From a bacterium (lineage in GTDB: Bacteria > Bacillota > Clostridia > Christensenellales > Aristaeellaceae), in contig JAQXJZ010000104.1 in assembly GCA_029009515.1 (NCBI GenBank), positions 1-48,294 on the forward strand: a DNA stretch of 48,294 nucleotides, read 5' to 3'. Made by a program: the position numbers and the translations under genes. This document shows positions 1 through 48,294 of this stretch, piece after piece (position 1 is the stretch's first letter; each line of letters starts with the position of its first letter). Below the pieces are notes generated by a model, which saw only the letters and a program-made list of their open reading frames with translations, ran no database searches and was not told the origin of the DNA.

Positions 1-366
1 AGCCGCTTTGTGCTGGCCACCGTCAAGGGCGATATCCACGATATCGGCAAGAATATTGTGAAACTCCTGCTGGAAAACTACGGCTTTGCCGTCACCGACC
101 TCGGCCGCGACGTATCGCCGGAGGAAATCACCGAAACGGTCAAGCAGCAGCATGCGCCCATCGCGGGCTTAAGCGCGCTGATGACCACCACCGTGCCCGC
201 CATGGAGGAGACTATCCAGCTCCTTCGCAGGGAAGCCCCGTGGTGCAAGGTGATCGTGGGCGGCGCGGTGCTCACGCAGGAGTATGCCGACCAGATCGGC
301 GCGGACTACTACGCCAAGGACGCCATGGAGTGCGTGCGGTGCGCGGAGGAGATTGAGCGCGGATGA
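1..366 (+). CDS. metH: Methionine synthase, cobalamin-binding C-terminal part (5' truncated)
   Basis: The reading frame is open from base 1 and ends at TGA 364-366, so only the last 121 residues are present. They carry the corrinoid-binding signature D-x-H-x-x-G (GDIHDIGKN), whose histidine is the lower cobalt ligand in the B12-binding domain, and further on the conserved GGAVLT segment. The protein would transfer a methyl group from methyltetrahydrofolate through cobalamin to homocysteine. It ends directly after the B12 domain, so the reactivation domain of E. coli MetH is missing, as is usual for the shorter clostridial enzymes. A stand-alone corrinoid protein of a methyltransferase system is possible because the N-terminus is outside the window; the C-terminal sequence fits MetH better. 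Confidence 0.85.
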   Translation, partial: SRFVLATVKGDIHDIGKNIVKLLLENYGFAVTDLGRDVSPEEITETVKQQHAPIAGLSALMTTTVPAMEETIQLLRREAPWCKVIVGGAVLTQEYADQIGADYYAKDAMECVRCAEEIERG

Positions 367-401
367 AGCTGACGGCAGCAAAGCCGCAACAACGGTAAAC
401 G

Positions 402-447
402 AAAACGATCCATTCCTGACCGTCAATCAGGATGGATCGTTTTTTTA
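402..447. terminator. Rho-independent terminator between convergent genes
   Basis: A stem with arms AACGATCCATTCCTGA and TCAGGATGGATCGTT (one unpaired base in the left arm) closes a short loop and is followed by a run of T. An A run on the left side gives the minus strand a T run too, so it could stop metH from the left and the leftward YitT gene from the right. Confidence 0.85.
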
Positions 448-452
448 TTTGC

Positions 453-540
453 GTGTTACTGTGTACAGGGAGAATATAGAGTCATTCAAAAGAAAAAATT
501 AAGTTAAAATAGCGTGTTTTGTCCCTGTACACAGTAACAC
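453..540. repeat. 88-bp element bounded by perfect 19-bp inverted repeats
   Basis: The left arm (453-471, beginning GTGTTACTGTG) is exactly the reverse complement of the right arm (522-540). The 50-bp spacer is AT-rich, unlike the GC-rich surroundings. It sits between the 3' ends of two convergent genes. No coding potential and no convincing target-site duplication are visible. It could be a MITE-like remnant, a long hairpin processing site, or a small RNA. Confidence 0.7.
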
Positions 541-551
541 ACCTCTGCACT

Positions 552-1172
552 TCATAGTGACCGCCGCTTCTTCCACCGCATCCGCTGCACCACGCCAATG
601 ATCCGCCCGGATAAAAGCACCGTCAAAAGCGAATACGCAATGCGCCGGAAGGGGATGTACGTAAGCGAGAGCAGCAGCACCGTCAGGTCGCAGATGAGGT
701 AAATGATTTCGATTTTGCAGCGGAATACGCGGGACAGGCTCATGGCCAGCGCGTCGTCGCCGCAGGAGGCTCCGCCGATGCGCACGCACACGCCCACGCC
801 AATGCCGATGAACAGCGCGCCCAGCACCGCGGCCCAAAGCGGGTACTGGTAGAGGTTGGGCCACAGGGGCGGGAACTGCTCGATGATGGCATAGGCGATG
901 GAAAAGCCGCCGGTGCAGACGACGGAGTAGATGAGAAACACGCGGCCCAGCGTCTTCCAACCCAGCAGATAGCACGCCGCGTTGAGGATGAACCCGCTCA
1001 CGGCAGGGGAGATGGCAAAGTGATGGCTGAGCAGCAGCGTCAGCCCCAGCACGCCGCCTTCCGTCACGCCGGACACGGAGTGCACATGGTACAGGCCAAA
1101 CGCCTGAAACGCGCTGAAGAACAGTGCAATGAGGCAGGAACGCAGGGTAATGCCCTTGAACACGGATATCAA
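552..1172 (-). CDS. YitT family integral membrane protein
   Basis: About 206 residues with five or so hydrophobic segments. It matches the YitT/DUF161 pattern: an N-terminal helix ending before SGVTEGGVLGLTLLL, then helices with GIGVGVCVRIGGASCGDDALAM. Transport function is assumed for the family but no substrate is established. The usual C-terminal DUF2179 domain is absent; the protein ends in a short basic tail (KKRRSL). The frame has an ATG at 1229, but that start lies inside the upstream kinase-like gene and lacks a ribosome site, whereas TTG at 1172 follows GAAAGG and the upstream stop; GTG at 1163 is another option. The start is therefore uncertain by about 20 codons. It probably shares a transcript with the gene at 1189-1740. 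Confidence 0.82.
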   Translation of the reverse strand: MISVFKGITLRSCLIALFFSAFQAFGLYHVHSVSGVTEGGVLGLTLLLSHHFAISPAVSGFILNAACYLLGWKTLGRVFLIYSVVCTGGFSIAYAIIEQFPPLWPNLYQYPLWAAVLGALFIGIGVGVCVRIGGASCGDDALAMSLSRVFRCKIEIIYLICDLTVLLLSLTYIPFRRIAYSLLTVLLSGRIIGVVQRMRWKKRRSL

Positions 1173-1188
1173 TAACCTTTCATTTTTG

Positions 1189-1740
1189 TTACAGCCCGAA
1201 GTGCTGCTGGATCGTTTTGGCCGTTTCATCGGCGGCCAGGTTCGTGGTGTCGATTTTCAGATAGTTCTCAAAGGGAATCTCGCCCGGCAGGCTTTCACAG
1301 CGGTATTTCTGGTCGTCATGCAGGAGCAGCTGATCGGAGAATTCCACATTGCGCTTGGAGGCCTTGTGCTTCAGGCGGTTCTCCGTGCGGTTGCGCTTGA
1401 GGCGCACCTCCTGCGGAGCTACCAGCTCCACGTAGTAGAACTCCGTGCCATAGGGAGCAAAGATCTGTTTCACATGCTCCACATAGTCCCAGTCGGCCTG
1501 CTGATCAAACGCCCACATGTAGGTGAAGATCATGCCGTAGTTGTCCGACTTTGCAAACTCCTCAAAGAATACCTCGCGGATGCGGAAGACGGCCTGAGGA
1601 TTGTAATGACCGAACACCTCGATGACCGGCTCGATGGTCATGTGGTTGTGAAACAGGCGGAGATCGGTCAGCTTCATCAGTTCCTGACCCACCGTCATCT
1701 TGCCCACGGCACAGTTTCCAATCAGAAATACCAGCTTCAT
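1189..1740 (-). CDS. Small P-loop kinase-like ATPase
   Basis: A 183-residue protein beginning MKLVFLIGNCAVGKMTVG, which holds a Walker A loop (GNCAVGKMT, residues about 8-16). The size and fold pattern resemble shikimate-kinase/AAA_33-type small-molecule kinases, with an Arg-rich stretch (RLKRNRTENR) that could be the lid. It would bind ATP and phosphorylate an unknown small molecule or act as a nucleotide-dependent switch; the sequence does not reveal the substrate. Start ATG 1740 is chosen because AAGGAG lies 7 bases upstream; a start 18 bases further out lacks a site. The gene lies between the ABC exporter genes and yitT, all leftward, with an 17-base gap to the exporter gene. Confidence 0.8.
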   Translation of the reverse strand: MKLVFLIGNCAVGKMTVGQELMKLTDLRLFHNHMTIEPVIEVFGHYNPQAVFRIREVFFEEFAKSDNYGMIFTYMWAFDQQADWDYVEHVKQIFAPYGTEFYYVELVAPQEVRLKRNRTENRLKHKASKRNVEFSDQLLLHDDQKYRCESLPGEIPFENYLKIDTTNLAADETAKTIQQHFGL

Positions 1741-1757
1741 AGGTGATCTCCTTTCCA

Positions 1758-3587
1758 TCAGGCCACAGAATCAAACTGCGCCTGATACAGCCGGTAGTAG
1801 AACCCGCGCTTTTCCATCAGGCTGTCGTGCGTGCCCTGCTCCACCACCTTGCCGCCGTCCAGCACCAGGATGTGATCCGCCGAGCGGATGGTGGACAGCC
1901 GGTGCGCGATGACAAAGCAGGTCTTGCCCTGCATGAGGGTGCGCATGGCGGCCTGAATGCGCTGCTCGGTGCGGGTATCCACGTTGGAGGTGGCCTCGTC
2001 GAGGATGAGCATGTGCGCATCCACCAGCATGGCGCGCGCAATGGTGAGCAGCTGCCGCTGCCCCATGGAGATGCCCGCGCCGTTATCCGAAAGCACGGTG
2101 TTGTAGCCATCGGGCAGACGGGAGATGTAGGAATGAATGTGCGCAGCCTTTGCGGCGGCCACCACCTCATCCATGGTGGCGTTGGGCTTGCCATAGGCGA
2201 TGTTTTCAAAAATGGTGCCGTGGAACAGCCACGTATCCTGCAAAACCATGGTGTATGCGCGGCGCAGCGAGGAACGCGTGAGCGTGCGCACGTCCTTGCC
2301 GTCCACATACACGCCGCCTGCGTTGACGTCGTAGAAACGCATGAGCAGGTTGATGATGGTGGTCTTGCCCGCGCCGGTGGGGCCCACGATGGCCGTGAGC
2401 GATCCCGGCTCGGCATGCAGGTTCAGGCCTTCGATGATAGGCTTGCCCGGCACATAGGAGAAATCCACATCCCGCAGCTCCACATCGCCGCGCACGTCGG
2501 TCAGTTCGATGGCGTCCGGCGCATCCGCCTTTTCCGGCTCCGCGTCAATCAGGCTGAACACGCGCTCGGCAGCGGCAAGGGCGCTCTGCAATTCGGCAAT
2601 GATATTCGCCAGCTCGTTGATGGGGCCGGAGAATTTACGAGAGTACTGCACAAAGCTGGACAGGTCGCCCAGGCCGATTTCGCCTTTCAGGAACAGGAGC
2701 GATCCGCACAGGCACACCAGCGCCAGCGATACATTGTTGATGCAGTTGACCGACGGGCCGGTGATGGTGCCGTAGGCCTCGGCCACGGTGTAGGCCTTCA
2801 CAGCCTCGCCGTTCTTGTCGTCGAAGCGGCTCAGCACCTCATCCTCGCGGTCGTAGGCGCGGATGGTTTTCTGGCCGGAGAGCATCTCCTCCACAAAGCC
2901 GTTCAGCTCGCCCAGCTTGCGGCTGCGGCGGCTGAACATGGGGCGCACCTTCTTGGTCAGCCAGCGCACAAAGAAGATGGTGATGGGAATGGTGAACACG
3001 AATACGATCACCAGCTTGGGCGCGATGGAAAGCATCATCAGGAAGGAGACCGTCACCGTGACCACGCTTTGCAGAATCTGCATCAGGTCGCTGGACAGGG
3101 CCTGGTTGACCGTGTCCACATCGTAGGTGATGGTGGAGATGATATCGCCCGTCTGCCAGCGGTCAAAGAAGCTGACCGGCAGAGAGGCGAGGTTTTCAAA
3201 CACGTCGTGGCGCATCTGCTTTGATACGGTGCGCGACAGGCGGATCATGACCGCGTTGAGCAAAAAGGTAAGGCAGGACGAAGCCACGTAAAACACCGCC
3301 ATGAGGATGGCGCAGCGGTAGACGGTGGCAAAATCCACCTTGCCCGCGCCAAGATCGATGGCGTTGATGGCCGTGCCGGAGAGCTTGGGGCCATAGAGCG
3401 CCAGCAGGCTGGAGGAAAGCGAAAGCGCCATGGCCAGCACCAGCAGCAGCCGGTTGCGGCCCAGATAGTGCCACAGGCGCTTGAGCAGCGCCGGGCGGCT
3501 GACGTGGCTGTTGTCCAGCCTGCGCTTGTCGCCGCTCACTTCGGCGCGGGTGTACCGTCCGCCGCCAATCAGGTTGGGATTGGCCAT
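1758..3587 (-). CDS. ABC exporter half-transporter, catalytically complete subunit
   Basis: A 609-residue type IV ABC exporter with an N-terminal six-helix membrane domain (about 40-330) and a C-terminal ATPase. Walker A is GPTGAGKTT (402-410), Walker B ends at D530 followed by the catalytic E531, and the switch histidine is H562 (IAHRLSTI). The signature motif is degenerate (ISMGQ, 506-510, instead of LSGGQ). It is the partner of the gene directly upstream, whose own ATPase is altered; the pair should form a heterodimer with one active and one degenerate ATP site, as in TM287/288 and BmrCD. Start ATG 3587 follows GGAGG by 9 bases; the upstream stop and this start are two bases apart. Likely role: export of drugs, peptides or lipids. 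Confidence 0.93.
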   Translation of the reverse strand: MANPNLIGGGRYTRAEVSGDKRRLDNSHVSRPALLKRLWHYLGRNRLLLVLAMALSLSSSLLALYGPKLSGTAINAIDLGAGKVDFATVYRCAILMAVFYVASSCLTFLLNAVMIRLSRTVSKQMRHDVFENLASLPVSFFDRWQTGDIISTITYDVDTVNQALSSDLMQILQSVVTVTVSFLMMLSIAPKLVIVFVFTIPITIFFVRWLTKKVRPMFSRRSRKLGELNGFVEEMLSGQKTIRAYDREDEVLSRFDDKNGEAVKAYTVAEAYGTITGPSVNCINNVSLALVCLCGSLLFLKGEIGLGDLSSFVQYSRKFSGPINELANIIAELQSALAAAERVFSLIDAEPEKADAPDAIELTDVRGDVELRDVDFSYVPGKPIIEGLNLHAEPGSLTAIVGPTGAGKTTIINLLMRFYDVNAGGVYVDGKDVRTLTRSSLRRAYTMVLQDTWLFHGTIFENIAYGKPNATMDEVVAAAKAAHIHSYISRLPDGYNTVLSDNGAGISMGQRQLLTIARAMLVDAHMLILDEATSNVDTRTEQRIQAAMRTLMQGKTCFVIAHRLSTIRSADHILVLDGGKVVEQGTHDSLMEKRGFYYRLYQAQFDSVA

Positions 3588-3588
3588 C

Positions 3589-5310
3589 TCACACCGCCTC
3601 CCTTCCGTCACCCATCTGCGTATGGGCGATCAGGCGGTATTCCTCGCAGCTGTGCATGAGCTCCTCATGCGTGCCTGCGCCGATGACGTGGCCGTCGTCC
3701 AGCACCAGGATGAGATCCGCATGCATGAGGGAACTCACGCGCTGTGCCACCAGCACTGTGGTGGTGTGACGGTGATTGTCGCGCAGGGCGCGGCGCAGAT
3801 TGGCATCGGTGCGGTAGTCCAGCGCCGAGGAGGCGTCGTCCAGAATCAGAATATCGGGATCAGCCGCCAGCGCGCGTGCGATGAGCAGGCGCTGCTTCTG
3901 GCCGCCGGACAGGTTGTTGCCGCGCACCATGACCTCGGCGTCCATGCCGCCTTCCTTGTGCGCGATGAAATCCGCCTGCGCGTCCTGCGCGGCTTTTTGG
4001 ACGGCCTCATCATCCACATCGCGGAAGAAGCGGATGTTGTGGGCAATGGTGCCCTCGGTGACAAAATCGTTCTGGAATACCACGCCAAATTTGCGGCGCA
4101 GAACGCTCTTGTCCATGCTGCGCACGTCCTGCCCGTCGATGAGCACGCGGCCTTCGTCGGGGTCGTACATGCGCATCAGCAGGTTGAGGATGGTGGATTT
4201 GCCGCAGCCGGTGGGGCCCAGAATGCCAAGTACCTGCCCATGCTGAAGCCGGAAGGAGAGATCCGACAGGTTCTCGCCCACGCCGGTGTAGGAGAAGGTG
4301 ACGTGCTCAAATTCGATATGAGGCGCGCCCTTTTCGGGTTGTTTTTCGGCAGGCACGGTTTCCAGATCCGCAGGCATCTGGAGGATCTCCGCCACGCGGC
4401 GCGCGCTGGCTTCGCCCTTGGACCACATCACGAAGATGCGGGTGATGCCCAGCATCGCGTTTAAGATCATGGTGAAATACTGCAGAAACGCCACGATCAC
4501 GCCGCTCTGGATGGCGCCGCCGTTCACGCGCAGCGCGCCCACCACCACCACCAGCGTAAGGCCCAGATTGAGCACCAGCGAGGAGGCGGGATTGGTGATG
4601 GCGGCAACGGTGCCGGCCTTCTGGTCGGTCTGCGTCAGTTCCTCATTCACGCTGTGAAAGCGCTTCTTTTCGTCCTCGGTCTTGCTCAGCGCCTTGATGA
4701 CGCGCACGCCGGTCACGTTTTCCTGCACCACGCGCACCACGCGGTCGAGGATGGTCTGCTCGTGGGTGTAGAGCGGCACGGTGGTTTTGGTCACAAGGTA
4801 CACCACCACCGCAATGATGGGCAGAAGCCCGATCAGCACCAGCGAAAGCGCCCAGTCCATGTGCAGCATCATCGCCATGCCGCCGATGAGCAGGCTGGGA
4901 GCGCGGATGCCCATGCGCTGGGTGCGCGCCAGCAGCTGGTTGACGTTGTAGGTATCGCTGGTCAGGCGTGAGTTGGCGGAGGCCACGGTGAGGCGGTCCA
5001 TCTGCCGGGCGGACAGGCTCTGCAGCTTGTCAAACAGATCGTGGCGGATCTGCTTCGTGATTTTGCCCGAGCTGACGGCGCTCATGCGGTTGGCCAGCAC
5101 GTTGGACCCCAGACACAGCGCGGCGCACAAAAGCATCAGCCCGCCGCACAGGTAGATGCCGCCGCGGTCGCCCACAGGCACCTTCACGTCCAGCATGATT
5201 TCCATCAGGTAGGGGATGAGCAGCTCGGTCAGCGCGCCTGCCAGCTTGATGAACATGGTCAGCGCAATGTAGCCCCAGAAGGGCTTGAGATAGTGTTTCA
5301 GCTCCGCCAA
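3589..5310 (-). CDS. ABC exporter half-transporter, degenerate-site subunit
   Basis: A 573-residue half-transporter: six-helix membrane domain (about 10-300) and ATPase domain. Walker A GPTGCGKST (365-373), Q413 and signature LSGGQ (467-471) are normal, but the residue after Walker B is Asp492 rather than Glu and the switch residue is Gln523 (VAQR) rather than His. These two changes are the known mark of the degenerate site in heterodimeric exporters, complementing the odd signature of the partner gene downstream. The start is TTG 5310, with AGGAAGG about 9 bases upstream; no ATG fits the membrane-domain length better. The gene follows a 230-nt leader carrying a promoter, operator-like palindrome, leader peptide and terminator (5377-5579). 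Confidence 0.92.
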   Translation of the reverse strand: MAELKHYLKPFWGYIALTMFIKLAGALTELLIPYLMEIMLDVKVPVGDRGGIYLCGGLMLLCAALCLGSNVLANRMSAVSSGKITKQIRHDLFDKLQSLSARQMDRLTVASANSRLTSDTYNVNQLLARTQRMGIRAPSLLIGGMAMMLHMDWALSLVLIGLLPIIAVVVYLVTKTTVPLYTHEQTILDRVVRVVQENVTGVRVIKALSKTEDEKKRFHSVNEELTQTDQKAGTVAAITNPASSLVLNLGLTLVVVVGALRVNGGAIQSGVIVAFLQYFTMILNAMLGITRIFVMWSKGEASARRVAEILQMPADLETVPAEKQPEKGAPHIEFEHVTFSYTGVGENLSDLSFRLQHGQVLGILGPTGCGKSTILNLLMRMYDPDEGRVLIDGQDVRSMDKSVLRRKFGVVFQNDFVTEGTIAHNIRFFRDVDDEAVQKAAQDAQADFIAHKEGGMDAEVMVRGNNLSGGQKQRLLIARALAADPDILILDDASSALDYRTDANLRRALRDNHRHTTTVLVAQRVSSLMHADLILVLDDGHVIGAGTHEELMHSCEEYRLIAHTQMGDGREAV

Positions 5311-5376
5311 GTCCGCTCGCCTTCCTTTCTTCCAAAAACCGAATAGTGAAATTGTACCTCAGCCCGGCTGCCAGCG

Positions 5377-5430
5377 TCAAGTTGATAAAAAACCGGAACA
5401 CCCGCAGGTGCTCCGGCCATATGCGCTCAT
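5377..5430 (-). CDS. Putative 17-residue leader peptide of the ABC exporter operon
   Basis: An ATG at 5430 opens MSAYGRSTCGCSGFLST and stops at TGA 5377-5379. AAGGG lies 6 bases before the ATG. The frame runs through the intrinsic terminator at 5387-5416, so a translating ribosome would cover or disrupt that hairpin. The ribosome site is itself one arm of the 13-bp stem at 5434-5482. This arrangement resembles ribosome-mediated attenuators such as the bmrB leader in front of bmrCD. It is an inference from layout; no homologous peptide is recognised. Confidence 0.45.
   Translation of the reverse strand: MSAYGRSTCGCSGFLST
5387..5416 (-). terminator. Intrinsic terminator inside the exporter leader (attenuator)
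   Basis: On the minus strand the arms CCGGAGCACC and GGTGTTCCGG (one G-U pair) enclose a 4-base loop and are followed by six T. It lies between the promoter at 5551-5579 and the TTG start at 5310, with no gene end nearby that would need it, so it should cause premature termination of the exporter mRNA. Confidence 0.8.
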
Positions 5431-5433
5431 ATC

Positions 5434-5482
5434 CTGCCCTTCACCCGGCGGGAGGCTGTTCCCACAGATGGGCAAAGGGCAG
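5434..5482 (-). promoter_or_regulatory. 13-bp leader stem masking the leader-peptide ribosome site
   Basis: On the minus strand CTGCCCTTTGCCC (5482-5470) pairs along its full length with GGGTGAAGGGCAG (5446-5434), using two wobble pairs. The second arm contains the AAGGG that precedes the leader-peptide ATG. Further upstream there is another perfect small hairpin (GAAGCG-ACGG-CGCTTC). Confidence 0.6.
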
Positions 5483-5541
5483 AGGAAGCGCCGTCGCTTC
5501 AGGTGCGCTTGAAACGGCAGCAATTTGGATATCCAATAACT

Positions 5542-5559
5542 TCCTATCGTATGATAGGA
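5542..5559. promoter_or_regulatory. Operator-like palindrome over the exporter -10 box
   Basis: TCCTATC-GTAT-GATAGGA is a perfect 7-bp inverted repeat that overlaps the -10 hexamer of the leftward promoter, the place where TetR- or MarR-type repressors bind. A second, 12-bp perfect palindrome (TTGGATATCCAA, 5525-5536) lies just inside the transcript. No regulator gene is adjacent. Confidence 0.6.
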
Positions 5560-5579
5560 TAAAATCAAATGGCTGTCAA
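5551..5579 (-). promoter_or_regulatory. Sigma-70 type promoter of the ABC exporter operon
   Basis: On the minus strand: TTGACA (5579-5574), a 17-base spacer, then TATCAT (5556-5551). This is close to consensus and gives a leader of roughly 230 nt before the TTG start. Confidence 0.8.
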
Positions 5580-5619
5580 GCGATTTATGGCTAAAAAACA
5601 GCCAGAAAAAGGGCGCGGC

Positions 5620-5648
5620 TTGCTATTTTGCGCGCATCAGGGTATAAT
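5620..5648 (+). promoter_or_regulatory. Promoter of the M50 protease-scpAB operon
   Basis: TTGCTA (5620-5625), 17-base spacer, TATAAT (5643-5648), about 50 bases before the ATG at 5698. It is divergent from the exporter promoter about 40 bp away. Confidence 0.75.
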
Positions 5649-5697
5649 CTTTACCATTCCCTCTTGATTAAAGAGGAGCGAAAAAGGAGGCTGGAAG

Positions 5698-6495
5698 ATG
5701 GGTATTGTAAACAGGCTGCAGAGCTGGTTTTCGTGGTTCAGGGCAGATCCGGTTGGCTTTTTGATCTATCTTCTGTATTTTGCGGCTTCCATCCTTTTGA
5801 CGCTGATGCTGCATGAAATTGCGCACGGCTATGTGGCCTGGAAGTGCGGCGATCCCACCGCCAAAATGCTGGGCCGGCTTTCGATGGATCCCCGCAAGCA
5901 TCTGGATCCCCTTGGTACCGTTTTTCTCATTTTCTTCGGCTTTGGCTGGGCCAAGCCCGTGCCGGTCAATCCCCGCAACTTTGACAACTACCGCCGCGAT
6001 GATTTTCTGGTGTCTATCGCTGGCATCACGGTCAACATCACGCTGTTTCTGCTTTCGCTTTCGCTGGCTGTGGGCCTGAACGACCTTCTGTGGAAGCCGG
6101 AAGTGATTGAGTACTACGGCGCAAAGGCGCTGCTTTCGTCCGAGGGCATCGGCTACTCGGTGCTTCTGGGCGGCGCAGGCGGCGAAAACGCCCATGCCAT
6201 GCGCTACCCGTGGCTGCAGTATATCCAGCGCTTCCTGCTGCTGTTTGGCACCATGAACCTGTCGGTGGGCCTGTTTAACCTGCTGCCCATCCCGCCGCTG
6301 GACGGCTATCACATTTTTAACGATATCCTGCTCAAGGGCAGGCTGCACCTGAGCCGCAATGCGTTCCAGATTACCCAGCTGATCCTCATCATGCTCATGT
6401 TCACCGGCAGGCTCAGCGGACTGATCAACACGGCCTTTGACGCTGTGGAAGACGCCGTGCTCAATCTGCTTCTCAGGATTGCGGGGTTGTACTGA
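5698..6495 (+). CDS. Site-2 protease family (M50) membrane metalloprotease
   Basis: A 265-residue polytopic protein with the zinc-protease motif HEIAH (H39, E40, H43) in a first hydrophobic helix and the third ligand in LLPIPPLDG (D202), the standard pair of M50 motifs. Family members cleave transmembrane helices inside the bilayer; this short form without a PDZ domain is the common Firmicutes type found next to scpAB, and its substrate is unknown. An insertion of about 45 residues (132-175, Gly- and Glu-containing) lies between the two catalytic helices. Start ATG follows AAAAGGAGG. The TGA stop shares one base with the scpA start, so the two genes are translationally coupled. Confidence 0.9.
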   Translation: MGIVNRLQSWFSWFRADPVGFLIYLLYFAASILLTLMLHEIAHGYVAWKCGDPTAKMLGRLSMDPRKHLDPLGTVFLIFFGFGWAKPVPVNPRNFDNYRRDDFLVSIAGITVNITLFLLSLSLAVGLNDLLWKPEVIEYYGAKALLSSEGIGYSVLLGGAGGENAHAMRYPWLQYIQRFLLLFGTMNLSVGLFNLLPIPPLDGYHIFNDILLKGRLHLSRNAFQITQLILIMLMFTGRLSGLINTAFDAVEDAVLNLLLRIAGLY

Positions 6496-7247
6496 TGGCG
6501 GTCAGCATTCATCTCAAACAATTCGATGGCCCGCTGGATCTGCTGCTCACGCTGATTGGCAAGGCCAAGATCGACCTGCAGGAGATCTTTGTGAGCGACA
6601 TCACCGAGCAGTACATCGAAGTCGTGCAGAATGCGGCGGATTTTGATATGGACGAGGCCAGCGAGTTCATCTCCATGGCCGCGCTGCTGGTGGAAATCAA
6701 AAGCCGCCACCTGCTGCCCAAGCCTCCCAAGCAGGAGGAGGAGGACCCCGAGCAGGCGCTGATTGCCCGCCTGGTGGCCTACAAGCAGTTCAAGGAAAGC
6801 GCCCAGAACATGCAGACCTTTGAAAAAAGCGCCTTGCAGGTGTTTGGCAAGCTGCCGGAGGAATATCCGCTGCCGCCGCCCACGCTGGAGCTGGACGGCC
6901 TCACGCTGGACGCGCTGTGGGAAGCGCTGGTGCGCGTGCAGAACCGCGTGCCTGCCCAGCCCAGAGAGGTGGACTTCCGCCTGCGGGACATCCACCGCGA
7001 TAATTTTACCGTGGAAGGCTGCATGGAAGCCATCGAAAGCCGCCTGGTGATGGGCGAGACGCGCTTTGAGGACCTGTTCAGCGACGCGCCCGGCAAGGAG
7101 GAAGTGGTCACGCTGTTCATGGCCCTTCTGGAAATCCTCAAGCTGGGCAAGGCTCATGTTGTGCAGAACGCCACCTTTGATACCATTATGCTCGTACCCG
7201 GAAGGAAGGAAACCGATGCAGGAGAATACGACGACGCAGCTCCATGA
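6495..7247 (+). CDS. scpA: Segregation and condensation protein A
   Basis: A 250-residue kleisin subunit. The N-terminus IHLKQFDGPLDLLLTLIGK, followed by DLQEIFVSDITEQYIEV, is the ScpA family pattern for binding the SMC neck; the C-terminal winged helix that binds the SMC head is seen as EEVVTLFMALLEILKLGKAHV. With SMC and ScpB it forms the condensin that compacts and segregates the chromosome. Its ATG overlaps the protease stop and its 3' end overlaps scpB by 32 bases, so expression is tightly coupled. Length is normal for the family. Confidence 0.95.
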   Translation: MAVSIHLKQFDGPLDLLLTLIGKAKIDLQEIFVSDITEQYIEVVQNAADFDMDEASEFISMAALLVEIKSRHLLPKPPKQEEEDPEQALIARLVAYKQFKESAQNMQTFEKSALQVFGKLPEEYPLPPPTLELDGLTLDALWEALVRVQNRVPAQPREVDFRLRDIHRDNFTVEGCMEAIESRLVMGETRFEDLFSDAPGKEEVVTLFMALLEILKLGKAHVVQNATFDTIMLVPGRKETDAGEYDDAAP

Positions 7248-7782
7248 CGCGCCTCAGATCATCGAGGCCATCCTGTTTGTGGCCGGCGAGCCGGTGCGGA
7301 TCGGCGATCTGGCCGTGGCGCTGGACATCAGCGAGATGGAAACCATCCACGCGGTGGAAGCGCTGGAGCGCAGCTATGAAACCGAAAAGCGCGGCATTGC
7401 CGTCAAACGCTACGGCGACCACCTCCGTCTGGAAACGCGCCCGGAATACGCGCCCTATGTGGAACGCATGCTGCAGCCCGTGCAGCGCCAGTCCCTTTCC
7501 CAGACGGCCATGGAAACCCTCGCCGTGATTGCCTACCGCCAGCCCACCACCAAGGGCGAGGTGGAGCAGGTGCGCGGCGTGAAGTGCGACTACTCCGTGC
7601 AGTCGCTTCTGCAGAAGGGGCTCATCAAGGAAGTGGGCCGCAAGGAAGCGCTGGGCCGCCCCATCCTGTACGCAACCACGGACAAGTTCCTGGAGCACTT
7701 CGGCATCTCCGACCTGCGCGAGCTGCCCCCGCTGCCCGATCCGCAGCCGGTGGAAAAGGTGGAGGAGCCCCTCACCCCGTGA
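7216..7782 (+). CDS. scpB: Segregation and condensation protein B
   Basis: A 188-residue protein with two winged-helix units: IIEAILFVAGEPVRIGDLA at the N-terminus and SQTAMETLAVIAYRQPTTKGEVEQVRGV in the middle, the most conserved ScpB stretch, ending with LGRPILYATTDKFLEHFGI. It dimerises and binds the ScpA linker in the SMC complex. ATG 7216 is chosen over earlier in-frame starts because a GGAAGGAAGG site precedes it and the homologous N-terminus begins here. The C-terminal tail is Pro-rich. Confidence 0.95.
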   Translation: MQENTTTQLHDAPQIIEAILFVAGEPVRIGDLAVALDISEMETIHAVEALERSYETEKRGIAVKRYGDHLRLETRPEYAPYVERMLQPVQRQSLSQTAMETLAVIAYRQPTTKGEVEQVRGVKCDYSVQSLLQKGLIKEVGRKEALGRPILYATTDKFLEHFGISDLRELPPLPDPQPVEKVEEPLTP

Positions 7783-7805
7783 TCATTCATATGGATACTT
7801 TTCAG

Positions 7806-7839
7806 GCGTTTGGCACATACTGGTGCCGAACGCTTTTTT
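7806..7839 (+). terminator. Terminator after scpB
   Basis: GCGTT-GGCAC pairs with GTGCC-AACGC across one mismatch and a short loop, followed by six T. It closes the protease-scpA-scpB transcript about 25 bases after the scpB stop; the next gene starts 18 bases further on and may depend on read-through. Confidence 0.85.
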
Positions 7840-7857
7840 GCATGGAGGAAAACGGAT

Positions 7858-8307
7858 ATGAAACAGACGGTGGTCATCCTCACGGCGCTGATGATGGCAA
7901 TGCTGATGGTTTCCGGGTTCATCGTGGCAGGCAGCACGCAGCAGAGCCAGCTGCTGGCCAGGAGGGAGGAGGAGCTGCGCCTTGCGCAAACCGCCATCAC
8001 CGAGCTGGAAACCGAAGGCGCGAAGTGGAAGCGCGAAGCCGAGCGCAGCGCCAAACTGTGCGCGGAGCTCACCGAGCAGCGCGATGCGCTGAGCATTCAG
8101 CTGGGCGATGCGGTGCTTTCTTCGCAGGAGGCCAACGAAGCCGTGGAACAGCAGGTGCTGACCGTGCAGCAGCAGGCCAAAGATCTTCTGCAGCTGGAGG
8201 AGGATTACACCCAGCTCTATCTGGACTATCAGGCTTTGAAAAAAGAATCCCCCAAACCCACGCTTCCGCCTGTGGTAAAACCCTCGCAGAGAAAACCCGC
8301 GCAGTAA
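7858..8307 (+). CDS. Membrane-anchored coiled-coil protein, function unknown
   Basis: A 149-residue protein with one hydrophobic segment at residues 4-24 (signal anchor or uncleaved signal peptide) and then a long Glu/Gln/Leu-rich helix (about 30-125) with heptad spacing, ending in a Pro-rich, basic tail. The layout suggests a single-pass protein with a rod-like outer part, such as cell-envelope or division proteins; no specific family is recognised. ATG 7858 follows GGAGG by 8 bases. It is followed at 8357 by a LysM protein, so a cell-wall role is plausible but unproven. Confidence 0.75.
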   Translation: MKQTVVILTALMMAMLMVSGFIVAGSTQQSQLLARREEELRLAQTAITELETEGAKWKREAERSAKLCAELTEQRDALSIQLGDAVLSSQEANEAVEQQVLTVQQQAKDLLQLEEDYTQLYLDYQALKKESPKPTLPPVVKPSQRKPAQ

Positions 8308-8356
8308 CCCCCAACCCTTTTTGCACATAGGATGAGTGCGGAAAGGAGTGATCCGC

Positions 8357-8842
8357 ATGATGAACGATATCCCCGCCCAGCCCGATGAAGGCATCCTGCC
8401 CACGCCCGCGCTGCCCTCGGAGGACGACCAGCCCGCGCAGCCGGACGAGGGCCCCGTGCAGCTGCCCACACCGTCGCTGCCCAGCCGCCCCATCACCATC
8501 CGCCCCAGCTGCCCGAGCGGCTATACCCCCGGCGTGGTGCGCAACGGCCAGAGCTTCACCGACCTGCTGATTGAAAACAACGTGTCCTACTACGCCCTGC
8601 GCGCAGCCAATCCCACGCTGCCCACCACAAGGCTCGCCCCCGGCACGCGCTACTGCATCCCGCCCAGCGGCAGCCGCAGGCTCTGCCCCAATGGCGCCAG
8701 CGGCAGCTACGTGATGGGCCGGTACGAGGACCTGAACACGCTCAGCGAGCTGTTCGGCTACGCCCCCGGCCTGTTTCTCACCACCAACCCGCAGCTTGCC
8801 CCCAGCGATTTCACAGCAGGCCGAGTAATCTGCGTACCCTAA
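8357..8842 (+). CDS. LysM-domain protein with Pro-rich N-terminal repeats
   Basis: A 161-residue protein. The first 50 residues contain a duplicated Pro-rich unit (two copies of PAQPDEG, each followed by LPTPxLPS). Two LysM-like modules follow: YTPGVVRNGQSFTDLLIENNVSYYALRAANP and a shorter YVMGRYEDLNTLSELF with NPQLAPSDF. LysM binds N-acetylglucosamine in peptidoglycan or chitin. There is no signal peptide, so it may act inside the cell or the forespore, as spore-coat and cortex LysM proteins do, or leave by another route. Four cysteines surround the modules. ATG 8357 is preferred to the GTG at 8336 because AAAGGAG precedes it by 8 bases. Confidence 0.8.
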   Translation: MMNDIPAQPDEGILPTPALPSEDDQPAQPDEGPVQLPTPSLPSRPITIRPSCPSGYTPGVVRNGQSFTDLLIENNVSYYALRAANPTLPTTRLAPGTRYCIPPSGSRRLCPNGASGSYVMGRYEDLNTLSELFGYAPGLFLTTNPQLAPSDFTAGRVICVP

Positions 8843-8844
8843 AC

Positions 8845-8881
8845 AAAAAAGGAAGACTGCCCAAAGCAGCCTTCCTTTTTT
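8845..8881. terminator. Bidirectional terminator between the LysM gene and trpS
   Basis: Arms GGAAGACTGC and GCAGCCTTCC (one mismatch on the plus strand, a wobble pair on the minus strand) with a 5-base loop, an A run on the left and a T run on the right. It can end the LysM transcript and the leftward trpS operon. Confidence 0.85.
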
Positions 8882-8900
8882 ATATATAGTTTGCTCCCCT

Positions 8901-8977
8901 GAGGCCGCAAAGCGGCCTCAATTACGGGATTCTTAAGGGCGAAGCCCTTAAGCGGGATCCAAGGGCAGCGCCCTTGG
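8901..8977. repeat. Three-hairpin intergenic repeat, copy 1
   Basis: Three perfect hairpins in a row: GAGGCCGC-AAA-GCGGCCTC (8901-8919), CTTAAGGGC-GAA-GCCCTTAAG (8932-8952) and CCAAGGGC-AGC-GCCCTTGG (8959-8977), joined by CGGGATT and CGGGAT. The same modules recur at 32116-32193 and 44198-44276, always just after a gene end. Confidence 0.85.
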
Positions 8978-8989
8978 CCTCGTCCCTCG

Positions 8990-10012
8990 TTACCTCCTGC
9001 CGCGCTCGGCGAAGCCCACCTTGCGCTGCACCTTGCGCAGCATCTTGGTGGCCATGCGGTTGGCGATTTCGGCGTTTTCGTCCAGGATGCCCTGCACGTA
9101 GCCCTTGTCGGCCATGAGGCGCTTGTGCTCGGACTGCAGGGGCTCGAGGGTGGCGATGACGCAGTCGGTCACGCGCTCCTTGAGCTTGCCGTAGCCCTGG
9201 CCCTGCAGCTCGGCAGCAGCCTGCTCGGGGGTCTGGTCGGTGAGGGCGGCGATGATGGAGAGCAGGTTGCTCACGCCGGGCTTGTTTTCGGGGTCGAAGC
9301 GGATCTCGGCATCGCTGTCGGTGACGGCGCGCTTGATCTTGCGGCGGATGACGTCCGGCGGATCGAGCAGGGCGATGTAGGTGTCCTCAGGATCGGACTT
9401 GCTCATCTTGCGGGTGGGCTCCTGCAGGCTCATCACGCGCGCGCCGACCTTGCCAAAGCGGCCTTCGGGCACGGTGAACACGTCGCCGTAAATGCCGTTG
9501 AAGCGCTGGGCGATATCGCGGGCCAGCTCCAGGTGCTGCTTCTGGTCAGCGCCGATGGGCACCACGGAGGTGTTGAAGAGCAGGATGTCGGCAGCCATCA
9601 GCACGGGGTAGGTGAACAGACCGGCGTTGATGTTGTCGGCATGCTTGGCGGACTTGTCCTTGAACTGGGTCATGCGGTTGAGCTCGCCCATGTAGGTGAA
9701 GCAGTTGAGAATCCACATCAGTTCGGCATGGCCGCTCACGTGGCTCTGGCAGTAGAGCACGTTCTTCTTGGGGTCGAGGCCGCTGGCGATGTAGATGCCG
9801 GCCAGCTCCAGGCAGCGCTTGCGCAGCGCGGCAGGATCCTGACGGACGGTGATGGCGTGCATGTCCACCACGCAGTACAGGCACTGGTACTCATCCTCGG
9901 GGAAGCGGTTGAAGTTGCGCAGCGCGCCGATGTAGTTGCCCAGGGTCAGCGTGCCGGACGGCTGAATGCCGGAGTAGACAATCTTTTTGGGCTGGATGAT
10001 AGGGGTTTCCAT
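8990..10012 (-). CDS. trpS: Tryptophanyl-tRNA synthetase
   Basis: A 340-residue class I synthetase that charges tRNA(Trp). The HIGH-equivalent TLTLGNYIG (21-29) and KMSKS (202-206) are both intact, as are SGIQPSG at the nucleotide site and GADQKQH. Length is typical for the bacterial enzyme. It is the last gene of a leftward operon after recJ and two small EamA genes, only 27 bases behind the preceding gene, so there is no room for the T-box leader that often controls trpS in Firmicutes. ATG 10012 has GGAGG in front of it. The C-terminal RKVGFAERGRR tail is basic. Confidence 0.96.
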   Translation of the reverse strand: METPIIQPKKIVYSGIQPSGTLTLGNYIGALRNFNRFPEDEYQCLYCVVDMHAITVRQDPAALRKRCLELAGIYIASGLDPKKNVLYCQSHVSGHAELMWILNCFTYMGELNRMTQFKDKSAKHADNINAGLFTYPVLMAADILLFNTSVVPIGADQKQHLELARDIAQRFNGIYGDVFTVPEGRFGKVGARVMSLQEPTRKMSKSDPEDTYIALLDPPDVIRRKIKRAVTDSDAEIRFDPENKPGVSNLLSIIAALTDQTPEQAAAELQGQGYGKLKERVTDCVIATLEPLQSEHKRLMADKGYVQGILDENAEIANRMATKMLRKVQRKVGFAERGRR

Positions 10013-10039
10013 AAAACATGCCTCCTTGAAGGATGATGA

Positions 10040-10378
10040 TTACAGCGTTAGGGTCAGCACAATGCCAACGACGATGACAATGTTGCCAATCAGGCGGCGC
10101 AGGGTGATCTTTTCCTTGAGAAAGAAAAAGCTGAGCGCCATGACGTAAATGTAGCCGGATGCTTCCAGCACGCTTGCGATGGTGAGATCCAGCGTGCGCA
10201 GCGCAATGACATTGAGCAGCATGCAGCCGAAGAACAGGCCGTAGGCCAGGATCACCGGCGCGTTCAGGTAGGCGCGGACGCCGGTGTATTTGGGGTTGTC
10301 CGCCGCCTTTTTGAGGATCAGCTGGCTCAGCGCGGACAAAAAAGGTGTGATGAGGTAAATGAGAACGCCGCTATTCAT
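10040..10378 (-). CDS. Half-size EamA/DMT-type transporter, second of a pair
   Basis: A 112-residue protein of four hydrophobic helices. KAADNPKYTG and LEASGYIYVMALSFFFLKEKITLRRLIGNIVIVVGIVL are typical of one EamA repeat, as in ArnF and small multidrug resistance proteins. It must pair to make a full transporter, and the gene upstream (10371-10733) encodes a similar half; the two overlap by 8 bases. Such pairs include ArnE/ArnF, which flip undecaprenyl-phosphate-linked aminoarabinose. The nearby GT2 and GT-C-like genes make a lipid-linked sugar flippase an attractive guess; drug or metabolite export is the alternative. Confidence 0.82.
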   Translation of the reverse strand: MNSGVLIYLITPFLSALSQLILKKAADNPKYTGVRAYLNAPVILAYGLFFGCMLLNVIALRTLDLTIASVLEASGYIYVMALSFFFLKEKITLRRLIGNIVIVVGIVLTLTL

Positions 10379-10733
10379 GATCCGTCACCACGAGCAAAAC
10401 TCCGATGAGCACCACCGCGATGCCCAGCGCCTTTCCCCAGGTGATGGTTTCGCCAAAGAGCAGAATGCCCAGAAGCGCCGTCCACAGCGTGCAGATGCCC
10501 TTGTTGCTGTAGGCAAAGCTGAGCGGCATGCGCTTCAAAACCTGCTGCCACAAAACCGAGTACACCAGCAGCGTGAAGGCCTCCAGCCCCAGAAACACCA
10601 GCGTGAGCCACCAGTTGTTCTGCGCCATCTGAATGCCTGCATACTTGGCAAATACGCTTACAATGGCGTATATCAACAGCGTTCCGTGAAGCAAAAGAAA
10701 ACCCTTCAGGCCGCCGTTTGCTTTGTTTTCCAA
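10371..10733 (-). CDS. Half-size EamA/DMT-type transporter, first of a pair
   Basis: A 120-residue protein with four predicted helices. The last pair has the EamA signature (GKALGIAVVLIGVLLVV after LLGILLFGETITW). It begins 4 bases after the recJ stop and overlaps the second half-transporter by 8 bases, so the pair is made together and probably works as a heterodimer in the membrane. The substrate is not shown by the sequence. See the partner entry at 10040-10378 for the flippase hypothesis. Confidence 0.82.
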   Translation of the reverse strand: MENKANGGLKGFLLLHGTLLIYAIVSVFAKYAGIQMAQNNWWLTLVFLGLEAFTLLVYSVLWQQVLKRMPLSFAYSNKGICTLWTALLGILLFGETITWGKALGIAVVLIGVLLVVTDHE

Positions 10734-10737
10734 AGGA

Positions 10738-13092
10738 TCAGTCCTTTCCGTTGGCCAGCCTGCGCAGCGCGCCCAGAACAGGGCTGTCGCTGAGAGCGCA
10801 CTTGGCGGCGGTCAGCAGCGTGTAGCGCAAAGGCGTTTCCGTCAGTTCAATCAGCCCCAGCTGGCGGAAGGCGTGCAGCCCGGCGCGCACCTGCGCAGGC
10901 GTGAGGCCGGTGGTTTCAGCCAGCTGCGCAAGGCTGCGGTACACGCCCGTGCGCAGCGCCTTGTACAGCGTGCGGTAGGCGGGATCGCCTGCGTCAATGG
11001 CGGCAGCCAGATCGCGCATCTCCTGCGAAACGGGCAGGATGTGGATCTTTGCGTCCGGCAGGCGGTACAGCCATTTTTCGGCCTCCTGCGCGCATATCTC
11101 GCCATCCAGCAGCCATACATGCCGCCAGCGTCCGGCGTTCAGGGCGATCAGCGGCTCGGTGAGCAGGGTGGCAAAGCCGCGCGGGTCCGACGGCGCGTGG
11201 GGGCATACGTCCATGTCGCCCATGGGCAGGATCCTGCGGGCAGAGGCTGCCGTGCGGGAGATGAACAGGTGCCCGCGCTGGCGCGAAGCAGCTGCTTTTT
11301 CCACGTCCGTCCAATGACATGCCTGTATCATTTCTGCATCAGGCTCGGTTTTTCCTGCCGGATGCGCAAAAGCATCCAGCAGACCGTCCAAAAGCGCTTC
11401 CTGCGCCTTGGAGGGAGCGGGATCATTGCGGGCGGCGCGGTCAGCCTGCAGGGCTTTGACCTCCAGCTGCAGGCTGGTGACGCCGCGGAAGGTGTTGCGG
11501 CCAAGGCTGAATACGGCGCTCACGCGGTTGGTCATGGAGGCAGCCATGCTGCCCAGCCCAAAGGCGATGCCGCCCAGCATGCGCTCATCCTGCCTGAGGG
11601 TGAGCTTGAGATGCGCGCCATCCGTGCCCACCGCGCGGAATTCCTCGGGATACAGCCCTTCGGCCAGAAACAGCGGAGCGGGGTTCTGGCAGCCGAAGGG
11701 GGCCAGCAGATCCAGCTGGGAGAGCAGATTTTCGGTGCAGTCGTGCAGCGTGACCTGCGCGTCGTACTCCTGCACGGGGATGAAGCAGCTCTCGTCTGCC
11801 TTGGAAACGGCGTACTGCAGCCTTGCGCAGAACGCGTCGTAGTTGTCGGAAGAGAGCGTCACACCGGCGGCCTGCTCATGTCCGCCGTAGCGGAGCAAAA
11901 GATCATCGCAGGTCTGCAGGCATTTGTGGATGTTCACGCCGGGAATGCTGCGCAGGCTGCCGTGCAGCACGCCGTCGTGCTCGCTCAAAACGCAGGTGGG
12001 GCAGTAGTACTGGGTGCACAGCCGCCCGGCTGCCAGACCGATCACACCCACATGCCAGTCTGTGCCTTTCACAATCAGGGCGCGGTTTTTGATGAAATTG
12101 TGGCTGAGGGACGCCTCCTGCGCCTGCTTGACCAGATTGGATTCCGCCGTTTTGCGCTCGGTGTTGAGCATGTCCAGCTCATCTGCCAGCCGGTCGGCCT
12201 CGGCGGGATCATCCGTCATCATCAGCCGCACGCCCTTGCCTGCATCGTCCAATCGGCCAGCGGCGTTCAGCCTCGGCCCGAGGCGGTAACCCAGCGTGTC
12301 GGAGTCGATAGGGTTGGGCTCGCCGCTCACCTGAAGCAGCGCTCGCATGCCCTGGCGTTTGCGGGAAGCGATGGTCTTGAGGCCGAGGGATACGATCACG
12401 CGGTTTTCATCCGTAAGCGGCACAATGTCCGCCACGGTGGCCAGCGCGGCGAGATCCAGATATTCCACGCAGTTTGGCAGCCCAAGCAGCGCCGTGGCCA
12501 GCTTGAAGGCCACGCCGGTGCCGCACAGACGGCGGAAGGGATAATCGCCCAGAAGCGGATTCATCACCGCATCGGCCGGGCTGGCTTCCAGACCCAGGCC
12601 GTGGTGATCGGTCACAACCACCTTCATGCCAAGGCTCTGCGCGAGGCGCACTTCCTCGTGGTTGGTGATGCCAAGGTCGACCGTCACCAGCACGCGGTAG
12701 GTTTTGGCAAGCTCGCGCACGGCATCGCAGTTGAGGCCGTAGCCCTCGGCGCGCAGAGGCGTGTGCGGCTGTGCGTCAACGCCAAAGCGGCGCAGCGCCA
12801 GCGTGAGCAGCGAGCATGCGCAGATGCCGTCCACGTCGTAGTCGCCGTAGACGACGGTGGGCAATTGCTCATCGCGCGCCTGGGTGAGGATGTCCACCGC
12901 TTCCTTCATGCCGTGCATGAGCATGGGATCGTGCAGCTGGTCAAGCGACGGATGCAAAAAGGCGTCCGCCTGCGCAGCGGTGGTCACGCCGCGGGCGTAC
13001 AAAAGCCGCGCCGTCACCCCATGGTAGGGGTGCAGCGCGGCAAGATCCGCCTCGGTGAGCGGATGGTTATCTCTTGGAATGAATCGAAGCAA
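10738..13092 (-). CDS. recJ: Single-stranded-DNA exonuclease RecJ
   Basis: A 784-residue DHH-family 5'-3' exonuclease used in recombination repair and mismatch repair. DYDVDG (84-89) and DHH (162-164) supply the metal ligands; the DHHA1 domain shows WHVGVIG and GGHEQAAG. Beyond the core, about 250 C-terminal residues form an extra region ending in a winged-helix-like segment (YRSLAQLAETTGLTPAQVRAGLHAF), as in many long Firmicutes RecJ proteins. The frame is open far upstream, but the TTG at 13092 is preferred: GGAGG lies 7 bases before it and it falls 16 bases after the upstream stop. It is in one operon with the flavoprotein, EamA pair and trpS. Confidence 0.93.
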   Translation of the reverse strand: MLRFIPRDNHPLTEADLAALHPYHGVTARLLYARGVTTAAQADAFLHPSLDQLHDPMLMHGMKEAVDILTQARDEQLPTVVYGDYDVDGICACSLLTLALRRFGVDAQPHTPLRAEGYGLNCDAVRELAKTYRVLVTVDLGITNHEEVRLAQSLGMKVVVTDHHGLGLEASPADAVMNPLLGDYPFRRLCGTGVAFKLATALLGLPNCVEYLDLAALATVADIVPLTDENRVIVSLGLKTIASRKRQGMRALLQVSGEPNPIDSDTLGYRLGPRLNAAGRLDDAGKGVRLMMTDDPAEADRLADELDMLNTERKTAESNLVKQAQEASLSHNFIKNRALIVKGTDWHVGVIGLAAGRLCTQYYCPTCVLSEHDGVLHGSLRSIPGVNIHKCLQTCDDLLLRYGGHEQAAGVTLSSDNYDAFCARLQYAVSKADESCFIPVQEYDAQVTLHDCTENLLSQLDLLAPFGCQNPAPLFLAEGLYPEEFRAVGTDGAHLKLTLRQDERMLGGIAFGLGSMAASMTNRVSAVFSLGRNTFRGVTSLQLEVKALQADRAARNDPAPSKAQEALLDGLLDAFAHPAGKTEPDAEMIQACHWTDVEKAAASRQRGHLFISRTAASARRILPMGDMDVCPHAPSDPRGFATLLTEPLIALNAGRWRHVWLLDGEICAQEAEKWLYRLPDAKIHILPVSQEMRDLAAAIDAGDPAYRTLYKALRTGVYRSLAQLAETTGLTPAQVRAGLHAFRQLGLIELTETPLRYTLLTAAKCALSDSPVLGALRRLANGKD

Positions 13093-13108
13093 GGAAAGGC
13101 CTCCAGCG

Positions 13109-14665
13109 TCAGTTTTTCTTTTCCTCGTGATATTCCTGCTCGGTGTTGACGTTCCAGATGTTGGTCTTGTCCGAAACGCCGTTTTCGATGTTCTTGACCG
13201 CCTCAAACGCCGTGGCCATGGAGTGGTCCATGTTGTTGTAGCGGTGCTGGCCGTTGCGGCCCACGCAGTAGAGGTTGTCGAAGGTGTTGAGGTAATCGAC
13301 CACCTTGCCGATGTCGTCGTAGGTGTCGAAGTAGGCAGGATAGGCCTTCTTCACCTTTTCGCGGTGGCTCATGAGCACCTCGGAGGGATCGTTGATCACG
13401 CCCATGGTGCACAGCTCCTGAGAGGCAAAACGGATGGCCTCGTCATCGGTGAGGTTCCAGAAGTCGTCGCCCTCGTCGCAGAAGTATTCCAGACCCACCC
13501 AGACGGTGTGTTCGGGATCCTGCACCATGTAGGGAGACCAGTTGTTGAAAATCTGCATGCGGCCCAGCTTCACGCTCTTGTCATGCACGTAAATCCAGCA
13601 GTCCGGCACGATGTTGCCAAGGGTCTTGTGCTGGGTTTCGTTTTTGAGGTTGAGGCGGTTGACCAGCAGGCCCACGGTCACGTAATCGCGGTAGGGCAGG
13701 CCCTTGGCCACCTTGGCCACGTCGGCGGGCACGTCGTTCATGCCGCCCACCAGATCCTTCACCGGCATGGAGGAGAAGAAGATGTCGGCTTCCATGTCGC
13801 GCTCGCCGTTTTCATCGCGCACGCGCACGGAGCACACCTTGCCATTTTCGGTCTTCACGCCGATGGCCTCGGTGTTCATCAGAATCTTGCCGCCCAGCTT
13901 TTCGATCTCTTCGGCAACGGTTTCCCACAGCTGGCCGGGGCCGAACTTGGGGTAGATGAACTCCTCGATCAGCGAGGTCTGCACGTTCTTCTGGCGCTGC
14001 TCCTTGGACATGAACACCTTGGAGAACATGTCCTTGAGGATGCTGAAAATGCTCAGCTCCTTGGTGCGCTGCTTGCCCCAGCTGGCGTCAATCTCGCTGG
14101 GATGGCGGCCCCAGAGGTTTTCGGTATAGCCCTCAAAGAACATGCTGTAGAGCTTCTTGCCGAAGGAGTTGATGTAGTAGTTCTCCAGATTGTCGTTGGG
14201 CTTCTTGAAAAGCGTGGCCTTGAGGAAGCTGAAGCCCACCGCCATCGTGGTGCCGAAGCCCATGGTCTTGAGGGTATCCAGCTTGAGGCTGATGGGATAA
14301 TCGAAGAACTTGTTGTCCCAGTAGATGCGGCTGACGCGGTTGCGGGTGAGCATCACGCGGTCTTCCTTCTCGGGGTCGGGGCCGTCCTTGGCCAGAGGCA
14401 CGCTACGGCCCAGCACCTTGTCGTCATAGGCGGGCGCGCCCTGAAGGGGCATCATGTCCGCCCACCACTTGGTTACGCGCTGATCCTTGCTGAAAAAACG
14501 GTGGCCGCCCAGGTCCATGCGGTTGCCCTGATAGCGCACGGTTTTGGAAATGCCGCCCACCTGCTTGTCGCCTTCCAGAAGGGTGACTTCGTAGCCGCGC
14601 TTGGCCAGCTCATAGCCAGCGGTCAGACCGGCCGGGCCGGCGCCGATGATCAAAACTTTCTTCAT
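13109..14665 (-). CDS. FAD-dependent oxidoreductase, amine-oxidase/UDP-galactopyranose-mutase fold
   Basis: A 518-residue flavoprotein. The N-terminal [21 protein letters not shown] with [10 protein letters not shown] is the FAD-binding Rossmann motif, followed by the [11 protein letters not shown] segment typical of the protoporphyrinogen-oxidase/UGM-like family. Near the C-terminus, [20 protein letters not shown] closes the FAD site. Family members in cell-surface loci isomerise or oxidise UDP-sugars or polyprenyl-linked sugars; true Glf enzymes are shorter (about 370-390 residues), so UDP-galactopyranose mutase activity is not assured. It heads the leftward operon and lies divergent from the GT-C-like genes, which supports a role in surface glycan synthesis. 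ATG follows AGGAG. Confidence 0.82.
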
Positions 14666-14728
14666 GATTGATAACTCCTGTTCGGGCGTTTGAAAAAACT
14701 TTGCAATGCGCAGAAACGCTCATCCAAC

Positions 14729-14757
14729 AGTATACGACTTTTTTTGAATATTGGCAA
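14729..14757 (-). promoter_or_regulatory. Promoter of the flavoprotein-recJ-eamA-trpS operon
   Basis: Minus strand TTGCCA (14757-14752), 17-base spacer, TATACT (14734-14729), about 65 bases before the ATG at 14665. Confidence 0.72.
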
Positions 14758-14802
14758 GGTGGTAACGCGGCGGAACCATCTGTCACATTTCCACGCGCGG
14801 TG

Positions 14803-14831
14803 TGGCTTTTTATCAGTATCTATGCTATAAT
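14803..14831 (+). promoter_or_regulatory. Extended -10 promoter of the GT-C/Lux operon
   Basis: TATAAT (14826-14831) is preceded by TGC, an extended -10 element. The -35 region (TGGCTT, 14803-14808) is weak, as expected for that promoter class. It would serve the genes from 14880 onward. Confidence 0.6.
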
Positions 14832-14879
14832 ATAGAATTGGTAACCTGTCTTGATGAGTACGAAAGGAGGGTGCGGGCA

Positions 14880-16370
14880 TTGAAGCGGATCAACCTTGCA
14901 AAAATGCAGAAGATCTTTACGGCGCTTTGCGTGCTGGCGCTGATTGCAAGCACACTTCCGCTGTATGCAATTGCCTTCCACAACCATCCCTACTACGACG
15001 ATTACGGCTTTTCCGCCGCTGTGCACAAGGCATGGCAGGAAACCGGCAGCGCAAAGGCGCTTGCACAGACGGCGTTTGCCAGTGCGCGCAACACCCGCAT
15101 GACGTGGCAGGGCACCTATACCGGCACCATTCTGAGCAACTTCCAGCCCGGCGTGTTTTCCGAAAGCCTGTACTGGGTGGGCACGTTTATCCTGCTCACG
15201 GCGCTGATCGTGTGTTTTGCGTTCTTCTTTGAAACGCTGTTTCAGAAATTCGGCTTGGAAAAGTGGGCGAGGGTGAGCCTCGGCGCGCTTTGCATCACGC
15301 TGATGATCCAGTTCATGCCGGACGTGGGCGAGGCGTTTTACTGGTTCAACGGCGGCATTGGCAATGTGTTCATCTATTCGCTTCTGGCGCTGGCTGCGGC
15401 GCTTGTGATGAAGCTGCTTGCCGCAAAGGGCAGGGCCATCGGTCTGATGATCGCGCTGCTTGTGCTGGCGGTGCTTTTGGGCGGCGGCAGCTATGGCGGA
15501 GGCCTGTTCGGCCTGTGCCTGTGCGCGGTGCTGCTCATCTGGCTGTTTGCAAAGAAGCATGAAAAGCGCTGGCATGTGAGCGCGCTGGTGCTGGTGTTCC
15601 TAGCCTGTTTCGTGTACAGCATGGCCGCGCCCGGAAACGCCGTGCGCGCCAGCGTGATCAAGTACGAGTCCTCGGCGGTCAAGACCGTCATCCAGGCCAT
15701 GTACTACGGCATGGCGCAGCTGGGCAGCTATATCACGCTGCCCATTATCGCCGTGACGCTGGTGATGATCCCGGCGCTGTTTGAGGCCGCAAAGAAGAGC
15801 CCGTGGCAGTTTTCTCATCCGTGGCTGGCCGCTGCGCTGGGCGTGTGCCTGTACTGCACGCAGTTTGCGCCGCCGCTGTATTCCATCGCCTCCATTGGCG
15901 CGGGACGCATTGTGAACACGTACTATCTCAGCTTTATCGTGCTGTGGTTTGTGTTTGTGTATTATCTGCTGGGCTTCATCGCGCGGCAGGAAATCAGCCT
16001 TCCGCAGATGGACGCCCGCCGCTTCGGCGCACTGGTGCTGGTTTCGCTGTGCGTTTTGGGCACGGGCTGCCTGGCTTTCAAGCGCCCGGGCGAGGTGCTC
16101 TATGGCGCGCAGAACATGTCCGGCCCCAGCGCTGCGCTGTCCCTCCTGACGGGCGAAGCGGCGCTGTATGATGATGAGATGACGCAGCGCGAAATCCTGC
16201 TCAATGATGAAACGCAGCCGGTGGTGACGCTCAAACCCCTCACCGCCGTGCCTGCCGTGTTCATGGATGATCTCATCCAGATAGACGCCGTGTACGATGT
16301 GCGCCCGTCGCTGTGCCTGTACTATGGCAAGCAGGCCATCCTCATCGAAGGGGAGGTGGATGTACCGTGA
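14880..16370 (+). CDS. Multi-pass membrane protein, GT-C-like (DUF6056-type), copy 1
   Basis: A 496-residue protein with about ten to twelve hydrophobic helices. The first helix is followed by a short outer loop with an acidic pair in HPYYDDYGFS (D40, D41), and a second loop contains TWQGTYTG. This is the arrangement of GT-C glycosyltransferases, which use a polyprenyl-phosphate sugar and catalytic acidic residues in the first outer loop; I place it with the DUF6056 group, whose activity is not known to me. The C-terminal 90 residues form a soluble outer segment. Start TTG 14880 is chosen because AAGGAGGG lies 10 bases upstream. The next gene is a clear paralogue and overlaps it by 4 bases. 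Confidence 0.75.
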   Translation: MKRINLAKMQKIFTALCVLALIASTLPLYAIAFHNHPYYDDYGFSAAVHKAWQETGSAKALAQTAFASARNTRMTWQGTYTGTILSNFQPGVFSESLYWVGTFILLTALIVCFAFFFETLFQKFGLEKWARVSLGALCITLMIQFMPDVGEAFYWFNGGIGNVFIYSLLALAAALVMKLLAAKGRAIGLMIALLVLAVLLGGGSYGGGLFGLCLCAVLLIWLFAKKHEKRWHVSALVLVFLACFVYSMAAPGNAVRASVIKYESSAVKTVIQAMYYGMAQLGSYITLPIIAVTLVMIPALFEAAKKSPWQFSHPWLAAALGVCLYCTQFAPPLYSIASIGAGRIVNTYYLSFIVLWFVFVYYLLGFIARQEISLPQMDARRFGALVLVSLCVLGTGCLAFKRPGEVLYGAQNMSGPSAALSLLTGEAALYDDEMTQREILLNDETQPVVTLKPLTAVPAVFMDDLIQIDAVYDVRPSLCLYYGKQAILIEGEVDVP

Positions 16371-17887
16371 AGCTTGCTTTGATGAAGCGCCATATTTCCA
16401 ACCGGGCGCTGGTGTGGCTGTGCGTGGCCGGGCTGCTGGTAAGCCTGCTGCCGCTTTACGCGCTTTCGTTCTACAACCACGCCTGCTATGACGACTTTGG
16501 CTTTTCCATCCTTACGCACGCTGCGTGGCGCGACAGCGGCAGCCTGTGGGATACTTTCACCGCAGCGCTGGGAAACACCGTAGGCATCCGCCAGACATGG
16601 GAGGGTACCTACGCCACATCCTTTATCAGCGCGCTGCAGCCTGCGCTGATGGGCGAAAGCAACTACTGGATCACCACCGCGGTGCTGCTCACGTTTTTCC
16701 TGTTTGCGGTGTGGTTCTTCCTGCGCCAGATACTGTTCAAGGTGCTGGGCGCGGACCTGAGCACGTTCTGGATGGCGTTCAGCGCCATGGCGTTTGTCAT
16801 GATCCAGTTTGTGCCGGATCTGAGCGAGGCGTTCTTCTGGTTCAACGGCGGCGTGGCCTACACGCTGATGTGGTCGGTCATGCTGGTGCGCCTGGGCGTG
16901 TGGGTGTGCTTCACGCGGGCCAGGACGCGCGGCGGCAAGTGGGCGTATGGCATCCTGCTTTTGCTGGTCAGCGTGGTCATGGGCGGCGCCAAGTACTCCA
17001 CGGTCCTGCTGGCTGTGCTTATCGATGCGCTCATCGTGCTCTACGGTTTTTGGAAAAAGCGCGGCGACCGCTTTGCAAGGCTTGCGGCGTTTGCGGTTTT
17101 GATGGTGTGCTTCGTGTTCAGCATGGTGGCGCCCGGCAATGGCGTGCGCGCCGAAACCCTCATGGGCGGCGTATCTGCGCCGGTGGCCATCCTGCAGGCG
17201 TTCTACTTTGGCCTTGCGCTGATGGGCAGCTGGTTTTCGCTGCCGCTTTTGGTGGTGTGGATGTTTGTGGCCTGGCAGCTGACCGAGGCGCTGCGCGGCT
17301 GCCCCTACCGGTTCAACCATCCGGTGTGGATCACCATCCTGAGTGTGTGCCTGTTCTGCGCGCAGCTGGCGCCTACCATCTACACCGGCAATTACATCGG
17401 CGATGGCCGAACCGTCAACACCTATTTCTACACCTTCGTCATCATGAGCTGCGCGCTGGTTCTGTACTGGATGGGCTGGTACATGCGCCGCGCTGAACGG
17501 CGCAGCCCGTTCCCAGCCATCGGCACCAGCAGGAAGGACGGATTGCGCGTTGCGGCCTTTGTCGTGGCGGTGGTGCTGCTGGTGATTGGCTGCGTCAGCT
17601 ATCGTCCGGACGGCGCTGAGGAACGCGGCCTGCACAACGTAGCCTCCGTGAGCGCGCTGCGCTCCATCCTGAATGGAGAAGCGGCGGCCTACGACCGTGC
17701 CATGGACGAGCGCGACGCAGCCATGAACGATCCTGATCAGCCGGAAGTGGTGCTCAAAGAGGTGGAAGAAATCCCCGATGCGTTCATGGGCGATGCGCTG
17801 GACAGCCCCAACATCGACTATGTGCTGCACCTGTACAAGGAATACTACGAAAAGCAGCAGGTGACCACCGCTGCACAGGAGGAATAA
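16367..17887 (+). CDS. Multi-pass membrane protein, GT-C-like (DUF6056-type), copy 2
   Basis: A 506-residue paralogue of the preceding gene, with the same loop motifs: ACYDDFGFS (D42, D43), TWEGTYATS, FVPDLSEAFFWFNGG and a VAPGNGVRAE segment that matches VAxPGNAVRA-like sequence in copy 1. The start GTG 16367 overlaps the upstream stop (GTGA) and has GGAGG 10 bases before it; ATG 16382 is an alternative. Tandem duplication with strong divergence outside the motifs suggests two transferases adding different sugars, or a heteromeric enzyme. The last 60 residues are charged and probably outside the membrane. Function is inferred from topology only. Confidence 0.75.
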   Translation: MKLALMKRHISNRALVWLCVAGLLVSLLPLYALSFYNHACYDDFGFSILTHAAWRDSGSLWDTFTAALGNTVGIRQTWEGTYATSFISALQPALMGESNYWITTAVLLTFFLFAVWFFLRQILFKVLGADLSTFWMAFSAMAFVMIQFVPDLSEAFFWFNGGVAYTLMWSVMLVRLGVWVCFTRARTRGGKWAYGILLLLVSVVMGGAKYSTVLLAVLIDALIVLYGFWKKRGDRFARLAAFAVLMVCFVFSMVAPGNGVRAETLMGGVSAPVAILQAFYFGLALMGSWFSLPLLVVWMFVAWQLTEALRGCPYRFNHPVWITILSVCLFCAQLAPTIYTGNYIGDGRTVNTYFYTFVIMSCALVLYWMGWYMRRAERRSPFPAIGTSRKDGLRVAAFVVAVVLLVIGCVSYRPDGAEERGLHNVASVSALRSILNGEAAAYDRAMDERDAAMNDPDQPEVVLKEVEEIPDAFMGDALDSPNIDYVLHLYKEYYEKQQVTTAAQEE

Positions 17888-17890
17888 GCC

Positions 17891-18634
17891 ATGCTCCTTC
17901 AGGGAAAAAACGCGCTCATCACCGGCGCGGCGCGCGGCATTGGCGCGGCCACGGTGGAAGTGTTTGCGCGCGAGGGCGCCAATGTGTGGGCCTTTGCCCG
18001 CAAGCCCAATGAAGCCTTTGAACAGCGCTGCGCGGAGCAATCCGCAAAGTACGGCGTGTGGGTGAAGCCCGTGTACTGCGAGCTGGGCGATACCGCCGCC
18101 ATCAAGGAAGCCTTCAAACAGGTCATGGCGGACAAGCAGCCCCTGCATGTGCTGGTGAACAACGCCGGCATCATGGGCGAGGACCGCATGTTCCAGATGA
18201 CCTCGGAGGCGGATATGCGCTCCATCTTCGACATCAACTTCTTTGCCATGATCGAGGTCAGCCGCCTGGCCACCCGCCTCATGGCACGGGGCAAGCAGGG
18301 TGCGGTGGTGAACATCGCCAGCATCGCCGGCATCGACGGCGACAGCCGCCTCGACTACTCCGCCTCCAAGGCTGCGGTCATCACCGCCAGCAAGAAGATG
18401 GCCAGAGAGCTGATCAGCGTGGGCATCCGCGTCAACGCCCTTGCGCCCGGCTTTACCGATACGGATCTGGTGAAGGACCTGAGCGAGAAGGTCGTGCAGG
18501 AGCAGACGGAAAAGATCCTCATGAAGCGCAAGGCGCACCCGGAGGAGATTGCCAATGTGGCGGCCTTCCTGGCCAGCGATATGGCCTCCTACGTCACCGG
18601 TCAGGTGTGGCGCGTGGACGGCGGCATTCTGTAA
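17891..18634 (+). CDS. Short-chain dehydrogenase/reductase, FabG-like
   Basis: A 247-residue classical SDR. TGAARGIG (11-18) binds NAD(P)H; NNAG (90-93), S144 and Y156-x3-K160 form the catalytic set; the C-terminus (VTGQVWRVDGG) is the family end. FabG-type enzymes reduce 3-oxoacyl-ACP. Because the next gene is a separate acyl carrier protein, followed by an acyl ligase and LuxE/LuxC proteins, this enzyme probably acts on an ACP-bound or aldehyde intermediate of that module rather than in general fatty acid synthesis. It starts 3 bases after the GT-C-like gene. Confidence 0.9.
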   Translation: MLLQGKNALITGAARGIGAATVEVFAREGANVWAFARKPNEAFEQRCAEQSAKYGVWVKPVYCELGDTAAIKEAFKQVMADKQPLHVLVNNAGIMGEDRMFQMTSEADMRSIFDINFFAMIEVSRLATRLMARGKQGAVVNIASIAGIDGDSRLDYSASKAAVITASKKMARELISVGIRVNALAPGFTDTDLVKDLSEKVVQEQTEKILMKRKAHPEEIANVAAFLASDMASYVTGQVWRVDGGIL

Positions 18635-18675
18635 CCATCAACCAACATTGAAGATATTAAAAGGAGAGAATCACC

Positions 18676-18912
18676 ATGACCAATCTGGAAAAATACATCA
18701 ACGCCTTTGCTGAATCCCTCGAGGTTGCCCCCGAAAACGTGCCCGCCCTCAAGTACGGCGAGAGCGAACAGTGGGACAGCGTGGGCCACATGAGCCTGAT
18801 CGCCGCGCTGGAAGATGCGTTTGACATCATGATGGACATGGACGATATCATCGACCTGAGCTCTTTTGAAAAGGGAAAGGAGATCCTGGCGAAGTATGAT
18901 GTGGAGATTTGA
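18676..18912 (+). CDS. Dedicated acyl carrier protein
   Basis: A 78-residue acidic helical protein with WDSVGHMSLIAALEDAFDI; Ser35 is the 4'-phosphopantetheine attachment site and occurs in the usual DSxxH/M context. The overall length and helix pattern are those of ACPs. It is distinct from a housekeeping AcpP by its position between an SDR and an acyl ligase, so it likely carries the acyl chain of this pathway. AAGGAGAG precedes the ATG. Its 3' end overlaps the ligase gene by 17 bases. Confidence 0.93.
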   Translation: MTNLEKYINAFAESLEVAPENVPALKYGESEQWDSVGHMSLIAALEDAFDIMMDMDDIIDLSSFEKGKEILAKYDVEI

Positions 18913-20302
18913 CCGCTTTGGCGACGCCGTCGCCCTGAAAGATGAATATGGCCAGACGCTTACCTACGCGCAGCTGAAAGCCGAAGGCGAAGCCCTCTGT
19001 CAGGCTGCGGGCGGCAGATGCCTGAGCTTCAACCTCTGCACCAACACCATCGGCAGCGTGATCGGCTACGCCGGCTTCATCGAAGGCGGCATCGTGCCTG
19101 CACTGCTCAATGCCGAGATCGACAAAGAGCTGTTCACCGCGCTGTACGACAAGTATCATCCCGCTTTCCTGTGGGCTCCCGAGAGCTTCGAGGTGGAAGG
19201 CTGCGCGAGCGTGTACGAGCGCTTTGGCTATCATCTGCTCAAGACGCCCTTTGGCAATGAGACCAAGCTGTTTGACGAGCTGGCGCTTTTGCTCACCACC
19301 AGCGGCTCCACCGGCAGCCCCAAGTTTGTGCGCCAGAGCTATGCCAATATCCGTGCCAACACGGACAGCATCGTGGAATATCTGAAGCTGGATGCGACGG
19401 AGAAACCCATCACCACGCTGCCCATGAATTACACCTATGGCCTGAGCATCATCAACAGCCATCTGGACGCGGGCGCGACCATCCTGCTCACCGACAAGGG
19501 CATTGCCCAGCGTGAGTTCTGGAACTTCTTCCGCACCGAAGGCGCCACCAGCTTTGGCGGCGTGCCGTATACCTACGAGATGCTCGACCGCATGCGCTTT
19601 TTGCGCATGGAGCTGCCCAGCCTTCGCACCATGACGCAGGCCGGCGGCAAGCTGCTGCCCGATCTGCACCGCAAGTTTGTGGAGTGGTGCCGTGAGAATG
19701 GCAAGCAGTTCATCGTCATGTACGGCCAGTGCGAGGCCACCGCCCGCATGGCGTATCTGCCGTGGGAAAAGAGCCTGGAAAAGGTGGGCGCGATGGGCGT
19801 GGCCATTCCCGGCGGCCGCTTTGAGCTGATCGACGTGAACGGCGAAGTCATCACTGGAAACGGCGTGACGGGCGAGCTGCGCTACTACGGCCAGAACGTA
19901 ACGCTGGGCTATGCCGAGTGCGGCGCGGATCTGGAAAAGGGCGACGAGCGCGGCGGCGTGCTGGAGACCGGCGATATGGCGCAGCGCGACGAGGACGGCT
20001 ACTTCACCATCGTCGGCCGCAAGAAGCGCTTCCTCAAGATGTACGGCAACCGCGTCAATCTGGACGAGACCGAGCGCATGCTCAAGGCTGCCTTCCCGCA
20101 GTGCGAATGCGCCTGTGCAGGCCGCGACGACCATATGATGATCTTTTCCACCGTGGAAAGCGAGCTGCCCAATATGCGCGCGTTCCTGAGTGAAAAGACC
20201 GGCCTCAACATCAGCGGCTTTCACACCATGGCGCTGGAAGCGATCCCGAAGAACGATTCCGGCAAAACCCTCTACCGTGAACTGGAGAAGTATAATGTTT
20301 GA
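18896..20302 (+). CDS. AMP-forming acyl ligase (ANL superfamily)
   Basis: A 468-residue adenylating enzyme. The P-loop-like motif LLTTSGSTGSPK (132-143), YGQCEAT, TGDMAQRDEDGYFTIVGRKKRFLKMYGNRV and the final lysine motif (PKNDSGKTLYREL) are all present, so it should adenylate a carboxylate and transfer it to a thiol. At 468 residues it is shorter than ordinary acyl-CoA synthetases, with a trimmed N-terminal part. Next to an ACP and LuxE, loading of a fatty or other acid onto that ACP is the likely job. ATG 18896 (or 18899) is preceded by AAGGAG at 13 bases; the frame overlaps the ACP gene. Confidence 0.9.
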   Translation: MMWRFDRFGDAVALKDEYGQTLTYAQLKAEGEALCQAAGGRCLSFNLCTNTIGSVIGYAGFIEGGIVPALLNAEIDKELFTALYDKYHPAFLWAPESFEVEGCASVYERFGYHLLKTPFGNETKLFDELALLLTTSGSTGSPKFVRQSYANIRANTDSIVEYLKLDATEKPITTLPMNYTYGLSIINSHLDAGATILLTDKGIAQREFWNFFRTEGATSFGGVPYTYEMLDRMRFLRMELPSLRTMTQAGGKLLPDLHRKFVEWCRENGKQFIVMYGQCEATARMAYLPWEKSLEKVGAMGVAIPGGRFELIDVNGEVITGNGVTGELRYYGQNVTLGYAECGADLEKGDERGGVLETGDMAQRDEDGYFTIVGRKKRFLKMYGNRVNLDETERMLKAAFPQCECACAGRDDHMMIFSTVESELPNMRAFLSEKTGLNISGFHTMALEAIPKNDSGKTLYRELEKYNV

Positions 20303-21374
20303 TGTAAACCAGCTGCCTTCCCTTCCGGCCTATGACTGGGCGCACGAAGAGAAGCACGCATTCCTCACCCGCGAGCTGTGCGAGCTGACCAGGCACCACG
20401 CCGTGCTCTGCCCGGAGTATGCCCGCATGCTCAAGGCCTGGGGCACGGATGTGGACAAGGTGCAGTCCTTTGAGGAGCTGCCCTTCCTGCCGGTGCGCCT
20501 GTTCAAGGAGTTCTCGCTCAAATCCGTGGCCGATGAAGACCTGCACCGCACCATGACCTCCTCCGGCACCACCGGCCAGCAGGTCAGCCGCATCTTCCTC
20601 GACCGCGAGACTTCCACGCTGCAAAGCAAGGTATTGAGCCGCATCGTGGGTGAATTTCTGGGCAAGCAGCGCCTTCCCATGATCATCCTCGATACCAGCG
20701 CCGTCATCAAGAACCGCGCCATGTTTTCCGCGCGCGGCGCGGGCATTCTGGGCTTCAGCATGTTCGGCCGCGACAAGATTTACGCGCTGGATGAAAACAT
20801 GCAGCTGGACGTGGAAGGCCTCAAGGCATTTCTGGAAAAGCACGAGGGCGAGGACATCTTCCTGTTCGGCTTTACCTTCATGATCTGGCAGCACTTCTGC
20901 GCCGAGCTGCGCAAGGTGGGCTACAAGCCGGATCTCAGCCGGGGCGTGCTCATCCACGGCGGCGGCTGGAAGAAGCTGGCCGACCGGCACATCACCACCG
21001 CGCAGTTCAAGCAGGAGTTGTTTGAAACCTGCGGCCTCACCCGCGTGCATGACTACTACGGCATGGTGGAGCAGACCGGCACCATCTATATGGAGTGCGA
21101 GCACGGCCATCTGCATGCGCCGGTGTGGTCGGATGTCACCATCCGCCGCGCCAGCGATTTTTCCGCTGCAGACGTGGGCGAGCTGGGCCTGATTCAGGTG
21201 TCCAGCCTGCTGCCGCACAGCTATCCCGGCCACTGCCTGCTGACTGAGGATGAAGGCCGCATTCTGGGCGAGGACGACTGCCCCTGCGGCCGCAAGGGCA
21301 AGTATTTTGAGATTGTCGGGCGCATCAAGCGCGCCGAGGTCAGGGGGTGCAGCGATACCTATGAACAGAAGTGA
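20295..21374 (+). CDS. LuxE-like acyl-protein synthetase
   Basis: A 359-residue protein of the LuxE/PaaK-related family. MTSSGTTGQQVS (87-98) is the adenylate-forming motif, HDYYGMVEQTG matches the family's mid-domain motif, and CPCGRKGKYFEIVGRIKRAEVRGC closes it. In luminous bacteria LuxE activates a fatty acid as acyl-AMP and passes it, via a cysteine, to LuxC. It overlaps the ligase by 8 bases and the LuxC-like gene by 14, so the three are coupled. No luciferase (LuxAB) or LuxD is present, so light production is not the function. Confidence 0.88.
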   Translation: MFDVNQLPSLPAYDWAHEEKHAFLTRELCELTRHHAVLCPEYARMLKAWGTDVDKVQSFEELPFLPVRLFKEFSLKSVADEDLHRTMTSSGTTGQQVSRIFLDRETSTLQSKVLSRIVGEFLGKQRLPMIILDTSAVIKNRAMFSARGAGILGFSMFGRDKIYALDENMQLDVEGLKAFLEKHEGEDIFLFGFTFMIWQHFCAELRKVGYKPDLSRGVLIHGGGWKKLADRHITTAQFKQELFETCGLTRVHDYYGMVEQTGTIYMECEHGHLHAPVWSDVTIRRASDFSAADVGELGLIQVSSLLPHSYPGHCLLTEDEGRILGEDDCPCGRKGKYFEIVGRIKRAEVRGCSDTYEQK

Positions 21375-22560
21375 CGCGGTAACGCTGCTTTGCGGCGGCG
21401 ATCTTTCCCAGTCCCGTCCCCTTGTTCCCTTTGCCGAAGAGGTGCTGGCATTTCTTTCCGACCTTGGCAGCGCGCTGATGAAGGACCGCGAGGCCAAGCG
21501 CTACCCCGATGTGGTCACCTTTGCCTTCTTCTGCCGCCGCGCCCATCTGGAAGCGCTGAAGGCGGAGTACGCCGGTCAGGTGGATGACCGCCTTGGCCGT
21601 GGGCTCACCTTCCACATCGCGCCCAGCAATGTGCCCATCAACTTTGCCTATTCGCTGGTGGCTGCGCTGCTGGCGGGCAACGCCTGCGTGGTGAAGGCCT
21701 CCAGTCAGGACTTTGTGCAGACGCGCATTGTGTGCCGCGCCATGCAGAGCCTGTTTGAGGGCGATCACGCCGCCATGGCTTTCTATGTGAATGTGGTCAT
21801 CTATCCGCGCGAGCGTCAGGACGTGACCGAAAGCTACAGCGCCGAGTGCGACGCCCGCATCATCTGGGGCGGCGACGAAACCGTGCGCCGTGTGCGCGCC
21901 GCCGCGATGCCGCCGCATGCCGTGGAAGTTACCTTCCCGGATCGCTACAGCCTGCTGTGCGTGAGTGCGCAGGAAGTGCTTGCGATGGATGACAAACAGC
22001 TTGCGCAAACCGCGCAGGGTTTCTTCAACGATACCTACCTCACCGACCAGAATGCCTGCACCTCGCCCCGCCTCATCTACTGGCTGGGCAGCGGTGAAAC
22101 GCTGAAGAACGCGCAGGAGAAATTCTGGAATGCGGTGCTGGCTTATGTCAAGCCCCGTTATCCCGTGGAACCTGTGGTGGCGGTGGACAAGCTGACCGCT
22201 TCCTACCGCGCTGCCATCGGCCTGGATGGCGCCAAGGTTGCGCCCATGGCGGACAATACCATCATGCGCGTGCAGGTGGATGCGCTCAGCGCTGATATCG
22301 ACGAGCATCGCTGCGCCGGCGGCTTCTTCATCGAGTATGCCGATGAAACGCTGAACGCGCTCATTCCCGTGGTGAAGCGCAAGTATCAGACCCTGTCCTA
22401 TATCGGTCTGGATCGGGAAGAGCTGCGCCGCTTCGTAGTGGAAAACGGCCTGCGCGGTATCGACCGTATCGCGCCGGTGGGTCATACCATGGACTTTGCG
22501 CTCACCTGGGACGGATACGATCTCATCCGCACGCTCAGCCGCCGCATCGCGGCCATTTAA
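21361..22560 (+). CDS. LuxC-like acyl (fatty acid) reductase
   Basis: A 399-residue LuxC-family protein. It keeps the aldehyde-dehydrogenase-like architecture with HIAPSNVPINFAYSLVAALLAGNACVVKASS for NADPH binding and the nucleophile Cys233 in TDQNACTSPR. LuxC takes an acyl group as a thioester on this cysteine and reduces it with NADPH to an aldehyde. Together with the upstream ACP, ligase and LuxE-like protein it makes a complete acid-to-aldehyde route. ATG 21361 lies inside the end of the LuxE-like gene, and the family N-terminus starts here. The product may be a long-chain aldehyde, alcohol (with the SDR) or an aldehyde used to modify a glycan. Confidence 0.88.
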   Translation: MNRSDAVTLLCGGDLSQSRPLVPFAEEVLAFLSDLGSALMKDREAKRYPDVVTFAFFCRRAHLEALKAEYAGQVDDRLGRGLTFHIAPSNVPINFAYSLVAALLAGNACVVKASSQDFVQTRIVCRAMQSLFEGDHAAMAFYVNVVIYPRERQDVTESYSAECDARIIWGGDETVRRVRAAAMPPHAVEVTFPDRYSLLCVSAQEVLAMDDKQLAQTAQGFFNDTYLTDQNACTSPRLIYWLGSGETLKNAQEKFWNAVLAYVKPRYPVEPVVAVDKLTASYRAAIGLDGAKVAPMADNTIMRVQVDALSADIDEHRCAGGFFIEYADETLNALIPVVKRKYQTLSYIGLDREELRRFVVENGLRGIDRIAPVGHTMDFALTWDGYDLIRTLSRRIAAI

Positions 22561-22576
22561 CGAATCGAGGTGCCTT

Positions 22577-23560
22577 ATGGCCAAACCCTTGCTTTCCTTC
22601 GTCATTCCCTGCTACCGCTCCGAAAACACCATCGGCGCGGTGGTGAAGGAACTGACTGAAACCGTCGCTGCCCGTGCGGACGAGTACGATCACGAGATTG
22701 TGCTGGTCAACGACGGCAGCCCCGACCATACCGCCGAGGCGATTGAGAAACTCTGCGAAGAATATCCTTCCATCGTGTTTGTCAACCTGAGCCGAAACTT
22801 CGGCCAGCACAGCGCGCTGATGGCGGGCTTCCATCATGTGAGCGGCGATATCATCGTCTGCCTGGACGACGACGGCCAGACCCCGGCCAACGAGTGCTTC
22901 AAGCTCATCGACAAGGTGGCCGAGGGCTACGACCTGGTGTTTGCAGAGTATCCCAAGCGCAGGCAGAGCTGGTTCCGCAACCTCGGCAGCCGGTTCAACA
23001 CCTTCTGCAATCATTTCTTCTACAACCAGCCCAGGGAGCTGACGGCCAACAGCTACTATGCCTGCCAGCGCTTTGTGGTGGATACCGCTCTGCAGTACCC
23101 CAATCCCTTCCCGTATGTGACGGGCCTGCTGTTTCAGAGCGTGAGCCGCTACTGCAACGTGCCTGTCACGCACCGCGCGCGCATGGAGGGCCAGAGCGGC
23201 TATACGCTCAAAAAGCTGATCACGCTGTGGTTCAACGGCGTGACCGCCTTTTCCATCAAGCCGCTGCGCCTGGCCAGCTATCTGGGGTGGATCATTGCTG
23301 CGGCGGGTTTCCTGTTCGCGCTGGTCACCATCATCCGCAAGCTGTTTGATCCGGCCATGCAGGCCGGGTGGGCCAGCACCATCTCCGTCATGCTGCTTCT
23401 GGGCGGTGTGATCATCTCGCTCATCGGCATCATCGGCGAATACATCGGCCGTATCTACCTGAGCATCAACCGCTATCCGCAGTTCGTGGTGCGCAGCGTC
23501 ACGCGCGGTAAAGAAAAAGAGGAAGCACATGAAAACGACGCACGCAGTATGGGAGCTTGA
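22577..23560 (+). CDS. Polyprenyl-phosphate glycosyltransferase, DPM1/ArnC/GtrB type
   Basis: A 327-residue GT2 enzyme. The catalytic domain has VNDGSPD (44-50), a DDD metal site (97-99) and NFGQHSALMAGF, as in GtrB and ArnC. Two C-terminal transmembrane helices (about 235-260 and 270-300) hold it to the inner face of the membrane. It should move a sugar from a nucleotide donor to undecaprenyl phosphate, creating the donor that GT-C enzymes use outside. This ties it to the GT-C-like proteins at 14880, 16367 and 26504. ATG 22577 has a GAGGTG site 5 bases upstream. Confidence 0.92.
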   Translation: MAKPLLSFVIPCYRSENTIGAVVKELTETVAARADEYDHEIVLVNDGSPDHTAEAIEKLCEEYPSIVFVNLSRNFGQHSALMAGFHHVSGDIIVCLDDDGQTPANECFKLIDKVAEGYDLVFAEYPKRRQSWFRNLGSRFNTFCNHFFYNQPRELTANSYYACQRFVVDTALQYPNPFPYVTGLLFQSVSRYCNVPVTHRARMEGQSGYTLKKLITLWFNGVTAFSIKPLRLASYLGWIIAAAGFLFALVTIIRKLFDPAMQAGWASTISVMLLLGGVIISLIGIIGEYIGRIYLSINRYPQFVVRSVTRGKEKEEAHENDARSMGA

Positions 23561-24266
23561 AAACATCGGCGCTAACGCATGGGAGATCATGCTGGATTCT
23601 TCCGATACGCCGGAAATGCTGGCCGAGGAAGAAAAGCGCATCATCGCGGAAGGCGCCGACTACATCGTGGTCAAAACGCCCGTCAACTGCCAGCAGCTGA
23701 TTTTCGGTCTGCCGAAGTTGGGCTATACCTTTGTGGAAATGGTGTTCCACGTGGCCATCCGCCGCGACAACTACCACATGCCGGACATGATCGCCCGCTT
23801 CGACCGCGGCCTGACCGTGGTGGAGCGCACTGAGGAAAGCGAGCGCCAGCGCGTGTATGACCTGATCCGCGCAGGCGTGTTCGTCTCCGACCGCGTGAGT
23901 ATCGACCCGGCCTTCGGCGTAGAAAAGGGCGGCAACCGCTATGCCAACTGGCTCCGTTCCATGCTGGAGAGGGGCGGATACCTGTACGAAGTCATGAAGG
24001 GCGAAAAGCCCATCGGCTTCTTCGTCATCTGCCGCAAGGACGAAACCACCGTCGATCCTGTTTTGATGGGTCTGTATGACGAGAAGAACGACCGCGGCAT
24101 GGGCGCGCTTCTGCACAAGAAAACCATGGATACCTGCTTTACCCATGAATGCAAGCGCCTCACCAGCACCATCGTAAGCAATAACGCCAAGGTGCTGCAC
24201 GTCTACGTCAACGCCGGCGCAGACATTACCGATACGCTGTACACCTATATCAAGCATATCGGCTGA
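23529..24266 (+). CDS. GNAT-like acyltransferase, WecD-resembling
   Basis: A 245-residue protein overlapping the GT2 gene by 32 bases. The first half is variable; the second half has a GNAT-like run (ERGGYLYEVMKGEKPIGFFVICRKD ... GMGALLHKKTMDTC), and FVSDRVSIDPAFG resembles the region before the acetyl-CoA site of WecD (dTDP-fucosamine acetyltransferase). It may N-acylate an amino sugar, possibly with the acyl chain or acetyl-CoA, but no catalytic residue can be assigned with certainty. Its coupling to the glycosyltransferase supports a glycan role. GAGGAAG precedes the ATG. Confidence 0.65.
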   Translation: MKTTHAVWELENIGANAWEIMLDSSDTPEMLAEEEKRIIAEGADYIVVKTPVNCQQLIFGLPKLGYTFVEMVFHVAIRRDNYHMPDMIARFDRGLTVVERTEESERQRVYDLIRAGVFVSDRVSIDPAFGVEKGGNRYANWLRSMLERGGYLYEVMKGEKPIGFFVICRKDETTVDPVLMGLYDEKNDRGMGALLHKKTMDTCFTHECKRLTSTIVSNNAKVLHVYVNAGADITDTLYTYIKHIG

Positions 24267-24295
24267 TATTCCACACACACCAAGAGGTGAAGGAA

Positions 24296-26491
24296 ATGCT
24301 GACCTATATTACCAACGAGTGCATGCCATTGGAAAAGATGCTTGCACGCGTGAAAAAGATGGATCCGGAGGGCTGCGAGCTGGTGCGCAAGGCCTACGAG
24401 TTTGCTGAGAACGCCCACCGCGGACAGGTGCGCAAGAGCGGCGAGCCGTATTTCATGCACCCTGTTTCCGTGGCCAGCATCCTCACCGACCTGATGATTG
24501 ACGCCACCACCGTGGCGGCAGGCTTCCTGCATGACACCGTGGAGGACTGCAAGGACATCACGCTGGATACCCTGCGCGAGGAATTCGGCGATGAAGTGGC
24601 GCTGCTGGTGGACGGCGTGACCAAGCTGGACAAGCTGGATTTCACCAACCGGGAGGAGCAGAAGGCCGAAAGCCTGCGCAAGATGATTCTGGCCATGAGT
24701 AAGGACATCCGCGTGGTGGTCATCAAGCTGGCGGACAGACTTCACAACATGCGCACCCTGCGCTTTCAGGCGCCTGACAGGCAAAAGGCCATCGCTCATG
24801 AAACGCTGGATATCTACGCGCCGCTGGCGCACAGGCTTGGCATCAACTCCATCAAGTCCGAGCTGGAGGATCTGAGCTTCAAGTACATCGACCCGGAATC
24901 CTTCCACGACATTGCGCAGAAGGTGGGTCTGCGGCGCACCGAGCGTGAGGAGAACATCCGCATGGTGATCTCCGAGCTGTCGGAAAAGCTGGATGCGCAG
25001 AACATCTCCTACGAGATGGACGGCCGCCCCAAGCACCTGTACTCCATCTACAAAAAGATGAAGGGCCAGGGCAAGACCTTCGACCAGATTTACGACCTCA
25101 TCGCCGTGCGCGTGCTGGTGGACAGCGTGCAGGACTGTTACACGGTGCTTGGCATTGTGCACACGCTGTGGAACCAGATTCCCGGCCGCTTCAAGGACTA
25201 CATCAGCGTGCCCAAGGGCAACATGTACCAGAGCCTGCACACCACCGTCATCGGCGGCCGCAAGATGCCCTTCCCGTTTGAAATCCAGATCCGCACCAAG
25301 GAGATGCACCGCGTGGCCGAGTTTGGCGTGGCGGCGCACTGGCGCTACAAGGAAGGCGGCGCGGCGGGCGGCGACCTGGACAACAAGCTCTACTGGCTCA
25401 GGCAGATCCTCGACTGGCAGGGTGAAACCCGCGACTCGCAGGAGTTTATCGACTCGCTCAAAACCGACCTCTTCAGCGAAGAGGTGCTCATCTTTACGCC
25501 CAAGGGCGATATCATCAGCATGCCGCGCGGCGCTACGCCCATTGACTTTGCCTACCGCATCCACTCGGGCGTGGGCAACCAGTGCGTGGGCGCCAAGATC
25601 AACGGCCGCATCGTGCCGCTGGAATATGAGCTGGAAACCGGCGACCGCGTGGAGATCATCACCTCCTCCACGTCCAAGGGCCCCGGCGCGGACTGGCTGC
25701 GCATCGTAAAGACGCAGCAGGCCAAGTCCAAGATCCGCCAGTTCATGAAGCGCGAAATGCGCGGCGAAAACGTGCTCAAGGGCAAGGATATGGTGGAAAA
25801 GGAGGCCAAGCGCCGCGGCGTGGTGCTGGGCAGCCTCACCAAGCCCGAATACTGCGAGCCGCTGCTCAAGCGCTACGCCTTTGCCGAGATGGACGATGTC
25901 TACGGCGCGGTAGGCTATGGCGGCATCGCCAGCGCCTACGTGGTCAGCCGTCTGATGGAAGAGCAGCGCAAGGCCGAAGCGCCCGCGCTGCCCAAGGTGC
26001 AGGAGGTCAGCCACGAGGAAGCCCAGAAGCACCTTGGCAAGCCCTCCCACGGCGTGTACGTCAAGGGCGAAAGCGGCATGCTGGTGCGCTTTGCCCGCTG
26101 CTGCAACCCCGTTCCCGGCGATGAGATTGTGGGCTACATCACCCGCGGCCGCGGCGTGACCGTGCACAAGGCCGACTGCGTCAACGCCACCAATTCCGAG
26201 CAGGAGCGCATGGTGGAAGTGAGCTGGGCCGGCGGCGATCAGCTGTCCGAGTTCAACGCCTCCATCAACATCATCGCCTACGACCATGTGAGCCTGCTGG
26301 GCGAGCTGGCCCTGTGCATCGGCAACATGGACGTGCCCATCGTGGCCGTCTCCGCCAAGCGGGACGAAAAGAAAAAGACCTGCAACATTACCATGGTCAT
26401 TCAGGTCAAGAGCCGCGAACAGATGGACCGCGTGTTCACGCAGGTGCGCAAGCGCAGCGATATCATCGAAATCTACCGCGGAACCACTTAA
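24296..26491 (+). CDS. rel: Bifunctional (p)ppGpp synthetase/hydrolase Rel
   Basis: A 731-residue RelA/SpoT homologue. The HD hydrolase has H41, H55, HD 79-80 with TVEDC, and KLADRLHNMRT; the synthetase has GRPKHLYSIYKKMK and FKDYISVPKGNMYQSLHTTV; then TGS (VLIFTPKGDIISMPRGATPIDFAY), the zinc-finger-like ARCCNPVPGDEIVGYITRGRGVTVHKADC and a C-terminal ACT domain. All residues needed for both activities appear intact. ATG 24296 is preferred to GTG 24287 because GAGGTGAAGG precedes it. In related Firmicutes dtd follows directly; here a GT-C-like gene stands between them. Confidence 0.96.
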   Translation: MLTYITNECMPLEKMLARVKKMDPEGCELVRKAYEFAENAHRGQVRKSGEPYFMHPVSVASILTDLMIDATTVAAGFLHDTVEDCKDITLDTLREEFGDEVALLVDGVTKLDKLDFTNREEQKAESLRKMILAMSKDIRVVVIKLADRLHNMRTLRFQAPDRQKAIAHETLDIYAPLAHRLGINSIKSELEDLSFKYIDPESFHDIAQKVGLRRTEREENIRMVISELSEKLDAQNISYEMDGRPKHLYSIYKKMKGQGKTFDQIYDLIAVRVLVDSVQDCYTVLGIVHTLWNQIPGRFKDYISVPKGNMYQSLHTTVIGGRKMPFPFEIQIRTKEMHRVAEFGVAAHWRYKEGGAAGGDLDNKLYWLRQILDWQGETRDSQEFIDSLKTDLFSEEVLIFTPKGDIISMPRGATPIDFAYRIHSGVGNQCVGAKINGRIVPLEYELETGDRVEIITSSTSKGPGADWLRIVKTQQAKSKIRQFMKREMRGENVLKGKDMVEKEAKRRGVVLGSLTKPEYCEPLLKRYAFAEMDDVYGAVGYGGIASAYVVSRLMEEQRKAEAPALPKVQEVSHEEAQKHLGKPSHGVYVKGESGMLVRFARCCNPVPGDEIVGYITRGRGVTVHKADCVNATNSEQERMVEVSWAGGDQLSEFNASINIIAYDHVSLLGELALCIGNMDVPIVAVSAKRDEKKKTCNITMVIQVKSREQMDRVFTQVRKRSDIIEIYRGTT

Positions 26492-26503
26492 GAAGGTGGA
26501 AGA

Positions 26504-28015
26504 ATGCCCAAGAACGAACGCATCCTGCGCTTGTGCTGCCTGCTGGCAGTGCTGGTGATGAGCCCCATCATCATTTGCGAAACCAGCCCGCTCTATCAGA
26601 CGCCCAATGCGGACAACGCCATCTTCCTCTCCATGGGAAAGGCGATTGCCGATGGCCTGACGCCCTATGTGGATGTGAGCGAAAACAAAGGCCCGTTGTT
26701 CTTCCTGCTCATGGCGATCCCGCAGATGTTTCTGGACGGAACAACGGGCGTGTACCTCCTGCAGACGGCGATGCTGCTGGTCTACTGCTGGTTCATCCTG
26801 CACATGGCCAGATGGTTTGTGCCGCAGTGGAAGCATCCGCTGGTGATGCTGCTGCCGCTCATGTGGTGCGTGGCGCGCTATGGCGGGCAGAACTTCTGCG
26901 AGGAATACGACCGCTTCTTTACCCTCATCGGCATGTCGGTCATCATCCGCGCCTATGCCGGGCGCATGAAGGCAGAAAAATGGTACGCCTTTGTGCTGGG
27001 CCTGTGCACGGCTGCGGTGCTGCTCATCAAGATGAGCGATATCATCACGCTGGGCGTGACGTGCCTGTTTTATCTGCACTACGTCATCCGCATGCAGCGC
27101 AGCATCTGGAAGGAGATGCTGGGCTTTGCGCTGGGCGCGCTGGTGATCTGCGTGCCGGTGTTTGCCTATCTTGCGTCTGTGGGCGCGGTGGACGCCATGC
27201 TGCAGGAATACCTGCTCAGCAACATCACGCACGTCATCGTGGGCAAGGACGTGGGCTTCTGGGAAAGCCGCATGTACCTCATCCACACCGGATACGGCGA
27301 AGAGAGCATTCTGCCTGTGGCGATGATGGCCATCGCGATGGTGGGATGCGCCCTTTTCAAGCCCAAGGCAAAGCGTGATCATATGGAAATGTGCCTGCAT
27401 GTGTACGGCGCGGCGGTGGCGGCCTCCACGCTGCTCATTGCCTATGTGGCTTCGTCCGGCTTCAAGCAGCACCTTATGCTCGGCCAGCTGACCGAGCTGG
27501 TGGCCATCCTGCTCATCCTGCGCACCATCGCGCAGCGGCTGGAGGAGAGAAACCTGCTGGAAAAGAGCCTGAAGGGCGCCAAAGCCCTCACGGCCATCGC
27601 CTGCGCGGCCTTTGTGCTGTGCTGGGGTGTGAGCCATGCGGACGACGCCTTCATCTGGACGGATCAAACGCAGGAGTACATCGCCTACCTCAGAGAGTTT
27701 GAGGAAGATATTGCGGACAGCGAAAGCGTGTACACCATCGGCGTTACGCCGCAGTGGTACTGGCACAACGGCATCCAGCCCTGCTACCGCTACTACAACC
27801 TGCGCGGCTTCATCGAGGATCACGTGGGGGTGGATCTGGCGGAAAAGTTTGAGTACTGGCTCATCCGCAATCCCATTGAAACGTGGATCATCGCCGGAGA
27901 GATTGAGGACTACCGCGGCATCCTCAGCGATGAAACCCTCGAGTTCATGCACAGCAATTACGAATACTACAGCGAATGCAGCGAAGGCACCTTCAAGCTG
28001 CTCAGGCTGATTTAA
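26504..28015 (+). CDS. GT39-like multi-pass glycosyltransferase (GT-C fold)
   Basis: A 503-residue membrane protein with about ten helices. The N-terminal outer loop holds [31 protein letters not shown], the pattern (acidic residue D37, then Tyr-x-D and NKGP at 61-64) of ArnT/PMT-type GT-C enzymes that transfer sugars from polyprenyl phosphate. A soluble C-terminal part of about 110 residues follows the last helix. It is distinct from the two DUF6056-type copies. It starts 12 bases after rel and ends 13 bases before dtd, so it is inserted in a normally conserved gene pair; the ATG has AAGGTGG upstream. Acceptor and sugar are unknown. Confidence 0.82.
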
Positions 28016-28028
28016 GGAGAGAAAACAC

Positions 28029-28478
28029 ATGCGTGCAGTCATCCAGCGCGTAACCGAAGCCAGCGTCAAAATCGACGGCGAGATTGTGGGCCAGATTGCT
28101 CAGGGCTTTCTGGTGCTGATCGGCGTGGAGGAAGGCGACGGCGAAAACGACTTCAAATACATGGCCACCAAGATTCCCAACCTGCGCATCTTTGAGGATG
28201 AGAACGGCAAGATGAACCGCTCGCTCATGGACGTGGGCGGACAGATCCTGGCGGTGAGCCAGTTTACGCTGCTGGGCGATGCGCGCTCCAGCCGCCGCCC
28301 CAGCTTCATTGCCGCTGCCCGTCCGGAGACGGCCAACCCCATGTACGAGCGTCTGGTGGCTGCGTGGCGGGAGCAGGGCATTCATGTGGAAACCGGCCGT
28401 TTTGGCGCGGACATGAAGGTGAGCCTCATCAACGACGGCCCTGTCACCCTCATGATGGATTCCCACAAGCTGTTCTGA
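28029..28478 (+). CDS. dtd: D-aminoacyl-tRNA deacylase
   Basis: A 149-residue DTD protein that hydrolyses D-aminoacyl-tRNAs (and glycyl-tRNA(Ala)), protecting translation. The family start [21 protein letters not shown] and [11 protein letters not shown] (the Gly-Pro cross-subunit motif region) are all intact, and the length is standard. It follows the inserted GT-C-like gene by 13 bases and precedes an MBL hydrolase by 15. AAGGAGAG precedes the ATG. Confidence 0.96.
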
Positions 28479-28493
28479 TGTAAGGAGAAAGCT

Positions 28494-29108
28494 ATGCCTC
28501 GTATTTCCGTGGAGCGCGTGGTGGTGGGCGCGATGGGCGTCAACTGCTATCTGGTCACCAATCTGGAAACCAACGCCTGCTTCATCGTCGATCCCGGCGA
28601 TGAAGCGCAGCGCATCATTCAAAAAGCGGGGGAGAGAAAGCCCGAAGCGGTGGTGCTGACCCACGGCCATTTCGACCATATCGGCGCGGTGGATGAAATT
28701 TGCGCGCACTATGGCATTCCGTGCTATCTTCACGAGGCCGACGCGCCCAAGCTGCTGGATCCGGCGGGCAATGTATCCGCCATGTTCGGCATGCCGCTCA
28801 TTCAGCGCACAAAGCCCGTGACGCTTCAGGGCGGCGAAAGCATCGCCATTGCCGGCATTGAACTGCAGATTCTTCACACGCCCGGCCACAGCGAAGGCAG
28901 CATCTGCCTGAGATTGCCGGAAAATCAGGGCGTGATCACCGGCGATACGCTGTTTGCAAACGGCTATGGCCGCACGGATTTTGCCGACGGTGATATGGGA
29001 AAGCTGTGGCAGTCGCTGCGCATGCTCATGCGTCTCACACCCAAGATGATCACCTATCCCGGTCATGACGCCTTCGGCGTTACGGGCCGCGATCCTGTGG
29101 GGGAATAA
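28494..29108 (+). CDS. MBL-fold metallohydrolase (GloB/YqgX type)
   Basis: A 204-residue zinc hydrolase with the THGHFDHIGAV motif (H57, H59, D61, H62), a later HTPGHSEGS histidine and GDTLFANGYGRTDF aspartate, ending with a YPGH histidine. These are the metal ligands of glyoxalase II-like enzymes, though this group often lacks a proven substrate; thioester hydrolysis is likely. It sits between dtd and hemZ, a common Firmicutes neighbourhood. AAGGAG precedes ATG 28494. Confidence 0.93.
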   Translation: MPRISVERVVVGAMGVNCYLVTNLETNACFIVDPGDEAQRIIQKAGERKPEAVVLTHGHFDHIGAVDEICAHYGIPCYLHEADAPKLLDPAGNVSAMFGMPLIQRTKPVTLQGGESIAIAGIELQILHTPGHSEGSICLRLPENQGVITGDTLFANGYGRTDFADGDMGKLWQSLRMLMRLTPKMITYPGHDAFGVTGRDPVGE

Positions 29109-29111
29109 CGA

Positions 29112-30596
29112 ATGGAAACCATCCGCGTGGCGCTGCATGCGCCTCTGGAGAACTTTGCCAATGAATTCTGCGATGTGCTCAAGCTGTTTTTTGCGGTGGA
29201 GCATTTTTCCGTCAACCCGGAAACGGACGACGGCGAGCCCCTTGTGCAGACGTACAAGGAGTGGGACGGCACAGCGGTGTGCACCTTCGCCTTCCGCGGG
29301 CATGAGGAGAGCCGCGCGACCGCGCTGCCGGACGAAGCCGATTATCCTGGTGAGCCGGAGCGCCTGCCCATCGTGCACAAGCGCGTGGTGAAGAGGCTTT
29401 GCAAGGTGACGCTGTACGAGCTGCTCCAGAAGCTCACCGGCCACCGCCCGCCGTGGGGTTCGCTCACCGGCATCCGCCCCACGCGCCTTCTGTATGAACG
29501 GCTGGATGCGGGCCTTACGCTGGAAGAAGCGCAGGCCTATGTGGAAACGGCCTTTGACGTGAGCCGCGAAAAGGCGGATCTTCTGCGCCGCATTGTCATC
29601 GAGCAGCAGCAGCTGCCGCAGCCCTCTGTGGAAGAGGCGGATGTGTACGTCTCCATTCCCTTCTGCCGCACGCGCTGCGCCTACTGCTCCTTCCCGGGCG
29701 AGGCTGTGGGCAAGGGAAAACTCATTCCGCCCTATCTGGACGCGCTGATGTGGGAGATGGAACAGGGCGCAAAGCTGATGCAGCAGAGCAACCTGCGCCT
29801 GCGCGCGCTGTACGTGGGCGGCGGCACGCCCTCTGCGCTGAACGAGGAGCAGTTTGAGCGCCTCATGCGGCACACCATGCGCCTGTTCCCCGGTGCGCGC
29901 GAGTACACCGTGGAGGCCGGACGGCCGGATACCATCACCAGAGGAAAGCTGCAGACGCTCAAGGATCTGGGCGTGGGGCGCATCAGCATCAACCCGCAGA
30001 CCATGAACGACGAAACCCTGCGCGTCATTGGCCGCGATCACACCGCGCAGCAGGCGGAGGAAGCCTTCCTGCTGGCGCGCGAGATGGGATTTGACGACAT
30101 CAACATGGACGTCATCGCCGGTCTGCCGGGTGAAAACGCCGATCATTTTGCCCACACCATGGACCGCATCCGCGCCCTGAAGCCGGACAGCCTCACGGTG
30201 CACACGCTGGCCATCAAGCGTTCCAGCCGCCTCAATCTGGAAAAGACGCCTCTTCCGGAGGGCAGCATTGCCGCCGATATGGTGCGCATGGGTGAGGAAA
30301 CCGCGCTGGCGCTGGGTCTGGAGCCCTACTACCTCTACCGTCAGAAGTACATGGCCGGTCAGCAGCAGAACGTCGGCTTCGCCCGTCCCGGCAAGGCCTG
30401 CCTGTACAACATCGATATCATGGAGGAGACCACCTCCATCCTGGCCATGGGCGCTGGCGCCATCAGCAAGCGCGTCTTTCCGGATCGCGAGCTGCGCATC
30501 GAGCGCGCGCCCAACGTGACCAATGTATCCGTCTATATTGACCGCGTCGAAGAGATGGCGCGGCGTAAGGAAGAATTGTTTTCTGCACAAAGGTAA
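29112..30596 (+). CDS. hemZ: Coproporphyrinogen III oxidase-like radical SAM protein HemZ
   Basis: A 494-residue radical SAM protein with the 4Fe-4S motif C185-x3-C189-x2-C192 (FCRTRCAYCSF), GGGTPSAL for SAM binding, and DINMDVIAGLPGE, which matches HemN/HemZ proteins. About 170 residues precede the radical SAM core, as in HemZ. The proposed reaction is oxygen-independent oxidative decarboxylation of coproporphyrinogen, but the group is not uniformly proven to do this and may act in other heme-related or methyltransferase roles. It starts 3 bases after the MBL gene stop, so the two are coupled. Confidence 0.92.
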   Translation: METIRVALHAPLENFANEFCDVLKLFFAVEHFSVNPETDDGEPLVQTYKEWDGTAVCTFAFRGHEESRATALPDEADYPGEPERLPIVHKRVVKRLCKVTLYELLQKLTGHRPPWGSLTGIRPTRLLYERLDAGLTLEEAQAYVETAFDVSREKADLLRRIVIEQQQLPQPSVEEADVYVSIPFCRTRCAYCSFPGEAVGKGKLIPPYLDALMWEMEQGAKLMQQSNLRLRALYVGGGTPSALNEEQFERLMRHTMRLFPGAREYTVEAGRPDTITRGKLQTLKDLGVGRISINPQTMNDETLRVIGRDHTAQQAEEAFLLAREMGFDDINMDVIAGLPGENADHFAHTMDRIRALKPDSLTVHTLAIKRSSRLNLEKTPLPEGSIAADMVRMGEETALALGLEPYYLYRQKYMAGQQQNVGFARPGKACLYNIDIMEETTSILAMGAGAISKRVFPDRELRIERAPNVTNVSVYIDRVEEMARRKEELFSAQR

Positions 30597-30608
30597 GGAG
30601 GAGCACGC

Positions 30609-32102
30609 ATGAAGTATCTCGTAGCACTGGATCAGGGCACCACGTCCAGCCGCGCCATCGTGTTTGACATGAACGGCCGCACGCTGGCATCCCACGCCAT
30701 CGAGTTCAAGCAGCACTACCCCCAGCCCGGCTGGGTGGAGCACGACCCGGACGACATCCTCAACACCCAGGTGGAATCGCTGCGCAAGGCGGTGGAGCTG
30801 AGCGGTGTGGACGTGTGCGATATCGCGGCCATCGGCATCACCAATCAGCGCGAAACCACCCTTCTGTGGGAAAAGAGCACCGGCCGCTGCGTGCACAACG
30901 CCATCGTATGGCAGTGCCGCCGCACCGCGCCCTATGTGGAAAAACTGGTGGCGGACGGCCACAGCGATCTCATCCGCAAAAAGACCGGCCTTGTGCCTGA
31001 CGCCTATTTCAGCGGCACGAAGCTGGCTTATCTGCTGGACACCCTCAACCTGCACGAGAAGGCCGAGAAGGGCGAGCTGTGCTTTGGCACGGTGGATACC
31101 TTCCTGGCATGGAACCTGGTGGAAGGCCGTCCTCATGTGACCGACGCCACCAACGCCGGCCGCACCATGCTTTTCAACCTGCACACCCAGCAGTGGGACG
31201 ACGAGCTGCTCCAGATGCTCAACATCCCCGCTGCCGTTCTGCCCGAAGTGGTCGATACCGCCCACGTCATCGGCAATCTCCGCCCTGAGATTCTCGGCCG
31301 TCCCATTCCCGTGGCTGCCATGGCCGGTGACCAGCATGCGTCCCTGTTCGGTCAGGCCTGCTTTGAGCCCGGCATGGTCAAGAACACCTACGGCACCGGC
31401 TGCTTCATGCTCATGAACACCGGCAATGTGCCTGTGGAAAGCCAGAACGGCCTGCTCACCACCATGGCGTGGAGGATCAACGGCCAGCCCACCTACGCGC
31501 TGGAAGGCAGCGTATTCATGGGCGGCGCTACCGTGCAGTGGCTGCGCGATGAAATGCACCTCATTTCTTCTTCTGCCGAGAGCGAGCAGATTGCCGAGAG
31601 CATTCCGGACACCGCCGGCGTGTACGTGGTGCCTGCCTTCACCGGCCTTGGCGCGCCTTACTGGGATATGTACAGTCGCGGCACCATCGTGGGTCTCACC
31701 CGCGGCGCGGGCCGTGCGCACATCGTGCGCGCTGCGCTGGAAGCCATCTGCTATCAGAGCTATGACCTGTTCAAGGCCATGGTGGCGGATCGCGGCGGCC
31801 GCATGCCCAAGCAGCTCAGCGTGGACGGCGGCGCCAGCGCCAACGGCTTTATGATGCAGTTCCAGTCCGACATTCTGGGCGTGCCCGTCGTGCGTCCCGT
31901 CGTGCTGGAAACCACCGCCCTGGGCGCGGCGCTGCTGGCCGGCATCGGCGTGGGCCTCTACGCCAGCAAGGAGGAAGCCGCCTCCATGGTCACCCCGGAC
32001 CTCATCTTCCATCCCAAGATGAACTCCAAGGATTGCGAAGCCGCCCTCCACGGCTGGCACCGCGCTGTGGAACGCAGCCTCGGCTGGGTGGAGGTTAAGT
32101 AA
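30609..32102 (+). CDS. glpK: Glycerol kinase
   Basis: A 497-residue FGGY kinase that phosphorylates glycerol with ATP to sn-glycerol 3-phosphate. DQGTTSSR binds ATP phosphates, GITNQRETT and WQCRRT belong to the glycerol site, and GGATVQWLRDE and TGLGAPYWDMYSRG are conserved GlpK stretches. Full length for the family. AAGGAGG precedes the ATG 12 bases after hemZ. No glpF or glpD is visible, so it may feed phospholipid or teichoic acid synthesis as well as glycerol use. Confidence 0.97.
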   Translation: MKYLVALDQGTTSSRAIVFDMNGRTLASHAIEFKQHYPQPGWVEHDPDDILNTQVESLRKAVELSGVDVCDIAAIGITNQRETTLLWEKSTGRCVHNAIVWQCRRTAPYVEKLVADGHSDLIRKKTGLVPDAYFSGTKLAYLLDTLNLHEKAEKGELCFGTVDTFLAWNLVEGRPHVTDATNAGRTMLFNLHTQQWDDELLQMLNIPAAVLPEVVDTAHVIGNLRPEILGRPIPVAAMAGDQHASLFGQACFEPGMVKNTYGTGCFMLMNTGNVPVESQNGLLTTMAWRINGQPTYALEGSVFMGGATVQWLRDEMHLISSSAESEQIAESIPDTAGVYVVPAFTGLGAPYWDMYSRGTIVGLTRGAGRAHIVRAALEAICYQSYDLFKAMVADRGGRMPKQLSVDGGASANGFMMQFQSDILGVPVVRPVVLETTALGAALLAGIGVGLYASKEEAASMVTPDLIFHPKMNSKDCEAALHGWHRAVERSLGWVEVK

Positions 32103-32115
32103 CGGGGAGGGGACG

Positions 32116-32193
32116 GCAGGGGCGCCGCCCCTGCACCCTGCTTAAGGGCTTCGCCCTTAAGAATCCCGTGGGTTGCGGCCATTTTATGGCCGC
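32116..32193. repeat. Three-hairpin intergenic repeat, copy 2
   Basis: GCAGGGGC-GCC-GCCCCTGC (32116-32134), CTTAAGGGC-TTC-GCCCTTAAG (32141-32161), linker AATCCCG and GCGGCCAT-TTT-ATGGCCGC (32175-32193). The order is the reverse of copy 1, so it lies in opposite orientation. It sits 14 bases after the glpK stop and probably also ends that transcript. Confidence 0.85.
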
Positions 32194-32242
32194 AATAGGT
32201 ATTGAACAGCACAAAAGGGTGCATACTCATGATGAGGTGAAA

Positions 32243-32677
32243 ATGATGAGCATGTTACCCGAAATGGAACTTTTGCAATACGTGTACAAGACGGCGGATA
32301 TGGGCTGCGAAGGCATTCATGCGGTGGAGGACCGTGCCGAAGAAAAGCTGCGCACGGAGCTTTCGCGCGAGCTGGGCGAGTACGAGAACATTCGCTCCCA
32401 GGCGGATGTCCTCATCCGCGAAAAGGGCGATGAACCCGCCGGTGCAGGCATGATGGCCAAGTGGTCGGCGGATCTGATGAGCGCCGGTCAGCTGGCGATG
32501 GATGATTCCCGCAGCCGTATTGCCGAGATGATGATCCAGGGCACCACCATGGGCATTGTCAAAACCATCCGCCATCTGCGCGATTACGAAGGCCACGACA
32601 AGCCTGTGCGGGAGCTGACGCAGAAGCTGCTGGACACGCAGGAGAGCAACGTGGAAAAAATGAAGGACTTCCTGTAA
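32243..32677 (+). CDS. Small helical protein, possibly ferritin-like fold, unknown function
   Basis: A 144-residue, almost all-helical protein with no signal peptide or hydrophobic helix. The pattern of four amphipathic segments with acidic residues and a final DYEGHDKPVRELTQKLLDTQESNVEKMKDFL resembles small ferritin-like bundles (such as DUF2383-type), but no metal-site residues can be assigned safely. ATG 32243 (or 32246) has GATGAGGTGA just upstream; an earlier in-frame ATG at 32168 starts in the repeat element and lacks a ribosome site. The stop codon lies in the loop of a terminator. Confidence 0.7.
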   Translation: MMSMLPEMELLQYVYKTADMGCEGIHAVEDRAEEKLRTELSRELGEYENIRSQADVLIREKGDEPAGAGMMAKWSADLMSAGQLAMDDSRSRIAEMMIQGTTMGIVKTIRHLRDYEGHDKPVRELTQKLLDTQESNVEKMKDFL

Positions 32678-32694
32678 TCAGGAAGTCCTTTTCT
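32663..32694 (+). terminator. Terminator containing the stop codon of the helical protein gene
   Basis: AAGGACTTCCTG (32663-32674) pairs perfectly with CAGGAAGTCCTT (32679-32690); the loop TAAT contains the stop codon TAA. A T-rich tract follows. Confidence 0.85.
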
Positions 32695-32748
32695 TGATGA
32701 TTTGCGTCGCTTTGACAAAAAAAGTTCGGATCATTCCGTTGGGAACGG

Positions 32749-32778
32749 TTGCCAGTACAACATCACATGTGATATAAT
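32749..32778 (+). promoter_or_regulatory. Promoter of the small membrane protein gene
   Basis: TTGCCA (32749-32754), 18-base spacer, TATAAT (32773-32778), about 35 bases before the ATG at 32813. Confidence 0.68.
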
Positions 32779-32781
32779 ACA

Positions 32782-32799
32782 CCATCAATATGTTGATGG
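32782..32799 (+). promoter_or_regulatory. Palindrome at the transcription start
   Basis: CCATCAA-TATG-TTGATGG is a perfect 7-bp inverted repeat placed at the expected +1. It could be an operator or a 5' mRNA hairpin overlapping the poor ribosome site GATGGGAAG. Confidence 0.45.
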
Positions 32800-32812
32800 G
32801 AAGTGGCTGCGC

Positions 32813-33301
32813 ATGCAGACCGTTCTGCCGATCCTGCTGGCCGGTTGCCTGGCTGGCGCTGTGATCGTGTATTTTTACCGGGATCATATCCGCGAAAAGA
32901 AGCTGAGGCTGCGCGTGCAGAAGCTGTATGCATCCCAGCTGTTTGAGGATATGACCCCCATGCTCCTTTACGCGCGCAAGCGCCCGGTGGAGCAGCTGGT
33001 GGTGGACAAGACCGGCGTTCTGCTCAAGGAACTGCACACAGGTCAGGAGTCCGCCTTCCTCATGCGTCCCAACGGCTACAGCTATCTCACGCCTGATCAG
33101 CAGGAGGCCATGCGCACGGTGCTGGAGGAGTGCATCCCCAAAATCTGCGATGCGGCCAACTACCATGTGCTGCGCAAGCGCATCGTATTGCTCAACGGCG
33201 ATATCGAGTATGCCTACCAGTACACCATGACCAACGCTTACAAAGCCCGCCTGTCCCGCGCCGTGTATTACGACGGCACGCTCCAGCCCCGTTCATGGTA
33301 A
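32813..33301 (+). CDS. Small single-pass membrane protein, unknown function
   Basis: A 162-residue protein with an N-terminal hydrophobic helix (VLPILLAGCLAGAVIVYFY, residues 4-22) followed by a basic stop and a soluble domain of mixed helix and strand, mostly charged. I recognise no family. The topology suggests an anchored cytoplasmic domain. ATG 32813 is the first good start after the promoter and palindrome; the site before it is weak. Its last 9 bases overlap recO, which runs the other way. Confidence 0.68.
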   Translation: MQTVLPILLAGCLAGAVIVYFYRDHIREKKLRLRVQKLYASQLFEDMTPMLLYARKRPVEQLVVDKTGVLLKELHTGQESAFLMRPNGYSYLTPDQQEAMRTVLEECIPKICDAANYHVLRKRIVLLNGDIEYAYQYTMTNAYKARLSRAVYYDGTLQPRSW

Positions 33302-34015
33302 CAGCTTGCTTACCTTGATGGGCGTTTCCAAACGGCTTTCCACATACCGGCGCAGCACGTCGAACAGCGTGCATGCGCTGGTATTTTTTTGCGGCGTCAG
33401 GCCATTGCGGATGGTTTCGCTCATCCAGACGATGTCGTCCTTGCTCATGGGATAGGTGCTGCGGGATGCGCAGTTAGGACAGCACAGGCCGCCGGCGGAT
33501 ACGTCAAACGGCGCGCCGTGCTCCAGCTCCAGCGGCGTGCGGCAGTGCGCGCAGCGGCTCAGGCGCGGACGGTAGCCGGTTGCATCGGCAAAAAGGAGAA
33601 GGAACGCCGTGGTGGTGGCAAGCGGATCGGCCTCGTTGTCGTAGGCCAGGTAGTACAGGCCCTTGAGCAGGAGCATGTAGAGCAGCGTTGCGTCCTCGCC
33701 CGGCTGCACAGCGGCAGCGCACAGCGCGGTCATGTAGCTGGCGCAGGTGAGGCGGTAGGGCTCCAGCCTGAGGGGATAGAAGGTGTCGTTCAGGGAGCAG
33801 GAGGTGAGCGTGGCGCGGTCGTTTTGCAGATAGGCCACAAACTCGCCGTGCACAAACAATTCGCTTGCGGGCATCAGCGCGCTTTTGGGTCTGCGGCACC
33901 CGCGCGAAAGCACGTCCAGCCTGCCAAGGCTCGGGCTTAAAATGGTCAGCATCCGGTCATGATCGCGGTAGTTGGCGTACCTGAGCACGATGCCCAGGGT
34001 GGTGACGGCCGGCAT
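33293..34015 (-). CDS. recO: DNA repair protein RecO
   Basis: A 240-residue RecO: N-terminal OB fold (TLGIVLRYANYRDHDRMLTILSPSLGRLDVLSRGCRRPKSAL), helical middle, and a C-terminal zinc site of four cysteines (CAHC ... CPNC). It helps load RecA onto SSB-covered DNA in the RecFOR pathway. ATG 34015 is preferred over longer forms because AAAGGAGG lies 9 bases upstream. It is downstream of rplT, separated by a terminator, so it may be expressed by read-through or from an unseen promoter. Confidence 0.93.
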   Translation of the reverse strand: MPAVTTLGIVLRYANYRDHDRMLTILSPSLGRLDVLSRGCRRPKSALMPASELFVHGEFVAYLQNDRATLTSCSLNDTFYPLRLEPYRLTCASYMTALCAAAVQPGEDATLLYMLLLKGLYYLAYDNEADPLATTTAFLLLFADATGYRPRLSRCAHCRTPLELEHGAPFDVSAGGLCCPNCASRSTYPMSKDDIVWMSETIRNGLTPQKNTSACTLFDVLRRYVESRLETPIKVSKLLP

Positions 34016-34046
34016 GGATGACGCCTCCTTTCCTCTTTGAATGATA

Positions 34047-34084
34047 ACGAAAACCCCCTCGCGCCAAACGGCAAAACGAGGGGG
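34047..34084 (-). terminator. Terminator after rplT
   Basis: On the minus strand CCCCCTCG (34084-34077) pairs with CGAGGGGG (34061-34054) around a 15-base loop, followed by TTTTCG. It ends the infC-rpmI-rplT transcript just before recO. Confidence 0.78.
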
Positions 34085-34100
34085 CATGTGAGTGCCTTGA

Positions 34101-34448
34101 TTAGCCCTTCACAGTCTCGACCAGCTTGGTGAAAGCGGCGGGATCGTTCACGGCGATGTCGGCCAGCATCTTGCGGTTGATGGTGATGTTCTGCTTCTTC
34201 AGACCATTCATCAGCACGGAGTAGCTGATGCCATTCATGCGGGCAGCAGCGTTGATGCGGGTGATCCACAGACGGCGGAAGTCGCGCTTGCGCAGCTTAC
34301 GGCCGGTGTAGGCATAGCGCAGACTGCGGGCAACCTGCTCGCTGGCAGCGCGGTACTGCTTGGACTTGGAGCCATAGTAGCCCTTGGCAAGCTTAAAAAT
34401 CTTGCGACGCTTCTTGTGGGCGTTGACGGCGGCCTTAATACGTGCCAT
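34101..34448 (-). CDS. rplT: Ribosomal protein bL20
   Basis: A 115-residue basic protein beginning [30 protein letters not shown], the standard L20 start; the C-terminal domain with [22 protein letters not shown] is complete. It binds 23S rRNA early in 50S assembly and in Firmicutes represses its own operon by binding the infC leader. It follows rpmI by 33 bases; AGGAGG precedes the ATG. Confidence 0.98.
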
Positions 34449-34481
34449 TGTTTTTTATCCTCCTTGAATCGTTAGCAAAGC

Positions 34482-34682
34482 TTATTTGTAGGGCAGCAGC
34501 TTGTGGATGGTGCGAGCCTCGGCGGCGTTGTCCACAATACCGTCAGCACGCAGGTGACGGGTACGCTTGGTGGTCTTCAGATGGACCTGATGGTTGGCGT
34601 TCATCTGCTTGTGCGTTACTTTGCCGTTCTTGGTGAAGGAAAAACGCTTGGCGGCGCCACGATGGGATTTCTGCTTAGGCAT
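34482..34682 (-). CDS. rpmI: Ribosomal protein bL35
   Basis: A 66-residue basic protein, MPKQKSHRGAAKRFSFTKNG..., the normal L35 length and start, with the KTTKRTRHLR segment. It lies between infC and rplT as in nearly all bacteria. The ATG at 34682 has GGAGG 9 bases upstream; the longer open frame to 34766 overlaps infC and has no homology to L35. Confidence 0.97.
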   Translation of the reverse strand: MPKQKSHRGAAKRFSFTKNGKVTHKQMNANHQVHLKTTKRTRHLRADGIVDNAAEARTIHKLLPYK

Positions 34683-34762
34683 AAGGGGTGTCCTCCTTCC
34701 GTGTGCTATCCATAACCGCCCGGGCGAAAGAGCCTCAGGCGCGGGATGGCCATGTGTCTTGG

Positions 34763-35419
34763 TCAAATCATGTTTTCGCTTTCGCGCTTGACCTTTTTCT
34801 TGGGCTGCGGCTTAGGCTCCTTCTTGGGGGCTTCTTCCGCTTTTTCCGCCTCATTGGCGGCCTTCTTTTCCTTGCGCTGCTGGCTCTTCTCGGCGAAGCT
34901 CTTCTTTTCAGCCTTGGGCGCGAGGATCATGATCATGTGACGGCCTTCCAGCATGGGACGGCGCTCGACGGTGCCGTACTCCTCAATGCGGGAGGCAAAG
35001 TCCTGCATGATCTTCAAACCGATGTCCGCGTGGGCGATCTGGCGGCCCCTGAAACGGATGCTCACCTTCACCTTGTCGCCGTCCTCCAGGAATTTCACAG
35101 CGTTCTTGAACTTGGTCTGAACGTCGTTTTCCTCGATGGTGGCGGAGAGCTGCACTTCCTTGAGCGTAACGATGCGCTGGTTCTTGCGCAGTTCGCGTTC
35201 GCGCTTGGACTGCTCGTAGCGGTGCTTGTCGTAGTCCATCAGCTTGCACACCGGCGGCTGGGCAGTGGGCACGATCTTTACCAGATCCAGGCCCTGCTGT
35301 TCGGCCAGTTCGATGGCGGCGCGGGTGGCCATGACGCCAAGCTGCGTGCCGTCTGCACTGATCACGCGTACCTCTCTGTCGCGGATCTCCTCATTGATCA
35401 TCGGCTCGTTGATATCCAT
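34763..35419 (-). CDS. infC: Translation initiation factor IF-3 with C-terminal extension
   Basis: A 218-residue IF-3. The N-terminal domain (INEEIRDREVRVISADGTQLGVM), linker and C-terminal domain (FRGRQIAHADIGLKIMQDFA) are intact. IF-3 binds the 30S subunit and checks start-codon pairing. The usual length is about 170-180 residues; here about 45 extra residues follow, rich in Lys, Glu, Ala and Pro and probably disordered. GGAGGTGT precedes ATG 35419. It is the first gene of the infC-rpmI-rplT operon. Confidence 0.97.
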   Translation of the reverse strand: MDINEPMINEEIRDREVRVISADGTQLGVMATRAAIELAEQQGLDLVKIVPTAQPPVCKLMDYDKHRYEQSKRERELRKNQRIVTLKEVQLSATIEENDVQTKFKNAVKFLEDGDKVKVSIRFRGRQIAHADIGLKIMQDFASRIEEYGTVERRPMLEGRHMIMILAPKAEKKSFAEKSQQRKEKKAANEAEKAEEAPKKEPKPQPKKKVKRESENMI

Positions 35420-35561
35420 ACACCTCCAAATGGTCAGAGCGTTTTTTCACACAAAAAAACGCCGGGCATGCTGACCCGCCGTACACACACCACCATGGAC
35501 TTATGTGCCATGACCACCGCAAGATGTTCGCGGGGTGAGAAGCGGGCAGCCTCTGCTTACA
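35420..35561 (-). promoter_or_regulatory. infC leader, probable L20 autoregulatory leader
   Basis: The 140-nt 5' leader contains CGGGTCAGCATGCCCGGCG followed by a T run, then a perfect hairpin GCGTTTTTT-AAAAAACGC (35439-35462) nested in a TGGTCAG/CTGACC pair. The position before infC and the GGTCAGCATGCCCGG-T run arrangement match what I recall of Firmicutes L20 leaders, where L20 causes premature termination. This is recognised by pattern, not by a model search. Confidence 0.62.
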
Positions 35562-35567
35562 AATGGC

Positions 35568-35596
35568 ATTATATCACGCCCCTGTCATGCTGTCAA
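35568..35596 (-). promoter_or_regulatory. Consensus promoter of the infC operon
   Basis: Minus strand TTGACA (35596-35591), 17-base spacer, TATAAT (35573-35568): both hexamers are exact consensus, as expected for a ribosomal operon. Confidence 0.9.
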
Positions 35597-35719
35597 CAGC
35601 TTTCTTGCCAAAAAGATCAGGGAAATTTACAATTCCTTCACCCCGAACGGACGGATTCATGGTATGATACAAGCGGCAGTTTCTGCCCGAGTGTATGCAA
35701 ACAGGAGGATGGATTTTTC

Positions 35720-36646
35720 GTGATCGAAATCCGGCATGTATCCAGACGGTACGGCAGCGTGCAGGCGCTGAACGATGTGAGCCTGCATGTAAAGAAAGGC
35801 AGCATCCTTGGGCTGCTGGGCCAGAACGGCGCGGGCAAGACCACGCTGCTCAACGTCCTTACCGGCTATCTGGCGCCCACGAAGGGGCAGGTGCTCATCG
35901 GCGGGCACGATCCGCTTCTGGAGCCTGCGCAGGCCAAGCGCAGGCTTGGCTACCTGCCGGAAAATCCGCCGCTGTATGATGAAATGACCGTGCGCGAATA
36001 TCTGCGCTTTGCCTCTGAGCTCAAGGGCGTGGTGGGCAAGTTCATCCCCGCGCATGTGGACGAGGTAATGGCCTTCTGCGGCCTTACGGAGATGCAGAAC
36101 CGCCTGCTGGGTCATCTGAGCAAGGGCTACCGTCAGCGTGCGGGGCTTGCACAGGCGCTGTGCGGCGATCCGGACGTGCTGGTGCTGGACGAGCCCACTG
36201 TGGGTCTCGATCCCAAGCAGATTACCGAAATCCGCGCTCTCATCCGCCAGCTGGCGCACAACCACACCATCGTGTTCTCCTCGCACATTCTCAGCGAGGT
36301 GCAGCAATTGTGCGACCATGTGGTCATTCTCGACCGGGGCGAAGTGAAGCTGGACGCGTCCATGGCCGAGGTGAGCCAGAGCGACGGCGCAGCGGTGCGG
36401 TGCACCGTATGTGCGCCGGAGAGCCGATTTGTCAGCCGCGTGCGCGATCTGGACGGCGTGCGCCGCGTGACCGTGCAGCCCTGTGATCAGCCGGATCATA
36501 CCGAACTGCTCATCGAGTTTTCGGATGACGCCCAGCCGGAAAAGCGGCTGTTTGCGCTCATGAGCAGCATGGGCGTGCCCGTTGTGCATCTTTCCCGTTC
36601 GGAAAGCAGCCTGGAACAGATCTTTCTGGACGTGATTTCCCGTTAA
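35720..36646 (+). CDS. ABC transporter ATPase of a Gld-type operon
   Basis: A 308-residue ABC-2 type ATPase: Walker A GQNGAGKTT, Q-loop, signature LSKGYRQRAGLAQALC (LSKGY in place of LSGGQ, common in this group), Walker B VLVLDEPTVGLD and H in SSHILSE. The C-terminal 90 residues are the usual family extension. It begins with GTG 35720; AGGAGG precedes it by 11 bases, and the long open frame further upstream is non-coding. It powers the permease at 36743 and probably works with the GldG-like and DUF4340 proteins. Confidence 0.93.
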   Translation: MIEIRHVSRRYGSVQALNDVSLHVKKGSILGLLGQNGAGKTTLLNVLTGYLAPTKGQVLIGGHDPLLEPAQAKRRLGYLPENPPLYDEMTVREYLRFASELKGVVGKFIPAHVDEVMAFCGLTEMQNRLLGHLSKGYRQRAGLAQALCGDPDVLVLDEPTVGLDPKQITEIRALIRQLAHNHTIVFSSHILSEVQQLCDHVVILDRGEVKLDASMAEVSQSDGAAVRCTVCAPESRFVSRVRDLDGVRRVTVQPCDQPDHTELLIEFSDDAQPEKRLFALMSSMGVPVVHLSRSESSLEQIFLDVISR

Positions 36647-36682
36647 ACCGGCATGCGCCGGTGGCAAATCGACCAAGGTACA

Positions 36683-36722
36683 GAAAAGTCAAGTCCGTTC
36701 CACGAGCCAAACGTGACTTTTC
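36683..36722. other. Inverted repeat between ATPase and permease genes
   Basis: GAAAAGTCA (36683-36691) and TGACTTTTC (36714-36722) form a 9-bp perfect stem with a 22-base loop that has a further CGTT/AACG pairing. The right arm ends in a T run, so it may reduce transcription into the permease gene or stabilise the upstream mRNA. A small CCGGC-ATGC-GCCGG hairpin lies just before it. Confidence 0.55.
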
Positions 36723-36742
36723 CCCAACAAAGGAGCAAGACG

Positions 36743-37462
36743 ATGTCTGTCATTTTCAAACGCGATCTGCTTGCGTATTTCCGCACACCGGTGGGGTATG
36801 TGTTCATCGGCGTGTTTCTCGGCCTGTCCGGGCTGATCTTTTACCTGTATAATCTGCAGTACCTTTCGGGCGATCTGCTTACCTTTCTGAGCCAGCTGAC
36901 GCTGCTGGTCATGCTGCTGTGCCCGCTGCTCACCATGCGCCTTCTGTGCGAGGAGCGCCAGCGCCGCACGGATCAGTTGCTGCTCACCAGCGCCGTGCCG
37001 GTGGGCTCCATCGTGCTGGGCAAATATCTGGCTGCGGCCAGCGTCATGCTCCTCACCATCCTTCTGACCAATGTGTACACGCTCATCATTGCCATCTGCG
37101 GCAAGGTGTACATGGGCGAGTGGTTTGTGGGCTATCTGGGCTTCATTCTGCAAAGCCTCGGCTTTCTGGCCATCGACCTGTTTGTGAGCAGCTTTGCCAA
37201 AAACCAGATCACCGGCGCGGTGGCGGCTTTTGGCGTTAACTTCCTTCTGTGGATGGCCGACCTGGTGGCGGATCATCTGCCCTTTGCATGGATGCAGGAG
37301 ACGCTGCATTTCCTGAGCCTCTACGACCGCTACGAGCCCTTCCGCCTGGGGCAGCTGAGCTTTTCAGGCGTGCTGTTTTTCATCAGCTTCATCGCCTGCT
37401 GCGTGGCTGCAACCGTGCATGTGATGGATGCGCGCCGCTTTTCCGAAGGAGGCGCAGCATAA
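36743..37462 (+). CDS. ABC-2 type permease, GldF-like
   Basis: A 239-residue membrane protein with six hydrophobic segments. The start FKRDLLAYFRTPVGYVFIGVFL and the EERQRRTDQLLLTSAVPVGSIVLGKYLAA region are hallmarks of GldF-type permeases. It forms the membrane channel for the ATPase at 35720. AAAGGAG precedes ATG 36743. GldG-like and DUF4340 proteins follow directly. In Bacteroidetes, GldA/F/G were linked to gliding; in Firmicutes the substrate is unknown. Confidence 0.9.
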   Translation: MSVIFKRDLLAYFRTPVGYVFIGVFLGLSGLIFYLYNLQYLSGDLLTFLSQLTLLVMLLCPLLTMRLLCEERQRRTDQLLLTSAVPVGSIVLGKYLAAASVMLLTILLTNVYTLIIAICGKVYMGEWFVGYLGFILQSLGFLAIDLFVSSFAKNQITGAVAAFGVNFLLWMADLVADHLPFAWMQETLHFLSLYDRYEPFRLGQLSFSGVLFFISFIACCVAATVHVMDARRFSEGGAA

Positions 37463-37463
37463 C

Positions 37464-38918
37464 ATGAAAAACTGGTTTGCCCGTTTCCGCGAGCCACGAT
37501 GGCGCCACGGCAAGCTGGGCGCTGTGATGATGGCGGCCTTTCTGGCCGTGTGCGTGCTGGTGAACGTGGGCGTGACCGCGCTGGAGGAATCCTTCGGCTG
37601 GCAGCGCGACCTGAGCTTCAACAGCTACGCCACCACCGGCAAGGAGACGCAGAAGGTGCTGGAGCGGCTGGAGCATCCGGTGGAACTGTACCTGCTCTAT
37701 CAGAGCGGCGCAGTGGACGCGGAGGTGCTCAATCTGCTCAGGCGCTACGAGGTGCTCTGCGACCGCATCACCGTCCTGCCCACCGATCTCAGCCGCAACC
37801 CCGGCATCCTCAGCCGCTTTCAGGGCGATGTAGACAGGGCCATCGAGGCGGATACCGTCATCGTCAACTGCCCGTCTACCGGCCGCTACAAGCTGCTCAC
37901 GTATGAGGACTTTCTCACCACCGGCTACAATGTGGAAACCGGCGCCTTCGAGCTGGAAGGCCTGGCCTACGAAAAACAGCTGACAGAGGCCATCGTGTAT
38001 GTGGCGCAGGAGGAAATTCCCGTCATCGGCGTACTGCAGGGACATGGCGAGCTCAACGAGGCCGCGCTGAGCGTGCTCACCTCTTTCCTCACCAGCAACA
38101 ACTATGCCGTGCGCTTCGTCAATCTCATGGAGGGCGATGTGCTGACGGATACCGATCTGCTGCTCATCCCGTCTCCGCAGAAGGATCTGACCGATCTGGA
38201 GGCGGACATGATTGGCGCATATGCGCAGGACGGCGGGCATTTCTTCATCACGCGCGATTACACCGACCCGCTGCTTTTGCCCAATTACACGGCGTTTCTG
38301 CGCAGCTACGGCGTCATTCCCATGGACGGCGTAGTGGCCGCCGGTGAAGAGGACCGCGGCAGCTACTACGGCGATGTGTTCCAGCTGATGCCCTACATGC
38401 AGTCCATGGACATGACCATGCACCTCACGGCCTCCGGCATGGATCTGCTGCTCATGCCCTATGCATCGGCCTTTGAAACCCCGGCAGAGCCCACCGGCAG
38501 CCTCACCACCACCACCGTGCTCAAAACCGGCCCGAACGCCTATGTGCGCAAGGTGTCCGATGGCGTGGACAACGCAGAAAAACAGCCCGGCGACGTCACG
38601 GGCGAAATCAGCGTGGGCCTGTACGCGCACCGCATGTACGCCAACGGCAATGTCAGCCGCCTGTTTGCGCTGGGTTCCAGCCCCACCATCATCTGGGAGT
38701 ACATCTACGCCAGCTCCTATACGGAGGAATTTTTGATGGCGGTGTTGGGCGATATGCTGCCCCAGAGCAAGATATCGCTGGATATCATGGCGTCCGCAGC
38801 GCTGCGGCCTGCGCTCACCGTGGGCAGCCAACAGGCGGGCGTGGCACTGATCATCGCCGTGCCGCTGCTGGTGATTGTCATCGCGCTGTGCGTGCTTCTG
38901 CCCAGACGAAACCGCTAA
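37464..38918 (+). CDS. GldG-like ABC-associated outer-domain protein
   Basis: A 484-residue protein with an N-terminal membrane helix (about 20-40), a long extracellular region and a C-terminal helix (about 460-480) ending in PRRNR. The soluble part has the GldG family layout: an N-terminal NSYATTGKETQKVLERLEHPVELYLLYQ strand-helix set and VIGVLQGHGELNEAAL, which resembles a substrate-binding-like fold. It begins one base after the permease stop, so the two are made together. It probably recognises or guides the substrate of the ABC transporter. Confidence 0.87.
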   Translation: MKNWFARFREPRWRHGKLGAVMMAAFLAVCVLVNVGVTALEESFGWQRDLSFNSYATTGKETQKVLERLEHPVELYLLYQSGAVDAEVLNLLRRYEVLCDRITVLPTDLSRNPGILSRFQGDVDRAIEADTVIVNCPSTGRYKLLTYEDFLTTGYNVETGAFELEGLAYEKQLTEAIVYVAQEEIPVIGVLQGHGELNEAALSVLTSFLTSNNYAVRFVNLMEGDVLTDTDLLLIPSPQKDLTDLEADMIGAYAQDGGHFFITRDYTDPLLLPNYTAFLRSYGVIPMDGVVAAGEEDRGSYYGDVFQLMPYMQSMDMTMHLTASGMDLLLMPYASAFETPAEPTGSLTTTTVLKTGPNAYVRKVSDGVDNAEKQPGDVTGEISVGLYAHRMYANGNVSRLFALGSSPTIIWEYIYASSYTEEFLMAVLGDMLPQSKISLDIMASAALRPALTVGSQQAGVALIIAVPLLVIVIALCVLLPRRNR

Positions 38919-38930
38919 GGAGGGAATGCG

Positions 38931-40472
38931 TTGCAGCATCCGCCCAAAAAACAGCTCAAAAAGAAACCCGGCAGGAAAGTCCTCCTGCCGGTGCTTGTCT
39001 TGTGCCTGATGGCCGCCGTGGCGTTTGTGCTGGCCGTGCCCGCGCTGCAAAGGAAGCAGGTCGGCCAGAGCATGCAGGCGGTCATCACGCCGTCCGCCGT
39101 CCGCACGCTGGATATGCGCGACGCAAAGGACATCGACACCGCGTGGATTCAGCCCGAAGGCGCGGAAAGCTATACGCTCGCCTTCCGGGACGGCGTGCCG
39201 TATCTGCTGGAAGACCGGTGGATTGACATCAGCGACGCCTATGCCGACGACTTGACCGAAGCGCTTACGCAGATTGTGGCGCAGGAAACGGTGACGCAGA
39301 ACGCTGATGAGGTGAGAGATCATCTGGCCGATATGGGCCTCAATCCGCCCCGCGCCACCGCCAGCATCCTGTATAAGGACGGCACGACTGCGACCATTGA
39401 GATCGGCGCGCCCGTGCCCAACACCACCTATGCCTACTACCGCTGGAGCGGCGATGCGGGCATTTACATGTGCGATGTGGGCATCCGCGAAACCTTTGCG
39501 CTCACCAGAAAACACCTGCTTCAGGTGGATCAGCCCGTCATCCATGCCGTGCTGGTGGAGGAAATGACCATCACCAACGCATACGGCACCAGCGTTTTCA
39601 CCTTTGAAAACGCCGCCTCCGGCCAGCTGACCGCGCCGTATGCCTATCCGCTTTCGGATGCAGCGGTGGATGAATTGCTGAGCGCGGCGGCCAACTTCCG
39701 CCTGGGTACGGTGGAGGACGCCCTCCGCGAGGACAACCGCGCCGCCTACGGACTTGATGATCCCCTGTGCACGGTGGACATCCGCTGCCGCGCAGGCGAC
39801 GTGAATGCAGTGGACGAAAACGGCGCGCTGAAGGTGCAGGAAATTCCCGCGCAGCACCTGCGGTTTGTCATTGGCCGCGAGGAGGACGCTTTTTTCTACA
39901 CCTGTGCTTATGCGGATCAGTGCTATCTGGTCAGCCGTTTTCTGGCCGAAACGCTGGTTGAATTGAATCCGGCGGATCACATCACCCGCACGCCGGCCGC
40001 GCCCGGCAATGAAGCGCTGGCCGCCGTCCGCGTGGAAGCGCCTCAGGCCACATGGGAGCTGCAGGCGCGCCGCGTGGAACGTGTGCTGCCCAACAACCAG
40101 CTGGAAACCGATCCAAACGGCCTGCCCGTCTATGATACCCTCGTCACCATCAATGGCGCGGAAGCTCCGGCAGAAACGCTGGACGAGTGGACGCAGCGCC
40201 TGCAGAACTGGACCGTGGCAGGCGACCTGCCCGAAGGCTTTGCCCTTGCTCAGGACGCGCAGCCGCGCTGGCGCATCGAATGGGTGAGTGAAAGCGGAAA
40301 GACGCGCAGCGTGACTGGCTACCGGATGGACGCTTTTTCCGATGCGGTGGCTGTGGACGGCGTGCTGAAGCACTCCATCCACACCGACGCCATCACGGCG
40401 CTGACGGCGGGCTGGCAGCATCCGCATCCAGCACAGCCTTCGCCAGCATCAGAAGCAGCGGACCGCCAATGA
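38931..40472 (+). CDS. DUF4340 membrane-anchored protein
   Basis: A 513-residue protein with a basic N-terminus, one membrane helix (about 19-40) and a large outer part made of repeated units (for example EVRDHLADMGLNPPRATASILYKDGTTATIEIGAPV), the DUF4340 pattern of the fourth gene in Gld-type ABC operons. Start TTG 38931 has AAGGAGG 6 bases before it. Its last 80 bases overlap the 3' end of the leftward YtvI-like gene; the Pro/His-rich last 25 residues lie in that overlap and are poorly conserved-looking, so the tail may be an extension. Confidence 0.85.
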   Translation: MQHPPKKQLKKKPGRKVLLPVLVLCLMAAVAFVLAVPALQRKQVGQSMQAVITPSAVRTLDMRDAKDIDTAWIQPEGAESYTLAFRDGVPYLLEDRWIDISDAYADDLTEALTQIVAQETVTQNADEVRDHLADMGLNPPRATASILYKDGTTATIEIGAPVPNTTYAYYRWSGDAGIYMCDVGIRETFALTRKHLLQVDQPVIHAVLVEEMTITNAYGTSVFTFENAASGQLTAPYAYPLSDAAVDELLSAAANFRLGTVEDALREDNRAAYGLDDPLCTVDIRCRAGDVNAVDENGALKVQEIPAQHLRFVIGREEDAFFYTCAYADQCYLVSRFLAETLVELNPADHITRTPAAPGNEALAAVRVEAPQATWELQARRVERVLPNNQLETDPNGLPVYDTLVTINGAEAPAETLDEWTQRLQNWTVAGDLPEGFALAQDAQPRWRIEWVSESGKTRSVTGYRMDAFSDAVAVDGVLKHSIHTDAITALTAGWQHPHPAQPSPASEAADRQ

Positions 40473-41463
40473 TTCCCCAAAAGCCCATCAGCCGGTAGCC
40501 TGCGTACATGGCGCCCATCGCTGCCAGCGGATACAGCCCCAGCTGCCGCCCCACCAGGCGCGGCTCCAGAATCTGCCGCAGGATGACCGCACCGGCATAC
40601 AGCGAAAAAAGCAGCACGCCCATGCCCGTCTGCCCTGTGAGCAGGCTGACCAGCGCCCACGGAATGAGAAACACCCCCGCGCCCAGCACGGGCAACGCAT
40701 CCGCCGCGCCGATCAGCATGCCGATGATCACGCCGTAGCGCACGCCCGCAACGCCCAGCATCACCACCAGAAAGAACATCACCATCAGGGATACCGTCAG
40801 CTGGCTGCGGATTTGTCCAAGCAGCGCTCTGAGCAAACTGGCGCGGATCAGCCGTCCCCTGTGCATGAGCGCAGGCGGAAAGGTGCGATGCCAGAACGCC
40901 GCAATGCGCTGCCTATCCGCCGTGAGATGATATGTGCCCATCACCACAAGCACGGTGCTTAAAAGCGCATGGGGGATGGACGCCGCCGTGCTCCACGCGC
41001 CGCTGGTGATCCAGCCGGACAGGCTGGCCGCCCAGCGCAGCGCATGCTGTGCAAACTGGCTGAGCGCGCTTTCGAGCACTCGCGGCACATAGGCCGGAAG
41101 CAGCGCGCGCCAGCGATGATACAGCGAGAGCAAAGATGGCAGCGCGCGGTCGTTGAGCCACTCAAACAGCTGCGGCAGGCTGCGCAGAAAGCCCGTCAGC
41201 TCCGCAAACAGCCATCCGGCCAGCGCACTGATCCCAGCGCCTGCCAACCCGAAAAGAAGCAGCATGCCCGCTGCCGTGGCCGCACGGCGCGACAGGCGTA
41301 TACGCGAAGAACCCTTCGATGCAAACCGCACGAAGGGTTCCAGTATTTTGGAGAGCAAAAACGCGGCGGCAAAAGGCCACACATAGCGCAGCACCAGCAC
41401 CGCCAGCGCAGCCAGCCCAAAGGTGGAAAGCACCAGCAGCCCCTTGCGCGGCAGCTGGTTCAT
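40393..41463 (-). CDS. AI-2E family transporter, YtvI-like
   Basis: A 356-residue membrane protein with seven or eight hydrophobic helices and the family end (LPVLGAGVFLIPWALVSLL ... LEPRLVGRQLGLYPLAAMGAMYAGYRLMGFWGIIGGPLLLMLAKAV). The group includes YtvI, linked to sporulation, and transporters for autoinducer-2 or Na+/H+ exchange; the exact function cannot be read from the sequence. It overlaps the DUF4340 gene tail to tail by 80 bases and lies 54 bases downstream of tag. The site before the ATG is weak. Confidence 0.88.
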   Translation of the reverse strand: MNQLPRKGLLVLSTFGLAALAVLVLRYVWPFAAAFLLSKILEPFVRFASKGSSRIRLSRRAATAAGMLLLFGLAGAGISALAGWLFAELTGFLRSLPQLFEWLNDRALPSLLSLYHRWRALLPAYVPRVLESALSQFAQHALRWAASLSGWITSGAWSTAASIPHALLSTVLVVMGTYHLTADRQRIAAFWHRTFPPALMHRGRLIRASLLRALLGQIRSQLTVSLMVMFFLVVMLGVAGVRYGVIIGMLIGAADALPVLGAGVFLIPWALVSLLTGQTGMGVLLFSLYAGAVILRQILEPRLVGRQLGLYPLAAMGAMYAGYRLMGFWGIIGGPLLLMLAKAVLDADAASPPSAP

Positions 41464-41517
41464 GCGCTCGTTCCATGCGTACAGTCTGTCCTGCGTGCCA
41501 ACCGCCGCCTTTCTTTT

Positions 41518-42057
41518 TCAGGAGTGCATGAAACACTGGGGTTCGTGGTCGTTGATCACACCCACCGCCTGCAGGTAGCTGTAGACGGTCACGGAGCCCA
41601 TGTATTTCATGCCGCGCTTTTTCAGGTCGCGCGAGATGGCGTTGCTGAGCGGCGAAGTGGTGATCACGTCATCCGTCGGGTTTGTGATGATCTTTCCGCC
41701 GGTGAAGGAATCCAGATAGGCCGCAAAGCTGCCAAATTCCTGCTGGATGGCCAGAAAGCAGCGCGCATTGCACACTGCGCCTTCCAGCTTGCGGCGGCAG
41801 CGGATGAGCCCGGCGTCCGAGAGCAGCGACACGATTTTATCCTCTCCGTACTGCGCAATCTTATGCGGATCAAAGCCGTCGAATGCGCGGCGGAAGTTTT
41901 CGCGCTTGGAAAGCACCACATGCCACGAAAGACCGGCCTGAAAGGCTTCCAGCAGGAGCATTTCGTACAGCTTGCGGTCGTCGCGGGTGGGAATTCCCCA
42001 TTCCGTGTCGTGATAGTGGATCATGAGGGGGCCTTTGGCCCAGCGGCAGCGGTTCAT
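41518..42057 (-). CDS. tag: DNA-3-methyladenine glycosylase I
   Basis: A 179-residue base-excision repair enzyme that removes 3-methyladenine. The zinc ligands C4, H16 and the C-terminal H-x3-C (NDHEPQCF) are present; YHDTEWGIPTRDDRKLYEMLLLEAFQAGLSW is the family's active-site region with the catalytic Glu. Length is normal. AGGAGG lies 11 bases before ATG 42057. It may share a transcript with the YtvI-like gene. Confidence 0.95.
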   Translation of the reverse strand: MNRCRWAKGPLMIHYHDTEWGIPTRDDRKLYEMLLLEAFQAGLSWHVVLSKRENFRRAFDGFDPHKIAQYGEDKIVSLLSDAGLIRCRRKLEGAVCNARCFLAIQQEFGSFAAYLDSFTGGKIITNPTDDVITTSPLSNAISRDLKKRGMKYMGSVTVYSYLQAVGVINDHEPQCFMHS

Positions 42058-42163
42058 GTGGGGAGGGACCTCCTTTGGGGGGCAGCGTTATTCCTGCGCT
42101 CAAGCGAGCCGGGGCACCCGTATGTGCCCCGGCGGTCTTATACGCAGCACCAAACATAATCAA

Positions 42164-42192
42164 ACACCGTGCATCTGAAAGATGCACGGTGT
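42164..42192 (-). terminator. Perfect 13-bp hairpin, likely terminator of the TPM gene
   Basis: ACACCGTGCATCT pairs with AGATGCACGGTGT around a GAA loop; on the minus strand a TTTGATTATGTTT tract follows. It lies about 65 bases after the TPM-domain gene stop. Confidence 0.7.
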
Positions 42193-42199
42193 GCGGGGT

Positions 42200-42240
42200 G
42201 CAGGGGGCTCAGCCCCCTGCCGGGTCTGGGCAGCGCCCAG
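42200..42240. repeat. Hairpin pair related to the intergenic repeat family
   Basis: GCAGGGGGCT-C-AGCCCCCTGC (42200-42220) and CTGGGC-AGC-GCCCAG (42226-42240). The arms resemble the GCAGGGGC and GGGC-AGC-GCCC modules of the repeats at 32116 and 8959, but the CTTAAGGGC module is missing. Confidence 0.6.
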
Positions 42241-42256
42241 TGTCTCCCATTCCCCG

Positions 42257-43090
42257 TCAAAACCGCTTTCCCGCGCCGCCGCCGTGCGTAAATCCGCCGG
42301 AGGAGTGGTGCACACCACTGCCGCCGGGGCGGTGGTGGGAGCTGCCGCCGCTGTGGCTGCCTGCAGAGGGCGGCGGGGCTTTGCGGGTGCGGGTGGTGGT
42401 GGTGCGCAGGTAGTCGTCGGTTTTGCCGGTGAGGTCGAAGCTGGAGTTGCTGGCGGCGTCGTAGGAGTAGGTGCTGGCCTTGAGCGCGTAGCGGCCCTGC
42501 ACGGATTTGGTGAACAGCAGCGCAGCGACAAGCGCGATGAGCGCGCACACCAGCACTTCGCTGGAGGTAAGCGCCTTGTGGTAGGGCGTCAGGACCTGAC
42601 CGGTGACGATGTCGTAGCGGTACTGTCCCTCGGGGATGCCGGCATCCACATAACCGTACACGGCGTGAATCATCTGCTGAGCCGCGCCGGCGTAATCGCC
42701 GCTGGCGAGGAAGAGGTAGGTGCTGTCATGCGCAGCCTCGATGCGCTCGTCGGTCATGTAGTCAATCGTGCGTCCGGCGGTGGAAAGGTAAGGGATGCGC
42801 TCATACATGTCGATGTAGTACAGCGCGCCGCTGCGGTCCTGACCAAGGCCATAGCCGCCGTTGTCATAGCAGTTGTCAGCGGTGGATTGCTGGCTGCCCA
42901 TGGGGCGGTCGGTGGTAAGGATGACAAAGTCCATGTCCGTTTCCTGCTGAAAGCGCAGGATGGTGTTTTCCAGCTCGGCTTCTTCCAGCGCGGTGAAGAG
43001 ATCCGCCTCGTCGATTATGTGGGCGGTATCAGCCAGCGCCGTGCCAAAAAGGCACAGCAGGAGGAGCAGAACGGCGAGAAACTGTTTCAT
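42257..43090 (-). CDS. TPM-domain (YgcG-like) membrane protein
   Basis: A 277-residue protein: signal peptide (MKQFLAVLLLLLCLFGTALA), a TPM domain (DTAHIIDEADLFTALEEAELENTILRFQQETDMDFVILTTDRP), a membrane helix near residue 200 and a C-terminus rich in Gly, Ser and His ending GGGAGKRF, the usual end of YgcG proteins. TPM domains have phosphatase or photosystem-repair roles elsewhere; here the function is unknown. It starts 17 bases after the zinc-ribbon gene and is probably co-expressed. AAAGGAGG precedes the ATG. Confidence 0.88.
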   Translation of the reverse strand: MKQFLAVLLLLLCLFGTALADTAHIIDEADLFTALEEAELENTILRFQQETDMDFVILTTDRPMGSQQSTADNCYDNGGYGLGQDRSGALYYIDMYERIPYLSTAGRTIDYMTDERIEAAHDSTYLFLASGDYAGAAQQMIHAVYGYVDAGIPEGQYRYDIVTGQVLTPYHKALTSSEVLVCALIALVAALLFTKSVQGRYALKASTYSYDAASNSSFDLTGKTDDYLRTTTTRTRKAPPPSAGSHSGGSSHHRPGGSGVHHSSGGFTHGGGAGKRF

Positions 43091-43107
43091 TCGTTCGGCC
43101 TCCTTTC

Positions 43108-44151
43108 TCAGAACACGAAGTAGCACAGCAGACAGCCGATGACAAAGATGACCGCGCCAAGGCCCAGCGCCGTGAGCGAGAGCTTCTTTTTGTCCAGCGG
43201 CAGCTTGCCGCACACCTCGCCGGTGCAGCCGTTCATGGCGTAGTAGTAGGGGTCGTCCTTGTTCTGCTTGTTGGGGTAGGTGAGCACCCACGTGGGCAGA
43301 AGCACGTAGCGGCTGTCCATGCGGCGCACCTTGGCCGACGGCGTGCCGGAAAAATGATCGTAGCTTACAGTGCTGCGCAGCATGGGCTGCACGTAGCGGC
43401 CCACCTCCTGCGCCACGTCCTCGGCGATGTCGCTGGCGTCCACGTCGCGCCTTTCGGCCAGAAAGCCGGACAGATACGCATCCTCAAAGGGTTTTGCGTT
43501 GCCCAGCGGGAAGGGGTGAATGCCGTCCGACAGCTTGCGGTTGGCCTTTTTCAAAGCCGGGCGCATGATGCTGCGGAAGGTGAGGTTGGCCTCGCGCCGC
43601 ACGTGAAAATGCCGCGTGCTGGTGATGATGTGGCTGCCTGCATCCATCAGGCTGGTGGAGCAGCCCTCGCCCTCCAGCGTGCCCTTGACTTCACAGTCCG
43701 TCACAAAGTGGGGATAGTACACGCCCACCATATTCTCCACCTGCGCCTTGCTGAAGAACGCCGCAGGCACGTATTTTTTGCCCTTGACCCACTTCATGAA
43801 GGCGTCCACCGCCTGCTGCTTGCTGATGGTAAACGGCAGCACCTCGTCCGGGCGCATGTCGTCCGTCAGCTGGCCCTGCAGAACCACCGGATTGTGGCAG
43901 TAATAGCAGTGCGTGGCCGCTGTGGTGGCGCTGGTGATGATCTCGCTGCCGCAGGTGGGGCAGCGGTACAGCAGCTGGCCGTCCGCCGCAGGCTGCTCCT
44001 GCACAGGTTTTTCGGCCGACTGCTGCTCCGTCTCGGTCAGCGCGTCCTTGTCAAACAGGGAATCGCAAAAAGGGCATTTCCATTGCTGGGTCTGCGGATC
44101 AAACGCCAAATGTCCGCCGCAGTTGGGGCATTGATAAATCACGCCTGCCAA
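43108..44151 (-). CDS. Zinc-ribbon membrane-anchored protein
   Basis: A 347-residue protein with two zinc ribbons (C8-x2-C11 ... C26-x2-C29, and CPTC ... CYYC near 65-85), a long mixed middle region, and one C-terminal helix (SLTALGLGAVIFVIGCLLCYFVF). This is the TFIIB-type zinc-ribbon group of Firmicutes, often found beside TPM-domain or LemA proteins; the role is unknown. The frame has a GTG at 44160, but TTG 44151 has GAGGTG 6 bases upstream and is preferred. A promoter (44301-44329) and repeat copy 3 lie upstream. Confidence 0.82.
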   Translation of the reverse strand: MAGVIYQCPNCGGHLAFDPQTQQWKCPFCDSLFDKDALTETEQQSAEKPVQEQPAADGQLLYRCPTCGSEIITSATTAATHCYYCHNPVVLQGQLTDDMRPDEVLPFTISKQQAVDAFMKWVKGKKYVPAAFFSKAQVENMVGVYYPHFVTDCEVKGTLEGEGCSTSLMDAGSHIITSTRHFHVRREANLTFRSIMRPALKKANRKLSDGIHPFPLGNAKPFEDAYLSGFLAERRDVDASDIAEDVAQEVGRYVQPMLRSTVSYDHFSGTPSAKVRRMDSRYVLLPTWVLTYPNKQNKDDPYYYAMNGCTGEVCGKLPLDKKKLSLTALGLGAVIFVIGCLLCYFVF

Positions 44152-44197
44152 TGGTGTCACCTCGTTTGTTGGATTACGTGGGGGGAGCCTCCGGCGG

Positions 44198-44276
44198 CCA
44201 AGGACTCTGCCCTTGGATCCCGCTTAAGGGCCATTGGCCCTTAAGAATCCCGGCTTTGAGGCCGTTTTACGGCCTC
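44198..44276. repeat. Three-hairpin intergenic repeat, copy 3
   Basis: CCAAGG ... CCTTGG (44198-44216, imperfect loop), GGATCCCG linker, CTTAAGGGCC-ATT-GGCCCTTAAG (44223-44245), AATCCCGG linker and GAGGCCGT-TTT-ACGGCCTC (44258-44276). The module order matches copy 2 and is inverted relative to copy 1. It falls within the leader of the zinc-ribbon gene. Confidence 0.85.
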
Positions 44277-44300
44277 GTGGGAGAGGCTTTCTGTTTTTTT

Positions 44301-44329
44301 ATTATAGCACGATCAAAAATGAAACTCAA
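44301..44329 (-). promoter_or_regulatory. Promoter of the zinc-ribbon/TPM operon
   Basis: Minus strand TTGAGT (44329-44324), 17-base spacer, TATAAT (44306-44301) with TGC in front (extended -10). It abuts the araC stop codon. The resulting leader of about 145 nt contains repeat copy 3. Confidence 0.75.
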
Positions 44330-45109
44330 TCAGCGCTGGGCGCTTCGGGGGGTGTTGCCTGTAAATTCCTTGAAGACGCGGTGGAAGGTGCGCAGGCTGG
44401 AAAAGCCGCAGGCGGTGGCTACGTCGATGAGCGGCATGGACGAGCGCGAGAGCATCTCCTGCGCGCGCGTGCAGCGCAGGGAGTTGACGTAGCGCGGGAA
44501 GGGGCAGCCGATGCGCTCGTTGAACAGGTGGGAGAAGCGGCCCACGCTGTAGCCGAAGTGCGCGGCTGCATCCGCCACGGTGATGGGTTCGGCGGCGTGA
44601 TCCTCCAGGTAGATGAGGATGCGCTTCATCAGGTCGCCTTCCGCGTCGGCGGTGTTTTCGCGCAGGCCGATTTTGTCAATCAGAAAGGCCAGCAGCGCCT
44701 CGCCCATGGCGTTTACAAACACCTCGTTGGGCTGATTGGCCGGGTTGGCCATCATGCGCAGGATACGGCGGCACTCCTTCATTTTTCTGGCGTCCACGAT
44801 GGATCGGGCAAAGCTGTGCTGGCTGAGCTGGCTGCGCAGCGCAGGCACGGCGTTGAGCGGGATGGTGGCCACGATGATGCGCGAATGTTCCGGCGTGGCG
44901 TAGCTGTGCAGCATGTAGCTGGAATTGACAATCAGCGTATCCGGCCCGACGGTTGTCACCGCGCCGTCCTGAATGACGGTAATCTGCCCTTCCTCCACCA
45001 GCGCAAGCTCGATGGTGCTGTGAAAATGCGCTAGAAAATGGTCGTTGTCCACATACCACGCCATGGTGCGCAGGGTGTTGTCGCGGGATAATTCGTAGTA
45101 GCGCTGCAT
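44330..45109 (-). CDS. AraC family transcriptional regulator
   Basis: A 259-residue regulator: N-terminal cupin-like sensor (HFHSTIELALVEEGQITVIQDG, VNSSYMLHSYATPEHSRII), and a C-terminal double helix-turn-helix (YLEDHAAEPITVADAAAHFGYSVGRFSHLFNERIG ... ATACGFSSLRTFHRVFKEFTGNTP). It probably senses a sugar-like ligand and controls the divergent isomerase/dehydrogenase genes. Start ATG 45109 is preferred because GGAGG lies 5 bases upstream; the longer ATG at 45130 has no site. Confidence 0.92.
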   Translation of the reverse strand: MQRYYELSRDNTLRTMAWYVDNDHFLAHFHSTIELALVEEGQITVIQDGAVTTVGPDTLIVNSSYMLHSYATPEHSRIIVATIPLNAVPALRSQLSQHSFARSIVDARKMKECRRILRMMANPANQPNEVFVNAMGEALLAFLIDKIGLRENTADAEGDLMKRILIYLEDHAAEPITVADAAAHFGYSVGRFSHLFNERIGCPFPRYVNSLRCTRAQEMLSRSSMPLIDVATACGFSSLRTFHRVFKEFTGNTPRSAQR

Positions 45110-45163
45110 GCTGTCCTCCGGTGAAAACATGGAAAATAGATAGCGTATTTTGGCACAATCATA

Positions 45164-45204
45164 TCACAAAGTGACGCGACAGGAAAGCCCCTTTCAGCTA
45201 TAAT
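45164..45204 (+). promoter_or_regulatory. Promoter and small palindrome before the isomerase gene
   Basis: GCGACA (45176-45181), 17-base spacer, TATAAT (45199-45204). TCAC-AAA-GTGA (45164-45174) just upstream of the -35 could be a regulator half-site pair. The weak -35 fits an activator-dependent promoter, in keeping with the divergent AraC gene. Confidence 0.6.
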
Positions 45205-45237
45205 ACAACCGAAAATACAAGGAGGTGCTCCTTTCAT

Positions 45238-46065
45238 ATGGAAAAGCGTCCCGTTGCATATCAGGTTTATTCCGCCCGCGAAGACGCCGCCAAGGATCTG
45301 GACAGCGTGCTGGGCTCTCTCAAGGCTATGGGCTATGACGGTGTTGAATTTGCCGGTTTCTACGGCTACACCGCCAAGCAGGTGAAGGAAATGCTGGACA
45401 AGCACGGCCTGGTGGCCATCTCCAGCCACGTGCCCTTTGTGCAGATCGAGGCGGACATGTTCGGCGTGATTGCTGATCATCAGATCATCGGCTGCAAGCA
45501 CATCGCCGTGCCCTATCTGGACGATCAGACCCGCCCCGGCGCGCCCGGCTTTGCCCATGCCATCGCCGTGATGCACAAGTTCGGCCGTCTGCTCAAGGAT
45601 GCCGGCATGACCCTTCTGTACCACAATCACGATTTCGAGTTTGTCAAGATGTGCGGCATTTACGGTCTGGACTTCCTCTATCAGGCGGTTCCTGCCGACG
45701 TGCTCAAGACCGAGCTGGACGTGTGCTGGGTGAAGTACGCGGGCGAGGATCCCGCCGCCTACATCCGCAAGTATGCCGGCCGCTGCCCCGTGGTGCATCT
45801 CAAGGACTTCGTGGGCCGCAAGAGCGAGGACGGTTCCAACCCCTACGCGCTGATCGGTCTGGATGAGAATGAAAAGAAGGACACCCAGGCGTTCGAGTTC
45901 CGTCCCTTCGGCTATGGCTGCCAGGATGTGGAAGCTGTTGTGACCGCCGGCATCGAAAGCGGCGCGGAGTGGTTTGTGGTTGAGCAGGATCTGTCCATCG
46001 GCCGCACGCCGCTGGAAGCTGCTGAAATGAGCATTGGCACCCTGAAGAAGATCGGTCTGAAATAA
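45238..46065 (+). CDS. Sugar phosphate isomerase/epimerase (xylose-isomerase-like TIM barrel)
   Basis: A 275-residue AP_endonuc_2-type barrel. MGYDGVEFAGFYGY, the LLYHNHDFEF motif, the ELDVCWVKYAGED segment and VVHLKDF supply the metal-binding and catalytic residues of sugar isomerases/epimerases and inosose dehydratases. The substrate is a sugar or inositol-like compound. It is followed after 16 bases by a Gfo/Idh/MocA dehydrogenase and lies divergent from an AraC regulator, which suggests a small sugar-catabolic unit. GGAGG precedes the ATG. Confidence 0.9.
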   Translation: MEKRPVAYQVYSAREDAAKDLDSVLGSLKAMGYDGVEFAGFYGYTAKQVKEMLDKHGLVAISSHVPFVQIEADMFGVIADHQIIGCKHIAVPYLDDQTRPGAPGFAHAIAVMHKFGRLLKDAGMTLLYHNHDFEFVKMCGIYGLDFLYQAVPADVLKTELDVCWVKYAGEDPAAYIRKYAGRCPVVHLKDFVGRKSEDGSNPYALIGLDENEKKDTQAFEFRPFGYGCQDVEAVVTAGIESGAEWFVVEQDLSIGRTPLEAAEMSIGTLKKIGLK

Positions 46066-46081
46066 AAAGGAGGATATCATC

Positions 46082-47236
46082 ATGGCACTGGATATGAACA
46101 ACTTCTCCACCGATATGACCAAGAAGGAAGCCGTCTACAGCGAGAAGAAGATCCGCATTGGCTTCATCGGCACCGGCGGCATCGCCCACAGCCACATCAA
46201 GGCCTACCTCAACCAGCCCGATGTGGAGATTGTGGCCGCTTGCGACCTCATTCCCGGCAAGGCTGCTGATTTCCTCAAGGAATACGGTATCGACGCGCCC
46301 GCCTTCGAGAGCCACAAGGAAATGCTGGACAAGGTGGAAATGGACGCTGTGAGCGTGTGCGCCTACAACCGCAACCACTGCGTGTGCACTGTGGACGCCC
46401 TGAACCACGGCCTGCATGTGCTGCTTGAGAAACCCATGTCCGTCACCCTGGACGAGGCCGTGGAAATCTGCCGCGCTGAAAAGAAGAACGGCAAGATCGT
46501 GTCCGTCGGCTTCCAGCCCCGTCTGGACGAGAACATGCAGATGATCAAGAAGATCGTGCAGTCCGGCGAGCTGGGCCGCGTGTACTACGTGCAGACCGGC
46601 GGCGGCCGCCGTCACGGCATCCCGGTCAGCTGGTCTGAAACCTTCATCGAGAACGACAAGGCCGGTCTGGGCGCTGTGGGCGACATCGGCTGCTACTCCC
46701 TCGACCTGGTCATGAACGCGCTGGGCAACCCCAAGCCCCTCACCGTCAGCGGCCGCGCCACCGATTTCTTCGGCAAGACCCCCGAGGCTTATGCCGAGGT
46801 TGGCAAGCCTGAGTGCGCCAAGAAGTTCTCCGTGGACGATTTCGCTTCCGCCTACATCCGTCTGGAAGGCGACATCATTCTGGACTTCCGCATTTCCTGG
46901 TATATGCACATGGACACCTCCGGCGACACCCTCATCCTGGGCACCAAGGGCGGCCTGCGCATTCCCTCCACCGAGTGCTGGAACGGCACCTTCGACAAGC
47001 CCATGACCGTCTACCACGACATCGCCGGCAAGCCCGTGCAGACCGAGATTCCGCTCATCGAGTCCACCGCCGACCTGTGGGACAAGAAGATCCGCTCCTT
47101 CCTCAACGCCATCATCACCGGCGGCAAGGCTCCCGTGCCCACCGACGAGATCATCTACAACCAGGCCATCATCGACGGCATCTTCCGCTCCAGCGAGCTG
47201 GGCCGCGAAGTGACCATCGAGATCCCCGAGATTTAA
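46082..47236 (+). CDS. Gfo/Idh/MocA family oxidoreductase
   Basis: A 384-residue NAD(P)-dependent dehydrogenase. The Rossmann motif GFIGTGGIAHSHI (27-39) and the EKP motif (116-118) are intact, with GDIGCYSLDLVMNAL in the substrate half. Family members oxidise inositols, glucosides or modified sugars. It follows the isomerase gene, so the two probably carry out successive steps. AAGGAGG precedes the ATG. The stop is directly followed by a hairpin and a terminator. Confidence 0.93.
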   Translation: MALDMNNFSTDMTKKEAVYSEKKIRIGFIGTGGIAHSHIKAYLNQPDVEIVAACDLIPGKAADFLKEYGIDAPAFESHKEMLDKVEMDAVSVCAYNRNHCVCTVDALNHGLHVLLEKPMSVTLDEAVEICRAEKKNGKIVSVGFQPRLDENMQMIKKIVQSGELGRVYYVQTGGGRRHGIPVSWSETFIENDKAGLGAVGDIGCYSLDLVMNALGNPKPLTVSGRATDFFGKTPEAYAEVGKPECAKKFSVDDFASAYIRLEGDIILDFRISWYMHMDTSGDTLILGTKGGLRIPSTECWNGTFDKPMTVYHDIAGKPVQTEIPLIESTADLWDKKIRSFLNAIITGGKAPVPTDEIIYNQAIIDGIFRSSELGREVTIEIPEI

Positions 47237-47255
47237 CCAGGGGATGAGCCCCTGG
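47237..47255. repeat. Hairpin module at the dehydrogenase gene end
   Basis: CCAGGGG-ATGAG-CCCCTGG begins at the base after the stop codon. It is similar in style to the GGGGC modules of the other intergenic repeats but lacks the rest. Confidence 0.6.
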
Positions 47256-47262
47256 ACCCGCT

Positions 47263-47303
47263 CTCTGAGCCTTCCTTACGGAAGGCTCAGAGGGTGTTTT
47301 TTG
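47263..47303 (+). terminator. Strong terminator after the Gfo/Idh/MocA gene
   Basis: CTCTGAGCCTTCC (47263-47275) and GGAAGGCTCAGAG (47280-47292) pair perfectly around TTAC; GGTG and six T follow. Confidence 0.9.
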
Positions 47304-47646
47304 TATTTGGGGCTGCAGCTAAGACCGCCGGTCGGCGGAGGGCCTCCCGGCTCGCTGGAGTGCAGGGGAAGCTTGACGAGGTTCCGGGCACCTTGCTTGT
47401 GTTTTCTAACTTGCTTATTCTGTTGGAAAAAGAGAGCACGTCTTCCAGCTTCCCCTTGAGGGGAAGCTCCGCCGTAGGCGGTGATGAGGTGGCCAGTTCC
47501 TCGTCAGCTCATTATTCAAAGGGAACACCCCGCAGCATCAATGTGCAGACGGAAAAAGATACTATTATAAAACCATCAACAACGTCTACACACGCTGCAC
47601 CCCATGTTTCACTCCGTGCTTCGTCTGGTAAAACAGAAGTATCACA
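47304..47646. other. Non-coding stretch before exonuclease III
   Basis: No convincing gene. It contains a CCGCCG-GT-CGGCGG hairpin (47325-47338), GGGGAAGCT at 47365-47373 that is repeated in the hairpin at 47447-47468, and an AT-richer right half. The composition suggests repeat debris; no promoter for another gene is seen until 47647. Confidence 0.6.
47447..47492 (+). repeat. Double-hairpin repeat ending in GATGAGGTGG
   Basis: AGCTTCCCC-TTGA-GGGGAAGCT (47447-47468), CCGCC-GTA-GGCGG (47469-47481), then TGATGAGGTGG. I recall very similar units (CTTCCCCTTGAGGGGAAG ... GATGAGGTG) scattered in gut Clostridia genomes, so this is likely a dispersed repeat; copy number cannot be judged here. Confidence 0.6.
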
Positions 47647-47676
47647 TTGCGCCGCATGCGTGCCGTGTGGTACAAT
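47647..47676 (+). promoter_or_regulatory. Promoter of the exonuclease III gene
   Basis: TTGCGC (47647-47652), 18-base spacer, TACAAT (47671-47676), about 30 bases before the ATG at 47708. Confidence 0.65.
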
Positions 47677-47707
47677 ACCAACCGAAAGCAATCAAGGAGG
47701 TACCCCT

Positions 47708-48294
47708 ATGCGCCTCATTTCATGGAATGTAAACGGCCTGCGCGCCTGCCTCACCAAGGGCTTTGGCGATTACTTTGCCGATATCAGCGCCGACGCCTTC
47801 TGCCTGCAGGAGACCAAGATGCAGCCCGGTCAGGCGGATTTTTCGCCCGAGGGCTATGAGCAGTATTTCAACAGTGCCGAGAAGAAGGGCTACTCCGGCA
47901 CGGCCATCTTCACGCGCATGCAGCCCATCAGCGTGCGCTACGGCATCGGCATTGAGGAGCACGACCACGAGGGACGTGTGATCACGCTGGAATACGACAA
48001 GTTCTACCTTGTCACCGTCTACACGCCCAACAGCCAGCGCGAGTTGACCCGGCTTGAGTACCGCATGACCTGGGAGGACGCTTTTGCGGATTTCCTGTGC
48101 GAGCTGGACAAGGTGAAGCCTGTGGTGGTCTGCGGCGACATGAACGTGGCGCACAAGGAAATTGACCTCAAGAACCCCAAGACCAATGTGCGCAATGCCG
48201 GTTTCACCATCGAGGAGCGCGACAAGATGACCGCGCTGCTCAGCCGCGGCTTTGTGGATACCTTCCGCCTGCTGCATCCGGACGAAACCGACCG
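47708..48294 (+). CDS. xth: Exodeoxyribonuclease III (3' truncated by window end)
   Basis: The first 195 residues are present and the frame is open to the end. MRLISWNVNGLRA (N7), LQETK (E35), GYSGTAIFTR, VYTPNS and VVCGDMNVAHKEIDL are the metal-binding and catalytic motifs of the ExoIII/AP-endonuclease family, which cuts DNA at abasic sites and trims 3' ends. About 55-60 residues with the last His are beyond the window. AAGGAGG lies 8 bases before the ATG. Confidence 0.95.
   Translation, partial: MRLISWNVNGLRACLTKGFGDYFADISADAFCLQETKMQPGQADFSPEGYEQYFNSAEKKGYSGTAIFTRMQPISVRYGIGIEEHDHEGRVITLEYDKFYLVTVYTPNSQRELTRLEYRMTWEDAFADFLCELDKVKPVVVCGDMNVAHKEIDLKNPKTNVRNAGFTIEERDKMTALLSRGFVDTFRLLHPDETD

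Follow-up and report, generated by a model that had tools for sequence, protein, structure and literature searches.

Relatives of light-producing enzymes in a clostridial gene cassette probably make a small acyl group for attachment to a surface-glycan amino sugar

What does a LuxE/LuxC-type enzyme pair do in a clostridial genome in which no luciferase is found? The question is raised by five genes in the window, the whole 48,294-nucleotide stretch of DNA that was analysed, which encode an SDR, an acyl carrier protein (ACP), an AMP-forming ligase, a LuxE-like and a LuxC-like protein. All of them lie on the + strand between 17891 and 22560, with a gap of 41 nt between the SDR and ACP genes and subsequent overlaps of 17, 8 and 14 nt. 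These genes and their neighbours are the following:

14802..16370, + strand, DUF6056 paralogue a, predicted GT-C membrane glycosyltransferase (Pfam score under the cut-off; true start perhaps nearer 14889)
16382..17887, + strand, DUF6056 paralogue b, predicted GT-C membrane glycosyltransferase (modelled GT-C fold)
17891..18634, + strand, SDR, FabG-like reductase (247 aa; Pfam adh_short_C2, 8e-57)
18676..18912, + strand, dedicated ACP (78 aa; Ser35 codon 18778-18780)
18896..20302, + strand, AMP-forming acyl ligase (468 aa; Pfam AMP-binding, 3e-35)
20295..21374, + strand, LuxE-like acyl-protein synthetase (359 aa; acyl-accepting Cys352, codon 21348-21350)
21361..22560, + strand, LuxC-like thioester reductase (399 aa; nucleophile Cys233, codon 22057-22059)
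22577..23560, + strand, GT2 of ArnC/PgfS type, predicted polyprenyl-phosphate sugar transferase
23529..24266, + strand, GNAT, N-acyltransferase with a modelled WecD fold, predicted to acylate dTDP-Fuc4N

The five-gene set named in a preliminary description of this DNA was confirmed by the ORF positions and, for the SDR, the ligase, LuxE and LuxC, also by Pfam scores which, judged on sequence, are not chance matches. The LuxE-like protein matched Pfam LuxE at E 1e-48 (166.3 bits vs a cut-off of 24.9), and the LuxC-like protein matched Pfam LuxC at E 5e-30 (105.2 bits vs 21). Against the curated NCBIfam equivalogs the scores were 73 bits for LuxE (cut-off 550) and 51.6 bits for LuxC (cut-off 750), and membership in the curated LuxE or LuxC families was rejected on these scores. 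The ACP gave no Pfam or NCBIfam match, and it is so called because of its WDSVGH motif, which we take to be a carrier-protein motif, and of a weak profile match to the solved putative ACP 2lml (E 8e-4).

The conservation of the catalytic residues was analyzed in relatives. A genome scan with LuxE produced at least 595 stretches and at least 573 relatives, and the best 80 loci of the latter supplied 65 ACP, 75 LuxC and 80 LuxE rows to the alignments; in the remaining loci the gene was missing or scored below the bit threshold. ACP Ser35 was invariant in the 66 rows aligned, LuxC Cys233 in 76 out of 76, and LuxE Cys352 in all 81, with Ser35 and Cys233 at the positions previously described. In the solved structure 7xc6, the LuxC-LuxE fatty acid reductase of Photobacterium, Cys233 aligns with the cysteine of the DQQACFS motif of LuxC and Cys352 with that of the KGCS motif of LuxE. 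This alignment and the invariance of Cys233 support its earlier assignment as the counterpart of the LuxC nucleophile. The likeness to the Photobacterium enzymes lies in both catalytic cysteines, whereas the alignment covers LuxC only in part (profile 76-245) and the Photobacterium LuxE is devoid of CPCGR at the aligned place, a motif that the window LuxE retains.

The Photobacterium luminescent system also differs in being linked to a luciferase. A search with PF00296 gave no match in the 86% complete window genome, with the control search matching in 10 of 14, and luminescence was rejected as the function of the module. The LuxD search (PF02273) had no match in the genome, nor anywhere in its control, so this null result carries little weight for an absence of LuxD. 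A second LuxC match in the genome (35 bits) was discarded as part of the system, as the matched stretch had no Pfam match at E 0.001.

Regarding the extent of the module, the five genes proposed are real, but its right edge had been placed too early: GT2 and GNAT are part of this unit as well. Probably, the nine genes (two GT-C, the five-gene set, GT2 and GNAT) form a single pathway by which an N-acylated amino sugar is made and exported. The DUF6056 paralogues are mutually 36% identical, with Pfam DUF6056 scores of 22.4 (a) and 21.7 bits that do not reach the gathering cut-off of 27, and paralogue b has a predicted GT-C membrane fold. The GT2 scored 184.8 bits against NF007986, below the cut-off of 529, and was rejected as a member of the curated ArnC family.

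The GNAT is modelled closest to WecD, with a predicted WecD fold. Its score against the curated WecD/RffC family TIGR02382, 25.7 of 195.1 bits, is far below the cut-off, so membership in that family was rejected. It could use CoA in place of ACP. In a sample of 391 genomes of the class, LuxE was found in 18 and the GNAT in 6, own genome included; by coordinates, four of these six (G000, G117, G194 and G217) have the GNAT within about 6 kb of LuxE, in G299 LuxE is distant, on another contig, and G082 has no LuxE. LuxE matches near 25 bits in a genome survey were presumed to represent other ligases and left uncounted. The LuxE set A1 comprised 9 of 17 LuxE rows. The GNAT set A4 combined the window GNAT with 13 of 20 strong GNAT rows, once near-copies and rows with doubtful starts were left out.

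The window genome encodes on another contig a WecE that scores over the curated cut-off, and among the genomes compared WecE presence tracks the cassette (the Fisher test set had 60 genomes, own genome included, 46 of them without cassette). The WecD-like GNAT and this tracking suggest that an amino sugar is acylated; the small size of the acyl group follows less firmly. Against this reading, WecE and the cassette lie on different contigs in every cassette genome, four relatives (G018, G035, G044 and G056) have WecE and no cassette, G008 has the cassette and no dTDP-glucose dehydratase match, and two cassette-free genomes do have such a match. With the enterobacterial WecE/WecD pair the system shares a WecE above the curated cut-off and a GNAT predicted to resemble WecD most closely, but the window GNAT falls outside the WecD family by score and is linked to a dedicated acyl-making module. 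No literature tying LuxE/LuxC to WecE/WecD was found in a search with most subscription journals outside its reach.

These data bear on the product proposed in the preliminary description, in which a fatty acyl chain provided by the ligase and ACP would be turned by LuxE and LuxC into a fatty aldehyde or alcohol of a surface glycolipid. LuxE and LuxC are homologous to a long-chain fatty acid reductase, and readings as "fatty acid synthesis" and "liposugar" are in print in the accessible text of PMC7874193 and PMC4875605. Moreover, a thioesterase is found in 14 of 71 relatives taken from the best 80 of at least 573, directly between the ligase and luxE in 9 of them, at the expected LuxD-like step. 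By contrast, both proteins score far under the curated cut-offs, the unit holds the WecD-like GNAT and tracks the amino-sugar gene wecE, and the cassette has no chain-elongating gene. We consider a fatty product quite unlikely, its sole basis being distant homology to luminescent enzymes, while the more general claim, that LuxE and LuxC form a reductase pair which has a dedicated ACP, ligase and SDR and is associated with glycan genes, is supported.

Most likely, these relatives of light-producing enzymes make a small acyl group with which an amino sugar in a surface glycan is decorated, and for this function we infer the substrate, the acyl group, the acceptor and each of the following reactions. 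WecE would make dTDP-4-amino-4,6-dideoxygalactose (dTDP-Fuc4N). The LuxE/LuxC pair would activate the carboxylate of a small acid, passing it from LuxE Cys352 to LuxC Cys233 for reduction to an aldehyde, and the SDR would convert this aldehyde to an alcohol, in such a way that a dicarboxylate such as malate could yield a hydroxyacid like 2,4-dihydroxybutanoate (3-deoxy-tetronate). The ligase would load the acid onto ACP before or after reduction, and the WecD-like GNAT would use it to acylate the sugar at its 4-amino group. Finally, the GT2 would attach the sugar to polyprenyl phosphate, and a glycan or protein outside the membrane would receive it from the two GT-C proteins.

The neighbours of LuxE were examined in 71 outside loci, namely the best 80 of at least 573 relatives minus nine loci of the nine-gene type (L051-L058 and L107); this is not a random sample, 53 of the 71 lie on contigs of at least 15 kb and the others on shorter ones, and gene labels derive from single-linkage clusters. 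The five genes do co-occur in related genomes, as had been supposed. Within nine genes on either side, 57 of these 71 loci have the ACP and 66 the ligase. As both the ligase and LuxE would require a free carboxyl, a dicarboxylate would explain the two activating enzymes. One possible order within the preferred pathway, with odds that overlap its own, is that the ligase loads one carboxyl onto ACP and LuxE/LuxC and the SDR then reduce the free end while it is ACP-bound, and we hold this order tentatively. The dicarboxylate argument is drawn from relatives only, and the window cassette has no MDH-like, thioesterase or transketolase gene. Also against this argument, the one LDH/MDH-like protein scanned matched L-lactate dehydrogenase better (294.5 bits) than malate dehydrogenase (246.7 bits), and another has as its closest solved protein 1y6j, which is titled L-lactate dehydrogenase although it too has Arg at the switch.

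FabA-like genes adjoin 12 and KAS3-like genes 8 of the 71 loci (from the best 80), which shows that some copies work with chain-building enzymes and speaks against the preferred pathway. The "WecE-DegT" neighbour cluster is present at 29 loci from the best 80 of at least 573 relatives, a number to be read as a DegT gene count because only 11 of them have WecE-type genes (45% identity limit, set after data inspection). LuxE and LuxC are fused in L158 and L159, whereas they are separate genes in the window; the L044 locus gave only matches of 34-40 bits, and a phage search one distant match.

Transketolase, acetolactate-synthase-like (ALS-like) and NeuB enzymes accept aldehyde or keto acceptors, and one of them, encoded elsewhere in the genome, could consume the LuxC aldehyde by carbon-carbon ligation to give an extended keto acid or higher sugar. 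Among the same 71 loci from the best 80, 26 carry the N half of a split transketolase and 29 its C half, 12 have NeuB and 7 an ALS-like gene, and the transketolase C half is present in 8 of the 11 GNAT loci. The nine-gene cassette of the genus contains no such gene, and we regard this ligation as rather unlikely.

The pathway had been called undescribed, but the five-gene set is already published for Aeromonas and Enterobacteriaceae (PMC7874193, PMC4875605). In the accessible description of the Aeromonas group II flagellin glycosylation island (orf1-orf3, luxE, luxC, fgi-1; five ORFs downstream of pseH), the shared genes are those for ACP, 3-oxoacyl-ACP reductase, AMP-dependent synthetase, LuxE, LuxC and a GT2 downstream of luxC (PMC7874193). 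Its context is pseudaminic acid and flagellin, and its authors propose a liposugar, whereas the genus studied here has no detected flagellin. The same genes would suit flagellin glycosylation in our host; however, Flagellin_N matched in 0 of 17 genomes of the genus (control, 4 of 14), no pse gene was recognised among the nine, and the GNAT match to PseH is weak (19 bits). This function was set aside as highly improbable, unless flagellin of an undetected kind exists. Flagellin islands of Enterobacteriaceae (PMC4875605) and the fli insert of Dickeya zeae (PMC7575072, PMC4522980) share, as described there, LuxE, LuxC, a CaiC/FadD-like ligase, FabG and Acp, the latter insert adding a split transketolase that is absent from the window cassette.

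Another close system comprises the tetronate genes VC0248-VC0252 (rfbKLMNO) of Vibrio cholerae O1 (Morona et al. 1995, via PMC3441752, PMC12208996 and PMC4772473). According to the accessible descriptions, a 4-amino-4,6-dideoxy sugar in a surface polysaccharide receives its N-acyl group there from a carrier protein, an acyl ligase and a protein with a LuxE domain, as would be the case here. Carrier protein, acyl ligase and LuxE/LuxC cluster in the window, as they do by description in V. cholerae, and the acyltransferase and the synthesis of a 4-amino-4,6-dideoxy sugar correspond in kind only (GNAT, WecE). The window differs in its separate LuxE and LuxC genes, SDR as reductase, WecD-like GNAT, predicted Fuc4N sugar and clostridial host genus.

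LuxE/LuxC pairs of glycan islands have been read, in the accessible published text, as fatty-acid or "liposugar" enzymes (PMC7874193, PMC4875605, PMC7575072, PMC4522980), and the link seen here with WecE and a WecD-like acyltransferase offers a specific chemistry, open to experiment, for a module with at least 573 LuxE relatives. In Aeromonas flagellin, a 102 Da moiety of unknown nature and a 376.14 Da pseudaminic derivative are described in the accessible text of PMC7874193. The module suggests an identity for this unexplained modification, other formulas of nominal mass 102 being possible. The computed mass of C4H6O3 is 102.03 Da, and that of Pse5Ac7Ac, from its known formula, with one acetyl replaced by C4H6O3 is 376.148 Da. 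As a bolder and still doubtful proposal, to which we give about one chance in three, LuxE/LuxC modules may be a widespread, phylum-crossing toolkit that turns dicarboxylates into small hydroxyacyl groups on amino sugars, of which light production would be one specialised use; the 102 Da moiety and 376 Da derivative of Aeromonas would then carry dihydroxybutyryl, and many loci would extend the aldehyde by transketolase/NeuB-type enzymes to acyl groups not yet described.

The five genes that the preliminary description had placed between 17891 and 22560 were recovered there as close-packed ORFs on the + strand. Four of their products (SDR, ligase, LuxE and LuxC) matched the expected Pfam families far over the cut-offs, and the ACP was assigned from its motif and a weak profile match. 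In alignments of relatives, LuxC Cys233, LuxE Cys352 and ACP Ser35 were invariant in 76, 81 and 66 kept rows, respectively. Cys233, put forward earlier as the LuxC nucleophile, aligns with the LuxC cysteine of the solved luminescent LuxC-LuxE complex 7xc6, as Cys352 does with the LuxE cysteine. In line with the reported absence of luciferase, a search of the genome as assembled (86% complete) gave no match. Cys268, Cys329 and Cys331 of LuxE (window 20295-21374) were also invariant (81/81 rows), and the window-type LuxE keeps a CPCGR motif resembling that of PaaK-type ligases; in the alignment, the luminescent LuxE (7xc6_E) has no such motif at this position.

A strong LuxE was detected in 12 of the 16 other genomes of the genus, and ten of these shared a single nine-gene arrangement (DUF6056a, DUF6056b, SDR, ACP, ligase, LuxE, LuxC, GT2 and GNAT), the other two loci being cut by contig ends. 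All nine genes were also present in a genome of another genus (G029). RelA lies 3' of the cassette in most nine-gene loci, including the window, sometimes with one extra gene between, whereas in G029 and in G011, where RecJ directly precedes RelA, the cassette adjoins TrpRS/EamA instead. As the order is conserved while the surroundings change, we take these nine genes (approximately 14802-24266) as the inherited unit. In four loci (L033:3334-5172 and the matching places in L034, L035 and L037), GNAT and RelA are separated by an ORF (613 to 645 residues) with the appearance of a membrane protein, which is absent from the window; the L033 copy gave no Pfam match. A FAD-dependent oxidoreductase of the PRK07208 type (window 13109-14665, over the NCBIfam cut-off) is divergent from the cassette.

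The cassette was accompanied across genomes by WecE, which in the proposed pathway makes dTDP-Fuc4N and is encoded on a different contig. An example locus is:

G000:C87:29080-32021 (L144:7080-10027), WecE with two RimK-like ATP-grasp genes nearby

The curated WecE model was passed by 13 of the 17 genomes of the genus, and these are the very genomes that carry the LuxE cassette. The remaining four, which have neither, fell in two separate places of a RelA tree (two changes, as low in 5 of 500 label shuffles), which means that cassette and WecE were lost or gained together twice. Two RimK-like genes lie near WecE in 13 of the 14 WecE loci examined (the exception is G011), and the one searched was present in 17/17 genomes of the genus, including the four without WecE. 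WecE thus tracks the far-off cassette rather than the RimK-like gene next to it. Among 60 genomes, the window's own included, WecE was found in 14/14 with the cassette versus 4/46 others, these 46 including three (G031, G040 and G059) with LuxE outside a nine-gene cassette and no WecE over the cut-off. The dTDP-glucose dehydratase, which feeds WecE, was detected in 12/13 cassette genomes of the genus versus 2/4 others.

A LuxE-profile scan of genomes gave at least 573 relatives, and 71 of the best 80 lie outside the nine-gene type. Within nine genes either side, SDR, ACP, ligase, LuxE and LuxC were all present in 44 of these 71 loci. The hosts named for these records, many of them MAGs, belong to clostridial groups, Bacteroidales, Flavobacterium, Treponema, a planctomycete, Smithella, Fretibacterium and Gastranaerophilales, and a plasmid search gave 53 records, including Deinococcus, Rhizobium and Ponticoccus. 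With LuxE in 18 of 391 genomes of a class sample, the module has a broad but uneven distribution. In L158 and L159, LuxE and LuxC are naturally fused (789 and 785 residues). In L161:4540-5266 (G217) the GNAT gene is broken into two ORFs (67 and 196 residues), whereas the reading frames of SDR, ACP, ligase, LuxE and LuxC are intact. In G031, the contig with LuxE (L047, C213) has the look of an O-antigen-type locus and a high G+C, and gives the impression that it may be a contaminant of the assembly.

Genes beside the module in the 71 outside loci (from the best 80 of at least 573 LuxE relatives; one representative of most neighbour clusters identified)
Split transketolase halves: 26 and 29 of 71
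DegT aminotransferases: 29/71
GT2: 18/71
Thioesterase: 14/71
NeuB: 12/71
FabA-like: 12/71
NeuD: 11/71
LDH/MDH-like: 11/71
GNAT homologous to the window GNAT: 11/71
KAS3: 8/71
ALS-like: 7/71

In 9 of the 14 thioesterase loci (L075, L085, L090, L092, L094, L097, L098, L104 and L110), ligase and luxE are separated by this gene alone, which is the place where one would expect a LuxD-like step. A variant with NeuB and an acetolactate-synthase-like gene, mostly with FabA-like genes (L064, L070, L075, L088, L108 and L113), may serve condensation of the LuxC aldehyde.

Only 11 of the 29 DegT loci encoded a WecE-type protein (identity of 45% or more with that of the window's genome over 300 residues, a limit set after the fact), and nine of these 11 were GNAT loci. 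Such a protein thus occurred in 9/11 loci with GNAT versus 2/60 without (2/42 when only loci of at least 15 kb were counted); the p-values of 4e-8 and 6e-7 overstate the association, because the loci are related and the limit was chosen post hoc. The nine loci with both are spread over clostridial groups, Bacteroidales, Marinilabiliales and Smithella.

Regarding the acyl group, in the V. cholerae O1 tetronate pathway RfbM is a dehydrogenase, RfbO is the transferase, and RfbN includes a LuxC part. A LuxE domain in RfbN is reported (PMC4772473). Parts of these kinds also make up the window module. If LuxE/LuxC and a dehydrogenase reduced one malate carboxyl, a 3-deoxy-tetronate-type acid would result. 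The LDH/MDH-like gene lies directly 3' of luxC in 9 of the 11 loci having one, and nine of the 11 proteins, those readable, have Arg at the site aligned with the glutamine of solved lactate dehydrogenases, this position being aligned to solved proteins for L085 only. Arg in place of this glutamine marks malate-type specificity. Against malate, L-lactate dehydrogenase outscored malate dehydrogenase for the member scanned, and the same Arg is present in the closest solved protein, whose title is L-lactate dehydrogenase. The solved proteins nearest to the ligase are oxalate and malonate CoA ligases, a weak pointer in so large a family.

The same five genes form part of an Aeromonas island, where they lie downstream of the N-acetyltransferase gene pseH, and the flagellin bears a pseudaminic derivative of 376.14 Da together with an unexplained moiety of 102 Da. 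The authors regard the 102 Da unit as a carbohydrate, and they propose a liposugar (PMC7874193). The computed masses are 102.03 Da for a dihydroxybutyryl residue and 376.148 Da for Pse5Ac7Ac in which this residue takes the place of one acetyl; this agreement is arithmetic, not proof. As the gene set is already in print, the pathway cannot be called undescribed, as the preliminary description had it, and nothing but distant homology speaks for its fatty aldehyde. An acyl-supply reading is least certain in its substrate, in whether ACP loading or reduction comes first, and in the acceptor. On balance, we lean towards a module that supplies the acyl group with which a WecD-like enzyme would acylate Fuc4N, in a clostridial genus where no flagellin was detected.
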